From positions 682,001 to 746,000 of the forward strand of contig JAYJMM010000119.1 in the NCBI GenBank assembly GCA_037349105.1: a stretch of 64,000 bases of DNA. The letters are read 5' to 3'. How positions within the stretch are numbered: position 1 is the first letter of the stretch; each line of letters begins with the position of its first letter. The notes beneath the pieces were generated by a model, which saw only the letters and a program-made list of their open reading frames with translations, ran no database searches and was not told the origin of the DNA. Below are positions 1-64,000 of the stretch, piece after piece. The DNA is from Limnomonas spitsbergensis. Its lineage: Eukaryota; Chlorophyta; Chlorophyceae; Chlamydomonadales. The position numbers and the translations under genes are program-made.

Positions 1-3000
1 ACTCATCAAGGTGCTGGCATGCTTTGTGACTCGGTACCCTAGTGCTATCTAGGGCACATACATGTCTCATGTTCTGCACAGTCACATAAGCTTCTCATGA
101 TCAGGAGACTCAGATGCATACTTGAGCATTCTGCGCGGTATGACAGTAGCTCATGCAACAATTAGTATGCTAGCCTTGACAGACCTCATGGCCCTAGGTT
201 CGACAGCGAGGGCCTGAGCTGAATAGAAAAGATCATCGTGGCTTTAGCAATCAGTGGCGCGAAGCCAGCGCCGATTGCTAGGATGATCTTCCTTCCCCCC
301 CCCAGCTCAGAGCACAAAGCAACGAAGCTGAAGATGAGAAAGGAGCTAGCTATGGCAGCACAGATCTATACCAAACAGTAAATGACAGCAAAGCATGAAT
401 CGTCCGGGAAGAAAAAAAATCCTGACAATGCACGATAGAAACACCAGGGGTCGGGTGGGCACAGAATGACCCTGATAAACCGCAGGTGGCGTGCTATGCT
501 GTTGGTACCAACATTATCAAGAGAGACAGAATTTCTCAATCAGGCTGCTGAACCCAAGTATGAATCTCACAGATTCAGTACATGTTAAGCGCTGAACCAT
601 GTTGTACAGAATTAAATAACAGTCAGAAAATGCTTTTGCATGACAAATGCTCAACTTTGATTCTCAGCAAGGTCAACAAACTGTATATGCTCAAACTGTG
701 CAAGTTCCAGCTGGTGAACGGAAGTCACATGGAGATAACGCACATTCTGCACAGCATACCATGAGTGCAACCCATGCAACCTGCTTCAACCAGGTGCTGC
801 TCAGGGATGGTAAGCCATTGAATTGGACACCTGCTGGCAGAGGGAACAAAGCATGTTATGTCAGGCAGCGAACTCATGCGACCAATCAGAAGCAGCGAGA
901 AATATAGCAGTAGATTTGACGACTGGTTTTTAAATGTGTCAAGAAATCAGACGCTGGTTTGGTGGCTGTGACGCTACCAGTTATCTTGCCTTTGCAAGCA
1001 AGGGATGGCCAAACAAGGCAAAGCACAACCATAGCCTGCTTTTCAACAAGGCCAGGCCACTTCTGAATGCTGATTACGGTGTTCGATTTTATTTGTAAAA
1101 GGTGACATGTACTGCTGTGAAGGTAGCAGATGCATGCGGCTCGGGTTTTCTTCATGAAGTGAAAATTGTACACATTAACATAGTTACCTATTTAAAATCT
1201 GATTCACAGATCTGCAGGTCAGGATCTGATCCAAAATTAGCAGGTCAGGTTTTGGAATTCATGACATGAGCATGTTGATCTGGATTTTCAAGATCTGCAT
1301 TGAAGTGATTGCAATTTTAAAATTTGCAGTTTATAACATGCGATTTTAAGGTCTGCAGCATTAGCTCTGTATGTTTTAGGATCTGCATTTCTAGATCTGC
1401 AGACTGTACATCTGCTGTGAAGAGATTTTTTTTTAAGAGTTGCAGTTTGACTTCTTCAAGATCTGTAACCCTATATCTACAGGTTGTACATCTGCAGGTG
1501 AAGAGCTGCATGTTTTAGGATGTACCGTTTCAGGATCTGCTGATTGCACAAATGCAGCAAAAGTGATATCAAGCTGAAACTGAAATCCCACTACTTGCGC
1601 TGTAAGAAATGCTGCACCATCTGGAATTGTGCACAATGGCAGTGCAAGGCATGCAATCACGATAATTAAATGAAGAGATGCCGGACAAAGGTTTGGTACT
1701 GAGCCTCTCGGGTGAAATGGGAGAGGTATAGATAAAACCTAGGACACACCCATCAAGGTTTTAGTGAGCTTAAGGGTGCACATAGAAAATCAACCAAGAC
1801 AGGCAGACTATCGTCTACGGGTTGAGTCAGTTAGGCCAACTGTTCGGGTACATAGCCCCATCAGGTAAAGGGGTGATAGGGACATGCACGCAGCCAAGGT
1901 AAAAGAAGACAAGCAGAACTGTTGTTCTCTTGGCTATGTTACCAGGCAGATGACGACTAGTAGATGTCCCTCCAACGTTGCCCTTACGAGCGGCGCCAGC
2001 ACAGACACCCTTTTTGAAGTCATGGTCTTCATGTACATCAGTGACGACGCTAGCGGCAGCTCCAGCGGCAGCGCTGATGGTGGCGCTGGCCGCTTTTAGA
2101 AGCTGTTGCCACCGTAGGCAACTGAAGCATTCGCGGCTCCGGCAGCGGCAGCTTTGGCCCTTGGGCCTTTCCACACGTGGCTGTCCAGATCCTTGTTTAA
2201 GTCCTCGTGGCCGGCTGCCCGGCGATTGGCTTTCCACTGATTCCTCAACTGTTTGCGTGCCTTGCGCTGCTCCCGCTCCTCTTCGCTGAGCGGTGGCTTG
2301 GGCGCCCTCACTAGAGGAGGTGCCTCGTCACCACCGGACGTCCGGGCCCCATGCCTGCCCTGAGGCATATGCACTGGCCCTTCAGTCAGGCTCCTTCGGC
2401 CGGCCGGGTTTTCACCTCTGCCGTCGTTGGAGCCTTAGGCGCCGCCAGTTGCCTTACGCCTAATTAAAGACGCGGCTTGACGGCGCCCATCTTGCATCCT
2501 GCCCGCAGCCGCTTGTCTTCTCATGATTGGATGATTGGCGGCGGCTCTCTTGCTGCCGCATGATGGCTGTGGTGGTGGCTCAGAGTGAAGAAGTCCTTGA
2601 GGCCATCCATGGCATTTCCGCCAGCTTCAGCGGGAACCGCCTGTCATATGCAGCAGTTCAACACAAATTAAGCCACTATGCGGCTGAACTCATGACAGCC
2701 CATCTTCCCCCCCCAACCTGAGGCAAAACCAGGGGTCGAAGGTTGAGAAGGGGCTGTCTAAAATTCTGGTATAGAAATCCATGGGAATAAAAAATAAAAT
2801 CCAATGAAGGCGCCTTATAGGCGAAGGCCAACTGGCAGCTATGTGTTGCATGTGTGCACTAGCAGATGTGTACTGCAGAAATGTACATCAGACATATACA
2901 ACAGATATGCACTACAGAAATGTACTGGCTAGCTTAAACAGCAGATGTGTGTTGCATGAACACCATGCACGAGGTACAGCTGTTGTACTGCATGTGTAAC

Positions 3001-3309
3001 ATGTGTACCGTATGGTATGAATATCAATAGTGGCCACGTACAACATGCAAGTCCTGGCAGGCATGTACAGCAGTGTACTGCATGATTTGTACTGGCAGAT
3101 GTGTACAACACAGCAATTAGTTCATGCACGATCGGATAGATGCATTCATCAATCTCAGGGCGGAATCACGAAATTAAATTGCAATGAACCATTTTGTCCA
3201 TTCAGTATTGGATTGAGTTCAAAGCGAAGCGTCCCTCAAGACAGCCATGACCGAACCCACATACCTTGAGGTGATCATCAAGGCTTCCATCAAAACAAGT
3301 AAAGAACTT
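1..3309. other. Left flank, no confident gene
   Basis: No convincing gene was recognised. Positions about 1190-1560 hold many degenerate copies of an ATCTGCA-type motif on both strands. Positions about 2830-3120 are rich in short ATGTGTA/TGTACAT words. A basic minus-strand ORF at 2096-2374 is listed separately. The region may be internal sequence of the older minus-strand element, because its ORF runs into here from the right, but I see no terminal repeat marking an end. Confidence 0.4.
2096..2374 (-). CDS. Possible basic ORF fragment
   Basis: A 92-codon ATG-initiated frame. Its middle is rich in Arg, Lys and Glu (PPLSEEEREQRKARKQLR), followed by an Ala-rich tail. No family was recognised. 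It could be part of the older minus-strand retroelement or chance. The GC content is higher than in the surrounding sequence, which is the only reason to list it. Confidence 0.2.
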   Translation of the reverse strand: MHMPQGRHGARTSGGDEAPPLVRAPKPPLSEEEREQRKARKQLRNQWKANRRAAGHEDLNKDLDSHVWKGPRAKAAAAGAANASVAYGGNSF

Positions 3310-4562
3310 TTACCGGAGGTTCATGTTACTCCGGTCTGTCTTGGTCAGGCTGGCCTGCCCGTCAAGCTGGCCGCGAGCACCTTGGGTCGGGGCACACAAT
3401 GGGGAACGCTGCTTGCAGCTGTCAGTCAGCATGGGCAGGGCAGAGCACGGGATGGTCTGGCCTCGGTCACTAGCGGCCTGACCAGTGTCAGCCCACATCT
3501 GCCGAATCTCCCACTCCCCAATCACATGAGCATGCACGAAATGGGTTGCATCAGGCAAAGTCTGATCCTCAAACTCAAGTGGCTCGCTTGGGTCCTCGCA
3601 GCGGGAGCCCATCTCTAGAACAATGTCATCTTGCTCTAGACCCTGACCCTCAAAGAGCGGGTCTCGTCTCTGGAATCTTGACTCATCTGTCAGAGATTTT
3701 GTGGGGGTCCCCCCCACAATTGTGAATGACACCTCACCTTGGGTGCGCAAACCACACAACCTTGTGGCCATATCTGAGGAGGCCTCATGCGGCCCTCGTG
3801 GTTCCTTGTACTACATCTCATTGCTTTGTATGGTTTTCCTTCCACCAGGGTCATGAGGATGGAAGTCAAAGAGCACGGTGTTGAACCAACTGTCCAACCC
3901 CGCATCTAGGGCGTTGTCGGCATGGCCTGGACTTACGGAACCCGGTAGATCACCGTCAACTCCACGCTCAGGCCTTTCACACCTCGGGTCAATGGCAGAC
4001 TCATGCATGGGCCCTCCCTCTGTGCACCGCACACTGCTGGCATCATGCAACAAGATAGCAGTCGGCACCTCACCTAGCGGGGTGCTGGTTGGCTGGCTGC
4101 CTGTCTGTCTCACGTCAGGCACACAAGTGGGGACCACAGCTGACGCACTCGAATCAGAGGCCGGGACCTTGGTGTGACCCTCTAGGTGCTCACCTTCCCT
4201 CTTCTCCAACCTCATGGAGGTGGGCTGCAAATGCGCATGGAATTGCATGGGCTGCGCACCTTCTGGCAGACGTGCATGGCTATGCATGGGCTGGGCAGAT
4301 TCATGCACCGCATAATGTGCAATGATGGCGGGAAGTGTGCCTGTATGGCTACGCATGGGCGCAACCCATGTTAGTATGAGCCGAGCTAGCGTGCCATCAA
4401 TGTCGTCATCGCACATGGGAAGCGTGTCATGCTCGGTAAGATTGAATGCCTCCTCAAAGACGTTATGCCCCTCCAGGAAATGGCTTAAGGTAATAAACTC
4501 TCCCATGTATCCTGGCCTGGTATGTTGTGCTATGAATCGCATGCCCTCTTTGGCACTACACA
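3310..4562 (-). pseudogene. 3' part of the older element's ORF, with an in-frame stop
   Basis: The frame continues from the segment at 16134 (...VVCSAKEGMRF), runs through a conserved-looking stretch (GEFITLSHFLEGHNVFEEAF) and then a His/Ser/Pro-rich low-complexity region. A TAG at 3811-3813 interrupts it; the same frame is open again down to 3310. The stop may be a decay mutation. No domain was recognised. Confidence 0.5.
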
Positions 4563-4566
4563 CTAC
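4563..4566. repeat. Target-site duplication, left copy (CTAC)
   Basis: CTAC abuts the first TG of A1 and is repeated at 16134-16137 after the terminal CA of B2. If the right end is placed one base earlier, the duplication becomes 5 bp (ACTAC); the restored target sequence is the same either way. A 4-5 bp duplication is typical of DDE integrases and not of tyrosine recombinases. Confidence 0.85.
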
Positions 4567-5299
4567 TGTCACGACGTATGACTGCACCGTGCGTTTGACT
4601 GCGCCAACTGCTTTTTCGGTTGGAAGTTATGTGTGAACCTGAACAAGTGTGTTTGCCGTCTAAGAGGATCCCGAACTGGGTTCTTTTACTTTTTCTTTCT
4701 TACCTTGATCTCACGGCCTTCAATAGACTCTTAACGTTTCCAGCTATTGTTCCTGATTATCGATCTGCAAGTTAATCGTCAATCCAAGTCTTACTAAGGG
4801 GAAACTGGCAGAGCAGCTAGGCCAACAGCGACCCTATAAGCATCAACAAGTCTCCTGATACGAAGCTGGCAGAGCATTTAGGCCAACAGTCGACTATCTG
4901 CAGCAATTAGAGTTATTCCTGCCTCTTAACAAGGCATATCTCCAGCCTTACAGCTGGATATTACCACCAACCCACCATCACATCTCCAATCTACAGCCTT
5001 TCCTTTGGCTCCAAGTCGATCATCTGATTCATCAGAGCTATCTTCAATCACCAGAAGTCGCCAAGCAAGCGATTCATCACAACAGATCAACGGCCACATT
5101 CGCCCAAGATCGTCCCAAGAAACCTATAAGTACCTCAAGTGTCGAGGCTTTACGAGATCTTAGTTGTCAACAGTATCGAAGAAGTCCAGGTGAAGTAGCA
5201 AGAGCTATCACCTGTTATCGAGCTGATTTCACTGAGTTACAGCAGTGGATCGAGAAGCTCTTACTATAAGCTCTGTAAGAGTTTATTAGTACTTGTTTA
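4567..5299 (+). repeat. Terminal repeat A1 of the young element
   Basis: 733 bp starting TGTCACGACG and ending ACTTGTTTA. It differs from A2 by a 4-base insertion near 5162 and a few substitutions. It contains CTATAAG boxes (for example near 4834 and 5125) that could act as TATA elements, and a TGTAA at 5274-5278. It is followed directly by the leader, with no B sequence. Confidence 0.9.
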
Positions 5300-5313
5300 A
5301 GAAAGAAAAAGTC

Positions 5314-5335
5314 CGATTAGTCGCACCTCTAATCG
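5314..5335 (+). promoter_or_regulatory. Conserved leader hairpin after A1
   Basis: A 7-bp perfect stem (CGATTAG / CTAATCG) with an 8-base loop (TCGCACCT), 14 bases after A1. The older element has a hairpin at the same place (16532-16553, minus) with stem CGACTAG / CTAGTCG and loop TGGCACCT. One stem pair has changed on both sides (T-A to C-G), which suggests selection for the RNA structure. A role in packaging, priming or translation is possible; the loop of the older copy begins TGG, as primer-binding sites often do. Confidence 0.6.
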
Positions 5336-5392
5336 ACTGTAGCGGAAATCGTTCGTGTCAAGAGCGATAAAAAGGTGAAGGGGGGGAGCCAA

Positions 5393-8347
5393 ATGGCTGA
5401 TAAAGATCCCCAGATTGCTAAAGAGGTGGATAAGGATAGCATCGCTACCCGGACCAGGGCAGCGATAGCAGCCAAGGCTTCTTCAGGAGCTGATCAAGGT
5501 GCATCTTCTGGCTCTGCAGTTCTGCCAGTGAAAGTCAGTAGTGCATGGGATCTAATGTATGCCAAGGCTGGAGACAAAGAAAGGGTGTTGCTGGACAAGC
5601 TAGCGGACAAGCATGCCGCAGTGAAGCTTGCGATGAATACTATTTCATATAACCTTCCCCCAGAGCAGTACAAGGCAGAGTTTGCCAAGATCACCAAGCT
5701 GGAGGATGAACGAAAGGCTATTATCAATCAGGGATTGATCGAGTCGCCAAGAAAAGTGGAAATGGCTTTCACGAACGACGCAACTGCAGAGAAAGTAATG
5801 TGGCCAGTCAACAACCCTGTGTTTGATCACTTCAGTAATCAACATACAAGATACGCGTCTTCTGGGACGCCGTCTAAAATGACGCAGGTTACCCTACTTG
5901 CAGAACAGATTGTTCTAACTGAGGTTGATGAAGGGTCTCAGTCAGGGTCCGCTACGTCAGTGGCCGCGCCACAGAGAGCACCTGAACAGTCTCCTGCTGT
6001 GCACGTGTCAATGCCTTTTGCGGTGCATGAGCCCATGGCGCAGAATGCACCAGTGCATGTGCCTGTTGCGGACATCCCAGTATTCGTGCCTGTTGCTGCT
6101 CCCGCCTCTGTCCCTCCCTCCAATGCTGCGCCTATTCAGGGTGCATCTGTGAGAAGAGAAGGTCATGGTGTGGAATCTGGATCATCACGTCCGCCACCGC
6201 CGCCACCGCCGCCACCGCCGCCGCCGCCGACGCAAGTCCCTGCGAGGTCGGCTGGACAGACGCATAACGTACCAGTCTACCCACAGTCTGGACGATATGA
6301 AGATTCTGTGCCGCGGATGCAAGGTTTGGCGTCCGTGTCGGAAGAGCCTGAAGGTGAAGGATCTGGGGGAAGTACCGGGGATGATGTCACCGCTGGAGAA
6401 CCTCAAGAACAAGGTAACCGTTTCACGGGACCTGCTGCATCACAGTCGTTTCATACGGCTGCGGGCACTGAGCATTCCAATTGGAATACTCCTGTCACTC
6501 AGGGTCTAGGTGGTTCTGGTCTGGATAGCTCCAGGGTTAGGGCAGTCCGTGATAGGGCGGCGCTTGCCCAGAGACTGCTACTGGAATATGATCGCCGGCA
6601 GCAAGGCGAGGATGCAGCTAGAACCGCTGCAATGATCATTGAGCCCCTGCGGGCAGGCACCAGAGGTACGGCAGCTGCACCGTCCCAGGAACGCAGCTAT
6701 CAAGAGACGTCTCAAGAGGACCAGAGTAGGTTCAGGTCTGCTCAGCAGGTACCTAGAGAGCATCCATGGAATGGGTTTCCACCTGTGAGAGATTCTAGTC
6801 AGAATCAAAGAGAGCAACGGTTCTCTGGCCAAGGTCAGGGCACCAATCAGGGTCAAGAGCATGATCAACATCAAGGTCAGTCGCAAGGGCAGGGCATGAA
6901 TCAGAACCTGCGGTATGGACATCAAGACCGAGGTGAGTTCCACGGAGGTGGGACAGGAACTGGCTATAGTCAAGGGCTAGCAGGAGGTAACCAACCACCT
7001 AATGGTGGACCACCATCGGGTGGGGGTCAGCCTCCCGGTAACAGATGGGTGTCAAGACATGGTGTGTTGTACGGGTCAGTAGACCCTGCCAGAAGCCAAG
7101 TTCCTGCAGGAGATGATCCTGGTGGACGCCCTGGTTCAGAGAGTGCCACACCAGGACCAGTAAATTGGCTGACTGATGTCAAGCTAGATGGGAAGACTGT
7201 GATTGACTCGTCCAGGGTTGTTGAGTTCTCAGCGACTGAGAGCATTATCTCTCACAGGATATGGGACCGATCACTCAGGTTGTTCTGGGGGAATAACGTG
7301 CACATGCTGCACGATGCTGTGTCTGCCCAGGTGAGCATCATCATGAGCACTATTCTGCCAGCAGGGGTAGCTTTTCTCAAGAAGCACTTCGCAGAGCTAG
7401 TGTATTTGTGCCCCAGTGCAATGCCGCCCATGATGAGAGCCATTGAGGGCAGGGACGGCAGTACCAGGAATGATTTCCTGCAGGATGGCACTCAGACCAT
7501 CATGGGGAACATGAGGAGGAATAAGATGATCCTGATGGGGGTCGAGGAGGCTGGGGTACGAGAGTACGACCCTTATCCATTACAGGATGAGCCCTACAGC
7601 TTTATTGAAGCCCTGTTGATGGTAGCCAAGCGCTACCTCAACGTTGCAACATCAGCTGAGTTGGCCATTTGGACCCAGGGCTGCATCATGGGTAAGCAGA
7701 ATCAGCTTGACAGGACGGTACTTGTCAGCGAGAGCCCCAGGCAGTTTGGGATCAGGTGTCTGTCAGTTTACTCAGCGTTTCAGGGGTCTAACAAGATCGC
7801 TTACAATGGGACGATTGAAAGGACATCTATCATTGATGTGATCATGCGTGGTGTACCAGTGTACCTCCAGGAGGTGTGTGAGAGAGAGCTTCAGGGCTTG
7901 GGTGTTGAAGATGACAACTTCAGAGTCCAGGCAAGTGTGATCATTGAGGCCATGCAGAATGCCTATGAGTACCGTGTGAGGACACAGGTCAGGAAGGGTA
8001 TCAGGTATGAGGACCTGACTGCAGAGGGAAGCAAAGATGTTGGAAGAAGAAACCAGAATTCTGGTCAGCATGCTACACCTCGGAGTCATGCAACTGAGGT
8101 GAGATCTAGTGCAGTGGGTTACCCTAGCACAATGCACCCGCATCGCGGCCCGAGCGCCGGGTCATCCAGGCCTTTCCAGGCTGGAAGAGGAGGAGGTGGG
8201 TACAGCAATGTGCAGAGACCAACAGGATCGGGTTACCCTTCCAACAGGCCGATGGCTGTTAAAAACTGTCAGATCTGCCACGGTGATCACTACCTGGATA
8301 AATGTGACCAGTTGCCTGCGTTCCTCGCGTCGGCAGCAAGGGGTTGA
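5393..8347 (+). CDS. Gag-like polyprotein with zinc knuckle
   Basis: The structural protein of the young element, expected to form the particle and bind the RNA. The start is the ATG at 5393 (MADKDPQ); the frame is open 18 bases upstream but without another ATG. About 984 residues. The first ~550 are low in hydrophobic residues, with a poly-Pro run (about 6190-6228) and Gln/Gly-rich stretches. A compact capsid-like region follows (from about residue 610; RLFWGNNVHMLHDAV ... YSFIEALLMVAKRYL). The C-terminus is Arg/Gly-rich and ends with one CCHC-like knuckle, CQICHGDHYLDKC (C-x2-C-x3-H-x4-C). It ends at TGA 8345-8347; the same frame is open for another 92 codons. Assignment rests on position, the knuckle and general composition. 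Confidence 0.75.
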   Translation: MADKDPQIAKEVDKDSIATRTRAAIAAKASSGADQGASSGSAVLPVKVSSAWDLMYAKAGDKERVLLDKLADKHAAVKLAMNTISYNLPPEQYKAEFAKITKLEDERKAIINQGLIESPRKVEMAFTNDATAEKVMWPVNNPVFDHFSNQHTRYASSGTPSKMTQVTLLAEQIVLTEVDEGSQSGSATSVAAPQRAPEQSPAVHVSMPFAVHEPMAQNAPVHVPVADIPVFVPVAAPASVPPSNAAPIQGASVRREGHGVESGSSRPPPPPPPPPPPPPTQVPARSAGQTHNVPVYPQSGRYEDSVPRMQGLASVSEEPEGEGSGGSTGDDVTAGEPQEQGNRFTGPAASQSFHTAAGTEHSNWNTPVTQGLGGSGLDSSRVRAVRDRAALAQRLLLEYDRRQQGEDAARTAAMIIEPLRAGTRGTAAAPSQERSYQETSQEDQSRFRSAQQVPREHPWNGFPPVRDSSQNQREQRFSGQGQGTNQGQEHDQHQGQSQGQGMNQNLRYGHQDRGEFHGGGTGTGYSQGLAGGNQPPNGGPPSGGGQPPGNRWVSRHGVLYGSVDPARSQVPAGDDPGGRPGSESATPGPVNWLTDVKLDGKTVIDSSRVVEFSATESIISHRIWDRSLRLFWGNNVHMLHDAVSAQVSIIMSTILPAGVAFLKKHFAELVYLCPSAMPPMMRAIEGRDGSTRNDFLQDGTQTIMGNMRRNKMILMGVEEAGVREYDPYPLQDEPYSFIEALLMVAKRYLNVATSAELAIWTQGCIMGKQNQLDRTVLVSESPRQFGIRCLSVYSAFQGSNKIAYNGTIERTSIIDVIMRGVPVYLQEVCERELQGLGVEDDNFRVQASVIIEAMQNAYEYRVRTQVRKGIRYEDLTAEGSKDVGRRNQNSGQHATPRSHATEVRSSAVGYPSTMHPHRGPSAGSSRPFQAGRGGGGYSNVQRPTGSGYPSNRPMAVKNCQICHGDHYLDKCDQLPAFLASAARG

Positions 8348-8350
8348 GCA

Positions 8351-8798
8351 ATGGAGGCTTTGGAGAAGGGACCGAAGACTGCTGCAGCTAAACCTGCAGC
8401 GGACGGCGCTCCTATGCCAACTGCTGCAGTAGCAAGGGCGCAGGTGGATCCAGGTGAACTGCAAAGGGCTGTGCCATATGTGTCCTTAGGGCCTGAGTAC
8501 AGGCCGGAGGCTGAGGTAAAGTTCAATCTGGACAACCACTATGCCGCGCGTGCGGTGGAGGAGGATCAGAGTGGTGTTAGGTTCTATCAACGGGACAATG
8601 GTGAGGACTACGCACGAGCACATCAATGATGCTGCCTACAGAAGCCCAGAGCTTCATGCGCATGCAAAAGAGTACAGAGGTGAGGAAGTGCACAGTGCGC
8701 AGCTAGCGCAATACAATGATGGTTGGGATGAGCCGGGTGACCCTGATCAATGCCCAGAGGTTGAAGCACAGGGATGCTTTGGCTCCAATTACAACTGA
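8351..8798 (+). pseudogene. Broken linker ORF between gag and protease
   Basis: After the gag stop the gag frame resumes with an ATG at 8351 and stays open to 8629 (MEALEKGPKTAAAKP ...). The apparent coding continues one frame over, from about 8620 (HINDAAYRSPELHAHAKEY), to a TGA at 8796-8798, and that second frame is the frame of the protease-like ORF. So a single-base shift near 8615-8625 and two stops separate gag from the protease. This could be decay, or programmed recoding (readthrough and frameshift) as in some retroelements. No domain was recognised. Confidence 0.5.
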
Positions 8799-8831
8799 CA
8801 CGGAGTACATGGCACCCATCACCTGACAGCA

Positions 8832-9806
8832 ATGGCTGCAGTATTAGGGAGTTTTCGAGATGACTTTGCTAAAAAGGGGTCTAAAATTTTTCCAGACGGG
8901 TTCCAGGGGAAATCCAGAGTCCCTGGCCCGGTTTCCAAGTTAGATACACTGGTTACGTTTTCAGCAGCCGAAGATGACTCACGCCGATCCCGCATAGTTT
9001 CTGGGGATCCATTTGTGGACAGGGGGGCAACTTCTGCTTCACGTTTTCAGACTGAAGTTCCGACCACGTTGCTCACTCATGGTCCAGGATCACGCTGGTC
9101 TGAAGTTAGGGTTCCGACGAACCGACGGCAGGGGGGGAATGAACCTCCTATATTATCTTCTGACGTTTCTCTAACAGACACTACCCAACGCTTACTGTTT
9201 GATCGATCTGCTTCACTTCGTGTGCATACTGCCGCAGAGCATGAGCCTGAATCATTCCTGGTGAGCAATCTGCCTGAACCTGACCCTGTTCGTATGAGTG
9301 CCCTCATTGCTAACGCCTCGGACATTGGTGCCTACTTCCGTTCGCTTACAGGATCATTGTTTTATTTTGCAAACCCTGAAGAGTCGCCAGGTGAGCAGGT
9401 TGGCTTGATCTTTGATGGCTGCCGAAAACAATTGCCTGCTAGGGCCATGTTAGACTTCGGGTCCAATTGCCATTTGATCACCGACAGGGAGGCGCACCGA
9501 CTGGGCATACCTGTTCTTCCATACCCCATGAAGCTCGCCACTAGTGGTGGTGTTGACACGATTAGGGGCATTACGCCTATTATCACGATTTCTTATGGGT
9601 CAGGGTCGGCGGAGCTGACCAGTGAGCACTGTTTTCTTGTCATTGCCTGGGCTCCGTCGCACTCGTTCACTGCACTGTTCGGGAACCCTGATAGCATACA
9701 TTTCAGAGCGATCCATGATGTTGCCAGAGGTATCCTCACTTTCAGACCAAACTGGTCTTCAGATGTTCTTGAGCTGCCGGTCTCGACTGTGAGATCTGAT
9801 AACTAG
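8832..9806 (+). CDS. Retropepsin-like aspartic protease ORF
   Basis: 324 codons from the ATG at 8832 to TAG 9804-9806. The C-terminal half carries the retroelement aspartic-protease pattern: an active-site-like loop MLDFGSNCHLIT (about residues 208-219), a flap-like stretch with conserved Gly residues, and a late ALFGNPDSIHF ... ARGILTFRPNW segment that matches the end of algal retroelement proteases. The catalytic triad is D-F-G rather than D-T/S-G, so activity is uncertain. The N-terminal ~150 residues are unrecognised. In a normal element a reverse transcriptase would follow; here a hairpin and a G-tract follow instead. Confidence 0.65.
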   Translation: MAAVLGSFRDDFAKKGSKIFPDGFQGKSRVPGPVSKLDTLVTFSAAEDDSRRSRIVSGDPFVDRGATSASRFQTEVPTTLLTHGPGSRWSEVRVPTNRRQGGNEPPILSSDVSLTDTTQRLLFDRSASLRVHTAAEHEPESFLVSNLPEPDPVRMSALIANASDIGAYFRSLTGSLFYFANPEESPGEQVGLIFDGCRKQLPARAMLDFGSNCHLITDREAHRLGIPVLPYPMKLATSGGVDTIRGITPIITISYGSGSAELTSEHCFLVIAWAPSHSFTALFGNPDSIHFRAIHDVARGILTFRPNWSSDVLELPVSTVRSDN

Positions 9807-9823
9807 TCTCCTACAGCACCTTT

Positions 9824-9861
9824 CAACTCTGCACGATTGCATCGTGTAGAGTTGGGGGGGG
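9824..9861 (+). promoter_or_regulatory. Hairpin followed by a G8 tract after the protease ORF
   Basis: CAACTCTGCACGAT and ATCGTGTAGAGTTG pair over 14 positions with one mismatch around a 3-base loop (9824-9854). They are followed at once by eight G and AAG. The arrangement resembles a polypurine tract, and a TGTG start follows, as at an internal LTR-like border. It could be a central priming site, a recoding or termination signal, or a scar where the reverse-transcriptase region was lost. Confidence 0.45.
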
Positions 9862-10082
9862 AAGTGTGCTGCTGATTGAGATGACACAGTATTACATATC
9901 TTCACATTACTCAATCTCCTCTGCTTCCCTCCTCCTCATTGCTGCAGATCTACTCCTTCAAGTGAGTACCAGTCGTCAAACAGCACTACACCCTGATTAC
10001 GGTGTAGTGGACTCTGTTAGTATCAGTAGTTAGTAATTGCTTGTATAATGCTGAGCACTTTGGTGCCTGTCATTTTGCGCAG

Positions 10083-10673
10083 ATGGCTATTCCGCCGCCG
10101 CGAGATAGGCCTTTGATTAGAACCTGGCTCGGGGAGCAACACCCCATAGCAGTACCGCGAGAATACTCGCGTACTTTGCACTGCTGGAGCAACGAGCTCC
10201 ATGGTGTTGATTGGCCGACATTACACAATCATCGGACCATAAATCAATTTAATCAGCTAGAAAAGCTGCCGCGTCGCCGCTGGTGGGACAATCTCGCTCC
10301 TGATGAGGCCACCGAGCATCTCTTTAAATATGCTCAGCGGACCACCAGAGCAGCCAATACTGTGACAGAGGAAATGAACGACATCTCAGCAGATATAGAA
10401 CTCCTCTGTACCGTATATAGAACACCTGCATTGCTGTACGCACTTGGAGCTGGCATCCATGGATTGGATGCAGTTTCGTGGAATGGTCCATGGGATGAGC
10501 CCAACTGGAGCCTCCATAGATGCGGCTTTGGAGTGCTGCAATGCGACAACTCTTACCCAGATGCGTTGCACTTTGTAGAGCAGCACTACATTATAGAGGG
10601 AAGGCAGCAGGTCAGGGCCAAGTGTCTGATTCTCAGAGAATTCTGGATCATGTATCAGCATCAGCGGTTCTAA
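10083..10673 (+). CDS. Unknown ORF upstream of the methyltransferase
   Basis: 197 codons from ATG 10083 (MAIPPPRDRPLIRTW) to TAA 10671-10673. The ATG lies directly after a TTGCGCAG that could be a 3' splice site. No family was recognised; the protein is rich in Trp, His and Arg and has no reverse-transcriptase motif. It lies in the same frame as the long ORF that follows, separated only by the TAA, so the two may be made as one protein by readthrough, or the stop may be a mutation. Confidence 0.5.
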   Translation: MAIPPPRDRPLIRTWLGEQHPIAVPREYSRTLHCWSNELHGVDWPTLHNHRTINQFNQLEKLPRRRWWDNLAPDEATEHLFKYAQRTTRAANTVTEEMNDISADIELLCTVYRTPALLYALGAGIHGLDAVSWNGPWDEPNWSLHRCGFGVLQCDNSYPDALHFVEQHYIIEGRQQVRAKCLILREFWIMYQHQRF

Positions 10674-13600
10674 GGGATTCGATCAATAAATTCTACACCT
10701 GTTCCTCAAACCAGCATTCTTACTGCTGTGCAAGAAGGTGTGTCATTGATTGAGCTGTTTGGTGGTATGTGCGGAGGGTTAGAATGCATGCTGAAGAATG
10801 GCATCCGCATCAACCACTATTACTATGCTGACATTGATAATGGCGCAAGGGTTTGTGCCAAACACAGACTTAAGTTGCTCATGGAGGAATATCCCAATAT
10901 TTTGAGTCATGATGCTATTTCTGACACATTCAACCAGTTGCCGCAGGATGTGTACGAAATAAATGAAAGACATCTCATTGACATTGGATGTCTTGACGGT
11001 ACCCAATGGATGCTAACAGCAGGGTTTATGTGCACTGACCTGTCTTCTGCAGGGAAACGTACAGGATTACAAGGAGAGAAAAGTTCCACATTTTTCCCTC
11101 TTATTAAAATTCTAGGATCTCTGCAGCATATGCAACAAGGGAGACGACCACCCATGTACCTCATTGAGAATGTTGCTGTACAATTTGCTATTGCAAAATC
11201 GCAGGCTATGACAGAAGGATTTCAGGAACTTACTGAGAGGCTGGGACACCCAGTATGCTTTGACGCTGTTGCTGTAGGTAGCTATGCCCACAGGCTGCGT
11301 AATTATTGGCAAAATATATGTTCCCCCGCTTCTTTGCAGTTGGTTATGATGTCCTTTGTCCGTGATGATACATTGTGCCTGACTGACATATTGGACCATG
11401 GAAGAAACCCCCGTACCTGTTTTAAAGTTAACAGGTACCCATATCATCCAGCCAATATATTGAACCAACCTCTACGAGTTTTTCCTACGATGGTTGCTAG
11501 GATTGAATCTTATGCATTTCGTCCAAATCCTGAATATGAACCTGGACTTGTTTTGGAAACTGATCAAACGGGAATTGTCACTAGACACGCTCTGACTATT
11601 CATGAGCGTGAACGTGCCATGGGATATGCAACTGACTGTACTGCTGGTAAAGACCTGATCTTTTCTGTGCGTCACAGGATAGTTGGAGGCGCTTTTGATG
11701 CAAATGCTGTCAGTTATCTGCTTGCTGTTGGAATTGCAGTTCGATTTGCAAATGTTCCACCTTCGCAGGAAATTTTTTCTGCATTCAATAACTTTCTCCC
11801 TCATTCCTTTGCCACTTCAGGACTGGAGCTGGGGGGGGATAGTGATCAGATATCTCAGCAGCTTAATCATTTATTTGCTGCTGGAGATTCCCTGATCTTA
11901 CATGCAGCTCAGTCCTTAGCGGCTGAGTTCATAGAGCAACCCATGACTCGTGAGGAAGAGTCTCATTCATTTGCAGATATCTGGTTGGATAATAATGCTA
12001 TGCAATATTTAAGGCGTACCACTGACACAATGTTGCCCATGCTGACCCCTGTAGAACGCAAGCGTCTTCAACGACGAGCTGCGCTCTATCTCTGGTCCGC
12101 TGAAAAGAATATTCTATATCGACGAATGCCAGGCGGTACAACCAAGGTGGTACCACCCCCTGGTGACCGGTTGGCACTCGTTCACAAAATGCATGTAGAA
12201 AATGGTCATTATGGCAGGCGCCGCACGACGGGGCTTGTCATGATGACTCACTGGTGGGTTGGTTTATATAACGACTGCAAAAGAGTTGTCCAGTGCTGCG
12301 AGGCCTCTGATTATACTAAAGTATCGTTTAATGCTATGCAGCCTGTTATGCATCCCTTACCCATCAGAGGACTTATGTACCGCTGGCACCTGGATCTTTC
12401 TGGTCCTTATACGGCTTCTAACCGTGGCCACACCTATGTTATGGTAGCTGTAGAAAGCTACTCTAAATGGGTTGAGGTATTTCCTATGACTGCTAAATCA
12501 TCTAAAGAAGTAGCTTACCATTTCCTGCACGGCATATTGGCACGATTTGGGGCATGCGTTGAAGTTGTCACAGACGGTGGTGGGGAGTTTCAAGGTGAAA
12601 TGGACTCGCTGCTTGTCCGTGCCATGATTGATCATAGAGTCACCAGTTCTTTCCATCCCCAAGCCAATGGGCAAGCGGAAAGGCTGGTAAAGACAGTAAA
12701 AACTGCATTATCAAGGCACTTGCACGTTTCAAGAGAGCCTCGAGAATGGGACATGTATTTACCCTGGATAGCACTCGGGTACCGAGTCACTAAGCATGCC
12801 AGCACCTTGATGAGTCCCTACCAGCTGCTGTTTTCCTGTGAACCAGTCATCCCTCCCGCTATCATGGAAAGGTTGAATGGGGATCAGACAGTGGATTACC
12901 TGGATGTGGATTCTGCTGCTGAACTTGTACTGTCCCGTTCTGAATTGCTAGCCAAGAACTGCGTGATGGTCGGCCAGAATCTTCTGGTTGCTCAACAGCG
13001 AGATACCCTGCGTTACGCAAGGCTTCGTAGTGGAGGTTACCTCCCATCAATAGCTAAGTATACTGAGGGGCAGTTTGTGTATGTGCGGGATGAGAACCGG
13101 CTGCATTCAACTCCAAGACCTTACGTGCTTCGGGTGTTTGATGTACGGCCAAGTGGAGTCATTATCCTGGTTGGTCGCAATGGGGTGACTGTGGCTGAGA
13201 ACGCTATTAACTGCGCACCATGTCATCTGCCCATAGAGGGACTCTTACCCCCATCCAAAAGATGGCAAAAGCCAGCACCAGACTTCCCTTGCCAGAGATG
13301 TCTGCTGCCTGATAATGCTAAGAAAATGATTCTGTGTGGCAGTTGTGGTCGAGGCACTCACACGTATTGTTTGGTACCACGGCTTACTACTGTCCCTGCT
13401 GGTTACTGGATTTGTGAGCAATGTAGGACTGCTGGAGCTGACGCTACTGGTGCTGCAAGACGTGATTTTGCGGCAGAACTGGAGGAACCAGCGGCCGCTG
13501 TGACAGGTTACCAGCTGCGGCCTGCTAAGCAAAAGAAGGCAGGAAGGGTGATGGGAGCCGCCAATGGCGGTGGCCTTGTTGAGGATGAAGGAGAAGGACC

Positions 13601-14540
13601 CGCTGAAGACAGGGAAGATGACGCAGATTGTCTTGCCGGGACCGCCGCAGGCGGTGCCGGAAGCAATGCGATTGAGCTTGTCGGGACCGGTGCAGTTGTC
13701 AGCAAGGAGGAAATCGCTGAGGAGGCGCAACCTGATGATCAGCGCCCTATCCGTGCATCCGTGAGAATCCGCGTCCCCAACAAGAGGTTCGAAAGCCATG
13801 TCACTCATCCTTGGGTGCCCCCAGATTTTATCAACTGGGGTGTCCGCGGAGATGCGGTGGATGCTCTCAAGTCCTTAATGCCTGGAATGTGGCGAGAGCG
13901 CGATGAGGCTGCGGTCTACTTGGGCAACAGGGTGCCGGGAGGATGGTCGTACCAACTCCACCCTCCTTCACCTCTCACCATTGAAGACAGCGACTGCAAC
14001 ACCCTGCTGGACTGCCTTGACCTATCCCTGTCCCCCAGCATTCTTTTGCTGTTCAAGGATAATGGGCAAGCCACCGGGCTTCTGCAGAACAGCCAGCTTT
14101 ACCCTTACCCTCGATCCCTCCATGTTCTTACCAATTCGGGCATCGGTGTCAACGTCCCTGCAGACTACTGTGCTGATCCGCTGCAACCCTCCACCTACGA
14201 GTTTCTGCTGCGACAGCATGGGCTGCACGTTCTTATTACAAACCCTCCGGCTGAATACGCTGATATATCCTGTGCTCTTGCGGTCAAGTACGCGCGTCAT
14301 GTGGCCTGTTGCCTAGTCACCCAAGATTTCCTTAAGTGCCATCCTGCAAGGTTTGAGTGGCTGTCCCAACTACGGAGAGAAAGGCGTCTTGTCATTTTGC
14401 AGTCTGTCAGCTTCACAGCAGGTCTGGGAGTTAACCGGTCCATTCACGGTTGCTGTAGCAATAAAGTATGGATCCTTGTGTTTGCATCGGCAGCTATCCG
14501 TGCTCGGATGATCCCACCAATGCACACGTTCATCCGTTGA
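10674..14540 (+). CDS. Fusion of DNMT3-like cytosine methyltransferase, DDE integrase, PHD finger and NPP-motif domain
   Basis: Open from the TAA at 10671 to TGA at 14538-14540; there is no early ATG, so it is probably part of a larger product. Numbering from 10728: residues ~5-345 form a C5-methyltransferase with motif I LIELFGGMCGG, motif IV GFMCTDLSSAG (catalytic Cys kept, Pro replaced by Met), motif VI ENV, a motif VIII-like AHRLRNYW and a DNMT3-like ERERAMGY. About 485-525 is the integrase zinc region, with the second Cys of HHCC replaced by Ser. The integrase core has D556, D616 and E651 (34 residues between the last two). A C4HC3 PHD finger follows at about 854-900, then an acidic linker. 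The C-terminal domain has NPPA at about 1172-1175, like motif IV of amino-methyltransferases but without the aromatic residue. No RT or RNase H lies between any of these. Predicted roles are integration, chromatin binding and possibly self-methylation. Confidence 0.85.
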   Translation, partial: GIRSINSTPVPQTSILTAVQEGVSLIELFGGMCGGLECMLKNGIRINHYYYADIDNGARVCAKHRLKLLMEEYPNILSHDAISDTFNQLPQDVYEINERHLIDIGCLDGTQWMLTAGFMCTDLSSAGKRTGLQGEKSSTFFPLIKILGSLQHMQQGRRPPMYLIENVAVQFAIAKSQAMTEGFQELTERLGHPVCFDAVAVGSYAHRLRNYWQNICSPASLQLVMMSFVRDDTLCLTDILDHGRNPRTCFKVNRYPYHPANILNQPLRVFPTMVARIESYAFRPNPEYEPGLVLETDQTGIVTRHALTIHERERAMGYATDCTAGKDLIFSVRHRIVGGAFDANAVSYLLAVGIAVRFANVPPSQEIFSAFNNFLPHSFATSGLELGGDSDQISQQLNHLFAAGDSLILHAAQSLAAEFIEQPMTREEESHSFADIWLDNNAMQYLRRTTDTMLPMLTPVERKRLQRRAALYLWSAEKNILYRRMPGGTTKVVPPPGDRLALVHKMHVENGHYGRRRTTGLVMMTHWWVGLYNDCKRVVQCCEASDYTKVSFNAMQPVMHPLPIRGLMYRWHLDLSGPYTASNRGHTYVMVAVESYSKWVEVFPMTAKSSKEVAYHFLHGILARFGACVEVVTDGGGEFQGEMDSLLVRAMIDHRVTSSFHPQANGQAERLVKTVKTALSRHLHVSREPREWDMYLPWIALGYRVTKHASTLMSPYQLLFSCEPVIPPAIMERLNGDQTVDYLDVDSAAELVLSRSELLAKNCVMVGQNLLVAQQRDTLRYARLRSGGYLPSIAKYTEGQFVYVRDENRLHSTPRPYVLRVFDVRPSGVIILVGRNGVTVAENAINCAPCHLPIEGLLPPSKRWQKPAPDFPCQRCLLPDNAKKMILCGSCGRGTHTYCLVPRLTTVPAGYWICEQCRTAGADATGAARRDFAAELEEPAAAVTGYQLRPAKQKKAGRVMGAANGGGLVEDEGEGPAEDREDDADCLAGTAAGGAGSNAIELVGTGAVVSKEEIAEEAQPDDQRPIRASVRIRVPNKRFESHVTHPWVPPDFINWGVRGDAVDALKSLMPGMWRERDEAAVYLGNRVPGGWSYQLHPPSPLTIEDSDCNTLLDCLDLSLSPSILLLFKDNGQATGLLQNSQLYPYPRSLHVLTNSGIGVNVPADYCADPLQPSTYEFLLRQHGLHVLITNPPAEYADISCALAVKYARHVACCLVTQDFLKCHPARFEWLSQLRRERRLVILQSVSFTAGLGVNRSIHGCCSNKVWILVFASAAIRARMIPPMHTFIR

Positions 14541-15280
14541 TACATTATATACTGCTTTCTAATGACTGAATTTGACTGAGCTTTCTTCGTTTGATTTGAC
14601 AATTGACTGTGTATCTGAACGGGATTTTCACTGGATCTGGGGGGGGGTTCTGGAACATAGGATTTGAATTTAGGAATTGAATTTTCTGGTGCTGAGACTT
14701 GTGAGCTAAAGCTGGAACTGGATGACTATGAATAGTTGACTGAGAATACTTGATTTCAAATAAAATAAAAATTGTGTGCAGTTTTCAATATCTGGGGGGG
14801 GAAAGGTTGATGTGCATAATACGCACTTTTAGGGTTTAGGAGGTGTCTACCGTGAGGTGGCATTCTCATATGTCTGGCGTGAGCCTATAGGCATCCTCGA
14901 TCAGGTGTTAGGTAGGTGATCGGGAAGTTTGAGATGGTGTGGATTGGGAAACCAATTGCACTAGAGCAGGGCTGATGTAGTCTTCTGGACTTGGGGTCGA
15001 TTGGGCCCTGGGGGAAGGTGAACAGTACCGACGGTGACGAGAACTGGGCTCTTCAGCTTGAAGAGGGTCCCTTAAAGCGACTGTGGCGAGTTACGGTAAT
15101 GCGTAAAAGTCACAGCTAACGTACGCATTATATCGGAGGTTATTTTTCCTACCGGTACTTGTGCCCCATGGACTCTGGGCAGGGCCCAGGGGTGGGAAGT
15201 CTGATAACAATACGCAGTTCTCAAAACGCTGTCGTACTTGTTTATTACTGCCTCCAGTGTTTTTCGATCTGGGGGGGGAA
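14541..15280 (+). promoter_or_regulatory. 3' untranslated region with three ATCT-G8 tracts
   Basis: No ORF of note. Three tracts of eight or nine G, each preceded by (A/G)ATCT or ATATCT, lie at 14639-14647, 14794-14801 and 15271-15278. The last one is followed by AA and then B1, which starts with TG. That is the layout of a polypurine tract at the start of a 3' LTR, so plus-strand DNA synthesis probably starts at B1. The two upstream tracts may be spare or older priming sites. Confidence 0.5.
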
Positions 15281-15341
15281 TGTCTTGTGTTCTTTTCGCT
15301 TGGTGCACCCATTCCTTAGGGTGCACCCCTGTGCCGCGACA
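15281..15341 (+). repeat. Repeat B1 (61 bp, hairpin)
   Basis: It starts TGTCTTGTG and ends GCCGCGACA. It is identical to B2 (16073-16133). It contains a perfect 9-bp inverted repeat, GGTGCACCC / GGGTGCACC (15302-15310 and 15319-15327), around an 8-base loop. It is joined to A2 by two extra bases, GC. Confidence 0.9.
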
Positions 15342-15343
15342 GC

Positions 15344-16072
15344 TGTCACGACGTATGACTGCACCGTGCGTTTGACTGCGCCAACTGCTTTTTCGGTTGG
15401 AAGTTATGTGTGAACCTGAACAAGTGTGTTTGCCGTCTTAGAGGATCCCGAACTGGGTTCTTTTACTTTTTCTTTCTTACCTTGATCTCACGGCCTTCAA
15501 TAGACTCTTAACGTTTCCAGCTATTGTTCCTGATTATCGATCTGCAAGTTAATCGTCAATCCAAGTCTTACTAAGGGGAAACTGGCAGAGCAGCTAGGCC
15601 AACAGCGACCCTATAAGCATCAACAAGTCTCCTGATACGAAGCTGGCAGAGCATTTAGGCCAACAGTCGACTATCTGCAGCAATTAGAGTTATTCCTGCC
15701 TCTTAACAAGGCATATCTCCAGCCTTACAGCTGGATATTACCACCAACCCACCATCACATCTCCAATCTACAGCCTTTCCTTTGGCTCCAAGTCGATCAT
15801 CTGATTCATCAGAGCTATCTTCAATCACCAGAAGTCGCCAAGCAAGCGATTCATCACAACAGATCAACGGCCACATTCGCCCAAGATCGTCCCAAGAAAC
15901 CTATAAGTACCTCAAGTGTCGAGGCTTTACGAGATCTTGTCAACAGTATCGAAGAAGTCCAGGTGAAGTAGCAAGAGCTATCACCTGTTATCGAGCTGAT
16001 TTTACTGAGTTACAGTAGTGGATCGAGAAGCTCTTACTATAAGCTCTGTAAGAGTTAATTAGTACTTGTTTA
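15344..16072 (+). repeat. Repeat A2
   Basis: 729 bp, nearly identical to A1, starting TGTCACGACG. A frame of about 110 codons without ATG is open from about 15711 to 16018 (SRSSDSSELSSITRSRQASD ... ) and is largely kept in all three A copies, except for the 4-base insertion in A1. TGTAA at 16047-16051 lies 21 bases before the A2/B2 junction and is a likely poly(A) signal. Confidence 0.9.
16047..16051 (+). terminator. Probable poly(A) signal TGTAA at the end of A2
   Basis: TGTAA is the usual poly(A) signal of green algae. Cleavage 10-20 bases downstream would end the element RNA at about the A2/B2 junction, so the RNA would contain B1 but not B2. Confidence 0.5.
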
Positions 16073-16133
16073 TGTCTTGTGTTCTTTTCGCTTGGTGCAC
16101 CCATTCCTTAGGGTGCACCCCTGTGCCGCGACA
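16073..16133 (+). repeat. Repeat B2 (61 bp), right end of the young element
   Basis: It shares all 61 bases with B1, including the 9-bp hairpin (16094-16102 and 16111-16119). It ends ...GCGACA, forming a short terminal inverted repeat with the left end (TGTC / GACA), and is followed by the CTAC duplication. Confidence 0.9.
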
Positions 16134-16407
16134 CTACATCCAACATGCACTCCTCTGTTTTTCGGTATGCCTCCGATGTACTTGATGTCTTGAATGCCTC
16201 CACTATGGACACTTGTCCTGCTAGTTCTGCCTTGAAGAGAAGGCACATCATGCGATCTAGTTCATTGAAGTATAGGCCCTTCCTTTGATGCAATTCATCC
16301 AAGAGGTCCTTACATTCTGCACGTGACGGCTCAGTGGTGCATCCGATGTCCATTTTGGGGTAATTCGCATCTGATGTCCATTTCCTTTCCCCTATAAACT
16401 TGATCAT
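16134..16407 (-). pseudogene. 5' part of the older element's ORF, split by insertion
   Basis: The ORF starts with ATG at 16407 and gives 91 codons plus one base before the young element's right boundary. The protein is mostly soluble-looking and charged, with the segment LDELHQRKGLYFNELDRMM. No family was recognised; the position just after the leader suggests a gag-like ORF1. With the insertion and one CTAC copy discounted, the frame continues at 4562 without a shift. Confidence 0.6.
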
Positions 16408-16568
16408 ACCGCTTCCTCCGATCGGCCGACAGAAGTCGGTCGGGATCGGGAACTACTTTGCAGTACTACTCCTACAGATCTCGATTCTGACACCTTATTA
16501 TCGTCTTTTTCACGACCGAAATCGCTACAGTCGACTAGAGGTGCCACTAGTCGGGACTTTTTCTTTCT

Positions 16569-17295
16569 TAAACAAGTACTAATAAACTCTTACAGAGCTT
16601 ATAGTAAGAGCTTCTCGATCCACTGCTGTAACTCAGTGAAATCAGCTCGATGACAGGTGATAGCTCTTGCTACTTCACCTGGACTTCTTCGATACTGTTG
16701 ACAAGATCTCGTAAAGCCTCGACACTTGAGGTACTTATAGGTTTCTTGGGACGATCTTGGGCGAATGTGGCCGTTGATCTGCTGTGGTGAGTCGCTTGCT
16801 TGGCGACTTCTGGTGACTGAAGATAGCTCTGATGAATCAGATGATCGACTTGGAGCCAAAGGAAAGGCTGTAGATTGGAGATGTGATGGTGGGTTGGTGG
16901 TAATATCCAGCTGTAAGGCTGAAGATATGCCTTGTTAAGAGGCAGGAATAACTCTAATTGCTGCAGATAGTCGACTGTTGGCCTAAATGCTCTGCCAGCT
17001 TCGTATCAGGAGACTTGTTGATGCTTATAGGGTCGCTGTTGGCCTAATTGCTCTGCCAGTTTCCCCTTAGTAAGACTTGGATTGACGATTAACTTGCAGA
17101 TCGATAATCAGGAACAATAGCTAGAAACGTTAAGAGTCTATTGAAGGCCGTGAAATCAAGTAAGAAAGAAAAATTAAAGGACCCACTTCGGGATCCTCTA
17201 AGACGGCAAACACACTTGTTCAGGTTCACACATAACTTCCAACCGAAAAAGCAGTTGGCGCAGTCAAACGCACGGTGCAGTCATACGTCGTGACA
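16569..17295 (-). repeat. Terminal repeat A, copy 3 (older element)
   Basis: About 727 bp, read on the minus strand from 17295. It matches A1 and A2 of the young element over its full length with roughly a dozen differences counted by eye. It lacks the 4-base insertion present in A1. It is followed directly by the element leader, as A1 is, with no B sequence between. This shows that a 5' end made of A alone is the normal state of the family. Confidence 0.9.
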
Positions 17296-18240
17296 GAGTG
17301 ACGGTGACGTGATAGCGGTGTTGGTGCTTTGGCTGTGTGTCTGAGACTCTGCAAGTTTGTGTAGCTCATGATAGTGTGGTATGTGACAACTGTGGACAAA
17401 GCGACAGGCGCCATGTACAGCTGGTGGACAAACCAGGAATACTGACAGAGGCAGGCAGGGTGCCGCAGCCTGCAATGCACCTGACAGAAAACATGTTGCA
17501 GACGCACTCGAAGAGTTCCATAAACACAGCATGCACCTTCTTATTCACAATTCCAGCTCAAGATCAGGTGACGTACCACGTGAGCATGACCTACAGCTAA
17601 GCAGCCGGTCCCCGTGCAGGAAAGTATCCCACTTCATTTGTGCTCATACCGGTTGACATGCACATGCATGCCATGCAATACATTTGATGCCTCGCTGGAC
17701 TGTAAAACATGTGCTTGGCAGACATGGTGACACAGCTGACATTCACAGCCGATCAGCAGCAACTAGGCACAAGCACACAAGCAGTGCCAAACATGCACAA
17801 CACGTACAGTACGCCCCACCGCACAAGCAACACACACAACACACACACATCACCAGCAACACCCAACATTCAAGCAACAAGCAGCACCATCACCCAGCAT
17901 GTACATAACGCAAACAAATGAAGGGACAAACTCGGTAATTGCTGCTGGTACACACAGCCTGTCAACAGTTTTCAGGGCACACGCGTCACTCGGGCGCTGC
18001 GCCAAAGGCACCCAAAGGCAAAGCTTTTACAGATCCTCAGCAGATCCGCTATCACCCCCCGAGAGATGTGGGGAGTGATAGCTGAGCTGCTGAGGACTGT
18101 CGGCCGCGGCCGCGCACGCGTGCGGTCCGTTATGTCGTACTGCATCCAGGTGTGACCAGGGGTGTGACAGGATCATAAACTGGACGGGACCGACACTGTA
18201 TCGTGTTAGCATCGCCAGGAAATCGAAGCAACGCACAGAC
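17296..18240. other. Spacer between the nested elements and the helical-repeat gene
   Basis: No gene was recognised. A CA/ACAC-rich stretch lies at about 17800-17890. This segment should contain the promoter and 5' UTR of the plus-strand gene that starts at 18241. Confidence 0.4.
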
Positions 18241-21200
18241 ATGAAGCCGAATATTGCAAATTCAAAAAGCTTGGGAGGTCGGATGCACATGATAGGGGGG
18301 GCGACAACCTTCAGCCAGACGCCCTTGCAGAATTTGAGGCCGACAATAACGGCACGGCCCCTGGCAGATGCACAACTGGCGTGGCAGGGAGTGCGACAAG
18401 TGCACGTCATTACGCACGCGAGCTTGCAAGCCCGGCAGGAGCAGGAGACCCGAGCGCCACCTCCCAACCTGTCTAGCCTAGGAGAAGCACGACAGGCGCT
18501 GATGGACAGCCATGCAAGCGTGCATCCCACGGACGTCTTGCCGGTTCTCAGGCAGCTGTCAAGCCTTTGGCAGGCGTCTCCTCAGGTGCCTGGGAAAGGG
18601 CTTTGTTTTTCATGCATGGGTGTGCATGAGGACCACACATATTATGTCCGATCCCTTCATACTTCTGTATCCAGCAGCGGGCAGACTGAATCTCTGCCCC
18701 TTCAATTGTTGGGATTGAGCAGCTGTGGGCTGCGCGTCCTAGCTTTGGATGACCGCGCCAAGGGCGCCAAGCCCTGATCTTGGTGCACATGCGCCTTGCC
18801 CCAGGACAGTATGTCAACCCTCCAATTCGCTGCCTTGGTTCCTGTTCGTCCCGCCACGTATCCAGAATTTTGTCAGGGTTTTTCTCCTGGAATTGAGGCA
18901 CTGTCGGTGCAGCTTTCGTCTGCTTGGCTGCACATTTCAGATGCGTCCCTGGGATGCAGTGAGCCCTCCTTGCTTACAGTACACTCTTCCAAGTTACGAG
19001 CTGTCCGTCCTGGTGAAACCTCTGCAGGGATTCCTGGAGTCCTCCATGCTCGGTGAAGCCATGCCAGCGGCTTATTCCCTGGTCACAGCCAGCATGGACC
19101 GAATGGAGGCGCAGGCACAAGCGCAGGTGGCTTCCGAGCTGGCGCAGGTGCGGCCATGCAGGGCCATTTTCAGCCATGCAGGGTTATAGGCAGCCATGCA
19201 TGTAACTGGTCACTGCCAGCATGACCCAGAAAAGGCGCAGGCGCAGTTGGCTGGTGAACAGGCAAATGTGCGGCTCTGGTGCTCCACATGAGGCCATGCA
19301 GGGCCATGTGCTGACATGCAGGACCCTTTGTAGGAATGCAGGGCCATAAGCAGCACCCTTGCAGGGCCCTTTGCAGGGCCATGTGCACCAGGCATGCAGG
19401 GCCCTTTGCAGCAGCCATGCTTGCAAGCAATGATAAAAATTATGCCAGCCTCTCTGTACAAAGATTCGCTCTGTAGGTCTCATGCCTGGCTCCCTGCCAA
19501 AAGCGATAATAGCTTACCGGAACACAAACTTGCAATGCTTCTTCCATTGTCTGTTGTCCGTTGAATCTGTTATCCTTGCCTCCATACCTCTTTCCCTGCA
19601 TATGCACAAATGCGTACTATACCTCCTAGCCAGGTGGCGTCCCCACTTTTGACTCACCTGGCTTCCTTCCTGCTGCCCTCCACCCTTCCTGCCAGTTGCG
19701 GTACTGCGATGCATCTGTCCTGCAGAAGCTGGCGGAGGCTGCCCGTCCAGGTCTCGCATCCATCCCTGCCAGTGATCTGGTTGCCTTGCTAGAGGTAAGG
19801 CTAGGGGGCAGTGATGTATGGGGCAGGAGCCATGTCCGTGCCTACAAGGTCTGGAGTCCGAGTGTGCTTGTCGTACCTGGTACAAAGCATTTCTAGCATG
19901 CATGGCATGTTAGTTTGATTATAACGATCTGACATGCAGCAGTCCTCTTTGCATTTTGTCATGACCATGGGATCGTGTCGTATGCCTGCTGTACCCTTGC
20001 AGCAGTGTTTCTTTTAGTGGGCACCTGCCCACCTGTAGGGGGCCGCCCGGCGGCCACCACTGGGCCATTGGGGACAAAACCTTGACCGACCTATGGCCGG
20101 TGGCCCGAGCAGCAGGACTTGCTGCACCTGGCCCCCACGGACGTAGGCCATGATGTAGCTGAATTGTAGCTGAAATGCGCTAAAGAAACGCTGCCTTGCA
20201 GGCCCTGGCCGATCACAACGCGTATCCCTCTCAGGGCTGGCTGGGCTCCTACATGTCTGAGGTGCAGCGCAAGGGGCGGCTGGAGGAGGTGGGTTTACTG
20301 ACCAGGGCAAACGACGGGCTTGGGGTGGTAGATTGGACTCGAGGACACATGTGAACTTGCTTGCAGTGCAGCGCAAGGGGCGGATGCTGGAGGTGGATTT
20401 ATTTGGGCGACAACCCCAGGAGGGGTAAAAGGGATGGGGGGGGGAGGAGGGGCAGCGCATTGGAAAGCTGCTCGGATAATGTTGTTTTAGAGCTGGTCAG
20501 ATGTCAGAATGGGGTCATGGTCCCTTCCCTCACTTACATAATGCTGTGACTTTGTTTTGAACTCTCCCTCCCTTTAGCGACTGGCCGTGTTCTTGTCATT
20601 TTTTACTGCATCCATGCATCCACGCTGCCTATCATCTGTTTGAAAGAGCCATGTGGCTTAAATAGGAAAGACAGATGTAAGCACGAAGCATTTTCAACCA
20701 GAGACAGATTCTTTCTGGTGTACAATAGGAAACAAAGACTACAAAAATGGCACAATCGCAAAATTATGGGGGGTACTGTGTGGAAAACATTGTGTTACCG
20801 GTGGGTCTCTTATACCCCCTACTTGGATAGTCGTGCATGGGCATCCTTTCCAAACCTGCTTGAACCTTGGATTAACTGGCCACCTCTGCTCGCGCCCCAT
20901 AGGTGGCAAGTTCCGGTCGCCTCGTGGGTCTGCTCTGGTCCCTGGTGCGTTTGGGCGTCAGGCCTACCAGTGCCTGGCTCAGCAGCTTTGTGGCTGTGGC
21001 GACCGGTGACCGGCTAGCAGGTGGGGTCTTCAAACGAGAGAAAGGCTGGGTGGAAGTGATCCCATTTGGCGCCCCAGCCCCGAGGGCTGGAAAATCAATG
21101 GGAAACATGCATGATAGGTGAGGGGGCCAGACTAGCGCACAGGAATCAGGATGGTGCTGCCCTTGGGGTGCAAGGCAGGACCGAGGACTCCATTATTAGT

Positions 21201-24200
21201 ACCGTATGTGATATAATATAGAGAAAGTCACATTCAAATATCCCCCCCCCCCTGCTTTATATGACAAGGAAGAGCACTGGCATTGCCGCCAGCCTGCAGC
21301 TGCAGCATGGACCCTGGGGTGATGGTTTGTGTACTTCAAGTGGCTGCTGTGGTCACGATCTCTAGCTGCATCAGCTGTCCTCGTCAACTGAAGCGCCTGC
21401 GCAGAGCAGTGGTATTCTTAGCGGTCGCGTATTTGTATTTCTTTCAGGGTCGGCAGGGAAAGCAATCGCCGGGCGGTTGGGAATCAAAGTAACCAGCCTA
21501 CAGCCTGAGGCTCAAGCACCCTACCTTGCTGCAGCAGGCCTTCACAGCTGAAGGCCAGGATGTAATTGAAGTGTGTTTGTAGAATGGAAGCTCCCCTGGC
21601 TACCTGAACGTCCCCCGGGAGCCCCTGTTTGATAAACAGCTTTCCTGACAGTCCCTCATTCACGAAAGCCAAATCCATGCGACCAAGATCCATGCACGCC
21701 AAAACCATGCACGCCAAAACCATGCACATTGTCATTCAGCGTCTCAACAGTCTACTCTTGTTGTCGTAGAGTAGACTGTTGAGACTACTCTACAACAAGA
21801 GGAGTCTACTCTTGTTTCACGCTGGGCCTCAAGAATTCAAGCATGCGTAACGTCGCGACTCCCGTATCCATGTGATCATGCATGCCTGACCCTGTGCCTT
21901 CCAAATCCATGACAGCGTTGCCCTCAACCGAGCTGGCAACACTCGCCCGGGCCTGCGGCGAAATTGCCTTCCAGCCGCCTGGGGAGTGGCTGCGCACTTA
22001 CTTGACGGCTGTGGAGGGGCAGCTGCCCAGTTTCCAGCCACACGAGTTGTCGGACCTGGCGTGGGGCCTGGCGCGCATCATGCGTGCTAACAGTGCGGAC
22101 GCGGGGCATGGGTGGGGCGCAGCCTTCCTGAACGTGAGTACCTCTGGTTCGTGCTGCCCGACCCTCATGAAAAAGGCTTCAGGATGGTAGGGTGGGCGCA
22201 GTAACAACAGGTGGGTGACGTGTGGGCGCTCAGATGCAATCCTTCGTAGCAGGCAACTGGTTGGGTGCAATCAACTATGGGGTGTGTTCTTGGGTGCAAC
22301 TTGAAAACTGTAGGGTTGCTACGGTCAAGGTCACTCGAGTCACATGATGCCGTCTGTTGTTTCTGCTGCTGGTGCTTTGATCTGGTCTCTGGTGCCTGTT
22401 TCATTCCTCGTTTTCTGGTTTCTCCCGGGTTCGCTCTGCCTGGCCCTTTCGCAAAAAGGAGAAACGAAAACGAGGAATGAAACAGGCACCAGTGGGTGGC
22501 TGCGTCAACTCTGTAACAACAGCAACATAATGTCTCATGGCAACAGCCCTGTGGATGTGCATGATGGGGTGCACACCAGGCATGGCGTCAACTCATGATC
22601 GCTTGTGGCCTGGCAAGTACGGTCTGAAGTCCACCTTGTCTGATGCTTGCTAGTGCAAGTGTGCCTTGGCCCTTCCCGACATTGGGTGTAGCTTGCAGGG
22701 CATGGCCTGTGACTTGAGCAGGCTCATCCTTCTAAGATTGCAGCGCGATGGGACATTTAGCGGACTGCCTCGGGCCTCGATTGCCTGCAATACTCTCTCC
22801 TCTTGGGCTGCTTTGAGTATGCCTTGGCCACTGGTAGCCCTGGAACTGCTTTCTCATGCCTGGAAAATCCCAAAGCTTTTCTCAAGGCAGCGACTCGCCT
22901 GTGCAAGTTCCAGTTTGTGTAACTCCTGTTGGTGCAAGTTCCTGTGTAGCCTGTGCAATTTCCAGTTTGTGTGAGATTATTGCACAGAAGTAGCCATATG
23001 CGCCTTCTTGGTTGGGCGCCAAGAAGACGCGTGTGGCTTGCTCTCCCCTGTGCATCCATGCAGTGCGACACGTGTCTTTTCTACGTCCCCATATCTGTTT
23101 TCTTAGGACTCCAAAAGGCTAAACACGTACTTGTGTTTCCTTCTGCAGACGCGCGGAAGGGTGCTTCCTGTTGCCGTACTGTTGTTGAACTTTGTTTCGA
23201 TGTTCCTTGCAGGCAACCCAGCAGCACATGTCCAGTATGAGAACGAGCGACCTGGCCACGGTGGCTGGCGCTGTGGCTTCCTTACAAATGACGCCCCCAC
23301 AGGTAGGAATTACGGCACGGGACGGGACGACAGGCCAGCGGATTGACGGGGCGTGAATAAAGGGGTACCATGCACTCATGCAGGTAGCTAGGCATTGACA
23401 CCCGTACTGCAAGGCTTCTGTGTAGCCTGTTGGAGTCTGTGCTGAACTGCTCAGTGCTTGTGGCTCAATTCGCTTGTCAGGGTAATGGGGAATATAGGGC
23501 CAAAAGGGCCGTCTGGTAGGGAGTCCTTGGAGTCTAGGATGGAGATGCATAGACACCAGCTATCCTTGCCTGTGTACGCCAAGCTGTCTTTGCTGTTTCC
23601 TGTTTCTTTCACTGGCTGACTGGCTTTAGGGTATGAGGTGTGGGCGTGTGGCCCACACCGTGTGGGGCTAGGACTTCAGGGTTCAGGGTTTAGGGCTGAA
23701 CCCTAACCCTTTCCTGAACACCCAGACTGACTATGCTATTTCGTTATGCTTTCTGTTCTACGTCCACACTTCCAGACATGGCTCGACTGCCTCATGGCCG
23801 AATCCAAGGGCAAGATGCAGCAGCTGAGCCCTCGTGAGCTCACAGAGCTGCTCCCCGCCGTTGTCCAGCTGCAGCAGACGGCCAGCAGACGACAACGAGC
23901 AACGGCATCAGCAACGGCATCGGCGTCCCAGCAGCCAATTAGCAGCAGCGGAAGTGGAATGGGCAATGATGACAGCAGGCAATCGGATGCTGCTGCTGCC
24001 TCTACCTCTTCCCCCTCATGGCCGCCGGGCCCGGTGACGGCATCCGTGGGAGCGCTAGACAGCGGACGTAGCTGGCGACGGCGACATGGCGGGGTGGTGC
24101 GGATGCAGACGGCAGCCTCCTCTGCCTCCTCTTTTGCACGAACCGCTGGCCTCTTGAATCCGCAGAGGCTGACGCTACTAGATCCATCATGGACAGATGC

Positions 24201-27200
24201 GCTGCTGGAGAGCTGCCGATTCAAAATGGCGCGCTTCACGGCGCAGGTAACGGCCTGCCGTTTGACTCGATGTCGCTGGATTCATGTCCCTCCACTCACC
24301 CACCCATACATCACCTCATGCTCCCCACCCCACCCCACCCATGCCCCCCCACCCCACCCACCCACCCATACCAACTCAAGATTGTCGACCTCGTTACAAC
24401 TGCCCTAAGGGCCGGGCAGCCATAAGATTTTGCATCGATTACCTGGGCCTCATACTTTTAATAGATGGGCCACTTAACCCATCACAGGCAGCCGTGTTGG
24501 ACCCAGCCTGCCGGAAGAGGATAATTGCAGGGCATATTGGCATGCTCTCTCCTCCGGCCCAACCTAGCAGCATCTGGCAGCGCCTAGCAGCCCCTACAAT
24601 CTCCCGGCAGGGCCTGGCCTCACATTCCGTTCATAATGGATGGCTAGGAAGCATCTTTGCTCATCTTTATGAGGGATCCTGCAAGTTATATTGCATGGGT
24701 GGCTTGGGATGTGCCCTGCCCTCATTAAATGAGCACCTGCCTAGCATCCGCCTCATGCACCTGCCCCATGCATCCGCCTTATGCACCTGCCCCATGCACC
24801 TGCCCCATGCATCCGCCCCATGCACCTGCCTTATGCATCCGCCCCATGCATCCGCCCCATGCACCTGCCCCATGCACCTGCCCCATGCATCCGCCTCATG
24901 CATCCGCCTGATGCACGTACCCCATGCTTCCGCCTCATGCATCCGCCCCATGCACCTGCCCCATGCATCCGCCTCATGCACCTGCCCCATACACCTGCCC
25001 CATGCACCTGCCCCATGCACCTGCCCCATGCACCTGCCCCGTGCACCTGCCTCATGCACCTGCCCCGTGCACCTGCCTCATGCACCTGCCCCATGCATCC
25101 GCCTCATGCATCCGCCCCATGCACCTGCCCCATGCATCCGCCTCATGCATCCGCCCCATGCATTCGCCCCATGCACCTGCCCCATGCATCCGCCTCATGC
25201 ATCCGCCCCATGCACCTGCCCCATGCATCCGCCTCATGCATCCGCCCCATGCACCTGCCCCATGCATCCGCCCTATCCATCCGCCTCATGCACCTGCCCC
25301 ATGCATCCGCCTCATGCATCCGCCCCATGCATCCGCCCCATGCACCTGCCTCATGCATCCGCCTCATGCATCCGCCCCATGCACCTGCCCCATGCATCCG
25401 CCTCATGCAGCTATGCTACAAAAATGACATCAGCATGTTGAATTAAGCACCTGCCCCATGTTGGTAACACATTCGCAGTCGCTGCCGGTGCTGCTGGAGT
25501 GTGTGGCCCAGACAGGGGCGCAACCGGACGCTGCCTGGCTGAGCGCAATGGCAGGTGCGGAGCATGTCAGCTGCTTTCTTTGACGAGCTGGTAACTAATA
25601 CTTTCTCACAGCCTTCACCCCCTGCTGCAGCAAAGTACGCTGGCCTCCTCCACTGCATCCAAAATAATCCCTGGTTTTCGAGGCACTTCTACCATGGCCC
25701 CCCCCCCTCCCTTCGAACCCCGACTGAATGCATGTAATCTAGTTCAAAGCCAATTACCCTACATCCCTAGCGAGACCCCCCCCCCCAATGGACTCCTCTT
25801 ACCCCCATCGTTGATTAACACAGACATTGCCAGCAGTAAGGCCGAGGTGCTGAGCTCCCCAGACTTGGCGCACCTACTCACCACTCTGAGCCTGGACCTA
25901 GGCCACCTGCCTCGACACGAGGCGGACCGCGGGCAGGCCCTGGCAGCGCTGCTGGCCCCGCGGGTTCCGGAGCTGCAGGGCGCCCTGCTGGTGGATGCGC
26001 TGGAGCTTCTGACTCGGTGAGTGGACGATACAGCAGGGCAACAGCAGGGGTGGGGGGAGAGGAGTCGACACGCCTCACATCTGGCAGCTCTCATGTATTT
26101 CCTGGACTGCATCTAGAAGTGTAACGTACAGCTGGTGGTCACTCTGCAGCTGCTGACCAGTGTTTCTTTCAAAGCGTACCAGAGAACCTTTGGGGGCCGC
26201 CGCCCGGCCATTACTGGGCAGATCGGGACCAACCCTGGACACGCCTACGGCGGGTGGTCCTAGCAGTAAGGCTTGCTGCACCAGGCCCCCGCGGCTAAAG
26301 GAGTAGCTGAATTGTAGCTGAATTGTAGCTGAAGCGTGCTTCAATAAAAAATTACTGCTGCTGACCCAATGAGAGCCTCAGGGCAGAAAGAAAGAAAGCC
26401 AAGAAAGGTACGATGGGAAAAGAGAGAAGGCAGGAAGAAACTTACCAGCTGCATGAAGAGTTCGAATTACGGGGAATATGTTACTTTATTTACAACATTT
26501 TGTGGAGGGAGACCCGAGAGAGGGGGGCAAAAATAAAAGCCGACACCCCTATCCTACAATAAGTAAGCAACCACTTGTTGGTCTCCTCCCGCCTCTGGGA
26601 CCCAGTAAAATCTTAAATTCTCAGTTAACATACAGTATTATGAGGGGGGCAGGGGTCTGTTCCGATCAGCTTGGCAGTGCGCATCTTCTGGTATCAATTA
26701 AAGCAGATGGTTCAAACTGCAGCAGGGGTGGACGATGGGAGCCAGTGAGGCCTGCATGGCAGCAGGGGTGGCGGACGATGGTCGGAGGGCTAGATTTGGG
26801 GAGCCCTTTCATCTTTCTTGCACTGGATCTCGCTGCAACATGCGTCCAGTAGATGTGTGCACCATATGTGTAGCTGCAGCGTGGCCTTGCGTAGCCACGT
26901 AAGGCCACGTAAGGCCACGCTGAGGCCACGCTGAGGCCTGAGGCTTCTGTGGATGGATATGAATCCAGTCACTTTCCGGGCTCAATTGAAGAGCTCCCCG
27001 TCCCCCCGTGCCTCCTGGTCTTCTTGCAGGCTGGGTGTCACCTTGCCCTCTCTCCCGGGGCTTCAAGACAGGGAGCCTCTGGGGCCCGCTGCTGAGCAGC
27101 AGCGACAACAGCTGCAACGGCAACACCAACGACAAGTAGCTCGTGGCGCAACCGGATCAGGCAGCCCCGCAGCGCCCCCTCCTGCTCCGCCCAGCAAGCA

Positions 27201-28206
27201 GCAGGTGGAGCGCCTACTTGAGTGGCGCGCGGCGGCGCTCAAGGGCACGTTGGCAGCTCTGCCGCACCTAGATGAGAGCCGCCTAGGCGTGGCCATGGCG
27301 GCGGCTGTTAAGCTCGAGCTGAGGCCTCCGGTGAAATGGGTGCAGGTGGGTTTCATGTTTGTCATGCCAGGGAGGGAGGGGTCCGGGGTTAAGGGTTTAG
27401 GGTTCAGTGTGGCGCATTCCAGCTGGGCCTTGCTGGACGCTGGCACCTGTTCTCTCGGAGGAAGGGGGGGGGAGGAGCTGAGCTAATGCTCCGGGTGAAA
27501 TGGGTGGCTAGGTGGCCGGGTGGGTGATTTGGGGGCCTGACTGTGTTCGTGTGACATGAGAGGGTGTGGAGGGGATGATGAGCCCTGCTGCAGGCGGGCA
27601 AAATAGGTACAGGTGGGTGTTGTGGCGACCCATGTGGTTTAGCTTGGCCTGGGATTATGAGCTGAGGCCTCAGTCGGGTGTAATTTTGTGGGTGGGTGAT
27701 GTGAGGCGGGCCCTGGGTGGAGGTTGAAGTGTGATGATTGGACCTGAGATGGCTTGGGCCCAGATCCATTGATATGGGTGCAGGTGGGTGAGAAGGGGCA
27801 CTTATGAAGAGGTTTCCCGTGGAGTGCGTGCGAGTGGGTTGTATACCGGTAAACATTTCCCGAGTGGTGTGGGGAGCGTGGATTCCAGAGCATTCGCTTG
27901 TTGGAAAAATTTGTAAATTTTACGCAATAAGAACACCTGTCATGGATTATGCTCCGTTGGAAGATCTTATACAAGGTCCAGATCAAGAAAATGCTATAGA
28001 AGTGAACATTTGCCATACCTGCTTGCCTTGCCTATTGATTCTGGCAGGCTTACGTGCAAGAGGCGGGTAGGCGCGCCCAGCTGTTGGATGAGTGGAGCAT
28101 CGTTCCTATTGTTTGGTCCATGTCCATGCTAGGCGATGCGGTGCGAGCATGCCGGCCAGCATCTATCCGGGCCATCCAGGCGGCTGACATGCGCCTGGAC
28201 AGCTAA
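18241..28206 (+). CDS. Helical-repeat protein, OPR/FASTK-like, probably organellar
   Basis: Twelve exons with GT-AG borders and matching phases: 18241-18585, 18980-19147, 19696-19794, 20202-20288, 20903-21020, 21916-22133, 23213-23302, 23776-24246, 25479-25554, 25824-26016, 27030-27345, 28048-28206 (stop 28204). The product is about 779 residues. The N-terminus is Arg/Ser-rich with few acidic residues, which fits a transit peptide. Many exons carry one or two short helical repeats of the type seen in algal OPR and FASTK-like RNA-binding proteins, for example RLVGLLWSLVRLGVRPTSAW, ELSDLAWGLARIM and DLAHLLTTLSLDLGHLP. Such proteins act on chloroplast or mitochondrial RNA. Exon 8 has a Gln/Ala/Ser-rich insert. 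No RAP domain is visible at the C-terminus. TGTAA occurs near 28518. The family is assigned by pattern, not by a full-length match; the exon set is internally consistent. Confidence 0.75.
20030..20195 (+). repeat. Dispersed repeat R2 (SINE-like)
   Basis: Core words are CCTTGACCGACCTA, GGCCGGTGGCCCGAGCAG, GACTTGCTGCACC and a tail of one or more GTAGCTGAATT units. Related copies lie at about 26188-26345, 36320-36425, 49128-49235, 50933-51022 and 53740-53945, with an inverted copy at about 51232-51330 and a partial inverted one at about 21510-21575. All copies fall in introns. The short GTAGCTGAATT tail repeats suggest a SINE 3' end. No tRNA-like box was confirmed. Confidence 0.6.
21741..21785 (+). 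ncRNA. Perfect 18-bp hairpin in intron 5
   Basis: GTCTCAACAGTCTACTCT pairs with its exact reverse complement at 21768-21785 around a 9-base loop. Parts of the arm occur again just downstream (about 21785-21818) in both orientations, allowing alternative folds. It could be a small-RNA precursor or a miniature foldback transposon; transcription with the host intron is likely. Confidence 0.35.
22389..22492 (+). repeat. Long inverted repeat in intron 6
   Basis: 27-base arms (22389-22415 and 22466-22492) are perfect reverse complements. Inside them, GTTTCTCC (22418-22425) pairs with GGAGAAAC (22458-22465), extending the stem to about 35 bp with a roughly 32-base loop. The sequence around the loop (GCTCTGCCTGGCCCT) and downstream (GGGTGGCTGCGTCAACTC) recurs, diverged and inverted, at about 37140-37235. 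It is therefore part of a mobile repeat, or a small-RNA-type foldback copied from one. Confidence 0.6.
24732..25408 (+). repeat. 12-bp minisatellite in intron 8 of the helical-repeat gene
   Basis: Tandem 12-base units of two main kinds, CATGCACCTGCC and CATGCATCCGCC, mixed over about 56 copies. All three plus-strand frames stay open through it, which explains the large apparent ORFs here; the flanking exons skip it. The ATGCAT/TGCA cores make each unit partly palindromic. Confidence 0.9.
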
Positions 28207-29698
28207 GAGGGAAAGGCATCAATGATCTTCCGGGAATGAAATGGAAGTAGAGCTTTGCCCTTGTTTTTACCGAGTGCTCATGACGGGGTGTTGTGTTAAG
28301 CATTCATCGCTTACACGTGTTGAACGCCTGGAGGTATCTGTTCGGCTTGGATAACATCACTTGTGCTTATCATGCCAAAAATATAGTTGTATGATGACAC
28401 TGGACTGGCGATTCCGGGAACTAAATTGAACCAACTTTCTGAATTTTTGTCAAGATCCTTATTGATTTATTGAAAAAATATGAAGTATGACGTTGAGACT
28501 GGCGGCATTAGTAATGTGTAAATTTTGCCGAGTTAAAATGCAGCGGACAGCATCAAGAAAGTCTGGTTCATGATGCGGGCAAGTATGTAATTCGATTCCA
28601 TATTGTTGGTGCCTCGGATGCCTTAGACTAAGCTTGAACCTCTGCACGTAATTCCTCCTTGGTACAAATCTATTTCAGTGTCCTTTTATTTCTTGAGGCT
28701 GTCACACTTAGGGCATACACAATTCAAAGTTCTTTATGAGCCACAGTTCATTATCACATGGGGGCTGAGCCGGAGGCGCAGCTTTACCATACATTCCACA
28801 AGGAGGCAATTGGTGATGGTGGTCAAAATGCCAATCTGTTTGCGGGCGTGTGATTGCCTCGTAGTGGTGGCAGTCAGGATCAGCAATTCTGCATGGCAAC
28901 AACGATATTTGGACTTTCAGTTTGAATTATGTGCCTTGGGTTGCATCAATACATACTTGCCCGACTCAATCATGGGGCTGGGGATGAGAGACCTGTTCTC
29001 ACAGAGCAATCCTCAGCTCTCAGCAGGCAGTGACATACCGGTAGGCTCTTTCTCTGTGTCATATGGATATCTGAACAAGTCTGCTTTAGAATCATGGGAG
29101 CCAGGAGTTTCATGCATGCCTGATCTTCCCATGCAGGAGGGCAGGTACTGGCGGAAGATGACGAATGGTCGGCCTCATGTCAAAATGTCAATACCGTTCT
29201 TTAGCCTTCGGGTACCCTGCTCAAGACTTGCAAGCCACTGGTATCCATGCCGGTACTTTTGTTCGGTAGCATCCATATATTCCACATCGATGTTTCAGCA
29301 TTGTCGCTGAGTATCACATATCATGGTGTGATGAGCGTTATGGACCAAGCCGTAATTTCCAGCCGTGCAGTGCGTAACAAGCTGCGTAATTACTGCGTCA
29401 TCGATATCGGTTGCTCCGCCGCTCTCGGAGACTCCGTCTCAACTTCGGATCGAGTGACCACAGTGCAGCGTCCTGCTCATTTAATCTGAACCGCGAAATA
29501 ATTGGCTTCATCTTTTCATCGGCTAATTGATATGTCTGAATGACTGTCTGGCTTGATCTGGAATCAACAGTGTAGCTCGCAGCTGCCCGTGGACCCCGGC
29601 ACGAAAAGGCAGTTCAGTCCACAGTTCAACCCTTGCCTGCTGTCCTCCGCCCCCAGTGATACGACAGCCAAGTCTGACAATTCAACGGGGATCTTGAG
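28207..29698. other. Spacer after the helical-repeat gene
   Basis: Contains the likely 3' UTR (TGTAA near 28518 and 28584). An open frame at 28678-29310 begins without an ATG and shows no domain; I do not call it a gene. Confidence 0.4.
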
Positions 29699-30373
29699 AT
29701 GGAGGCACAACCAATGCAAAAGGAGAAGACGGCACCCAGCAGAGCCGGCTGCTGCTCTGCGGACCCCCAGCAGATCCTGGATCTAGCAATGGATCCATGG
29801 CAGGACATCTACTGCATGCAGAGGCAGACAGGGGAGACAGCGGAGTCTTCCAGAATTTGTGATGCCTCAGCAGAAGACGCGGTCCAAGACAGCTCTTGTC
29901 TAAACATGTTGTGTCCTGGACCACGTGTAAGCTTGGTGCCGCTCCAGCAGTCTCCTTGCATGGTCTGCGGACAAACTGGGCATATGCCACAACCTGAAAC
30001 ACCTGAAGAAACATCCCCTCGCTGCACATTCCAGGAGGTTTCCTCTGCACAATCATCTCAGCCAGACCCACGCAGCATAATGATATTTGACAGCGGCCCG
30101 CCTGGTTGCATGCAACCGCAAGATGTGGCTTGCGCACGTCCTCACAGCGCCATCATTGCCGTTCCACCTGCGTCCAATCCTGTGCAACCGGCTGCGGCTG
30201 CGGCCCCATCCCCGTTTGAGACGGCGGTGTTCATCGCCTCGGCTGCTGCTGCCGCCAGCCTAATGCAGCGAGCCTCATCTATCCACTGGGGAGCGCATGC
30301 TGAGGCATGGGTGCATCTGGCAGCCTTAGAGCTACTGCACCAATTGACCTCAGCCGCCCCTAGACCCATCTAG
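29699..30373 (+). CDS. Possible intronless ORF, unknown function
   Basis: 224 codons from an ATG at 29699 (MEAQPMQKEKTAP) to TAG. The middle has a partial zinc-knuckle-like CMVCGQTGH, and the C-terminal third is Ala-rich with a helical look (FETAVFIASAAAAASLMQ). No family was recognised and no neighbour suggests a role. It may be a real small gene or a chance open frame; composition resembles the coding parts of neighbouring genes more than the AT-richer spacers. Confidence 0.3.
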   Translation: MEAQPMQKEKTAPSRAGCCSADPQQILDLAMDPWQDIYCMQRQTGETAESSRICDASAEDAVQDSSCLNMLCPGPRVSLVPLQQSPCMVCGQTGHMPQPETPEETSPRCTFQEVSSAQSSQPDPRSIMIFDSGPPGCMQPQDVACARPHSAIIAVPPASNPVQPAAAAAPSPFETAVFIASAAAAASLMQRASSIHWGAHAEAWVHLAALELLHQLTSAAPRPI

Positions 30374-32148
30374 CCTGACCTATAATGTTCATGCCGCAGC
30401 GGCAAAGCCACCTCAGCAGTCAGCTCTCCAGGCTGCGTTGCCACGACTGCGGCAGCCTCCGCATACTTCAGCGCGTTTGCACTTCCCAAGATGCTCCTTG
30501 GTTGCCCCTTGGCCCCCTGCAGCATATCCTGGCCGCATGATGGACCCACCTGTTAGAGCCTTTGGAGCGGGGCCTACAGGTGTCACGTCATTTACTCTGG
30601 CAGCGTGTCCCCGTCATTAACTCTGGCAGCCTGACGTCCTTCTGGCCTGGATCAGCTGGCGAGTGTGGGGAGCTAGCCAGAAGCCATAGTCCATGGTCAG
30701 GAGAAGCAGCAGTGGCAGAGCACAGTCGACGCTCAAAAAGTTGGGCGCTCTCGCGGCCGAGCCTTCTTGAGCAGGGCCCAGAGGTGTAACGTCATTGACC
30801 TGTCTCAACTGACTTGACGCTCAAGTCAGAGGAAGGACTGTCGCAAGAGGGGCAGTTCAGTAGGTACTGAGACAATTAGCCTGCCTGAGACATTTAGCCA
30901 TTGGATGTGGACGACATTTGCTGTTTCGGTTTCCAAAGCTGGGTGTTGGTACTTCGGATTTGCTTGTGAACAGGCCTCATGAGATGCAGCTACATGTTTG
31001 ATTTCGTGGATGTTCAATGATGTACACCACTGCAAAATCGAACCTGGGTTTTGTGGTGGGTGTGGCCTGACTTTCAGGCTTTGCAAATATAAGAACGGTA
31101 TCATAACACTAGGAAATTTGCCTTTTTGTTGAGTCGTAAATATTTGAACTCCTTAATGCAGCTGTTGCTGTATAAGACATGTCGCCATACCGTATGTTAT
31201 GACTAAAGGCAGGGGACTGCCGGTGGTGGATAAGTGAAAAAGTAATGCATCTTTAGGCGTGTGAAAACTAAGTCATTTATATTCAATTTCAAGAGAACCA
31301 GTTAGAGAAATTGGTTAACCATGCCGGTGTACGATCCTTTCAGCCTCTGACTGCAGAATTATGACCTTACAGTCCGCTTGGTGGTACTCCGCCTGCAGCA
31401 ATGTAAGATATCCAGACGTCAACATGCAGTGGCTTTTAAGCAAGGCTCTGAGGTGTAACATCAATTAACTGGGGTTGGCCCACCTCTTTCCTGTATGTTG
31501 CCAGAGACAGTTAGGTCGTGGCTCCTTTTTGAGCAGTCTTTAAGCACATTCTCTGATGTTGTTTTTATGGATTAACCATCGACAAACTCAAAAGTGCTGT
31601 CCTTGACAGTTGCTACGGCACTACCTTTCTCGTTCTTGGGGCCCAGAGGTGTATCGCCATTGACCTTTCTCATCCTTGGGGCCCAGAGGTGTAACGTCAT
31701 TGACCTTTCTCATCCTTGAGCCCCTTTTGGCACATTAGGGGAGCATCCTAAACTGCTTGCAAGCATCGAATGCATTGGTTGTATGTTACACGAAAGGGTG
31801 TCAACAGGTCCGGTCCGCTCAGCAAGCACTCTCAAATACAAAATGAAAAGAGAAAGCATCCCCACTATCTACCCATATATGTTGGGCGTTTCGGGGGGGT
31901 AGCGGGAGTGGAGGGGCATCCTACAATGCCCACCGCTCGCTCGCTATACCCTCAGCATGCAAATTCATGCCAACCGTCTCTTTTTTGTACAAGCCATGTT
32001 GCCTCCATAGTTGGAAGTACGCTTGCAGGCTCTCACAGCACACACGAAAAGGAGGAGCGAATCCAAAAGAAAGAACAAACTGTGTAACTAAATAAAAATT
32101 ACCTTCTATGACCTAAAGAGCTCCAGCTGCACTAGCGGGAAAACTTTT
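30374..32148. other. Repeat-bearing spacer
   Basis: Holds several R1 repeat copies (30774-30799, 31446-31468, 31638-31664, 31678-31704); the last two form a 40-bp tandem duplication. It should also hold the 3' UTR of the antenna gene on the minus strand; a minus-strand TGTAA is at about 31785. No gene was recognised. Confidence 0.5.
30774..30799 (+). repeat. Dispersed repeat R1
   Basis: Core GGGCCCAGAGGTGTAACG followed by TCATTGAC. Other copies are at 31446-31468 (weak), 31638-31664, 31678-31704 and 35802-35827 (plus), and at 36645-36668 (weak), 56702-56727 and 58665-58688 (minus). Two to three copies also share an upstream GGCCGAGC ... TTGAGCAG segment, so the core is the conserved end of a longer unit. 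Each core contains TGTAA, the algal poly(A) motif. Confidence 0.6.
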
Positions 32149-34856
32149 TCAAGGCCACAGTGCGGACAAGAAGCAAGGCGTGGGGATTTCGATCCCCTGG
32201 AACGAGACAGACTCGGGGATCATGCAGGGGGGGCCGACGGCCATGCCGGGGACGATAGCAGCCTTGGAGAAGATGGTGGTGCCTGCCGAGAAAGGGGGGG
32301 TGAAAGAGAGAGAAAGGATGTCAGATGGCAGGCGGGGATGGATCATCCCAGGGCAGGGAATGGGGGGAGGGGGCTTGATCAGGGGCAAACGACAACAGGG
32401 GGGTCTTAAAAGGAAGGATCGAAAGGGGGACAGGGAATGGAGCTGTAAACAGGGGAGGTGTGCTTCCAAGGAAACAGTATAAGACGGCAGACATAGCAGA
32501 CATAGATCCCAGCGTCCACCCACAGTACATGACATATAACATGGGTATCCCACAGCAGTCTGAGTGTCTGAGAGATCTAGGAGCCCATCATACTAGTGAC
32601 CGGAGCGTTCGTGGGCAGGCTCAGGCTCATAGTATATCTGTGTGGCATACTTTACAGCCAAAGTACCAAACCAGCTGGACATACATGCCATTGGCGGCCA
32701 CTCACCGAATGGGTCAGCGATGTGCTCGGACAGGATGGCGAGAGGGTTCTTGCCAGACACCTGGGCGCCCATCACCATGCCGACAAACCCCAGCATGGCC
32801 AGGCGTCCGTTCTTGATCTCCTTGACCTTCATCTCAGCCATGGGGCCGGGCTGCGAAAGCAAGGGGGCGGCTGTTGAAGCAGGGGTAGGGGGCACACTAC
32901 AGGGCCGGCTGATTCGAATTTGAATCGGAAGGCAGTTACGTCAAGCTCTAGGATCAGACTCTAGGTCATGCAAAGCAGCTGAAGGGCTGTCAAACAAATC
33001 CAACACATAATTTGGACCTGAAAGGCATCTCGGCCTAGATACACGCGGAACAGATGGAATTTGCAGCGAGTCGCCCGGGCACTCACCACAAACAGGGTCA
33101 CACCAGGGTAGCCAACCTCGTGCTCAGGGATCTTGTTGTTGGGGAACAAGGGGTCCTTGTTGACAGAGTTAGGGTTCCAGAAGTCCTGCCACCTCTTGAT
33201 CTCAACCTGCAAGGGCATGCAGGAACACCTGGTTCAGCGTGTGGTTCAGTGGGTTCATAGTGCAGTGTGGGTGTCGACTGCAGGTGTCAAGGACAGGATT
33301 CACAGCCCGCTTTGGGGACGTGAGTTGTCATGGTCATTACAAGAAGTGAGCATCAGGGCCTGGAGACACAATCGGCTGGACACAATATGTTTCATACATA
33401 ATGATTTGTTAAGGATTCACATGTTTACCAATCAGGCGCCAAATGGGGATGCTCTCGACAGGCCAAGCTCTAGTGGGCCTGTCCCTATGAGGGGTCCACT
33501 CACGAAGTGCATTGCCCAGAACTCGAATGCAACCAGACCCAGGATGGGGAAAGGCAGCTCCAGCTTGGAGCCAGCAGAGTACCAGAATTGGTCAGGGGCG
33601 ATGAGCTCCTACATGGGGAATGTGCGCAACCGAGGTCAAAGCAGGTGGCGGGCTAGGCAGGTCGGATGGACCAGGGGAGGGCAGTCATGCACAGTCATGT
33701 GGTCTAGGGTAGCTTGTAGAATCAGCATAGAAATCAGCAGAATGCAGCAGAATCAAGTCGTTTGCGGCGTGTGGAGGCAGCTGAGACAACGAGGAGCTTG
33801 ATAACATCAGAACCCAGGGTCCGCCACTGTCTATGAAGGGCTTCATTTCTAAGGACTTCATTAAATTGCGAATTTTGGCCGTTTAGTTGCTCCCATGCAT
33901 GGGTCTAAGGCCCAACATGTCAGCCTGGATCCTTCTCAAAGGAATAGTAGACTATGATGTACCTGGACTAAGACGCCGGCGGAGCCGAGCATCGCCCATC
34001 TGCAGTGCACACGCTCAGCCTCAGCGAACCTGCAAGCAGAGGACATTCAGGGGGAGGGCAGATATTAATGGCTAAAACGTAGCTTCTGCGGAAGTAGCGG
34101 CGCATGGCCGCAATCGATGGCGAGTGACAGCAGTGGGTCGTTGTATCAAAGGGCTACTGAGAGGACATGCTGGCATGCAACGGGCGCGCGGTTATACTCG
34201 GGCATCACAGGATTTTGTGTAGCTGCAAGTGGTGATGGAAGCGACGTACCAGGCGAGCCTCTCAGGTGAGACGCCCAGGCCGAGGGGGTCCCAGCCGAAA
34301 TCACCGGGTAGAGTGCCATCTAGGTGGGCGGGGGCGTCAGAGCCTGGCAGCCACATAGGCCTGTATGCATCAGGAAAGACGGGTGTGAGTGAGGAACGTG
34401 GGATATACGAGGTGAGCTGGGTAGAGGGAGAAAGGACAGGGACCGGCGCTACTACATGCTTTCCCTGAAAAGCGCCCTTAGGGAGATCATGTGTCGATCG
34501 GTGCGAGCGAGAGGTTGAAGAATTGCCGTTCAGCGAATGTAACGCGATGGCTCCTCAATGATGAAGTTCCTCTTGGAGGTAGATTCGTACCGTCCCCTAC
34601 TATGCCTACCCTGGGCACCTTCGGCATGGGCCGATGGTCCTTGCTGGAGCCCTTACACGTTATACACAGGATTTACCCACTTTCCACATTCAATGCTATA
34701 ATTTTGAGCAGAAACAAGCGCCAGGCATCCCCTAGGGTGCCTCGATCAGGCGAATGCTAACCTGGAGGCAGCCCTGACAGCGACGCTGCGCCTCTGGGGG
34801 CGAGCCGCAGACAGCGCCTTGAAGGAGATAGACTTGCTGGACAGGAGGGCGGCCAT
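32149..34856 (-). CDS. Chlorophyll a/b-binding antenna protein (LHCI type)
   Basis: Light-harvesting protein of the thylakoid membrane that binds chlorophyll a/b and feeds photosystem I. Seven exons (minus), all phase-consistent: 34856-34762, 34360-34250, 34029-33963, 33608-33504, 33206-33087, 32850-32706, 32282-32149 (stop TGA). 258 residues. Residues 1 to about 31 are a chloroplast transit peptide ([20 protein letters not shown]). [20 protein letters not shown] and [10 protein letters not shown] precede helix 1, which has the chlorophyll-ligand pattern [11 protein letters not shown]. The central helix lies in [15 protein letters not shown]. Helix 3 has [15 protein letters not shown]. The end, [11 protein letters not shown] ... 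IPTPCF, is typical of algal Lhca-like proteins. Which Lhca it is cannot be said from memory. The gene lies downstream of the MUN gene in the same orientation, about 800 bases away. Confidence 0.95.
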
Positions 34857-35652
34857 TTTGAATTAAGGGATGAAGGACTGTCCTCACCGTGGGGAGGCTG
34901 GTATCAGTAGACAAGCTGTGGATCTTCCAACCGACACCACCCGACAATATCAGACACAGGACGCCAACGGGCACACAGTGACGCAAAATCTTTCCCGCCC
35001 ACGGCGATTGCCCGATGAATCGAAAAAGTGCCAGGGCCATCCCTCCAGGTTACGACTCAGAAGCTGGCAGGTGCAATCGTTGCTTCCAGCCCAAGGCTCT
35101 CGATGCCTTGCACACTCCACAAACTAGTCGCATCAATGGCCGTTGCCCTGGATTACTCAAATAACCGTTCGTATTTTTCTTCAAAAAATTTCGTACCCTA
35201 CTTGCCAGAAATGTCCCACACTGTTTCTTCGCTATTCTCAGAGCATGCAACTTCCAAACAGAGGCGACCCTCGTCATCACCATGCACACCATGCGTCATC
35301 TACCTCGTACGCCATGTCACCCCCAGCACGAAATTTAAATGCCATGCGGCCTTCTGAGGGACCTCCATACACCAAGCTAGATAGCTGCTGCGACTCATGT
35401 CCACATTCATATCAGCAGCCCTACAGCTGATGACCTAGGCATTCATCAACCATTACCCTCATAAGAGGCTGGATGCTGCCCCTACGGCTAGCCAAGGTCT
35501 ACTGTCAGGCATGCAGCTGGATTGCCTATATCAGGTTTATACTCATACACCCATTGTGACTACTATACGTTTGGACATCCCCAGGCTGGGGTTGGCTGCC
35601 ATGCTGTTGGACAGCCCTAGACTGGCGTTGAAAGCCCAACTACTGGACCACC

Positions 35653-38600
35653 CTAGACAGGGGTGTATGCCATGTTCGTCGCTGCATTGCTCCTTTGAAG
35701 CTGCTTCTGAACCAGGTCGATGTGGCCGGGCACCTCCAGGTCGCGCTCCTGAGGGGAGCAGTGGGTGTCACAGTGGATGAGAGTCAAGCCTTTTTTTAGC
35801 AGGGGCCAGAGGTGTAATGTCGTTGACAGTGGATGGGAGTCGGGTGTGGCATTCACCGAGAGGACTCCTCTGTTACGCGTGCCTCAGGTTCATCATCAGT
35901 CACTGCTGATAAACGGGTCATGCATCAAATGTGGGGCTCCGCTGAACCAGAGGCGCTGGGCAGTGTATCCTTCACAACAACATACGCAGTCACCTAGAGG
36001 CTCCTCCTTGTGTTGAATACATTCATGACATGCTGGTCCCTGCACCTGCCTATTCGCGAGATCCCACGCCAGTCAATGGATAGCTCGTGGCCCCTTTTCC
36101 TCCCTCAATCTCAGCAGCCACTCCCAGACTCCAGACAAGGAGAGGAAGGCATCAGCCCACTCCACTCACCCCCTCCCCTCACTGTCAACATAAGCCTTTA
36201 TCCCGCTAAGGCGCCAATGTTAATTTAAACACGCAGTTACGCACCAGACAAAACAACCTGTCTGAACACTGTGCTGCCACTCTGGGGATAACGCAAACTT
36301 TTTTTTACTGTTTTTTGAATAACCATGATCCACGTACGGCCAGTGGCCCAAGCACCAGGGCTTCCTGCATCCAGCCCACCTGGCCGCAAGCTGTGTCCCG
36401 GCTGCATTGTAGCAGAAGCACCCTGGCACAAACCATGGAGCATGCGCCTCTCACCTGCATCTGGGTGTCCTCGTACAGAGCGAGGCGCTGCCGGAAGAAC
36501 TCGTTGATGTCGAACACGGCCAGGGCTGCCCGCTGCCGCGCCCGCCATGCGCCCTCCATGCCGTCACTGCCGCCCTCATGCAATCCCTAAGGCATGGAGG
36601 AGGACGGTCAGAGCATGTACCCTAAACCCTAAACCCAGTCAATGGCATGGCGTTACACTTCTGGGCCCTTTTCATAGCATCTATCAAGTGTAAAATGCCC
36701 TACACTCGCACCGGATGGGTCTCCTGTAGGTGCATATGTGCTGTACAGAAAAGGCAACTGAGCAGGAAAACGAAACCCCTGGTTCACGAATGTGAAAGAA
36801 TAGTAGAATACCCCCCTATCCTGCCCTTACGTCCTCCCACCCCAAGCAAGCCGTAGTTCAGCCCACCTGCACAAACTGGTGCAAGTCCCGGCCCGCCTGG
36901 TCCCAAAGTGCGCGTCCGACGGCCACATACACGCGGGGCTCAAGGGACGACCGCAGCGCAGCCAGGGAGGCATCGATGCCCCCCAGCACAGGAGACAGCA
37001 CTGAGCGGACCACGTGCAGAAGCTGCAGGCAGACGGGGGAGGAGGGGTCGGAGGGTTTGGGGGGAGGGGACGCAAAAGGGCTGGCCAGGTTGAGAGGGTG
37101 GTGGCGGATGGGGGAGGGCAAGCATGGGAATGTATCCAAGGCGCATGCACTGTCGCTACGGAATTCACGCAACCACCCAGGGCCAGGCAGAGCAAACCAG
37201 GAGGAAACCAGCAAGAAGAACCAAGACAAAACCACACACCTATCATGCGTCAGGAGTCAGGAGGTCGGCTCTCCTGGCATCTAGTGATCCACACTTATAT
37301 CCCTTCATATACATGGGTCTTTGGGCCTGCCCAGGGGAGGGCAGGCCCAAAGAGAGGAAGGAAACTGCGCACCCTGAAACACGCCATGTGAATGTACTGT
37401 ATTTTCATCCCGGTGTTAAAGCCCCGCCTCGCTCTACACAGTCTGTGTCGCTTCATATACAATCCTAATAGAACACATCTGCACCTCAGTGCATAATGTA
37501 CTTTCTCACATTTAGTGTAGCAGTGGGAGTGCTACAGCCAACTTGGGGAAATAAGTCTACCAGTGTAGGAAGAAACGGTGCTGCCACAGCCACACAATCT
37601 ATCTGGCCCTTTCAAAAAATACGGAAGGTGGACACCCTGCCCTCTTTGCCAAGCCTGCGTGAATCACTTGCAACATCTTATTTTCGGTTTTATGTTCAGT
37701 GCCGTTTCCTGTGACCAAGCGGGTTCCATTAACGTCCTGGATAGGACATGTGTTTTTGTGAGAACACGGGCCCCTTGCGCTTTTCTTGCTAACACCGGTC
37801 GCTCATTGGTTATAGCATAAAAACGCCACTCCCATTACCGGTACGGTATACTATTAGATATACTCAAACCGGCCAGTCAACGGTTTTAGTACCAGTACAC
37901 TACTATGTTTTTGATTTCTTATGCAAATCAGACAGTCAACGCTTTAAGCATAAAAGATCATATCTTTGTTAGGGACCTTTGAGCCACACTTTGGCGCAAC
38001 ACGAGGGCTTCAATGCTTTAACTCTGCATATACAGCCCACAACACATGCCCTCACAGATTGCCCTCAGTCCCACCTGCTGGTAGGAGGCATACTCCCCGC
38101 TGTCATCTCGCAGGTAGAGCGCAGTCTTAAGGTTGGTGACAGGTTGCAGGCGCAGCGCGGCAGACAGGCGCCCCGCACACGACGACACTGCAGCTGCAAA
38201 CTCCGTGCGGGCCTCAGAGACCAGCTGCTCAGTGTATGGGGTGTGGGGGGCAGGGCGGGAGACATGAGCGGGGCCAGAGACCAGCTGCTCAGTGTATGGG
38301 GTGGGGTGGGGCAGGGCGGGAGACATGAGCGGGGCCAGAGAGACAGATAAAGGGGTGAGTAGTGCGTGTGGTCTTTGATGCGAGCAAGGACCTGCAACGG
38401 CACCTGCGTTACTATAGTCCATGCGGTCACTTCCCCCCACAGATGCAAACCTAGGGGATCCACACCTCATATCACGCACCCTTCCCCCCCCCCCCCCCGC
38501 TAGTGACAAAGAGAGAAACTTGGCCAGGGACTGGTCCCCATACGCATTTCTCCCCACCCTCACCTCGCCCCACTCTAGTCCCCCCGCCCCCACTCTCAAA

Positions 38601-41600
38601 TCCCCACCTGGTCGAACTGAGCCCCGATCATTGACGCCACGTCGCCCCGCATCTGCATCTGCTGCTGCTGGCGGCCCGGCTGCTGCGCCCCGCCCTCCGC
38701 CTCTGCCGCCACCGGCGCGCTGTTTGCCTGACACCACTCCACCAGCGTCTCCTCAACGCCCGGCACCGAAACCATCAAGTACTTCAGCGAGTTGAGCAGT
38801 ACGGCCTCGGTGTACTGCACATCGATGCGGCCCGCTGGCAGCGGTTGCTGTCGCTGGTGTTGCCAGGGACCAGCTGCGCCCCGGGCTCCGGGACCAGCCG
38901 CTCCAGCCCCCAAGCTGACCCCGCGGGTTGAATCCTCGAACCGCGAGTTATTGCCGTGCATCGGAACCTCCTGGCGGGCGGGATAGCCAGAGGCGGCGGC
39001 TGGGCCACCACCCCGGAGCGCACCCTCAGTGCCTGGGGAAGCGCCCATGACCGCCTCCCAGCTTCCCGCCCCGCCCGCCGCTCCCGCAGCGAACAAGTCC
39101 GATTGCGTCCGCCGGTGCACCGCTCCCGCGCCCCCGTCCACAACCGAGCCACCGCCCCGTGCCGGCGACCAACGCACTGCCGCGCCCAACCCGCCGTTGC
39201 GCGCGCCGCCGCCGTCGCCCGCCCTGCTGCCTGCTGCTGCCGCACCCTGATGCTGAGTCAATCCGCACTGGCGGCAGAGCGCGGACAGGATGGTACGGGT
39301 AACCTTGCACATGGTGGCCTCAAGGTCCAGGCCGAACGCGGGCCAGTGCTTCACGACCCGCTCGTAGCACTGCAGCTCCAGCCAGCAGTTGTCCTGTTAC
39401 CAAGCGAGGAAGAATAGTGGGAAAAGTTAGTTGTTCCGGACTAAGCCAAACAATTCAAATACAAGAATACAACATGCATGAACTTCCCAAAATTTGGGGA
39501 ATTCTTCAGGTTGCTGATGGATCCAGTAGTGTGTAGTGCACCAGGAGAGGTTCCGTAATACACGGTGGAGACTTTGTTGATGCCACAAAGGGACGCTTAT
39601 AAACGGTGGAGACATTGTCTTGATGCCACAAGGGACGCTTGCAGGACAGACGAACTCTTCCTAGGTTTCCTACCGCTGTGCTTCGTCTGGCCCAGTCGAT
39701 AAAAGGCTGAGGGCGGTTACGGGCCGTTAGCGTTTTAAGGACAATCAACCCGGATACAACAAAGCCGCAGTCTCACAACTCGCCAGGCAAGCCCACCATC
39801 CCATCCCAGGCATGCCAGCTGCCAGCTGCCGCACCCGTATCAGCCGCTCTTACCTGCATACGTGTGACTAGGGCCGAGATCCTGCCCCCCACAATGGCCG
39901 TATTGTAGAGCTCTGCCGGCAGGGGCATGGCAGACGGGCCGCCCCCGGGGAACCCCATGGCCGGGTCTTGATGCTGGCTCTCCAGTTGCAGGCACAAGTT
40001 ACACAACGCATCCTACACAACAGTGTTGGGTTCAACGCCAGAGCCAAGTCAGTGACGCCTCAGTCTGCGGTAAGGGGGACCTGGCGCAGTAGGTCAAGTT
40101 CCCTGGTGCATTAGGGATTGCGAGTGTCATCAGGTTAAGGGTGTAAAAGCCCTAGGCCACTGGTAAAAGCCCTACGCCTGGTTTAAAAAATCTGGGCCAC
40201 TAGGGATTGCGGGATTATTGACCAATTGTTTTTGGCCACCACAGGCTCATTGGTGGTCTCTGGCGCTTCCTACACAGGTGGTATAGCACACACAACAAAC
40301 AATAAAGCTGTCCATGAGGGCAAGCCGAGCCAACTCTGTACGCGTGTGTGATGCAGAAGGTTTGAGAGGCAGGCACTCATCCGAGGCTGCAAGCGTTCGA
40401 AAAGCAAAATTGTTGGTATCCTGGCAGGACAGCATATTTATCAACCGTGCCTCTCCCTTCAGATTCAGTCAAGTCACCCGGGGCATCGGGAAAGATACAC
40501 CTGTTCCCCCAATCTCGGCATTGAGCGTGCCTGTTATTTGCTGTCTATCTTCCTCCTCCCACTGCCTGTTATTTGCTGTCTATCTTCCTCCTCCCACTGC
40601 CTGTTATTTGCTGTCTATCTTCCTCCTCCCACTGCCTGTTTTCTGCCCCCGGACCTGGGAGGCCTTGAGCCAGTTGATGACGTGGCTGTGGAACAAGGCC
40701 ATAGTGTTAAGGTGGCCGGGGTGCCGGCGCTCCAGCGCCAAGCCATGCCCCTCGAGGTACCTGGAACCAAGGGGAGGAGGTGACAAGCCTGAAGAGAAAC
40801 TATGATGAACAACGTGCATGCAACACAGGCCAAACCATGATGAACAACGTGCATGCAACACAGGCCAAACCATGATGAACAACGTGCATGCAACGCAGGC
40901 CAAACCATGATGAACAACGTGCATGCAACGCAGGCCAAACCATGATGAACAACGTGCATGCAACGCAGGCCAAACCATGATGAACAACGTGCATGCAACG
41001 CAGGCCAAACCATGATGAACATCGTGCATGCAACGCAGGCCAAACCATGATGAACATCGTGCATGCAACACAGGCCAAACCATGATGAACAGCGTGCATG
41101 CAACGCAGGCCAAACCATGATGAACATCGTGCATGCAACGCAGGCCAAACCATGATGAACATCGTGCATGCAACACAGGCCAAACCATGATGAACAACGT
41201 GCATGCAACGCAGGCCAAACCATGATGAACAACGTGCATGCAACACAGGCCAAACCATGATGTACATCGTGCATGCAACACAGGCCAAACCATGATGAAC
41301 AACGTGCATGCAACGCAGGCCAAACCATGATGAACAACGTGCATGCAACGCAGGCCAAACCATGATGAACAACGTGCATGCAACGCAGGCCAAACCATGA
41401 TGAACAACGTGCATGCAACGCAGGCCAAACCATGATGAACAACGTACAACAACGCAGGCCAAACCATGATGAACAACGTGCATGCAACGCAGGCCAAACC
41501 ATGATGAACAACGTGCATGCAACGCAGGCCAAACCATGATGAACAACGTGCATGCAACGCAGGCCAAACCATGATGAACATCGTGCATGCAACACAGGCC

Positions 41601-44600
41601 AAACCATGATGAACAACGTGCATGCAACACAGGCCAAACCATGATGAACAACGTGCATGCAACGCAGGCCAAACCATGATGAACATCGTGCATGCAACGC
41701 AGGCCAAACCATGATGAACAACGTGCATGCAACGCAGGCCAAACCATGATGAACAACGTGCATGCAACGCAGGCCAAACCATGATGAACAACGTGCATGC
41801 AACACAGGCCAAACCATGATGAACAACGTGCATGCAACACAGGCCAAACCATGATGAACAACGTGCATGCAACGCAGGCCAAACCATGATGAACAACGTG
41901 CATGCAACGCAGGCCAAACCATGATGAACAACGTGCATGCAACGCAGGCCAAACCATGATGAACAACGTGCATGCAACGCAGGCCAAACCATGATGAACA
42001 ACGTGCATGCAACGCAGGCCAAACCATGATGAACAACGTACATGCAACGCAGGCCAAACCATGATGAACATCGTGCATGCAATCAGGCCAAACCATGATG
42101 AACAACGTGCATGCAACGCAGGCCAAACCATGATGAACATCGTGCATGCAACGCAGGCCAAACCATGATGAACAACGTGCATGCAACGCAGGCCAAACCA
42201 TGATGAACATCGTGCATGCAACACAGGCCAAACCATGATGAACAACGTGCATGCAACGCAGGCCAAACCATGATGAACAACGTGCATGCAACACAGGCCA
42301 AACCATGATGAACATCGTGCATGCAACACAGGCCAAACCATGATGTACAACGTGCATGCAACGCAGGCCAAACCATGATGAACAACGTGCATGCAACGCA
42401 GGCCAAACCATGATGAACAACGTACATGCAACGCAGGCCAAACCATGATGAACAACGTGCATGCAACACAGGCCAAACCATGATGTACATCGTGCATGCA
42501 ACATGGCCCAGCATGATATTCCCGTATGAGGGTGACGTTCCTGAAGTGAAAACCTGAAATCTCTCTCTCTCTCTTGCTGAATAAACGCACTTCAGAATGC
42601 ATCTGCAGCACCTCCTATGCTCCCAACTCTCATTTGTTTTCAAATAGAAGGCTCCCGTGTCCACACTTGACGCACTTCAAGTTCCCCCGGGCTTTGAGTT
42701 CATTCGATTTCCCCCATTCCCTGCTTGGACACACTTGCCACTCTGACCTCTTCATCGTCCACTGGACCTCCCCAATGAGGCTCCTGTCCCCACCTCTGCA
42801 GCTCTGCAACCGCCACCAGGAGGTTTGGTGTCAATCGGCCCTGGGGTGGCCGCAGCACGGCCCATCAAAGGTGGTCTGGTAACCACTAAAAGAAACACTG
42901 CCCCCGTCCCCACCTCTGCAGCTCCGCAACTGCCACCAGGAGGTTGACTGCCTGCACTGAAGGGACCTCCGGAGGGCAGGCCCTGAGCGCCGCGGTGAGC
43001 TGCTCCATGAAGCGTGCGCAGTACTCTTCAGCGGTGACGCGGGGGAGGTTGAGGCCATGAGGGATGGAGAGGCTGGGCAGGGCCTGCCAGCAGAGGGGAG
43101 GAAGGGCCAAGTAGGGTGGCACAATCATGAATTCATGACACCTGTCAGAATACTCAGCAGTGCCAGCCATGAGATGAATACTTCCCTCCCTCCTTCAATG
43201 ACACATGCGTGAAGCGAAATTTTGGGATCTCAAGCTATCTTGTTAGGAAAAAACCTCGAAGCGCCCAGGGCATCGAAGTCGACCCTCTCTCAACAGATTG
43301 ATCAGAGGCGCTGCTCCGCTTTCTTGGGTGTGGGTGACAACGCTCAGCATCTTCAGCCTGTTCCTGGTTGCACCTCCTCATTCACCGCTCACCTGCAGCT
43401 GCAAGTCGACGTGCACGTCCCTCATGATGGCGTAACACACCGCCTCCAGGCCCTTGTACAGGTAGTCGCCGCCACCTCCACCAGCGCCAATGCCGTGCTT
43501 GCTGACCGGGGGCGCTGAATGGAGTGATGCGTGATCAGGTGTTGCGGTGCAAGGATTGGAAGGAGTGATGTGTGATCAGATGATGTGGTGCACATTGTGG
43601 AATGAGTGATGTGTGATCAGATGACGTGGTGCACATTGTGGAATGAGTGATGTGTGATCAGGTGATGCAGTGCACAGAGTAATGTGTTATCCGATGATGT
43701 GGCGCAAGGAGTGCAAGGAATGATGTGTGGTCCTATGATGTGGTGCACAGCATGGAAGGAGTGATGTGTGATGCCGTGGCATGTGAAGGAAAGGGGTGAC
43801 TCAGCTTTCAGTCTCCGCTTTCCTGCCTGCACCAGTCCACTCCTCTGTCCTTCACCTCGCCCTGCACCCTCCCGCTCCTTACGTCCACAGTCCAGACCCC
43901 CTCGCCCCTCCCCTTGTCCAGCTATATATCAATATATGTCCCAGAAGTCACCCTACCCCTCTGTCGCCCCTCCCCTCGCCCTTCCCCTCCTCTACCCCTC
44001 ACCCCACCCCTCCCCTCCTCTGCCCCCCACCCCACCCCTCCTCTGCCCCTCACCCCACCCCTCTCATCCTCTACCCCTCACCCCACCCCTCCCCTCCTCT
44101 ACCCCTACCCTTCCCCTCCTCTGCCCCTCACCCCACCCCACCCCTCCCCTCCTCTGCCCCTCACCCCACCCCTCTCGTCCTCTGCCCCTCACCCCACCCA
44201 TCCCCTCCTCTGCCCCTCACCCCACCCATCCCCTCTTCTACCCCTCACCCCTCCCCTCCCCTGCCCCTCACCCCACCCCTCCTCTGCCTCTCACCCCTCC
44301 CCCCCTCTGCCTCTCACGTCACCCCTCCTCTGCCCTTCACCTCACTTCTCCTCTCGCCCCTCCCCTCTGCTTCCCCCCACCTCGCCCGGCTATGTATGTT
44401 GCCCGACGTCCTGCAGACCTCTGGTTCCTGTTGCTGGCCACCTGCTCAGCCTCAAGTGCTGCTTGCTCCTCCTCCAGCCTCAGACCCTGCACCAGGGAGC
44501 AGAGGAGGGCCAGCAGAGTCCCTTATGGCAAAAGCGGCCTTTGTGTCAAAAGCGGCCCTTGAGACTTTGCAAGACAATTTGTGGCAAATGCGGCCCTTGA

Positions 44601-47600
44601 GACTTTGCAAGACAATTTGCGTCAAAAGCGGCCCTTGAGACTTTGCAAGACAATTTGTGTCAAAAGCGGCCCTTGAGACTTTGCAAGACAATTTGTGTCA
44701 AAAGCGGCCCTTGAGACTTTGCAAGACAATTTGTGGCAAAAGCGGCCCTTGAGACTTTGCAAGACAATTTGTGGCAAATGCGGCCCTTGAGACTTTGCAA
44801 GACAATTTGCGTCAAAAGCGGCCCTTGAGACTTTGCAAGACAATTTGTGTCAAAAGCGGCCCTTGAGACTTTGCAAGACAATTTGTGTCAAAAGCGGCCC
44901 TTGAGACTTTGCAAGACAATTTGTGTCAAAAGCGGCCGTTGAGACTTTGCAAGTCAATTTGTGTCAAAAGCGGCCGTTGAGACTTTGCAAGACAATTTGT
45001 GGCAAAAGCGGCCGTTGAGACTTTGCAAGATAATTTGTGGCAAAAGCGGCCGTTGAGACTTTTGGCGACCCTTGTGGCAAAAGCGGCCCTTGAGACTTTT
45101 GTTATTGCAACTCAAGCCCAACTGTAATGAAGGCCACTTCTGGCCAGCTGTAACAATAGCTCATGGCCAAAGCAGCCGGCTCAGGACTTGAACGTCATTG
45201 CCTGGCTTGTTTGTTCTGAATAACCTCCTTCGCCTCCTGGCAAGGAAACCGGATCCTTGTACTTGCAGCTGCGTCTCAATGCCCATCCCCCCTTAAGTCC
45301 ACCCTCCTCAATGCCCACCCCCCCATACCTGCAGCAGGGTCTCAATGTCCATCCCCCCTCAATGCCCAGCCCCCCATACCTGCAGCAGGGTCTCAATGTC
45401 CACCTCCCCTCAATGCCCACCCCCCCATACCTGCAGCAGGGTCTCAATGTCCACCCCCCCTCAATGCCCACCCCCCCATACCTGCAGCAGGGTCTCAATG
45501 TCCATCCCCCCTCAATGCCCAGCCCCCCATACCTGCAGCAGGGTCTCAATGTCCACCTCCCCTCAATGCCCACCCCCCCATACCTGCAGCAGGGTCTCAA
45601 TGTCCATCCCCCCTCAATGCCCACCCCCCCATACCTGCAGCAGGGTCTCAATGTCCATCCCCCCTCAATGCCCAGCCCCCCATACCTGCAGCAGGGTCTC
45701 AATGTCCACCTCCCCTCAATGCCCAGCCGCCCATACCTGCAGCAGGGTCTCAATGTCCACCCCCCCTCAATGCCCAGCCCCCCATACCTGCAGCAGGGTC
45801 TCAATGCCCACCCCCCTCAATGCCTTTCCCCCCATACCTGCAGCAGGGTCTCAATGTCCATCCCCCCTCAATGCTTATCCCCCCATACCTGCAGCAGGGT
45901 CTCAATGTCCATCCCCCTTCAATGCCTATCCCCCCATACCTGCAGCAGGGTCTCAATGTCCATCCCCCCTCAATGCCCAGCCCCCCATATCTGCAGCAGG
46001 GTCTCAATGCCCATCCCCCCTACATGCCCAGCCCCCCATACCTGCAGCAGGGTCTCAATGTCCATCCCCCCTCAATGCCTATCCCCCCATACCTGCAGCA
46101 GGGTCTCAATGTCCATCCCCCCTCAATGCCCATCCCCCCATACCTGCAGCAGGATCTCAATGCCCATCCCCCCCTCCATGCCCATCCCCCCATACCTGCA
46201 GCAGGGTCTCAATGTTTATCCCCCCTCAATGCCCATCCCCCCATACCTGCAACAGGGTCTCAATGCCCATCCCCCCCTCCATGCCCAGCCCCCCATACCT
46301 GCAGCAGGGTCTCAATGTCCATCCCCCCTCAATGCCCACCCCCCATACCTGCAGCAGGGTCTCAATGTTCATCCCCCCTCAATGCATATCCCCCCATACC
46401 TGCAGCAGGGTCTCAATGTCCATCCCCCCTCAATGCCCATCCCCCCATACTTGCAGCAGGGTCTCAATCCCCATAACCCTCCATACCCATCCCCCCATAC
46501 CTGCAGCAGGGTCTCAATGCCCATCCCCCCATATCTGCAGCAGGGTCTCAATGCCCATCCCCCCTACATGCCCAGCCCCCCATACCTGCAGCAGGGTCTC
46601 AATGTCCATCCCCCCTCAATGCCTATCCCCCCATACCTGCAGCAGGGTCTAAATGTCCATCCCCCCTCAATGCCCAGCCCCCCATACCTGCAGCAGGATC
46701 TCAATGCCCATCCCCCCCTCCATGCCCATCCCCCCATACCTGCAGCAGGGTCTCAATGTTTATCCCCCCTCAATGCCCATCCCCCCATACCTGCAGCAGG
46801 GTCTCAATGCCCATCCCCCCCTCCATGCCCAGCCCCCCATACCTGCAGCAGGGTCTCAATGTCCATCCCCCCTCAATGCCCAGCCCCCCATACCTGCAGC
46901 AGGGTCTCAATGTTCATCCCCCCTCAATGCCTATCCCCCCATACCTGCAGCAGGGTCTCAATCCCCATAACCCTCCATACCCATCCCCCCATACCTGCAG
47001 CAGGGTCTCAATGCCCATCCCCCCATACCTGCAGCAGGGTCTCAATGTCCATCCCCCTTCAATGCCCAGCCCCCCATACCTGCAGCAGGGTCTCAATGTC
47101 CATCCCCCCTCAATGCCCAGCCCCCCATACCTGCAGCAGGGTCTCAATGTCCATCCCCCTTCAATGCCTATCCCCCCATACCTGCAGCAGGGTCTCAATG
47201 CCCATCCCCCCTCAATGCCCAGCCCCCCATACCTGCAGCAGGGTCTCAATGTCCATCCCCCTTCAATGCCTTATCCCCCCCCCATACCTGCAGCAGGGTC
47301 TCAATGCCCATCCCCCCTCAATGCCCAGCCCCCCATACCTGCAGCAGGGTCTCAATGTCCAGCCCCCCTGACGAGGAGCAGCTGACCACGAGGGCCTGCC
47401 AGCGCTTCTGGGCGGCCACGGCAAAGCGGGCCTGCAACCACTCTGCATCCTGCCCCGGAGGGCCCTCCAACACATCCCGCATAATGTCAAACAGGCGGAA
47501 GGCCTCCTGCAGATGGAGGGCGGGAGGGGCTGTGGGAGGAGCAGGGAGCAGGAATAGGATGCACTAGTGTTCGCGTCTCAGGTTTTATAGGGTTGGGCGG

Positions 47601-50600
47601 CCGGCCTCACACGTTGTGAAATCCAAGCGAAAGTGAGCAGGGTGTATGGTTTATCCTTCACAATGGCTGCTGTCCCGAGATGAATGCAACCACCCACAGC
47701 ATGTTGATGTTGGGGGTAACGCCCGGCACAATCAGCGTAGATTATTGTACCGTGGCGGATCCCGCCTTGCGGCTTTCGCGACCTTTCCGTATGGGACCCC
47801 AATTGCGCTTGAAGGGTTATAAAACCCGTCATGATGTACAGCACCATGATCGTCATGTATGGCTGAGGTGCGGTGTGTATGTTTTGCCGGCGATGAAGTC
47901 AGGTTTGAAAGCAGGCTACAGGATGGTGGGGCCATGACAGTAGGACGCATTTGCGCCCCAGCCGATGTTTGTCGCCGGGTGGAATGACCTCGCGACTGCA
48001 CACGGCACGTGCGCACATGATTGCGCGGAAATGGTCCAGTGGCACTACACTGGTTGCATCCATACCCCAAAGTTGAAAGGCATGCAAACAATCCTCTCTC
48101 TCCCCCTGTCTAGATCGCTGGGCTCCATGTTCCTGCCACCTTCACATAGGAGGATGGCATGGCTGCACCATGGCCCAGGCTGTGCATGGTAATTAAAATT
48201 GAGCTTAGTCATTCGTTAGCGGCGCCACGCGGCCGAGCATTCAGTAGGACCCAGAGGGTATACACTGTTCTAAACATGCTAGCAATTCCACAATGCCGTA
48301 CACATCGTTTTCATCACCGCGCCTGACCTGTAGGGGTGCGATCCCGTCTGGGCTGAGCTCTACCCCCGAGGCGTTGAGCCGCCCGCCCCCTTCGACCCCC
48401 AAGGTGTCAGGCAGGTCGGACAGGCTGGTGTAGCGCTCCAGGGCGGTGCAGAGGAGGTGCTGGGTGTCCCGCTTCAGCCTCGATAGCAGTCCACCCTGAT
48501 GGGATCATGGGGGCAAGGGGGGCCGGCGCGTGTTTGGGGGGTAGGGAGGATGAAATGAAAAAAGGGGTGGGGGTAGCTTTGAAGAAATGAAAAAAATGGA
48601 GGGGGTAGCTGGTCGGATGCCCAAACACAAGTGCAGGATTACCAAGGATAGGGGTCATGAGGGCACAGGTTGCATGGCAAGGACATAACTCAGTTGGAGG
48701 GGTGGCCGGATGCAATGCAGCCCCTGGGTTTTCAGTGAGCCTAGAGAGCTGTCTAGCCTGAAGGTAGGTGGGGGCAGCATGACCATGGCTGACACAACCA
48801 AGGCCAGCACTATGACTGGTGGGGGCAGGTGAGGGCAGCATGACTGGCGCAGGTGGGGGCAACATGACTAGGGCACCATGGCTGGTGGGGGCAGGTGGGG
48901 GCAACATGACCATGGCTGACACAACCAAGGCCAGCACCACCTTGCACTGTCATATGGGGAGAGGGGGCCGCTGGTGTGCCATGGACCATGGCTTAAGTGA
49001 AATGGGAATGTAGTACAGAAGGGTGGAAGATCAGGGGACAGCTCTTCTCAGGGCAATCAAAATCATACAAGAAATATCCTCACCTTAGCCAGGTCATAAA
49101 CTTGCGCCATATGCTACATTGGTGTTTCTTTTTCGGCTATGGGGCCACCTTCAGCAGGCCGCCCCGCGGCCGCCGAGGGCCCAATTGGGACCAAACCTAG
49201 TCAGACCGACAACTAGCGGCCAAAGCAGCATGGCTAGCCACAAACGGGGCCTCTGGCCAGAGATCGGGAGGTGGCTGACATGTAGCAAAGCAACAAAAAA
49301 TATGGTCGGTAGTAATAAATCGGCAGCCCCGAGACGCCAGCCAGCTCCCCCTAGACACCCATCCACTCGAGCCTTCACTGGTATACCGACATTGGTACAC
49401 ACATCCTATACCGTGCTGTAGATTTGCATTGTTTGCCTCAGGTATGAATCAATTGTTTAGACAGAGCTTGCCTCGGGGCAAAATATGGACAACCACCCTC
49501 CATTTCCAACTGAAGCTGGCATTGGCAATTGAGGATTCGTTTTTCAACGAATCCTTCACTCCCAAACAACATGAATTTTGAGGGTAGGCTATTTGAATCT
49601 GCTGTATGGTGATATGGAGATCATAGAATGACCACAAAAAGTAGGTTCCACAGCAAACCCTAGCAAGCCTGTCAGGCCATCCTCACCTCTGCCTGCGTGA
49701 TGCGTCCCTCCCTCTCTTGCTCAAGGAGAGGGCTCATGAGCAGACCGATGATCCGGAAGCAACGTGTGGTCATAGTGGCCACACCGGGCTTCAGGACCCA
49801 CCTACAAGTAGGACACAACAGCAGTGCGTGGGAAAGAGGGACAACAGAGAGGTTTTTGTGGTTATGGTATCCACTCCGGCTTCAGGACCCACCTACAAGT
49901 AAAACAACACAGGAGAGAGCACAGTTGTGAGATCAGGAATCACTTTTGTGTGGCACTCATGAGGGGGTGGCACGGGTGGAAAAAAAGGGCCAGGGTACCA
50001 GGGTCTGGCTTGGGCGAAACAAATATTGAGGAAGGGTTTGTACAATTTTGAGACAGTTAAGCAATTTCCAAGTATTAGTAAAAATATTGTGTAAGGGGAG
50101 GGAAAATTTCAGCAGTGGCGTGGATGCTTGTTGAGAGAGGCCAGCAGTTGGGTTCGAGCAAGGCTGTTTGGTATAGCAACGTTGACAACCGGCAAGCAAG
50201 GGTGCCTGGGGAAATACAGCAACGTGGCTGCCAATCAGATGGTCGGCGGGTGCGGGGAGGGGGCAGCAGTGTCATAGCGCTCCACTGCGCATGTCCGGCG
50301 AGCTGCAGCCAGCGCCTGCCTGCTGCCTGGTGCATGAGGACAATGAGGATACAAGGTTCCTTTCCAAGGTTATGGAATCTGAGGGAAGCTGAAGGCACAT
50401 TGCGACTGCCTGAGTAGTGTGAGAGCCAGTCACACTCAGCACTGCCCCCAGTCCCCAAGGTGGCCCAAGAGTATGTAGGGTACCGAGGGGACATCAATCC
50501 CATGTTGTGACGGGCAGACTGCATGGGCCTGGCTAGTGCCTGCAGCATCTTGGTCCGTCCCCATACCCTGATACCCAAGGTGTGCCATGAGCGTGCAAGG

Positions 50601-53600
50601 TACAGAGAAAGCATGGATCCATTTATATCTTTCTGACTGCCTGAGCATTACCCTGACGAGCAGCTCCATTGCTCTGCCCCGCCCCTTACCTCAGGTGAGC
50701 CATGAGCGTGTATGGGACACTGACGTTGAAGTGCACCGCAAACTGCTGGATCAGCCACTTCCAGGGCCCGTCAATCAACAGATTGCTGCTTGTGCATCCC
50801 GCCATCTGCGGCAGGACAGCAGAGCTCCAGGGTCAACTGCAGTGCGCAACACCCAGGCCAGCTTTGCATGTGCGACCCGGGCCACTTTCGACTGGCTGCT
50901 GCGTGGCTGCTGCAGTACGGATATGGAAAGAACACTGACCGGCCTACGGCTGGTGGCCCGACATGGAGGACATGTTGCACACCAGGTATCCCGGCCCTGG
51001 GCTGAAATGTAGCTGAATTGTGATACAAAACAGGCAGAGCGGGAAACGGGACGGGTCGCATCGCCATGAACACTGGAGGGGGAGCTGCGTCTTGTAGGTC
51101 GAAAACAACCAAAGGGTGCACACAGCCCTCATTGTCGACCCCGACCCCAGCTAACACACGAATGGACTCTTGACCCCCTTGGCTTGCTAAGGAGCATGCA
51201 CTCCATGGGATCCAGTGTTTTTTGCAGTGGTAACCGCATCACTTTCAGCTACATTTCAGCTACACTATGGCCTATGGCCACCAGCTTTTGGCTAGGCCAG
51301 CCTTGCTGCCAAGGCCTTCGGCCGGAGGCCGGTCTAGGTTTGGTGTCAGTCAGCCCAGGGGTGGCCAAAGCACGGCCCATCAAAGGTGGTCGGGGAACCA
51401 CTAAAAAAACGCGAATGTGATCCAGTACAAGCAGGCTGGTCAGAAACCCCTCCACCTCTGCCAAGATGCAGCCGTGGGTGGTGTACCCTGGTGCGTACCC
51501 TGGTGCGTCGTTTTCACTCCTCCTTCTTGGTCAGATAATACTAAGGCCACCAAAAAGAACCGGGAGTCTGCAGCCCGTTCACTGTAAATGGGTAACAACA
51601 ACCAAAGGCAAGGATGGCTATCAGCATACACAGCAACACCAGACCGGACCAGTATTGTCTGGACAGCCCACCGCTCTCCGCGAATTCTATTCCCTGCATA
51701 ATACCGTACGTCAAGTACAAAAGTCTGCATCGCTGCCATTCTACTGTACCTTGAGCGCTGCGTCAAGCATCACATCCATGACCGAGCAAGTGTTGATGCG
51801 CAGCAGACCGCCCTTGGAGGCGGCGCCCGCAACAGCTACTCCGCCTGCCGTGATAGGAGCGACGCCTGCAGCAGCTGGCGCAGCGGTGGCCGCCGGGTGG
51901 GTTTGAGCCAGCTGAATCGACGGCAGGGGCGCAAAAGCTACCATCGGGTAATGCGGCTGCTGCTGTGGCTGCTGCAAGCCTGGGTACTGCTGGTGCTGGT
52001 TCAGGGTGCTGCTCTCTACGGCCATGGGCACGTAAGGCTGAGGGGGAGGAGCTTGCTGCTGTAGGGCCGGGTAGGCATTAGGAGCCATCGGGCCATCCCG
52101 CCACTGCACATTCAGCTCCAGCGTGCCACACCTGGAGCATCAGATAAACGGCAGGGGGTGTCTTAATAGGGTGTGGAAGGCAACCTGTCTGCATGGCTGG
52201 TCCGGCTGGGAGGTGGACTGTGTCGGACTGGGGGCACAGCCCCCCTGACCCCGAGGGACGGCGACCGCTCACTGCGCTGCCTACTCCCCTACAAGATAAA
52301 CAATGCCGCCTCACATGGATGTCTGATCAGGGTCAGAAGACAAGTTCCATGCTGCAAGCGCCGACAGCCTAATAGAATATGTGGTGCCAAAACAGGCTTC
52401 AAAACCGACAAGCGCTACAAATATAACGTAGAGGCACCTCGCCGTGCTCCCCTTCGGCATTGCACAGAAAATGAGGATGCCAACTCATCCCCTTGAGGGC
52501 AGCCCCTCATCCGCACAACTGACCTGGTCCGAGCACCCTTCCCGTCTGCCGTCACTGGGAACAACGCCAACTCTACGGGCACACCGTCGCGGCCAGCCGT
52601 CCCGTACGTTTCCATGTGCTGCTCCGCAAGCGCCCGCAGCCTCGACACGTCGATCACGCCCTGGGCCAGCTTCCCGCCGGACCCGACCAGCTCGCCGCGC
52701 AGCTGCTCCTCGGGGAAGGGCGCACCGTCTGAGCCGCCAGAGGAGGCAGAGGGCAGCCGCATCTGAGGGAGCACCAAGCTCGGGGAGGACGCGCTGGCCA
52801 TGCCCTTACGGTCCACTGAGCAGGAGGTGGCACGGCTGCCGCAGCTGACACGCACGAGCATGTTCCTGGAGGAGCCACCGCCACCGGAGCCGCCGCTGCC
52901 GCCCAGGATACGGTTGAGCACGCTGCCTCCAAGGTTGTTCTGTGCGCGATGCACGCGGATCACTAGGTGTGGGCCGGAGTCCGCCGCAGCCAGCGGCCCC
53001 ACTCCGTCGTCCCCCGCCGCCCAGCCCAGGTCCATACCCGGGGGCGCCGGCGCCGTGACCAGAACTGAGCCTGGCGGGGACTGAGGGACTGCGTGCACCA
53101 GGGCCCCCGCCCCACCCAGCAAGCCGTCCTGCTGGTAGTACGCGTTGGCGGATCCAGCGGGGGTCTGGCTGCGAGAGGAGTCACGCCGGTCTAGGCCGCT
53201 GTTCGGGATGACCAGCAGGGTGGGCCGCACGGGGCGCTGCGGGGCGGTGTCCTGTGACTCCATGTCGTCCCAACATATCTCGTTTTGTCCAGCCTGGGTG
53301 CAGCCGGGGAAAGATGGGCAGAATTTGGATTCTACTGATTTCTGCGCAGCATGCGCAGGGACCTTTAGCCATTTGCACTTTCTGGTTGAACCTATGAAGC
53401 AGCAGCAACAGCAGCTGGAGAAGGAGCACAAGCAGAAGCAGCTACGCACACTGCCAGGGGTTGCCATTGTATCAACAGAGAACACAAACGGCAATTTAGC
53501 CATGAATGGGAAAGTAAATTATAGCAGGGTCGATGAAAACGGTTGCTATGGCAAGGATGGTGTGGTATGTATTAAGGAAGTAGATCCCTTGCCACTGGTA

Positions 53601-55629
53601 TGGGGCCCTAGGAATCGCTCGGCTGGAGCAAGGGCCTCATCCCTGGATTCCCTGCCCTGTAATCATTTCGGCTGGAGGAGCGGGAAACCCTTTGTTTGTC
53701 AGTGTATATTTAAGTGTGTGCCAGAACTCCTTTGATAGGTCGCTGGGCAATCGCCACTGGGCCAGTACAGAATAGGGACCAATCCTTGACCGGTACCGTA
53801 CAGAATAGTACTGTGTGCCGGTCACTGACAGAATAGGGACCAAGCCTTGACAGCCAGTACACAAAGCATTAGGTCTTGCTGCGATAGGCACCCCTGTCCG
53901 CAGGCCGTGAGTCTGAGATGTAGCTGATTTTTAGCTGAAGCACCCTGAAGCAAACACAGATGAGTGATATGTGTCTGCACCTGGGTGGATGCCAGCCTCT
54001 TGGGTTTGGTCAGCGCGTTCATCAGGATGGCCTTAGTTGCGGCCTTCTTCCAGTTGGCCCTGGCATCGCTGGTGGTGGCAGCGGGAGGCGGCTCATCCGG
54101 TACGTCCTGGGAGGAAGAGGATAGAGAATTAGAGAGCGGTGGGATTAGGAGCGAAAGAGCATTAGCAGGGCATCGACGCAACGCATGCAAACAGGCGGCG
54201 CAGGAGAAAAGGGACCTGGGCTCATGCCAGACGCCCACCTGACCCTGAAGGAGACAACAGGTCAAACAAGGGAGCAAGTGCAGACTCCACTTCTGACCAT
54301 GATGTGGCTGCATGGTACCTGGGGCTGCTGAACTAAACACAGCCACTCACATGGTCCATTGCAGGTGAGAGCAGCAGGCCTCCAAGACCAAACCCCTCTC
54401 TCAGCTCCTGCATGCCGTTGTCCAGGAAGGGCCGCGACTCCGGCTCATCTTGCTTGCTGAAACAGATCTGGGACGGGATTGGAGAGGGGGGCAGTAGGGG
54501 CAGAGGCTGGCTGCTGAGCTTGTTCATACGGCTAGAAATGTCAGACAAGCATGGAATTGAAAGGTGATGATTTGGAGGAAAGCAAAGGGCAAGGTGGAGG
54601 AGGGCTAAGGGTAAGGTGGAGCAGGGCAGAGGGCCAACTCAAATCTGGAGCCCTAGATGCTGCTGCAAGTCAAGGCTAGGGCCCCTTCCTTCTACTGCTG
54701 CTAGTCCGCAGGCCAAAGTCACTGCGCTGTTGCTAGTCAAGAGCCTCCACCGAGGCTTTTTCACGGCCTCCACATTTGTTTATAGCTGGGTGGTCAACAT
54801 GAGGAGCACAGGTCCATGCCTAGGGTCTCACCTGCTGCTGCTAGTCCAGGGCCTTGGTGCTCACCTGCACGCAGCCCTCGTAGGCAAGGAAGCGGGACCA
54901 GGCATCCGAGCGGCTCATGCGCACCATGGCACTGCTGGCTGCCCGTTGTGGGCTGCCTAGCCGGGGGCGCGTGGGCTGCTGAACAGGCCTGGTGCTGCCG
55001 CCGCCACTGCCAACGCCGCCGCCACCCGAGCTGCCACCGCGTCCGCCAATGCTGCCCCATGTGCCTAATAGGCTCTGAGCGCCCCCCCGGTCGGCTTCGG
55101 GGTTTGACATTTGATGCTGCAACGGCGGGGGCGCAGGGGGCCGCTGCGGCGACGGTGCAGTCGCCACGGTGGATGCAACAACCTTGGCACCTGGCGGAGT
55201 CCATCTCGCTGGCTTGTCGGCTGCTGGCGCTGCATCGTCATCTGAGGAGTTGCGCCCGCGACCCAAGCGGCTGGGTGTGTGGCCATGCATGTCCTTCCCA
55301 GCACTCTGCTGTTGTTGCAGTTGCTGTTGCAGTTGCTGCTGCTGTTGCTGCAAGAAGTGAGGTGAGGTATCTGCAGGTGGAGGTATTGATGCTTGACGCA
55401 TGGGCGAGGCGAAGGGTGCGTAGGTCACGTTGGGAACAGCCAAGGCGGGGCTTCCGCTTAATGGGGACGAGTACAGGCCGCTGAAGCTGTGGGCTGGAGT
55501 GTCCATGTCTGCTGTGGATCGCTGCTCATAGGCGCCCTGGTCTTCGTAATAATCATTCTGGCTGCAGTCATTCACTGCTTGGTCAGAATGGTTTTGCCTG
55601 GAGGAGGCTTCCGCTGCCCTGTAGCTCAT
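35653..55629 (-). CDS. C2 + MUN-domain protein (Unc13/PATROL1-like), 19 exons
   Basis: Predicted vesicle-tethering or priming factor at membranes. Exons (minus, phases agree): 55629-54865, 54467-54351, 54106-53981, 53293-52524, 52131-51750, 50805-50690, 49801-49687, 48495-48328, 47506-47339, 44486-44419 (least certain), 43501-43393, 43083-42914, 40760-40655, 40012-39854, 39393-38608, 38224-38075, 37022-36867, 36586-36455, 35748-35653. About 1552 residues. The N-terminus is disordered and Gln/Gly-rich. A C2-like fold spans exons 4-5 (LVIRVHRAQ ... CGTLELNVQW). MUN-type helices follow: GPWKWLIQQFAVHFNVS, LRWVLKPGVATMTTRCF. The end matches plant DUF810/PATROL1 proteins (PRVYVAVGRALWDQAGRDL, DINEFFRQRLALYE, ERDLEVPGHIDLVQ). 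Exon 15 has a long Gly/Ala insert. Family assignment is by recalled pattern and is good but not proven. Confidence 0.75.
38223..38345 (-). repeat. Duplicated 3' splice region of exon 16
   Basis: A roughly 60-bp unit (CACTGAGCAG|CTGGTCTCTG plus the preceding polypyrimidine tract, minus strand) occurs twice in tandem. The copy next to 38224 is the one used in the gene model; the upstream copy is a complete decoy acceptor. Confidence 0.7.
40529..40633. repeat. Three copies of a 35-bp unit in intron 13
   Basis: TGCCTGTTATTTGCTGTC plus 17 more bases, repeated three times without visible change, just after the exon 13 donor. Confidence 0.85.
40801..42503. repeat. 35-bp minisatellite, about 48 copies
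   Basis: The unit is CATGATGAACAACGTGCATG plus CAACGCAGGCCAAAC, with A/T and G/A variants at two positions and two short deletions (near 41446 and 42082). It lies in intron 12 of the MUN gene. Because 35 is not a multiple of 3 and the unit has no stop on the minus strand, all three minus frames are open, giving spurious ORFs of 490-630 codons. Confidence 0.95.
42784..42944. repeat. R3 insertion flanked by about 40-bp direct repeats at the exon 12 donor
   Basis: The end of exon 12 with its donor (about 42903-42944) occurs again, with a few changes, at about 42784-42824. Between them lies R3 (about 42823-42895, TTTGGTGTCAATCGGCCC ... CATCAAAGGTGGTC). A second R3 copy, about 85% similar by eye, lies at about 51337-51408 in another intron. 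The flanks look like a long target-site duplication, as made by SINE/LINE insertion, or like a simple segment duplication. Confidence 0.6.
43960..44390. repeat. Pyrimidine-rich minisatellite in intron 10
   Basis: Irregular repeats of CCCCTCCTCTGCCCCTCACC-type words, almost pure C/T on the plus strand (purine-rich in the transcript). Its long purine/pyrimidine asymmetry could form triplex or G-rich structures. Confidence 0.85.
44525..45085. repeat. 38-bp minisatellite, about 15 copies
   Basis: The unit is AAGACAATTTGTGTCAAAAG plus CGGCCCTTGAGACTTTGC, with GTGTC/GTGGC/GCGTC variants. It lies in the intron between exons 9 and 10 of the MUN gene. Confidence 0.95.
45270..47339. repeat. 51-bp minisatellite built from an exon-donor junction, about 40 copies
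   Basis: Each unit, read on the minus strand, contains the last bases of MUN exon 9 and its donor (GAGACCCTGCTGCAG|GTATGGG), then a G-rich spacer. The array abuts exon 9, whose authentic donor is at 47339/47338. As 51 is a multiple of 3, long plus-strand Pro-rich frames appear; they are not genes. In the exon's own frame each unit has a TGA. Confidence 0.9.
48770..48945. repeat. Short G-rich tandem repeats in intron 8
   Basis: Irregular copies of GGTGGGGGCA(G/A)CATGAC, and of a CATGGCTGACACAACCAAGG segment (two copies). No coding role is seen. Confidence 0.7.
49770..49910 (-). repeat. Duplicated 3' splice region of exon 7
   Basis: CTACTTGTAG|GTGGGTCCTG (minus) occurs at about 49810 and again about 92 bases upstream near 49902, each with similar sequence on both sides. 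The gene model uses the one at 49801; the upstream copy is a near-perfect decoy. Confidence 0.65.
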
Positions 55630-57279
55630 GCTGAATATTGCCGTTCACTCGAAGACGTGGAAGCAGAGCTGACGGCCAACCAGCCCAACTATCAGGTGTG
55701 ATATTCCTGCACAGGTTTGCATGGAAAGATATAATCGATGGTTATGTCGTGGCGATGAGCTATCGTTTTACTGCACTCGACTAGAACTTGGGTTGCCCAC
55801 GCGGGTCAACGCACCTCACAGTCCCTCTTATTACGGCGTTGTGAAATTGGGGCGGAGAATATAAGATCGAAAGTGTTCATCGATGTGCAGCTGATCTGTT
55901 CTGTGTTTTCAATTTTCGATACAGATTCAGGGTTCAGGGTGGGGTTCAGGTGCTACTTCAGGGTTTGGCCCCTTTTGATCCTCTACTCCTCTGACCCGGT
56001 GGTGCATTCCTTATTTCCTTACATCTCTTTTCACATTTCGGCTGGCACGTATTTGTTGTGTGCGTAGTCCTTCGCGATGTTCGACACGGCCTGTTCCTTA
56101 AGCTGCTACCCAGCGGCTCCTGCGTTTTTGCCTGCAGAAACTGTGCTTCCTGCCTATTTCAGAACTGGGCGCTATCATCTGTCTGAAACCTTGAACCGGC
56201 CTTGGGTGTGTGCATACATACAGGAAACAGTCGCATGGGTGCAATTGCAAGACTTCAATGTTGGTGTTTCCCGTCTTGCCGAACGCACAGGCTTGACAGC
56301 TTGTCGTGTCAGGCCGAGACATCACTATTGCACTGAAGCCTACCCAATTTGAACGATACGAAGCACGAGCAGTCCTGAGCCATACATCTAGGAAGTCTCA
56401 GATAAATGGCATTACCCATGTTACCACCGGTATGCTAGGTTTTGTTATGAACGCCTACGTGGCACCTTGCCCGAGTGAGTGTGAGGTGGTGATGGTTTTG
56501 TTCTGAACTGAGCTGTTTTCCGGGATTCCGGCTGTCTCCATACTTATGTTTTGTAAATTGTAATGGAGGCATAGTGTGGTATGTTCATTCTCACCCGATG
56601 CCTGCCCGATACCACCCTGAGATCCCAAAGCTGTTGACTCGACCACTTTCAAATAGGCCATCCTATGTTGCAGCAAGTATACACCATGTAGGGCCCCACA
56701 AGTCAATAACGTTACACCTCTGGGCCCGCTAAAAGCTCAGCCGCGTGGGCGCCCAACTGTTCAGAGGGGAGTAAAGAAGGAACTAAAAGGAAGAGAGGGG
56801 GGAAGGAACAAAAGGAGAGGCCGGGAAGGCAAAGAAGACCAAGTCCAACACCTGAGTTCCACTAGAGACTAGCCCTCAACAAAGCCGCTCAGAAAAGATA
56901 AGTCGAGAAAAGCAAGCGTGAGGCCCCACAAGTGAGACTAGGGAGAGGGGACGTGTGAGTGTACCGGTCCATTCGAACGTAGGCAACCTTGGGAGTAGTG
57001 TTGTCATACTCGTAGCATGTGTGCGCACCAATAGGGGTCAGGGGAAGCTGTTAGGATATGTGATGTGGCTCAAGTTCGGCCAATGTTGCAGCATCCACCA
57101 TGCATGGCTTGCTGTCTTTCTGCCTCATGTACAGCATGTGCTCTACTGCACAGCTTTGCCGCTGTCCTTTAAGGGCTGTGCTGACGGAATGACTGCGCAA
57201 GTACCATAAACACCCTTTCACTGCTCATGGATACCCTGCTCCAACTTTCTGTCAGTCACTCAGGTATTGTTCTGCAGAT
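55630..57279. other. Spacer upstream of the MUN gene
   Basis: Should contain the MUN gene promoter (minus strand). An inverted R1 copy at 56702-56727 is followed by a purine-rich stretch (about 56760-56935). A repeated GGGTTCAGGG-type word occurs near 55930. No gene was recognised. Confidence 0.4.
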
Positions 57280-58219
57280 GTTTGTGGAGGTCATGCATGA
57301 GAGGGGTGTAGAAGTAGAGGATGGTAATGAACTGGCGATTTGCTATTGGATGAGGTGTTGGTTGGGTTTCAAGTCGGGTGAGAGGTTAGATCCATCGATG
57401 ACTTGCTTTGGATGCGTTTGATTCTGAAGATGACCAGCCTCTTAATGAACTGCGACGCCTGGCCTTTGTTTTTGCCCTGGTCGGTACGGTGCAATCAATT
57501 TGCTGTTGCAAAACAGTACATTCCACACTTTTGAAAAAATTGCATGGAACGACCTGGGCAAAATGTAAGCCCAACCCCTGGCCCAACCTGTGTGAGCCCG
57601 GTACAATAAAAGGGCAACCCGGTTTTTCCGAGGGTTTGCAAAGGTCATTGTATGACCCTGCTGTGATCCCAGGAATGAGCACTGCCCCAAACCAAGCACG
57701 ACAAGGAAGGGACATGAAAACATGAAAAAGAATGTGGTAACGAATGGGGTCCTTAATTCAGCCCGCTGGCTCATTATGACACGCATTACATGTGAGGTAA
57801 GCAATCATTGTGGCATGACGTGTGATTGATTAATTGATTGCTGCCTAGCGCAGTAATGTCTACGAAAAGCTGGTGTGTTTACTCCTTGGTTGCTTCTCCG
57901 AGACAAGGGTTGGAAGGTCCACCTGTAGGGGCATAAGCCATAAACACTAGCAGGACCTGGAAATTGAAGATTTCCTAAAAATTTACAGACCCATTCTAAT
58001 AGTTTATTGACCCATCCTCTGCCCCCACATGTTAAGCTGGTTAACGTTGTTGCAGGAGAGTGGGCGAGGAGTTGCCCAACCTCCAATGCACCAGCCGAGA
58101 TAGATTCAAACTACCGGTACTATCATGGCGCAGAGATGATCCATGTGGGGGAGGCCGTGCGCTGGTGGCTGCAGCCAAACAACGTTGCGGAGGGCATGGT
58201 GCAGCGCAAGGTGGAATGA
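57280..58219 (+). CDS. Possible exons of an unrecognised plus-strand gene
   Basis: Exon-like pieces: one after TTCTGCAG at 57279 (MFVEVMHERGVEVEDGNEL), one near 57410-57460 (DAFDSEDDQPLNELR), and one after TTGTTGCAG near 58056, ending at TGA 58219 (IDSNYRYYHGAEMIHVGEAV). They could be parts of one gene or a decayed transposon. Phases were not reconciled and no family was recognised. Confidence 0.2.
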
Positions 58220-59448
58220 AGGGCAGAGCATACAAATAAGTTTTTTGTGGGGTAAAACAATTGTGTATTTTGGGGGCACGGCATTCATTCATTTTCTTCA
58301 AGAGCAACCATTGCAGTTTGAGGGGAAATGAAATGTATGATATCATTATGTTGATCGTTGTGTTACTGGTTTTTTTTGCTTGAAAGACAAGTACAGCCTG
58401 GGCTTTCCCAATGGCCTATCTGTGCCATTTCTTCAATTGGGGTGCAACATGTGAGGTGCAGCCAGGTTTCTCAGGGCAGCCATATCGGTGGTGACAGGCT
58501 TTCTTGTTTTCATGAACACACCCACTAAGTGACCAAGCAGGTGTTTACATCGGAATAACAAAGCAAGTTGAGTTCGCTTAGCAACGTAGCATAATCCATG
58601 GGTTCATATCAAGCAGCCAGAAATCCTACGGATCTTTCGCCAGATTCACTTCAACATACTGGTTAATGACGTTACACCTCTGGGCCCTGCTTAAATAAAG
58701 CTCGGCCACGTCGGCAAACATTAAGTCAGGTAGAAAAGTCAAGGGAGAAGGCACAAGAGGAAAGAAAGGAAAGCAAGTTCACCTTCCAAACAACAAGGAC
58801 AACAGAAAAAGGTCAGGCAAGCCGTATCCCCCGCCCCTGAATCCAACATACTGTTAGCTAGTGTCTCTCTCGAGTGAACACTTGGGCGCCATTTCAACCC
58901 CTCCCCTGCGAAAGCAAGGTCAGAAGCGTTGTTGCACCACAATTTCATTCATGCTCAAAAGCTGCAGGGGGCAGCTCGTTGGAGCTTTTCTGCCCATTAA
59001 AATCCTCGGTGTTCACTCCCCCCATCAGCCTGCACAACCAGTCAACTTGAGAACCTGTCCCTCTCCAGTCCATGTCCTTCCATCCCACCTCCTGGCAGGC
59101 CTGAGGCTTATCCTGTACCCACATCACATAGGCCTATCACTCTGGCTAAAAACCCTGCATAAAACATCCTGGGCTGAATGGCATTACCAAATGGGACCAT
59201 CAGGACTAATGAATATCTGTCACTGAAAGGATGAATACAGCTACCACACCACGTGCCAGAAGGACATGCAGATACACAAGGCTCATCTAGCCAAGATACC
59301 TTCATCAGGCTAATTGAAGATCCCCAGCTATTTGGTCCCAAGTCAGTTGGACGCACAGAAGCGCAGGGGATTGTTCCTTGGCACAAGTCCGACATCCACG
59401 CGTTAATAACACGGAACATACCGGTAAGGCGGTAACATGTTTTTTTAT
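58220..59448. other. Spacer with an R1 copy
   Basis: No gene was recognised. It contains an inverted R1 copy (58665-58688) followed by a purine-rich segment similar in style to that at 56760-56935, which suggests the repeat unit is longer than its core. The 3' UTR of the small membrane-protein gene should lie at the right end. Confidence 0.4.
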
Positions 59449-60210
59449 TTAACATTTGTCTGCCAGCACATGCACTGCTGCTGCTGCCCCGCCGTCATTC
59501 ATAGCAGGCGCCCGCTCCCGTCCCTTGGCATCCAGAATGTCAGGCCCCACGTCCCTGCTTCCTGAGTTGATGTACGCACCGCGCGGCATGCGCGGCATGG
59601 GGTTTTCCGGGTTGAACTTGGGTACGTAGTTCATGTGGTACCACACTGTAACCGTCAGGCAGGGTAGAAAGTACATGTTTCATTATTAGAACTCAAGCAC
59701 TTCCCATACATGTTGTCTAACTGGATAGATGCAAGTTCAGCAACCTGGCGATTCTGATTTGGATTTTGGAGGGGGGTGAGCTTGGTTGAGTAAGTTGATA
59801 CTGAACCACATGCCCAAGAAAAAAACAAAGAAAGCGGTCCCATCCCTCATGGTAAGCACATAACAAGGTTGTAGGAAACCAGCATAGAGGACACAGGGAA
59901 AGGCCAGCCACTCAATTCAGAGGACACAGGTCTAGCTGTAAGCCAGACCGAATGATGCATGCCATGCTGAATCATGCTTTACATTGCGTGCATGCATGCC
60001 ATGCTAGCTGTGCTCTGCTGGCACATGCAGGATGCATGTGACGTACCATGCGCTACACTACATCACCCCCATGCGCACATTCATGAGCTGGTCCTCACCT
60101 GGGAAGAATGCGGTGCCCATGATGGTGGTGGTGAAAGTCACCGCGAGAAAGACCTTGTTATTTTTCATCTTGTACCACAGCCCTCGGTCCCTTCTTTGGA
60201 ACGAAGACAT
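59449..60210 (-). CDS. Small single-TM protein, two exons
   Basis: Exon 1 is 60210-60099 from ATG; exon 2 is 59645-59449, ending TAA. The CAG|GTGAGG donor and TTACAG acceptor join in phase (TTC TTC CCA G|TG TGG). About 102 residues. A basic N-terminus (MSSFQRRDRGLWYKMKNNK) precedes one membrane span (about 20-38, VFLAVTFTTTIMGTAFFP). Then comes a conserved-looking hydrophilic part, PKFNPENPMPRMPRGAYIN followed by SGSRDVGPD. Size and layout resemble small accessory subunits of organellar membrane complexes, but I do not recognise the family. The tail after GPD is Ala-rich and less constrained. Confidence 0.65.
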
Positions 60211-61184
60211 TCTCAGGCCAATCAGCTTTCGACGCACAGTATAGATGCCGACTTGAGAGTGATGGGGACGGTCCTATGCTACTCTTGTTGGAACATTACC
60301 TACGCATCCACCCAATTGTCTATGTCGATATATAGATATACAGTCTGGGCCGCTTGCGCTAGCCTCCAGTTGGCAACTTCACAGCAGGGAGTGCTATGTA
60401 GATAGGGGATATGGATGGTTCAATCTGTCCAATAATTACAAGGATCCTTGGTGCTGCATCATGGTGTCGTAACTGGGAGGCCGTGCACGTGAAGGGTGAG
60501 AGAGCGCCAGTGAGAGAGCGAAGTGATTTGTGTGGTGCGGACAACCAGCTTTTGCATGGACCAGAGGAGTGTCAGGGATTGACGCAGCTTCATACTTTCA
60601 TGATACAACAGATCGCAGTTTGCCATGACACCCACAAGCACATGCGCGTCTTCGCTGATAGCACGGCAAGGAGAGCCGATAATGGTGCAATCTCCGGCGA
60701 TTCCGGTACAGTCGAGCCGACTTCTGAAAAAGGCCATTTCACACCAGTACCTGTTACAGGTATGCCAGCACATGCAGGTCCTCTGGGGTAGCAGCATACC
60801 CAATGGCCCCACAGCAGAGTTGTAGTGATGATGGTCACTGACCATCATCACTTCAACTGTTGCATGCCATCTTCTCTCCTGATGCTGATGTTTCATGTTT
60901 GCACCAACCGCGCCGTGTTGTCACGCTGCCACACCGAAATCCCGCCAGCAATATTGGGTAGCCTGTGCCGGTACAGGGCATTTGTCCCAACGCGCACCAG
61001 ATCACCTTCCTCACGACCCTGGGCAGACACTGCTGCACAGGTGGGGACCGAACTTTTATCAGCCTACAGGCCCCCGCCTCATCTCCTGCTCATTGACCTT
61101 TCGACAAAAGCTTCTATGCTCGAATACTGACGCGGTCACAACTCTACCTATATCAATTGACATACCGGTAGTTCATCCCCACCA
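60211..61184. other. Spacer between the small membrane-protein gene and the WD40 gene
   Basis: No gene was recognised. An imperfect inverted repeat (about 60823-60852, GATGATGGTCA / TGACCATCATC) is visible. It should contain the promoter of the gene to the left and the 3' UTR of the gene to the right, both on the minus strand. Confidence 0.4.
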
Positions 61185-63994
61185 CTACCAAACCCATGCA
61201 TGGTCAAGACCGCCGCCCCTGCTCAGTAGCGCCACAGAGGACAGGCTGCTGTCTGCGCACATGACCAGCGGCTGCACGACGTCCTCTGGCCAGGTGTAGC
61301 AGCGCCTGGCCGCGCAGCTGTGCCCGCTGGCGTCTGTCAAGTCCCAGACGCGCACCGAGTTGTCGGTAGCCAAGCTTAGACCTGCGGTCGCACCCTCGTT
61401 GAGACACAGCGAGACGACGCCAGCGCCGCCGGGATTCCCTAGAACCGCAACGGAGCCTGAGGGAGCCGCCGCCGCTGAAGCGGCTCCGTAGCCAGCGGTG
61501 TCGGACCGCGGCACCGCAAGATTGAGTTCGGAACCGTTGCTGCTGCAGCTGGCCGTCGGCAGCCCGCCGCCGCCGCCTGCTCTGTTGCCAGCGGCCGAGA
61601 GGTCCCACACCCGCACTGTCCCATCGGAGGAGGCTGAAACGGCGCGTCTGCCGTCAACGTCCAGCCCTGCAGCTGTAACTCGCCCGTCATGGCCGCTGAG
61701 GGCTGTGATGCAGCGCCCGCACCGGATGTCCCACAGCCTGGCGGTACTGTCCCAGGAGGCTGACAGCAGCAGCCTACCGTCCTGAGACGCTGCCAGGCCG
61801 ACAACTGGGCCCTGATGGCCGCTCAGGTCCCGGCCCAGCTGTTGACCTGTTGCCAGGTCCCACACCTGAATGGCAAGGGGATGGCATGGTGAAGGGCGGG
61901 GATAGGCAAGGTGAGAGGCACGCGTCTGGTGAGGATTCAATGAGCATTCTACGTCATGATGAAAAAACACTATCCCTGACACAGCCAGGCAGATCAATAC
62001 GGCATAATAGCCCATTTGAGCCCTGCGTACTTCACATGACCAGATTCAGCTTTCTATTTCCCATATTGGCTGCTGCTGAGTGCCCCCGCCTCCGTCCAGG
62101 CCTTCACACTCACTCAGTGGCCTCCTTCCCGTTTGCCTCCGAAGCCCCTGATCTGATCCTGATCTACGGGCGTCGTCTCACCGATTTCACCTTAATCGAG
62201 TTATCTGTCGAGCCAGTGACCAGCCTTTGATCCAGCAGCAGCGATGCCGTGATGGCACCACGGTGACCCGCCAGGACAGCCAGCAGACCTCCCTGCCGCT
62301 GCTGCTGATCCTGCTGATGGCAGGCGTCATCAGACCATCCAAATGCCGGCCTCTCCAGCCGCCGCGAGGCAGCAGCCGCTGAGGCTGCGGCCAGATCCCA
62401 CACCCTCACAGTCTGGTCTCGGGATCCGCTGACTGCCAGCCAGCCGTCGCCTCCTACCCCAACGCTCGTCACGGCGTCGCAGTGCCCCGAGAGCTCGCAC
62501 AGCAAGCCGTGGCTGTAGTCTTCGCTGCTGACGACGCAGGCGGCATGCTCGCCACGCACATCCCACACTTTGACAGCGTGGCTGACACGTACTGCCGGTG
62601 CCGAGCTGGATCCGGAGACGGAGCCAAATGCTCCCCGGACGGGGGGCGCACACCCAGTCCTTAATGCGCATGTTGGTGAGCTGGCATCGTTGGGGTGTAG
62701 ATCGTAAACACTGTGAGCTAGTGTGCTCTCATTCCCGTTCCGTCCATCGACCACTGCGGGATCCTCGCAGGGGTTGCTTACGCTGCTGTTTTGGGCTGCA
62801 CCTGAGGCCTCCCCTGGGCCATTCCATGCTGCAAACAGAGCGTGCTGCGTCCTGAAGGGTACTGCTGCCCCCGCTGCCGTCAATGCGGCCAGGCCTGCTG
62901 CGCCGCCCGAGGACGAAGAGGCGTAGAGCAGCATGGAGTTGTTGCTTAGGCATGCGGCGCGTGGTAAGGAGTCTACTGGGAAGTGACCGGCCACAAACTG
63001 CAGGTGCATAATCAGCATAAGTGAACCGTCATGATGCAGATTGTGAGTTGTGAGCAGAAATTACACCAGAAAAGACAGAGAGGGTAGAGGGCATCGTTTT
63101 TTCTTCAGCAATGTGAGTATTTCATGTTGCTGCATCTTTGCTGCTGGTTTTCGTTGCGCCAGTCTTACCCGTGCTTGGAAGAGGGAGGGAGGGAGGAGCA
63201 GGTTGGGCAGCTTCAGTCCCTACGTGAGCATAGATAGGAAGGCAATGGACGGCCGGTAGTTGAAACCTACTAGGTTCATGCGCAAGTTCATAGATACGGT
63301 AATAAACAACAGTCAGGGTGTTCATGACATTGTAGCACCATTGTATGCCTGCCTGCCTCCTTCTGTCCCAAGCTCCCAGCGATTGCAATGCCACCGCGAA
63401 TTCACTATGTAGAGAAGGAGCAGCCTGTCAGCAACAGCCCTTCGCTCCAGTTCCTCTGACCTGAAAACCTGTCGGCAGGCCGGTCACCGCCAGCAGCACC
63501 TCCCTCGCAGTGTCCCCGCTCAGCCCTGCGAGCAGCGCCTGCAGCCGCGGGGAGTGCAGGGAGGCGCGTACCGCCCTCAGCGCTCCCTGCGCCCTCAGTT
63601 GCACCAGGCAGGCCCGGAGCATGGGCCTGTACTGCACCCGGTCGGCCATCACGAGCCATTCGACGACATCCGGGGAGGAGGAGACGGAGGAGGACTGTGA
63701 TGTAGCAGCAGCAGCTGCGGCAGTGGCCGATTCCTGGCCACTGATGGCTCCGTGCGGTACGGCGGCCGGGCCGAAGGGGGATGGAAATGGCATCAGGCTG
63801 GTCTGCACTACGTTCAGGCAGCTTCTTAGCAGCTTCTCAAATCCATAGTGATGTGCGATGGGTGTGATCTTGAAGGCGCGCTCGAGGTTGAGCTTGGGCA
63901 TGCCTGAGTAGTAGCCGGGATACATGCCTGCGCATATGGTACATGCAGCTGGTGTGTCTGTTCTGGAGTTGCGATGTTTTGTTTTATATCTCAT
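61185..63994 (-). CDS. BTB plus WD40-propeller protein, 5' end outside the window
   Basis: Exons (minus): 63927-63461, 62997-62191, 61865-61185 (stop TAG); the start lies beyond 64000. The first visible exon has the end of a BTB domain and the helices after it (FKITPIAHHYGFEKLLRSC, VVEWLVMADRVQYRPMLRAC). The next two exons form about seven WD40 blades, with clear LSGH...VRVWDL, LAGH...SIKVWDL, LSGH...ARLWDI and LSGH...VRVWDL repeats, Ala/Ser-rich loops between some. Donor 63461 and acceptor 62997 are both phase 0, so BTB and propeller can be one protein, probably a substrate adaptor for a Cullin-3 ubiquitin ligase. Alternatively the BTB gene stops at 63428 and the WD40 gene is separate. Confidence 0.65.
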
Positions 63995-64000
63995 TTGCAG

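Follow-up and report, generated by a model that had tools for sequence, protein, structure and literature searches.

The retroelement at positions 4567–16133 of the window, the whole 64,000-nucleotide stretch of Limnomonas spitsbergensis DNA that was analysed, is of Ty3/Gypsy type by its genes, as judged from the domain order of pol, the Pfam matches and the protein neighbours, and of split-direct-repeat type by its layout. Our reading, to which we give a probability of about 0.6, is that it is an LTR retrotransposon whose copies are rotated by ~63 bp relative to the predicted cDNA, with the integrase cutting at a palindrome inside the left LTR and not at the LTR ends. The order A1-genes-B1-A2-B2 described in an earlier note on this DNA is confirmed, with a GC dinucleotide between B1 and A2, and a large family usually takes this form; the length of 61 bp given there for B holds, and that of A, given as about 730 bp, is refined to ~733 bp. 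The interpretation offered with that layout is partly supported. The parts of the window copy are as follows.

4563–4566, no strand: left copy of the 4-bp target duplication CTAC, identical to 16134–16137; an empty-site paralogue is found in L088
4567–5299, plus strand: A1, the 5' terminal repeat without B, first letters TGTC; common to the 54 of 54 five-prime ends read
4567–4588, plus strand: left inverted terminal sequence, presumed integrase binding site; agrees with the reverse complement of the B end at 15 of 22 positions
4688–4702, plus strand: presumed self-primer ACTTTTTCTTTCTTA, perfect complement of 5298–5312
5298–5312, plus strand: presumed primer-binding site TAAGAAAGAAAAAGT at the end of A1; a copy of it is kept at some A2/B2 junctions
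5375–8347, plus strand: gag-like ORF, by position and composition, without a Pfam match
8832–9806, plus strand: aspartic-protease-like ORF (PF13650, 22.8 bits, below the cut-off of 24.3)
10041–10673, plus strand: ORF of unknown function (within the 221-aa ORF 10008–10673), also in the longer copy L089
10728–14540, plus strand: ORF with C5 methyltransferase, integrase H2C2 and rve core, and PHD finger; four Pfam matches above cut-off
15271–15280, plus strand: polypurine tract GGGGGGGGAA, adjoining B1 on its 5' side
15281–15341, plus strand: B1, TGTC...GACA
15342–15343: GC spacer between B1 and A2
15338–15347, no strand: palindrome GACA-GC-TGTC where B1 and A2 meet, presumed internal attachment site
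15344–16072, plus strand: A2
16070–16076, plus strand: A2/B2 junction, TTTA/TGTC in the window copy, variable among copies
16073–16133, plus strand: B2, the outer end, ...GACA
16134–16137, no strand: right copy of the 4-bp target duplication CTAC

Within the window copy B1 and B2 are identical (repeat search of positions 4000–17000) and A1 and A2 are 99.45% alike. The TGTC...GACA ends and the CTAC duplication on which the earlier note relied are both present. When the flanks are joined with a single CTAC they align with the uninterrupted paralogue in L088 over 124 bp, gap-free, at 96.8% identity, so that B2 is part of the insertion, as had been claimed, and the insertion runs from the TGTC of A1 to the GACA of B2. 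The element lies within an older, minus-strand member of the family (C119:678686–699295, in the window up to 17295), which has the duplication ACTC and whose 5' end is likewise an A without B. Elsewhere in the window, at ~24.4–25.4, 40.6–42.6 and 45.2–47.4 kb, there are long open frames of short tandem repeats, with units that are for example HARCSSWFGL-like or PPYLQQGLN-like; these are probably minisatellites, not genes.

The layout was followed through the 260 Mb, in 124 contigs, of this one genome; no DNA of relatives was found in a search of genome contigs and viral contigs. All 54 five-prime ends read, with 53 distinct flanks, begin with A, none having B before A, so the A-only 5' end that had been taken for the usual state is indeed that, the older host copy included. 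These ends comprise 40 loci (L009 and L049–L087), all of which read flank-A-internal, the older nested copy in L001, and 4 plus 9 further ends. The 28 three-prime ends read (L001–L008, L030–L048 and L088) all have the order polypurine tract-B1-GC-A2, and 27 of them continue into at least 9 bp of B2, the minimum of 9 bp being that of L041; L048 has no B2 in its remaining 0.8 kb. The loci fetched were the best matches to the window's own ends and are not a random sample. Exact patterns, which miss diverged copies, occur in the genome at 93 sites for polypurine tract-B1-GC-A2 and at 199 A/internal junctions. A one-off rearrangement or an assembly error is ruled out by the 93 exact sites together with the 28 of 28 three-prime ends in the same order: the copies fetched do not mostly carry identical LTRs at both ends, and no assembly error is seen at 15281–16133, where many independent copies have the same order.

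An identical 4-bp duplication flanks 29 of the 31 copies for which both ends were read. The remaining two pairs, AGTC/GGTC and CATA/CATG, each have a one-base mismatch and belong to short A-B solos. When flanking 4-mers are compared all against all, 22 of 1156 comparisons match, true pairs included. For part of the pairing the partner was taken as the nearest exact 5' start within 60 kb, one partner being 54 kb away; by this rule 12 of 14 flanks matched and 3 of 17 ends were without a partner. The copy at C102:287542 is excluded from the 31 pairs, its right side showing only AGA of AGAA, and no A start was seen at the fetched locus L106. Flanks are common to L004/L005, L031/L032 and L064/L065, which are duplicated segments. 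In 8 of 9 valid pairs, A1 and A2 from the same copy share at least 99.4% identity, with 97.1% for the copy on C109, whereas the mean identities of A between copies are 94–96.5%; this higher likeness within a copy is as for LTRs made in one cycle. Two of 11 pairs were set aside, that of C116, where the pieces hardly overlap, and that of C4, which was mis-paired and has its matching 3' end at 1357537. The copies on C117 and C82 are close relatives (own A1/A2 99.86%, cross 99.59%). Recombination after insertion, acting on the copies of an ordinary LTR element, could be read from the solo A-B and single-B forms, which show that some may occur; as the source of the layout it is hardly credible, since the same permuted order is found with intact 4-bp duplications in independent copies and an unpermuted B-GC-A 5' end in 0 of the 54 read.

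The combination of split direct repeats with a DDE integrase pointed out in the earlier note is borne out by the H2C2 and rve domains in the window ORF. No RT was found in a Pfam scan of the ORFs of the window copy; RT is present in L089, a longer copy of ~16.6 kb on C109, where a single ORF has the order RVT_1, RT_RNaseH, DNA_methylase, H2C2 and rve and a protease-like ORF lies upstream. L089 has the order protease-RT-RNase H-integrase of Ty3/Gypsy pol, with the protease match below the Pfam cut-off. The nearest protein to its RT region is from Chlamydomonas eustigma (62% identity), with further neighbours in Haematococcus lacustris, Pleodorina starrii and C. reinhardtii. No Pfam match was obtained for the gag-like ORF. 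The 221-aa ORF, which sits between the protease-like and the RT/methyltransferase ORFs and has a counterpart at 6998–7654 of L089, matched no solved structure at an E of 1 and no Pfam entry above cut-off. The target duplication is short and constant in length, 4 bp in 29 of 31 pairs, as in Ty3/Gypsy elements, whose complete identical LTRs at both ends are absent here. The split direct repeats A1-B1-A2-B2 are those of DIRS, PAT and Ngaro elements, in which a tyrosine recombinase replaces the DDE integrase; in the ORFs scanned, from the window copy and L089, no tyrosine recombinase (phage-integrase domain) was found, and target duplications, which to our knowledge those elements lack, are present. 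Ginger-like elements are DNA transposons with a retroviral-type integrase, and such an assignment is ruled out by the RT and RNase H of L089.

In LTR elements the ends of the LTR are marked by the polypurine tract and the primer-binding site. Because the polypurine tract adjoins B1 and a self-primer match ends A1, the LTR is predicted from the sequence to be B-GC-A, extending from AATGTC at the start of B to TTTA at the end of A. The 15-nt match between 5298–5312 and 4688–4702 has a chance expectation in A1 of 2.4e-6, and at least 13 nt of it are retained in 35 of 38 parsed ends (40 surveyed, 2 unparsed), while the sequence a few bases beyond the primer-binding site differs between subfamilies. 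At the sequence level the presumed primer-binding site is thus complementary to the element's own predicted 5' RNA, as in Tf1-type elements, through this 15-nt self-match. A tRNA primer was rejected, no TGG being seen by eye after A1, and the self-primer fits instead.

The integrated ends of the element, where A begins and where B ends, meet within the predicted LTR as the palindrome GACAGCTGTC. The inverted sequences flanking GACA-GC-TGTC match at 15 of 22 positions, a level attained by one of 716 windows of A, that at 4567–4588. The spacer within B-GC-A is constant, being GC in 26 of 26 loci and in 99 of the first 100 of 174 B-GC-A sites listed, a total that includes a tandem array on C111. 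This array, at C111:199763 to at least 219267, has at least 21 B-GC-A sites spaced 917 or 1014 bp apart and is a satellite-like array derived from the terminal repeat of the element. Relative to the predicted cDNA, the provirus would have the first ~63 bp shifted to the other end.

In contrast to the constant B1-GC-A2, the junction between A2 and B2 is variable. Among 59 junctions with intact neighbours (60 rows, one of them listed twice; two rows of C83 share junction and flank, and some flanks are given by few letters), 11 have no insert, 22 have A, 10 have AA and 16 have other inserts, found once each. The insert AA is what TTTA and AATGTC, the two predicted cDNA ends, give together. Outside this pattern, A2 or B2 is truncated in L034, L036, L037, L041, L044, L046 and L047, and filler is present in L030, L033, L035, L046 and L088. 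The remnants of B2 with matching duplications are as short as 9 bp in L041 and 20 bp in L037 (CATG and CAGC). With A2/B2 labels assigned by hand, a junction is common to the nearest relative in 0 of 26 cases, compared with a mean of 1.05 after shuffling, and L045 has a different A2/B2 junction from L047, although 701 bp of the two are identical. A constant B1-GC-A2 beside a variable A2/B2 points to end joining of two cDNA ends each time, and the A2/B2 junctions look like two such ends joined anew in each copy. The suggestion that the element is an intermediate between LTR and split-repeat elements is therefore not upheld, the coding order being that of Ty3/Gypsy and the layout being better explained by an LTR element permuted at integration, because the A2/B2 join is not inherited and differs even between near-identical copies.

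The same junctions bear on replication in the manner of DIRS and PAT elements, where the RNA would include B2, a B1-A2 splint would close a circle and A-genes-B-A-B would be inherited whole. The layout equals that of PAT elements, given as A-genes-B-A-B in passages of PMC4157794, and that of SymbioDIRS-Dnmt3, given as A-coding-B-A-B with a tyrosine recombinase in passages of PMC5890265 that record methyltransferase domains in the DIRS group too, and it would also fit that no mirror form of the insertion is seen. This route is nevertheless very improbable, the element having a DDE integrase and 4-bp duplications in place of a tyrosine recombinase, none of which is encoded in the ORFs scanned; inheritance of A2/B2 in the DIRS manner is itself ruled out by the variable junctions, with 0 of 26 common to the nearest relative.

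Some junctions carry more than the two ends. That of L030 retains the primer copy AAGAAAGAAAAAGT, in agreement with an RNA start and cleavage at the primer, and those of L098, L099 and L100 keep the primer copy or nearly so, with L099 and L100 then entering inverted A. The junction of L100 extends into inverted A upstream of the primer site, which makes an RNA start at the primer tentative. In L088 there is a filler of ~1 kb, made of inverted A and internal sequence, that switches at the 15-nt primer complement and belongs to the older minus-strand copy hosting the window element. In L035, at ~2400–2650, the final B is preceded by a repeat of part of B and of the A end. At C38:3303001–3304201 two 3' ends, facing tail to tail, are connected by way of their A2 repeats, which resembles a joining of two cDNA ends. 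The added nucleotides and primer copies at A2/B2 would fit equally with a permutation made by reverse transcriptase, jumping from the end of A2 to a B template so that B2 would stand at the end of the linear DNA before an otherwise ordinary integration, and the L088 filler resembles a strand switch at the 15-nt complement. We regard this explanation as improbable: by itself it leaves unexplained the exact 5' start at A, inside the predicted LTR, and without a cut at the palindrome it does not account for the exact GACA end of the product.

Retroviruses and LTR elements are understood to integrate by joining both ends of a linear DNA to the target. For the Limnomonas element we infer another course from the polypurine tract, the primer match and the variable junction. 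The RNA would start in A1 and end in A2, with the genes and B1 between, and would be copied by self-primed reverse transcription into [B-GC-A]-genes-[B-GC-A]. The integrase would then cut both strands of GACA-GC-TGTC in the left LTR, ~63 bp from the end of the DNA, which would yield two processed ends at once, one opening A1 and the other closing the clipped B. These two ends are the ones that border the 4-bp target duplication in the inserted copies, and their insertion would leave the free end of A2 and the free start of the clipped B to be joined by the end joining of the host, giving A1-genes-B1-GC-A2-B2. The choice of the left palindrome may reflect its nearness to the end of the DNA, which is guesswork.

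The order of cutting and joining could also be the reverse, with end joining first closing the cDNA into a 2-LTR circle (A2 to the left B) that the integrase then opens at the B-GC-A palindrome. Such a circle accounts for the permutation of the ends as well as for a palindrome that is constant beside an A2/B2 junction that varies; a palindrome of this kind is cut by the integrase of PFV (passages of PMC1180852), and the single-B copies would be 1-LTR circles. The circle would have two equal palindromes, however, so that about half of the insertions should be of the mirror form A/B-GC-A-genes-B, and none is seen among the 54 five-prime ends read. In addition, 96 of the first 100 of 199 A/internal junctions are without B-GC-A within 1.2 kb in front, and the other four are 3' ends with a primer copy. 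The search for the mirror form covered these 100 junctions, 78 of the 100 listed B-GC-A sites (C111 excluded) and 65 of the 93 polypurine tract-B1-GC-A2 sites; a mirror form at a few percent may be compatible with this exact-pattern search, as diverged copies escape it. In a circle, junctions with just 9 or 20 bp of B2 would lack much of the attachment site when integration began; they are easier to explain by a trimming of the free end of B after its other end had been joined to the target. Both the missing mirror form and these remnants favour cutting before joining, and the circle is in our view unlikely.

Single-B endings make up ~8 of 101 exact sites. At nine sites matched exactly, the base after B is not G; one of these, on C28, is called a spacer mutant from listings of the first 100 of 376 and the first 100 of 174 places. 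The 5' flank was read in four of the eight single-B copies and matches for those on C37 (CCAT), C38 (CTTC) and C109 (TTGT) and not for that on C100 (ACCA/ACCT). Cutting at both palindromes could produce these A-genes-B forms, as could 1-LTR circles or a later recombination of B1 with B2; as they need a second route or later recombination, their count weighs slightly against a single route. In L092, at C100:478869, B1 is followed by ACCTGCCC and then by a partial B that stops before ACCTGTCC, with the same target letters after the two B ends. Returning to cutting before joining, we think it probable that in this lineage the integrase attachment site has shifted from the ends of the LTR to an internal palindrome, so that one double-strand cut provides both inserted ends and the break inside the provirus is left to the end joining of the cell; DDE integration together with host repair would then produce a split-repeat layout without a tyrosine recombinase. 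The A2/B2 junctions would in that case record how host cells join DNA ends, and the split-direct-repeat layout alone is insufficient for filing an element under DIRS, PAT or Ngaro.

A keyword search of the open-licence literature found no description of such an element, and known systems share separate parts of it. In Tf1 and Tj1 the LTRs are complete at both ends and the insertion is unpermuted, unlike in the Limnomonas element, whose 5' end starts inside the predicted LTR. The self-primer arrangement is like that of Tf1 and Tj1, whose primer-binding site complements an upstream stretch of their own 5' repeat according to passages of PMC4600332. KnitGypsy-Dnmt3 of Klebsormidium, described in passages of PMC5890265 as a Gypsy element with a captured C5 methyltransferase, likewise has a Gypsy-type pol with the methyltransferase in the Pol ORF; the split, permuted terminal repeats set the Limnomonas element apart from KnitGypsy-Dnmt3 as described there. 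With PAT, TOC, Ngaro and SymbioDIRS-Dnmt3 the element has the order A-genes-B-A-B in common, and in place of their tyrosine recombinase, as given in the passages cited above, it has a DDE integrase, 4-bp duplications and a copy-specific A2/B2 junction. In PFV, the passages of PMC1180852 describe integrase cutting the palindromic junction of 2-LTR circles on both strands to leave 2-nt 5' overhangs, and by analogy the GC spacer between the two attachment ends would give the same 2-nt geometry. The PFV palindrome is formed by circularisation, whereas that of the Limnomonas element pre-exists in the predicted LTR, where it would be cut. In 1984 Panganiban and Temin engineered SNV to carry an internal LTR-LTR junction and claimed that the virus integrated by way of it, a claim later abandoned (as told in passages of PMC11054761). 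The Limnomonas element resembles this engineered SNV in having an LTR-LTR-type junction inside its DNA and, on our reading, permuted ends such as were claimed then, and differs from that artificial construct in that the palindrome is a natural part of its predicted LTR. If our reading is true, the element is a natural case of the integration route proposed for retroviruses in 1984 and then abandoned, and the family would be a natural, high-copy system for testing the chemistry of integration through an internal palindrome.
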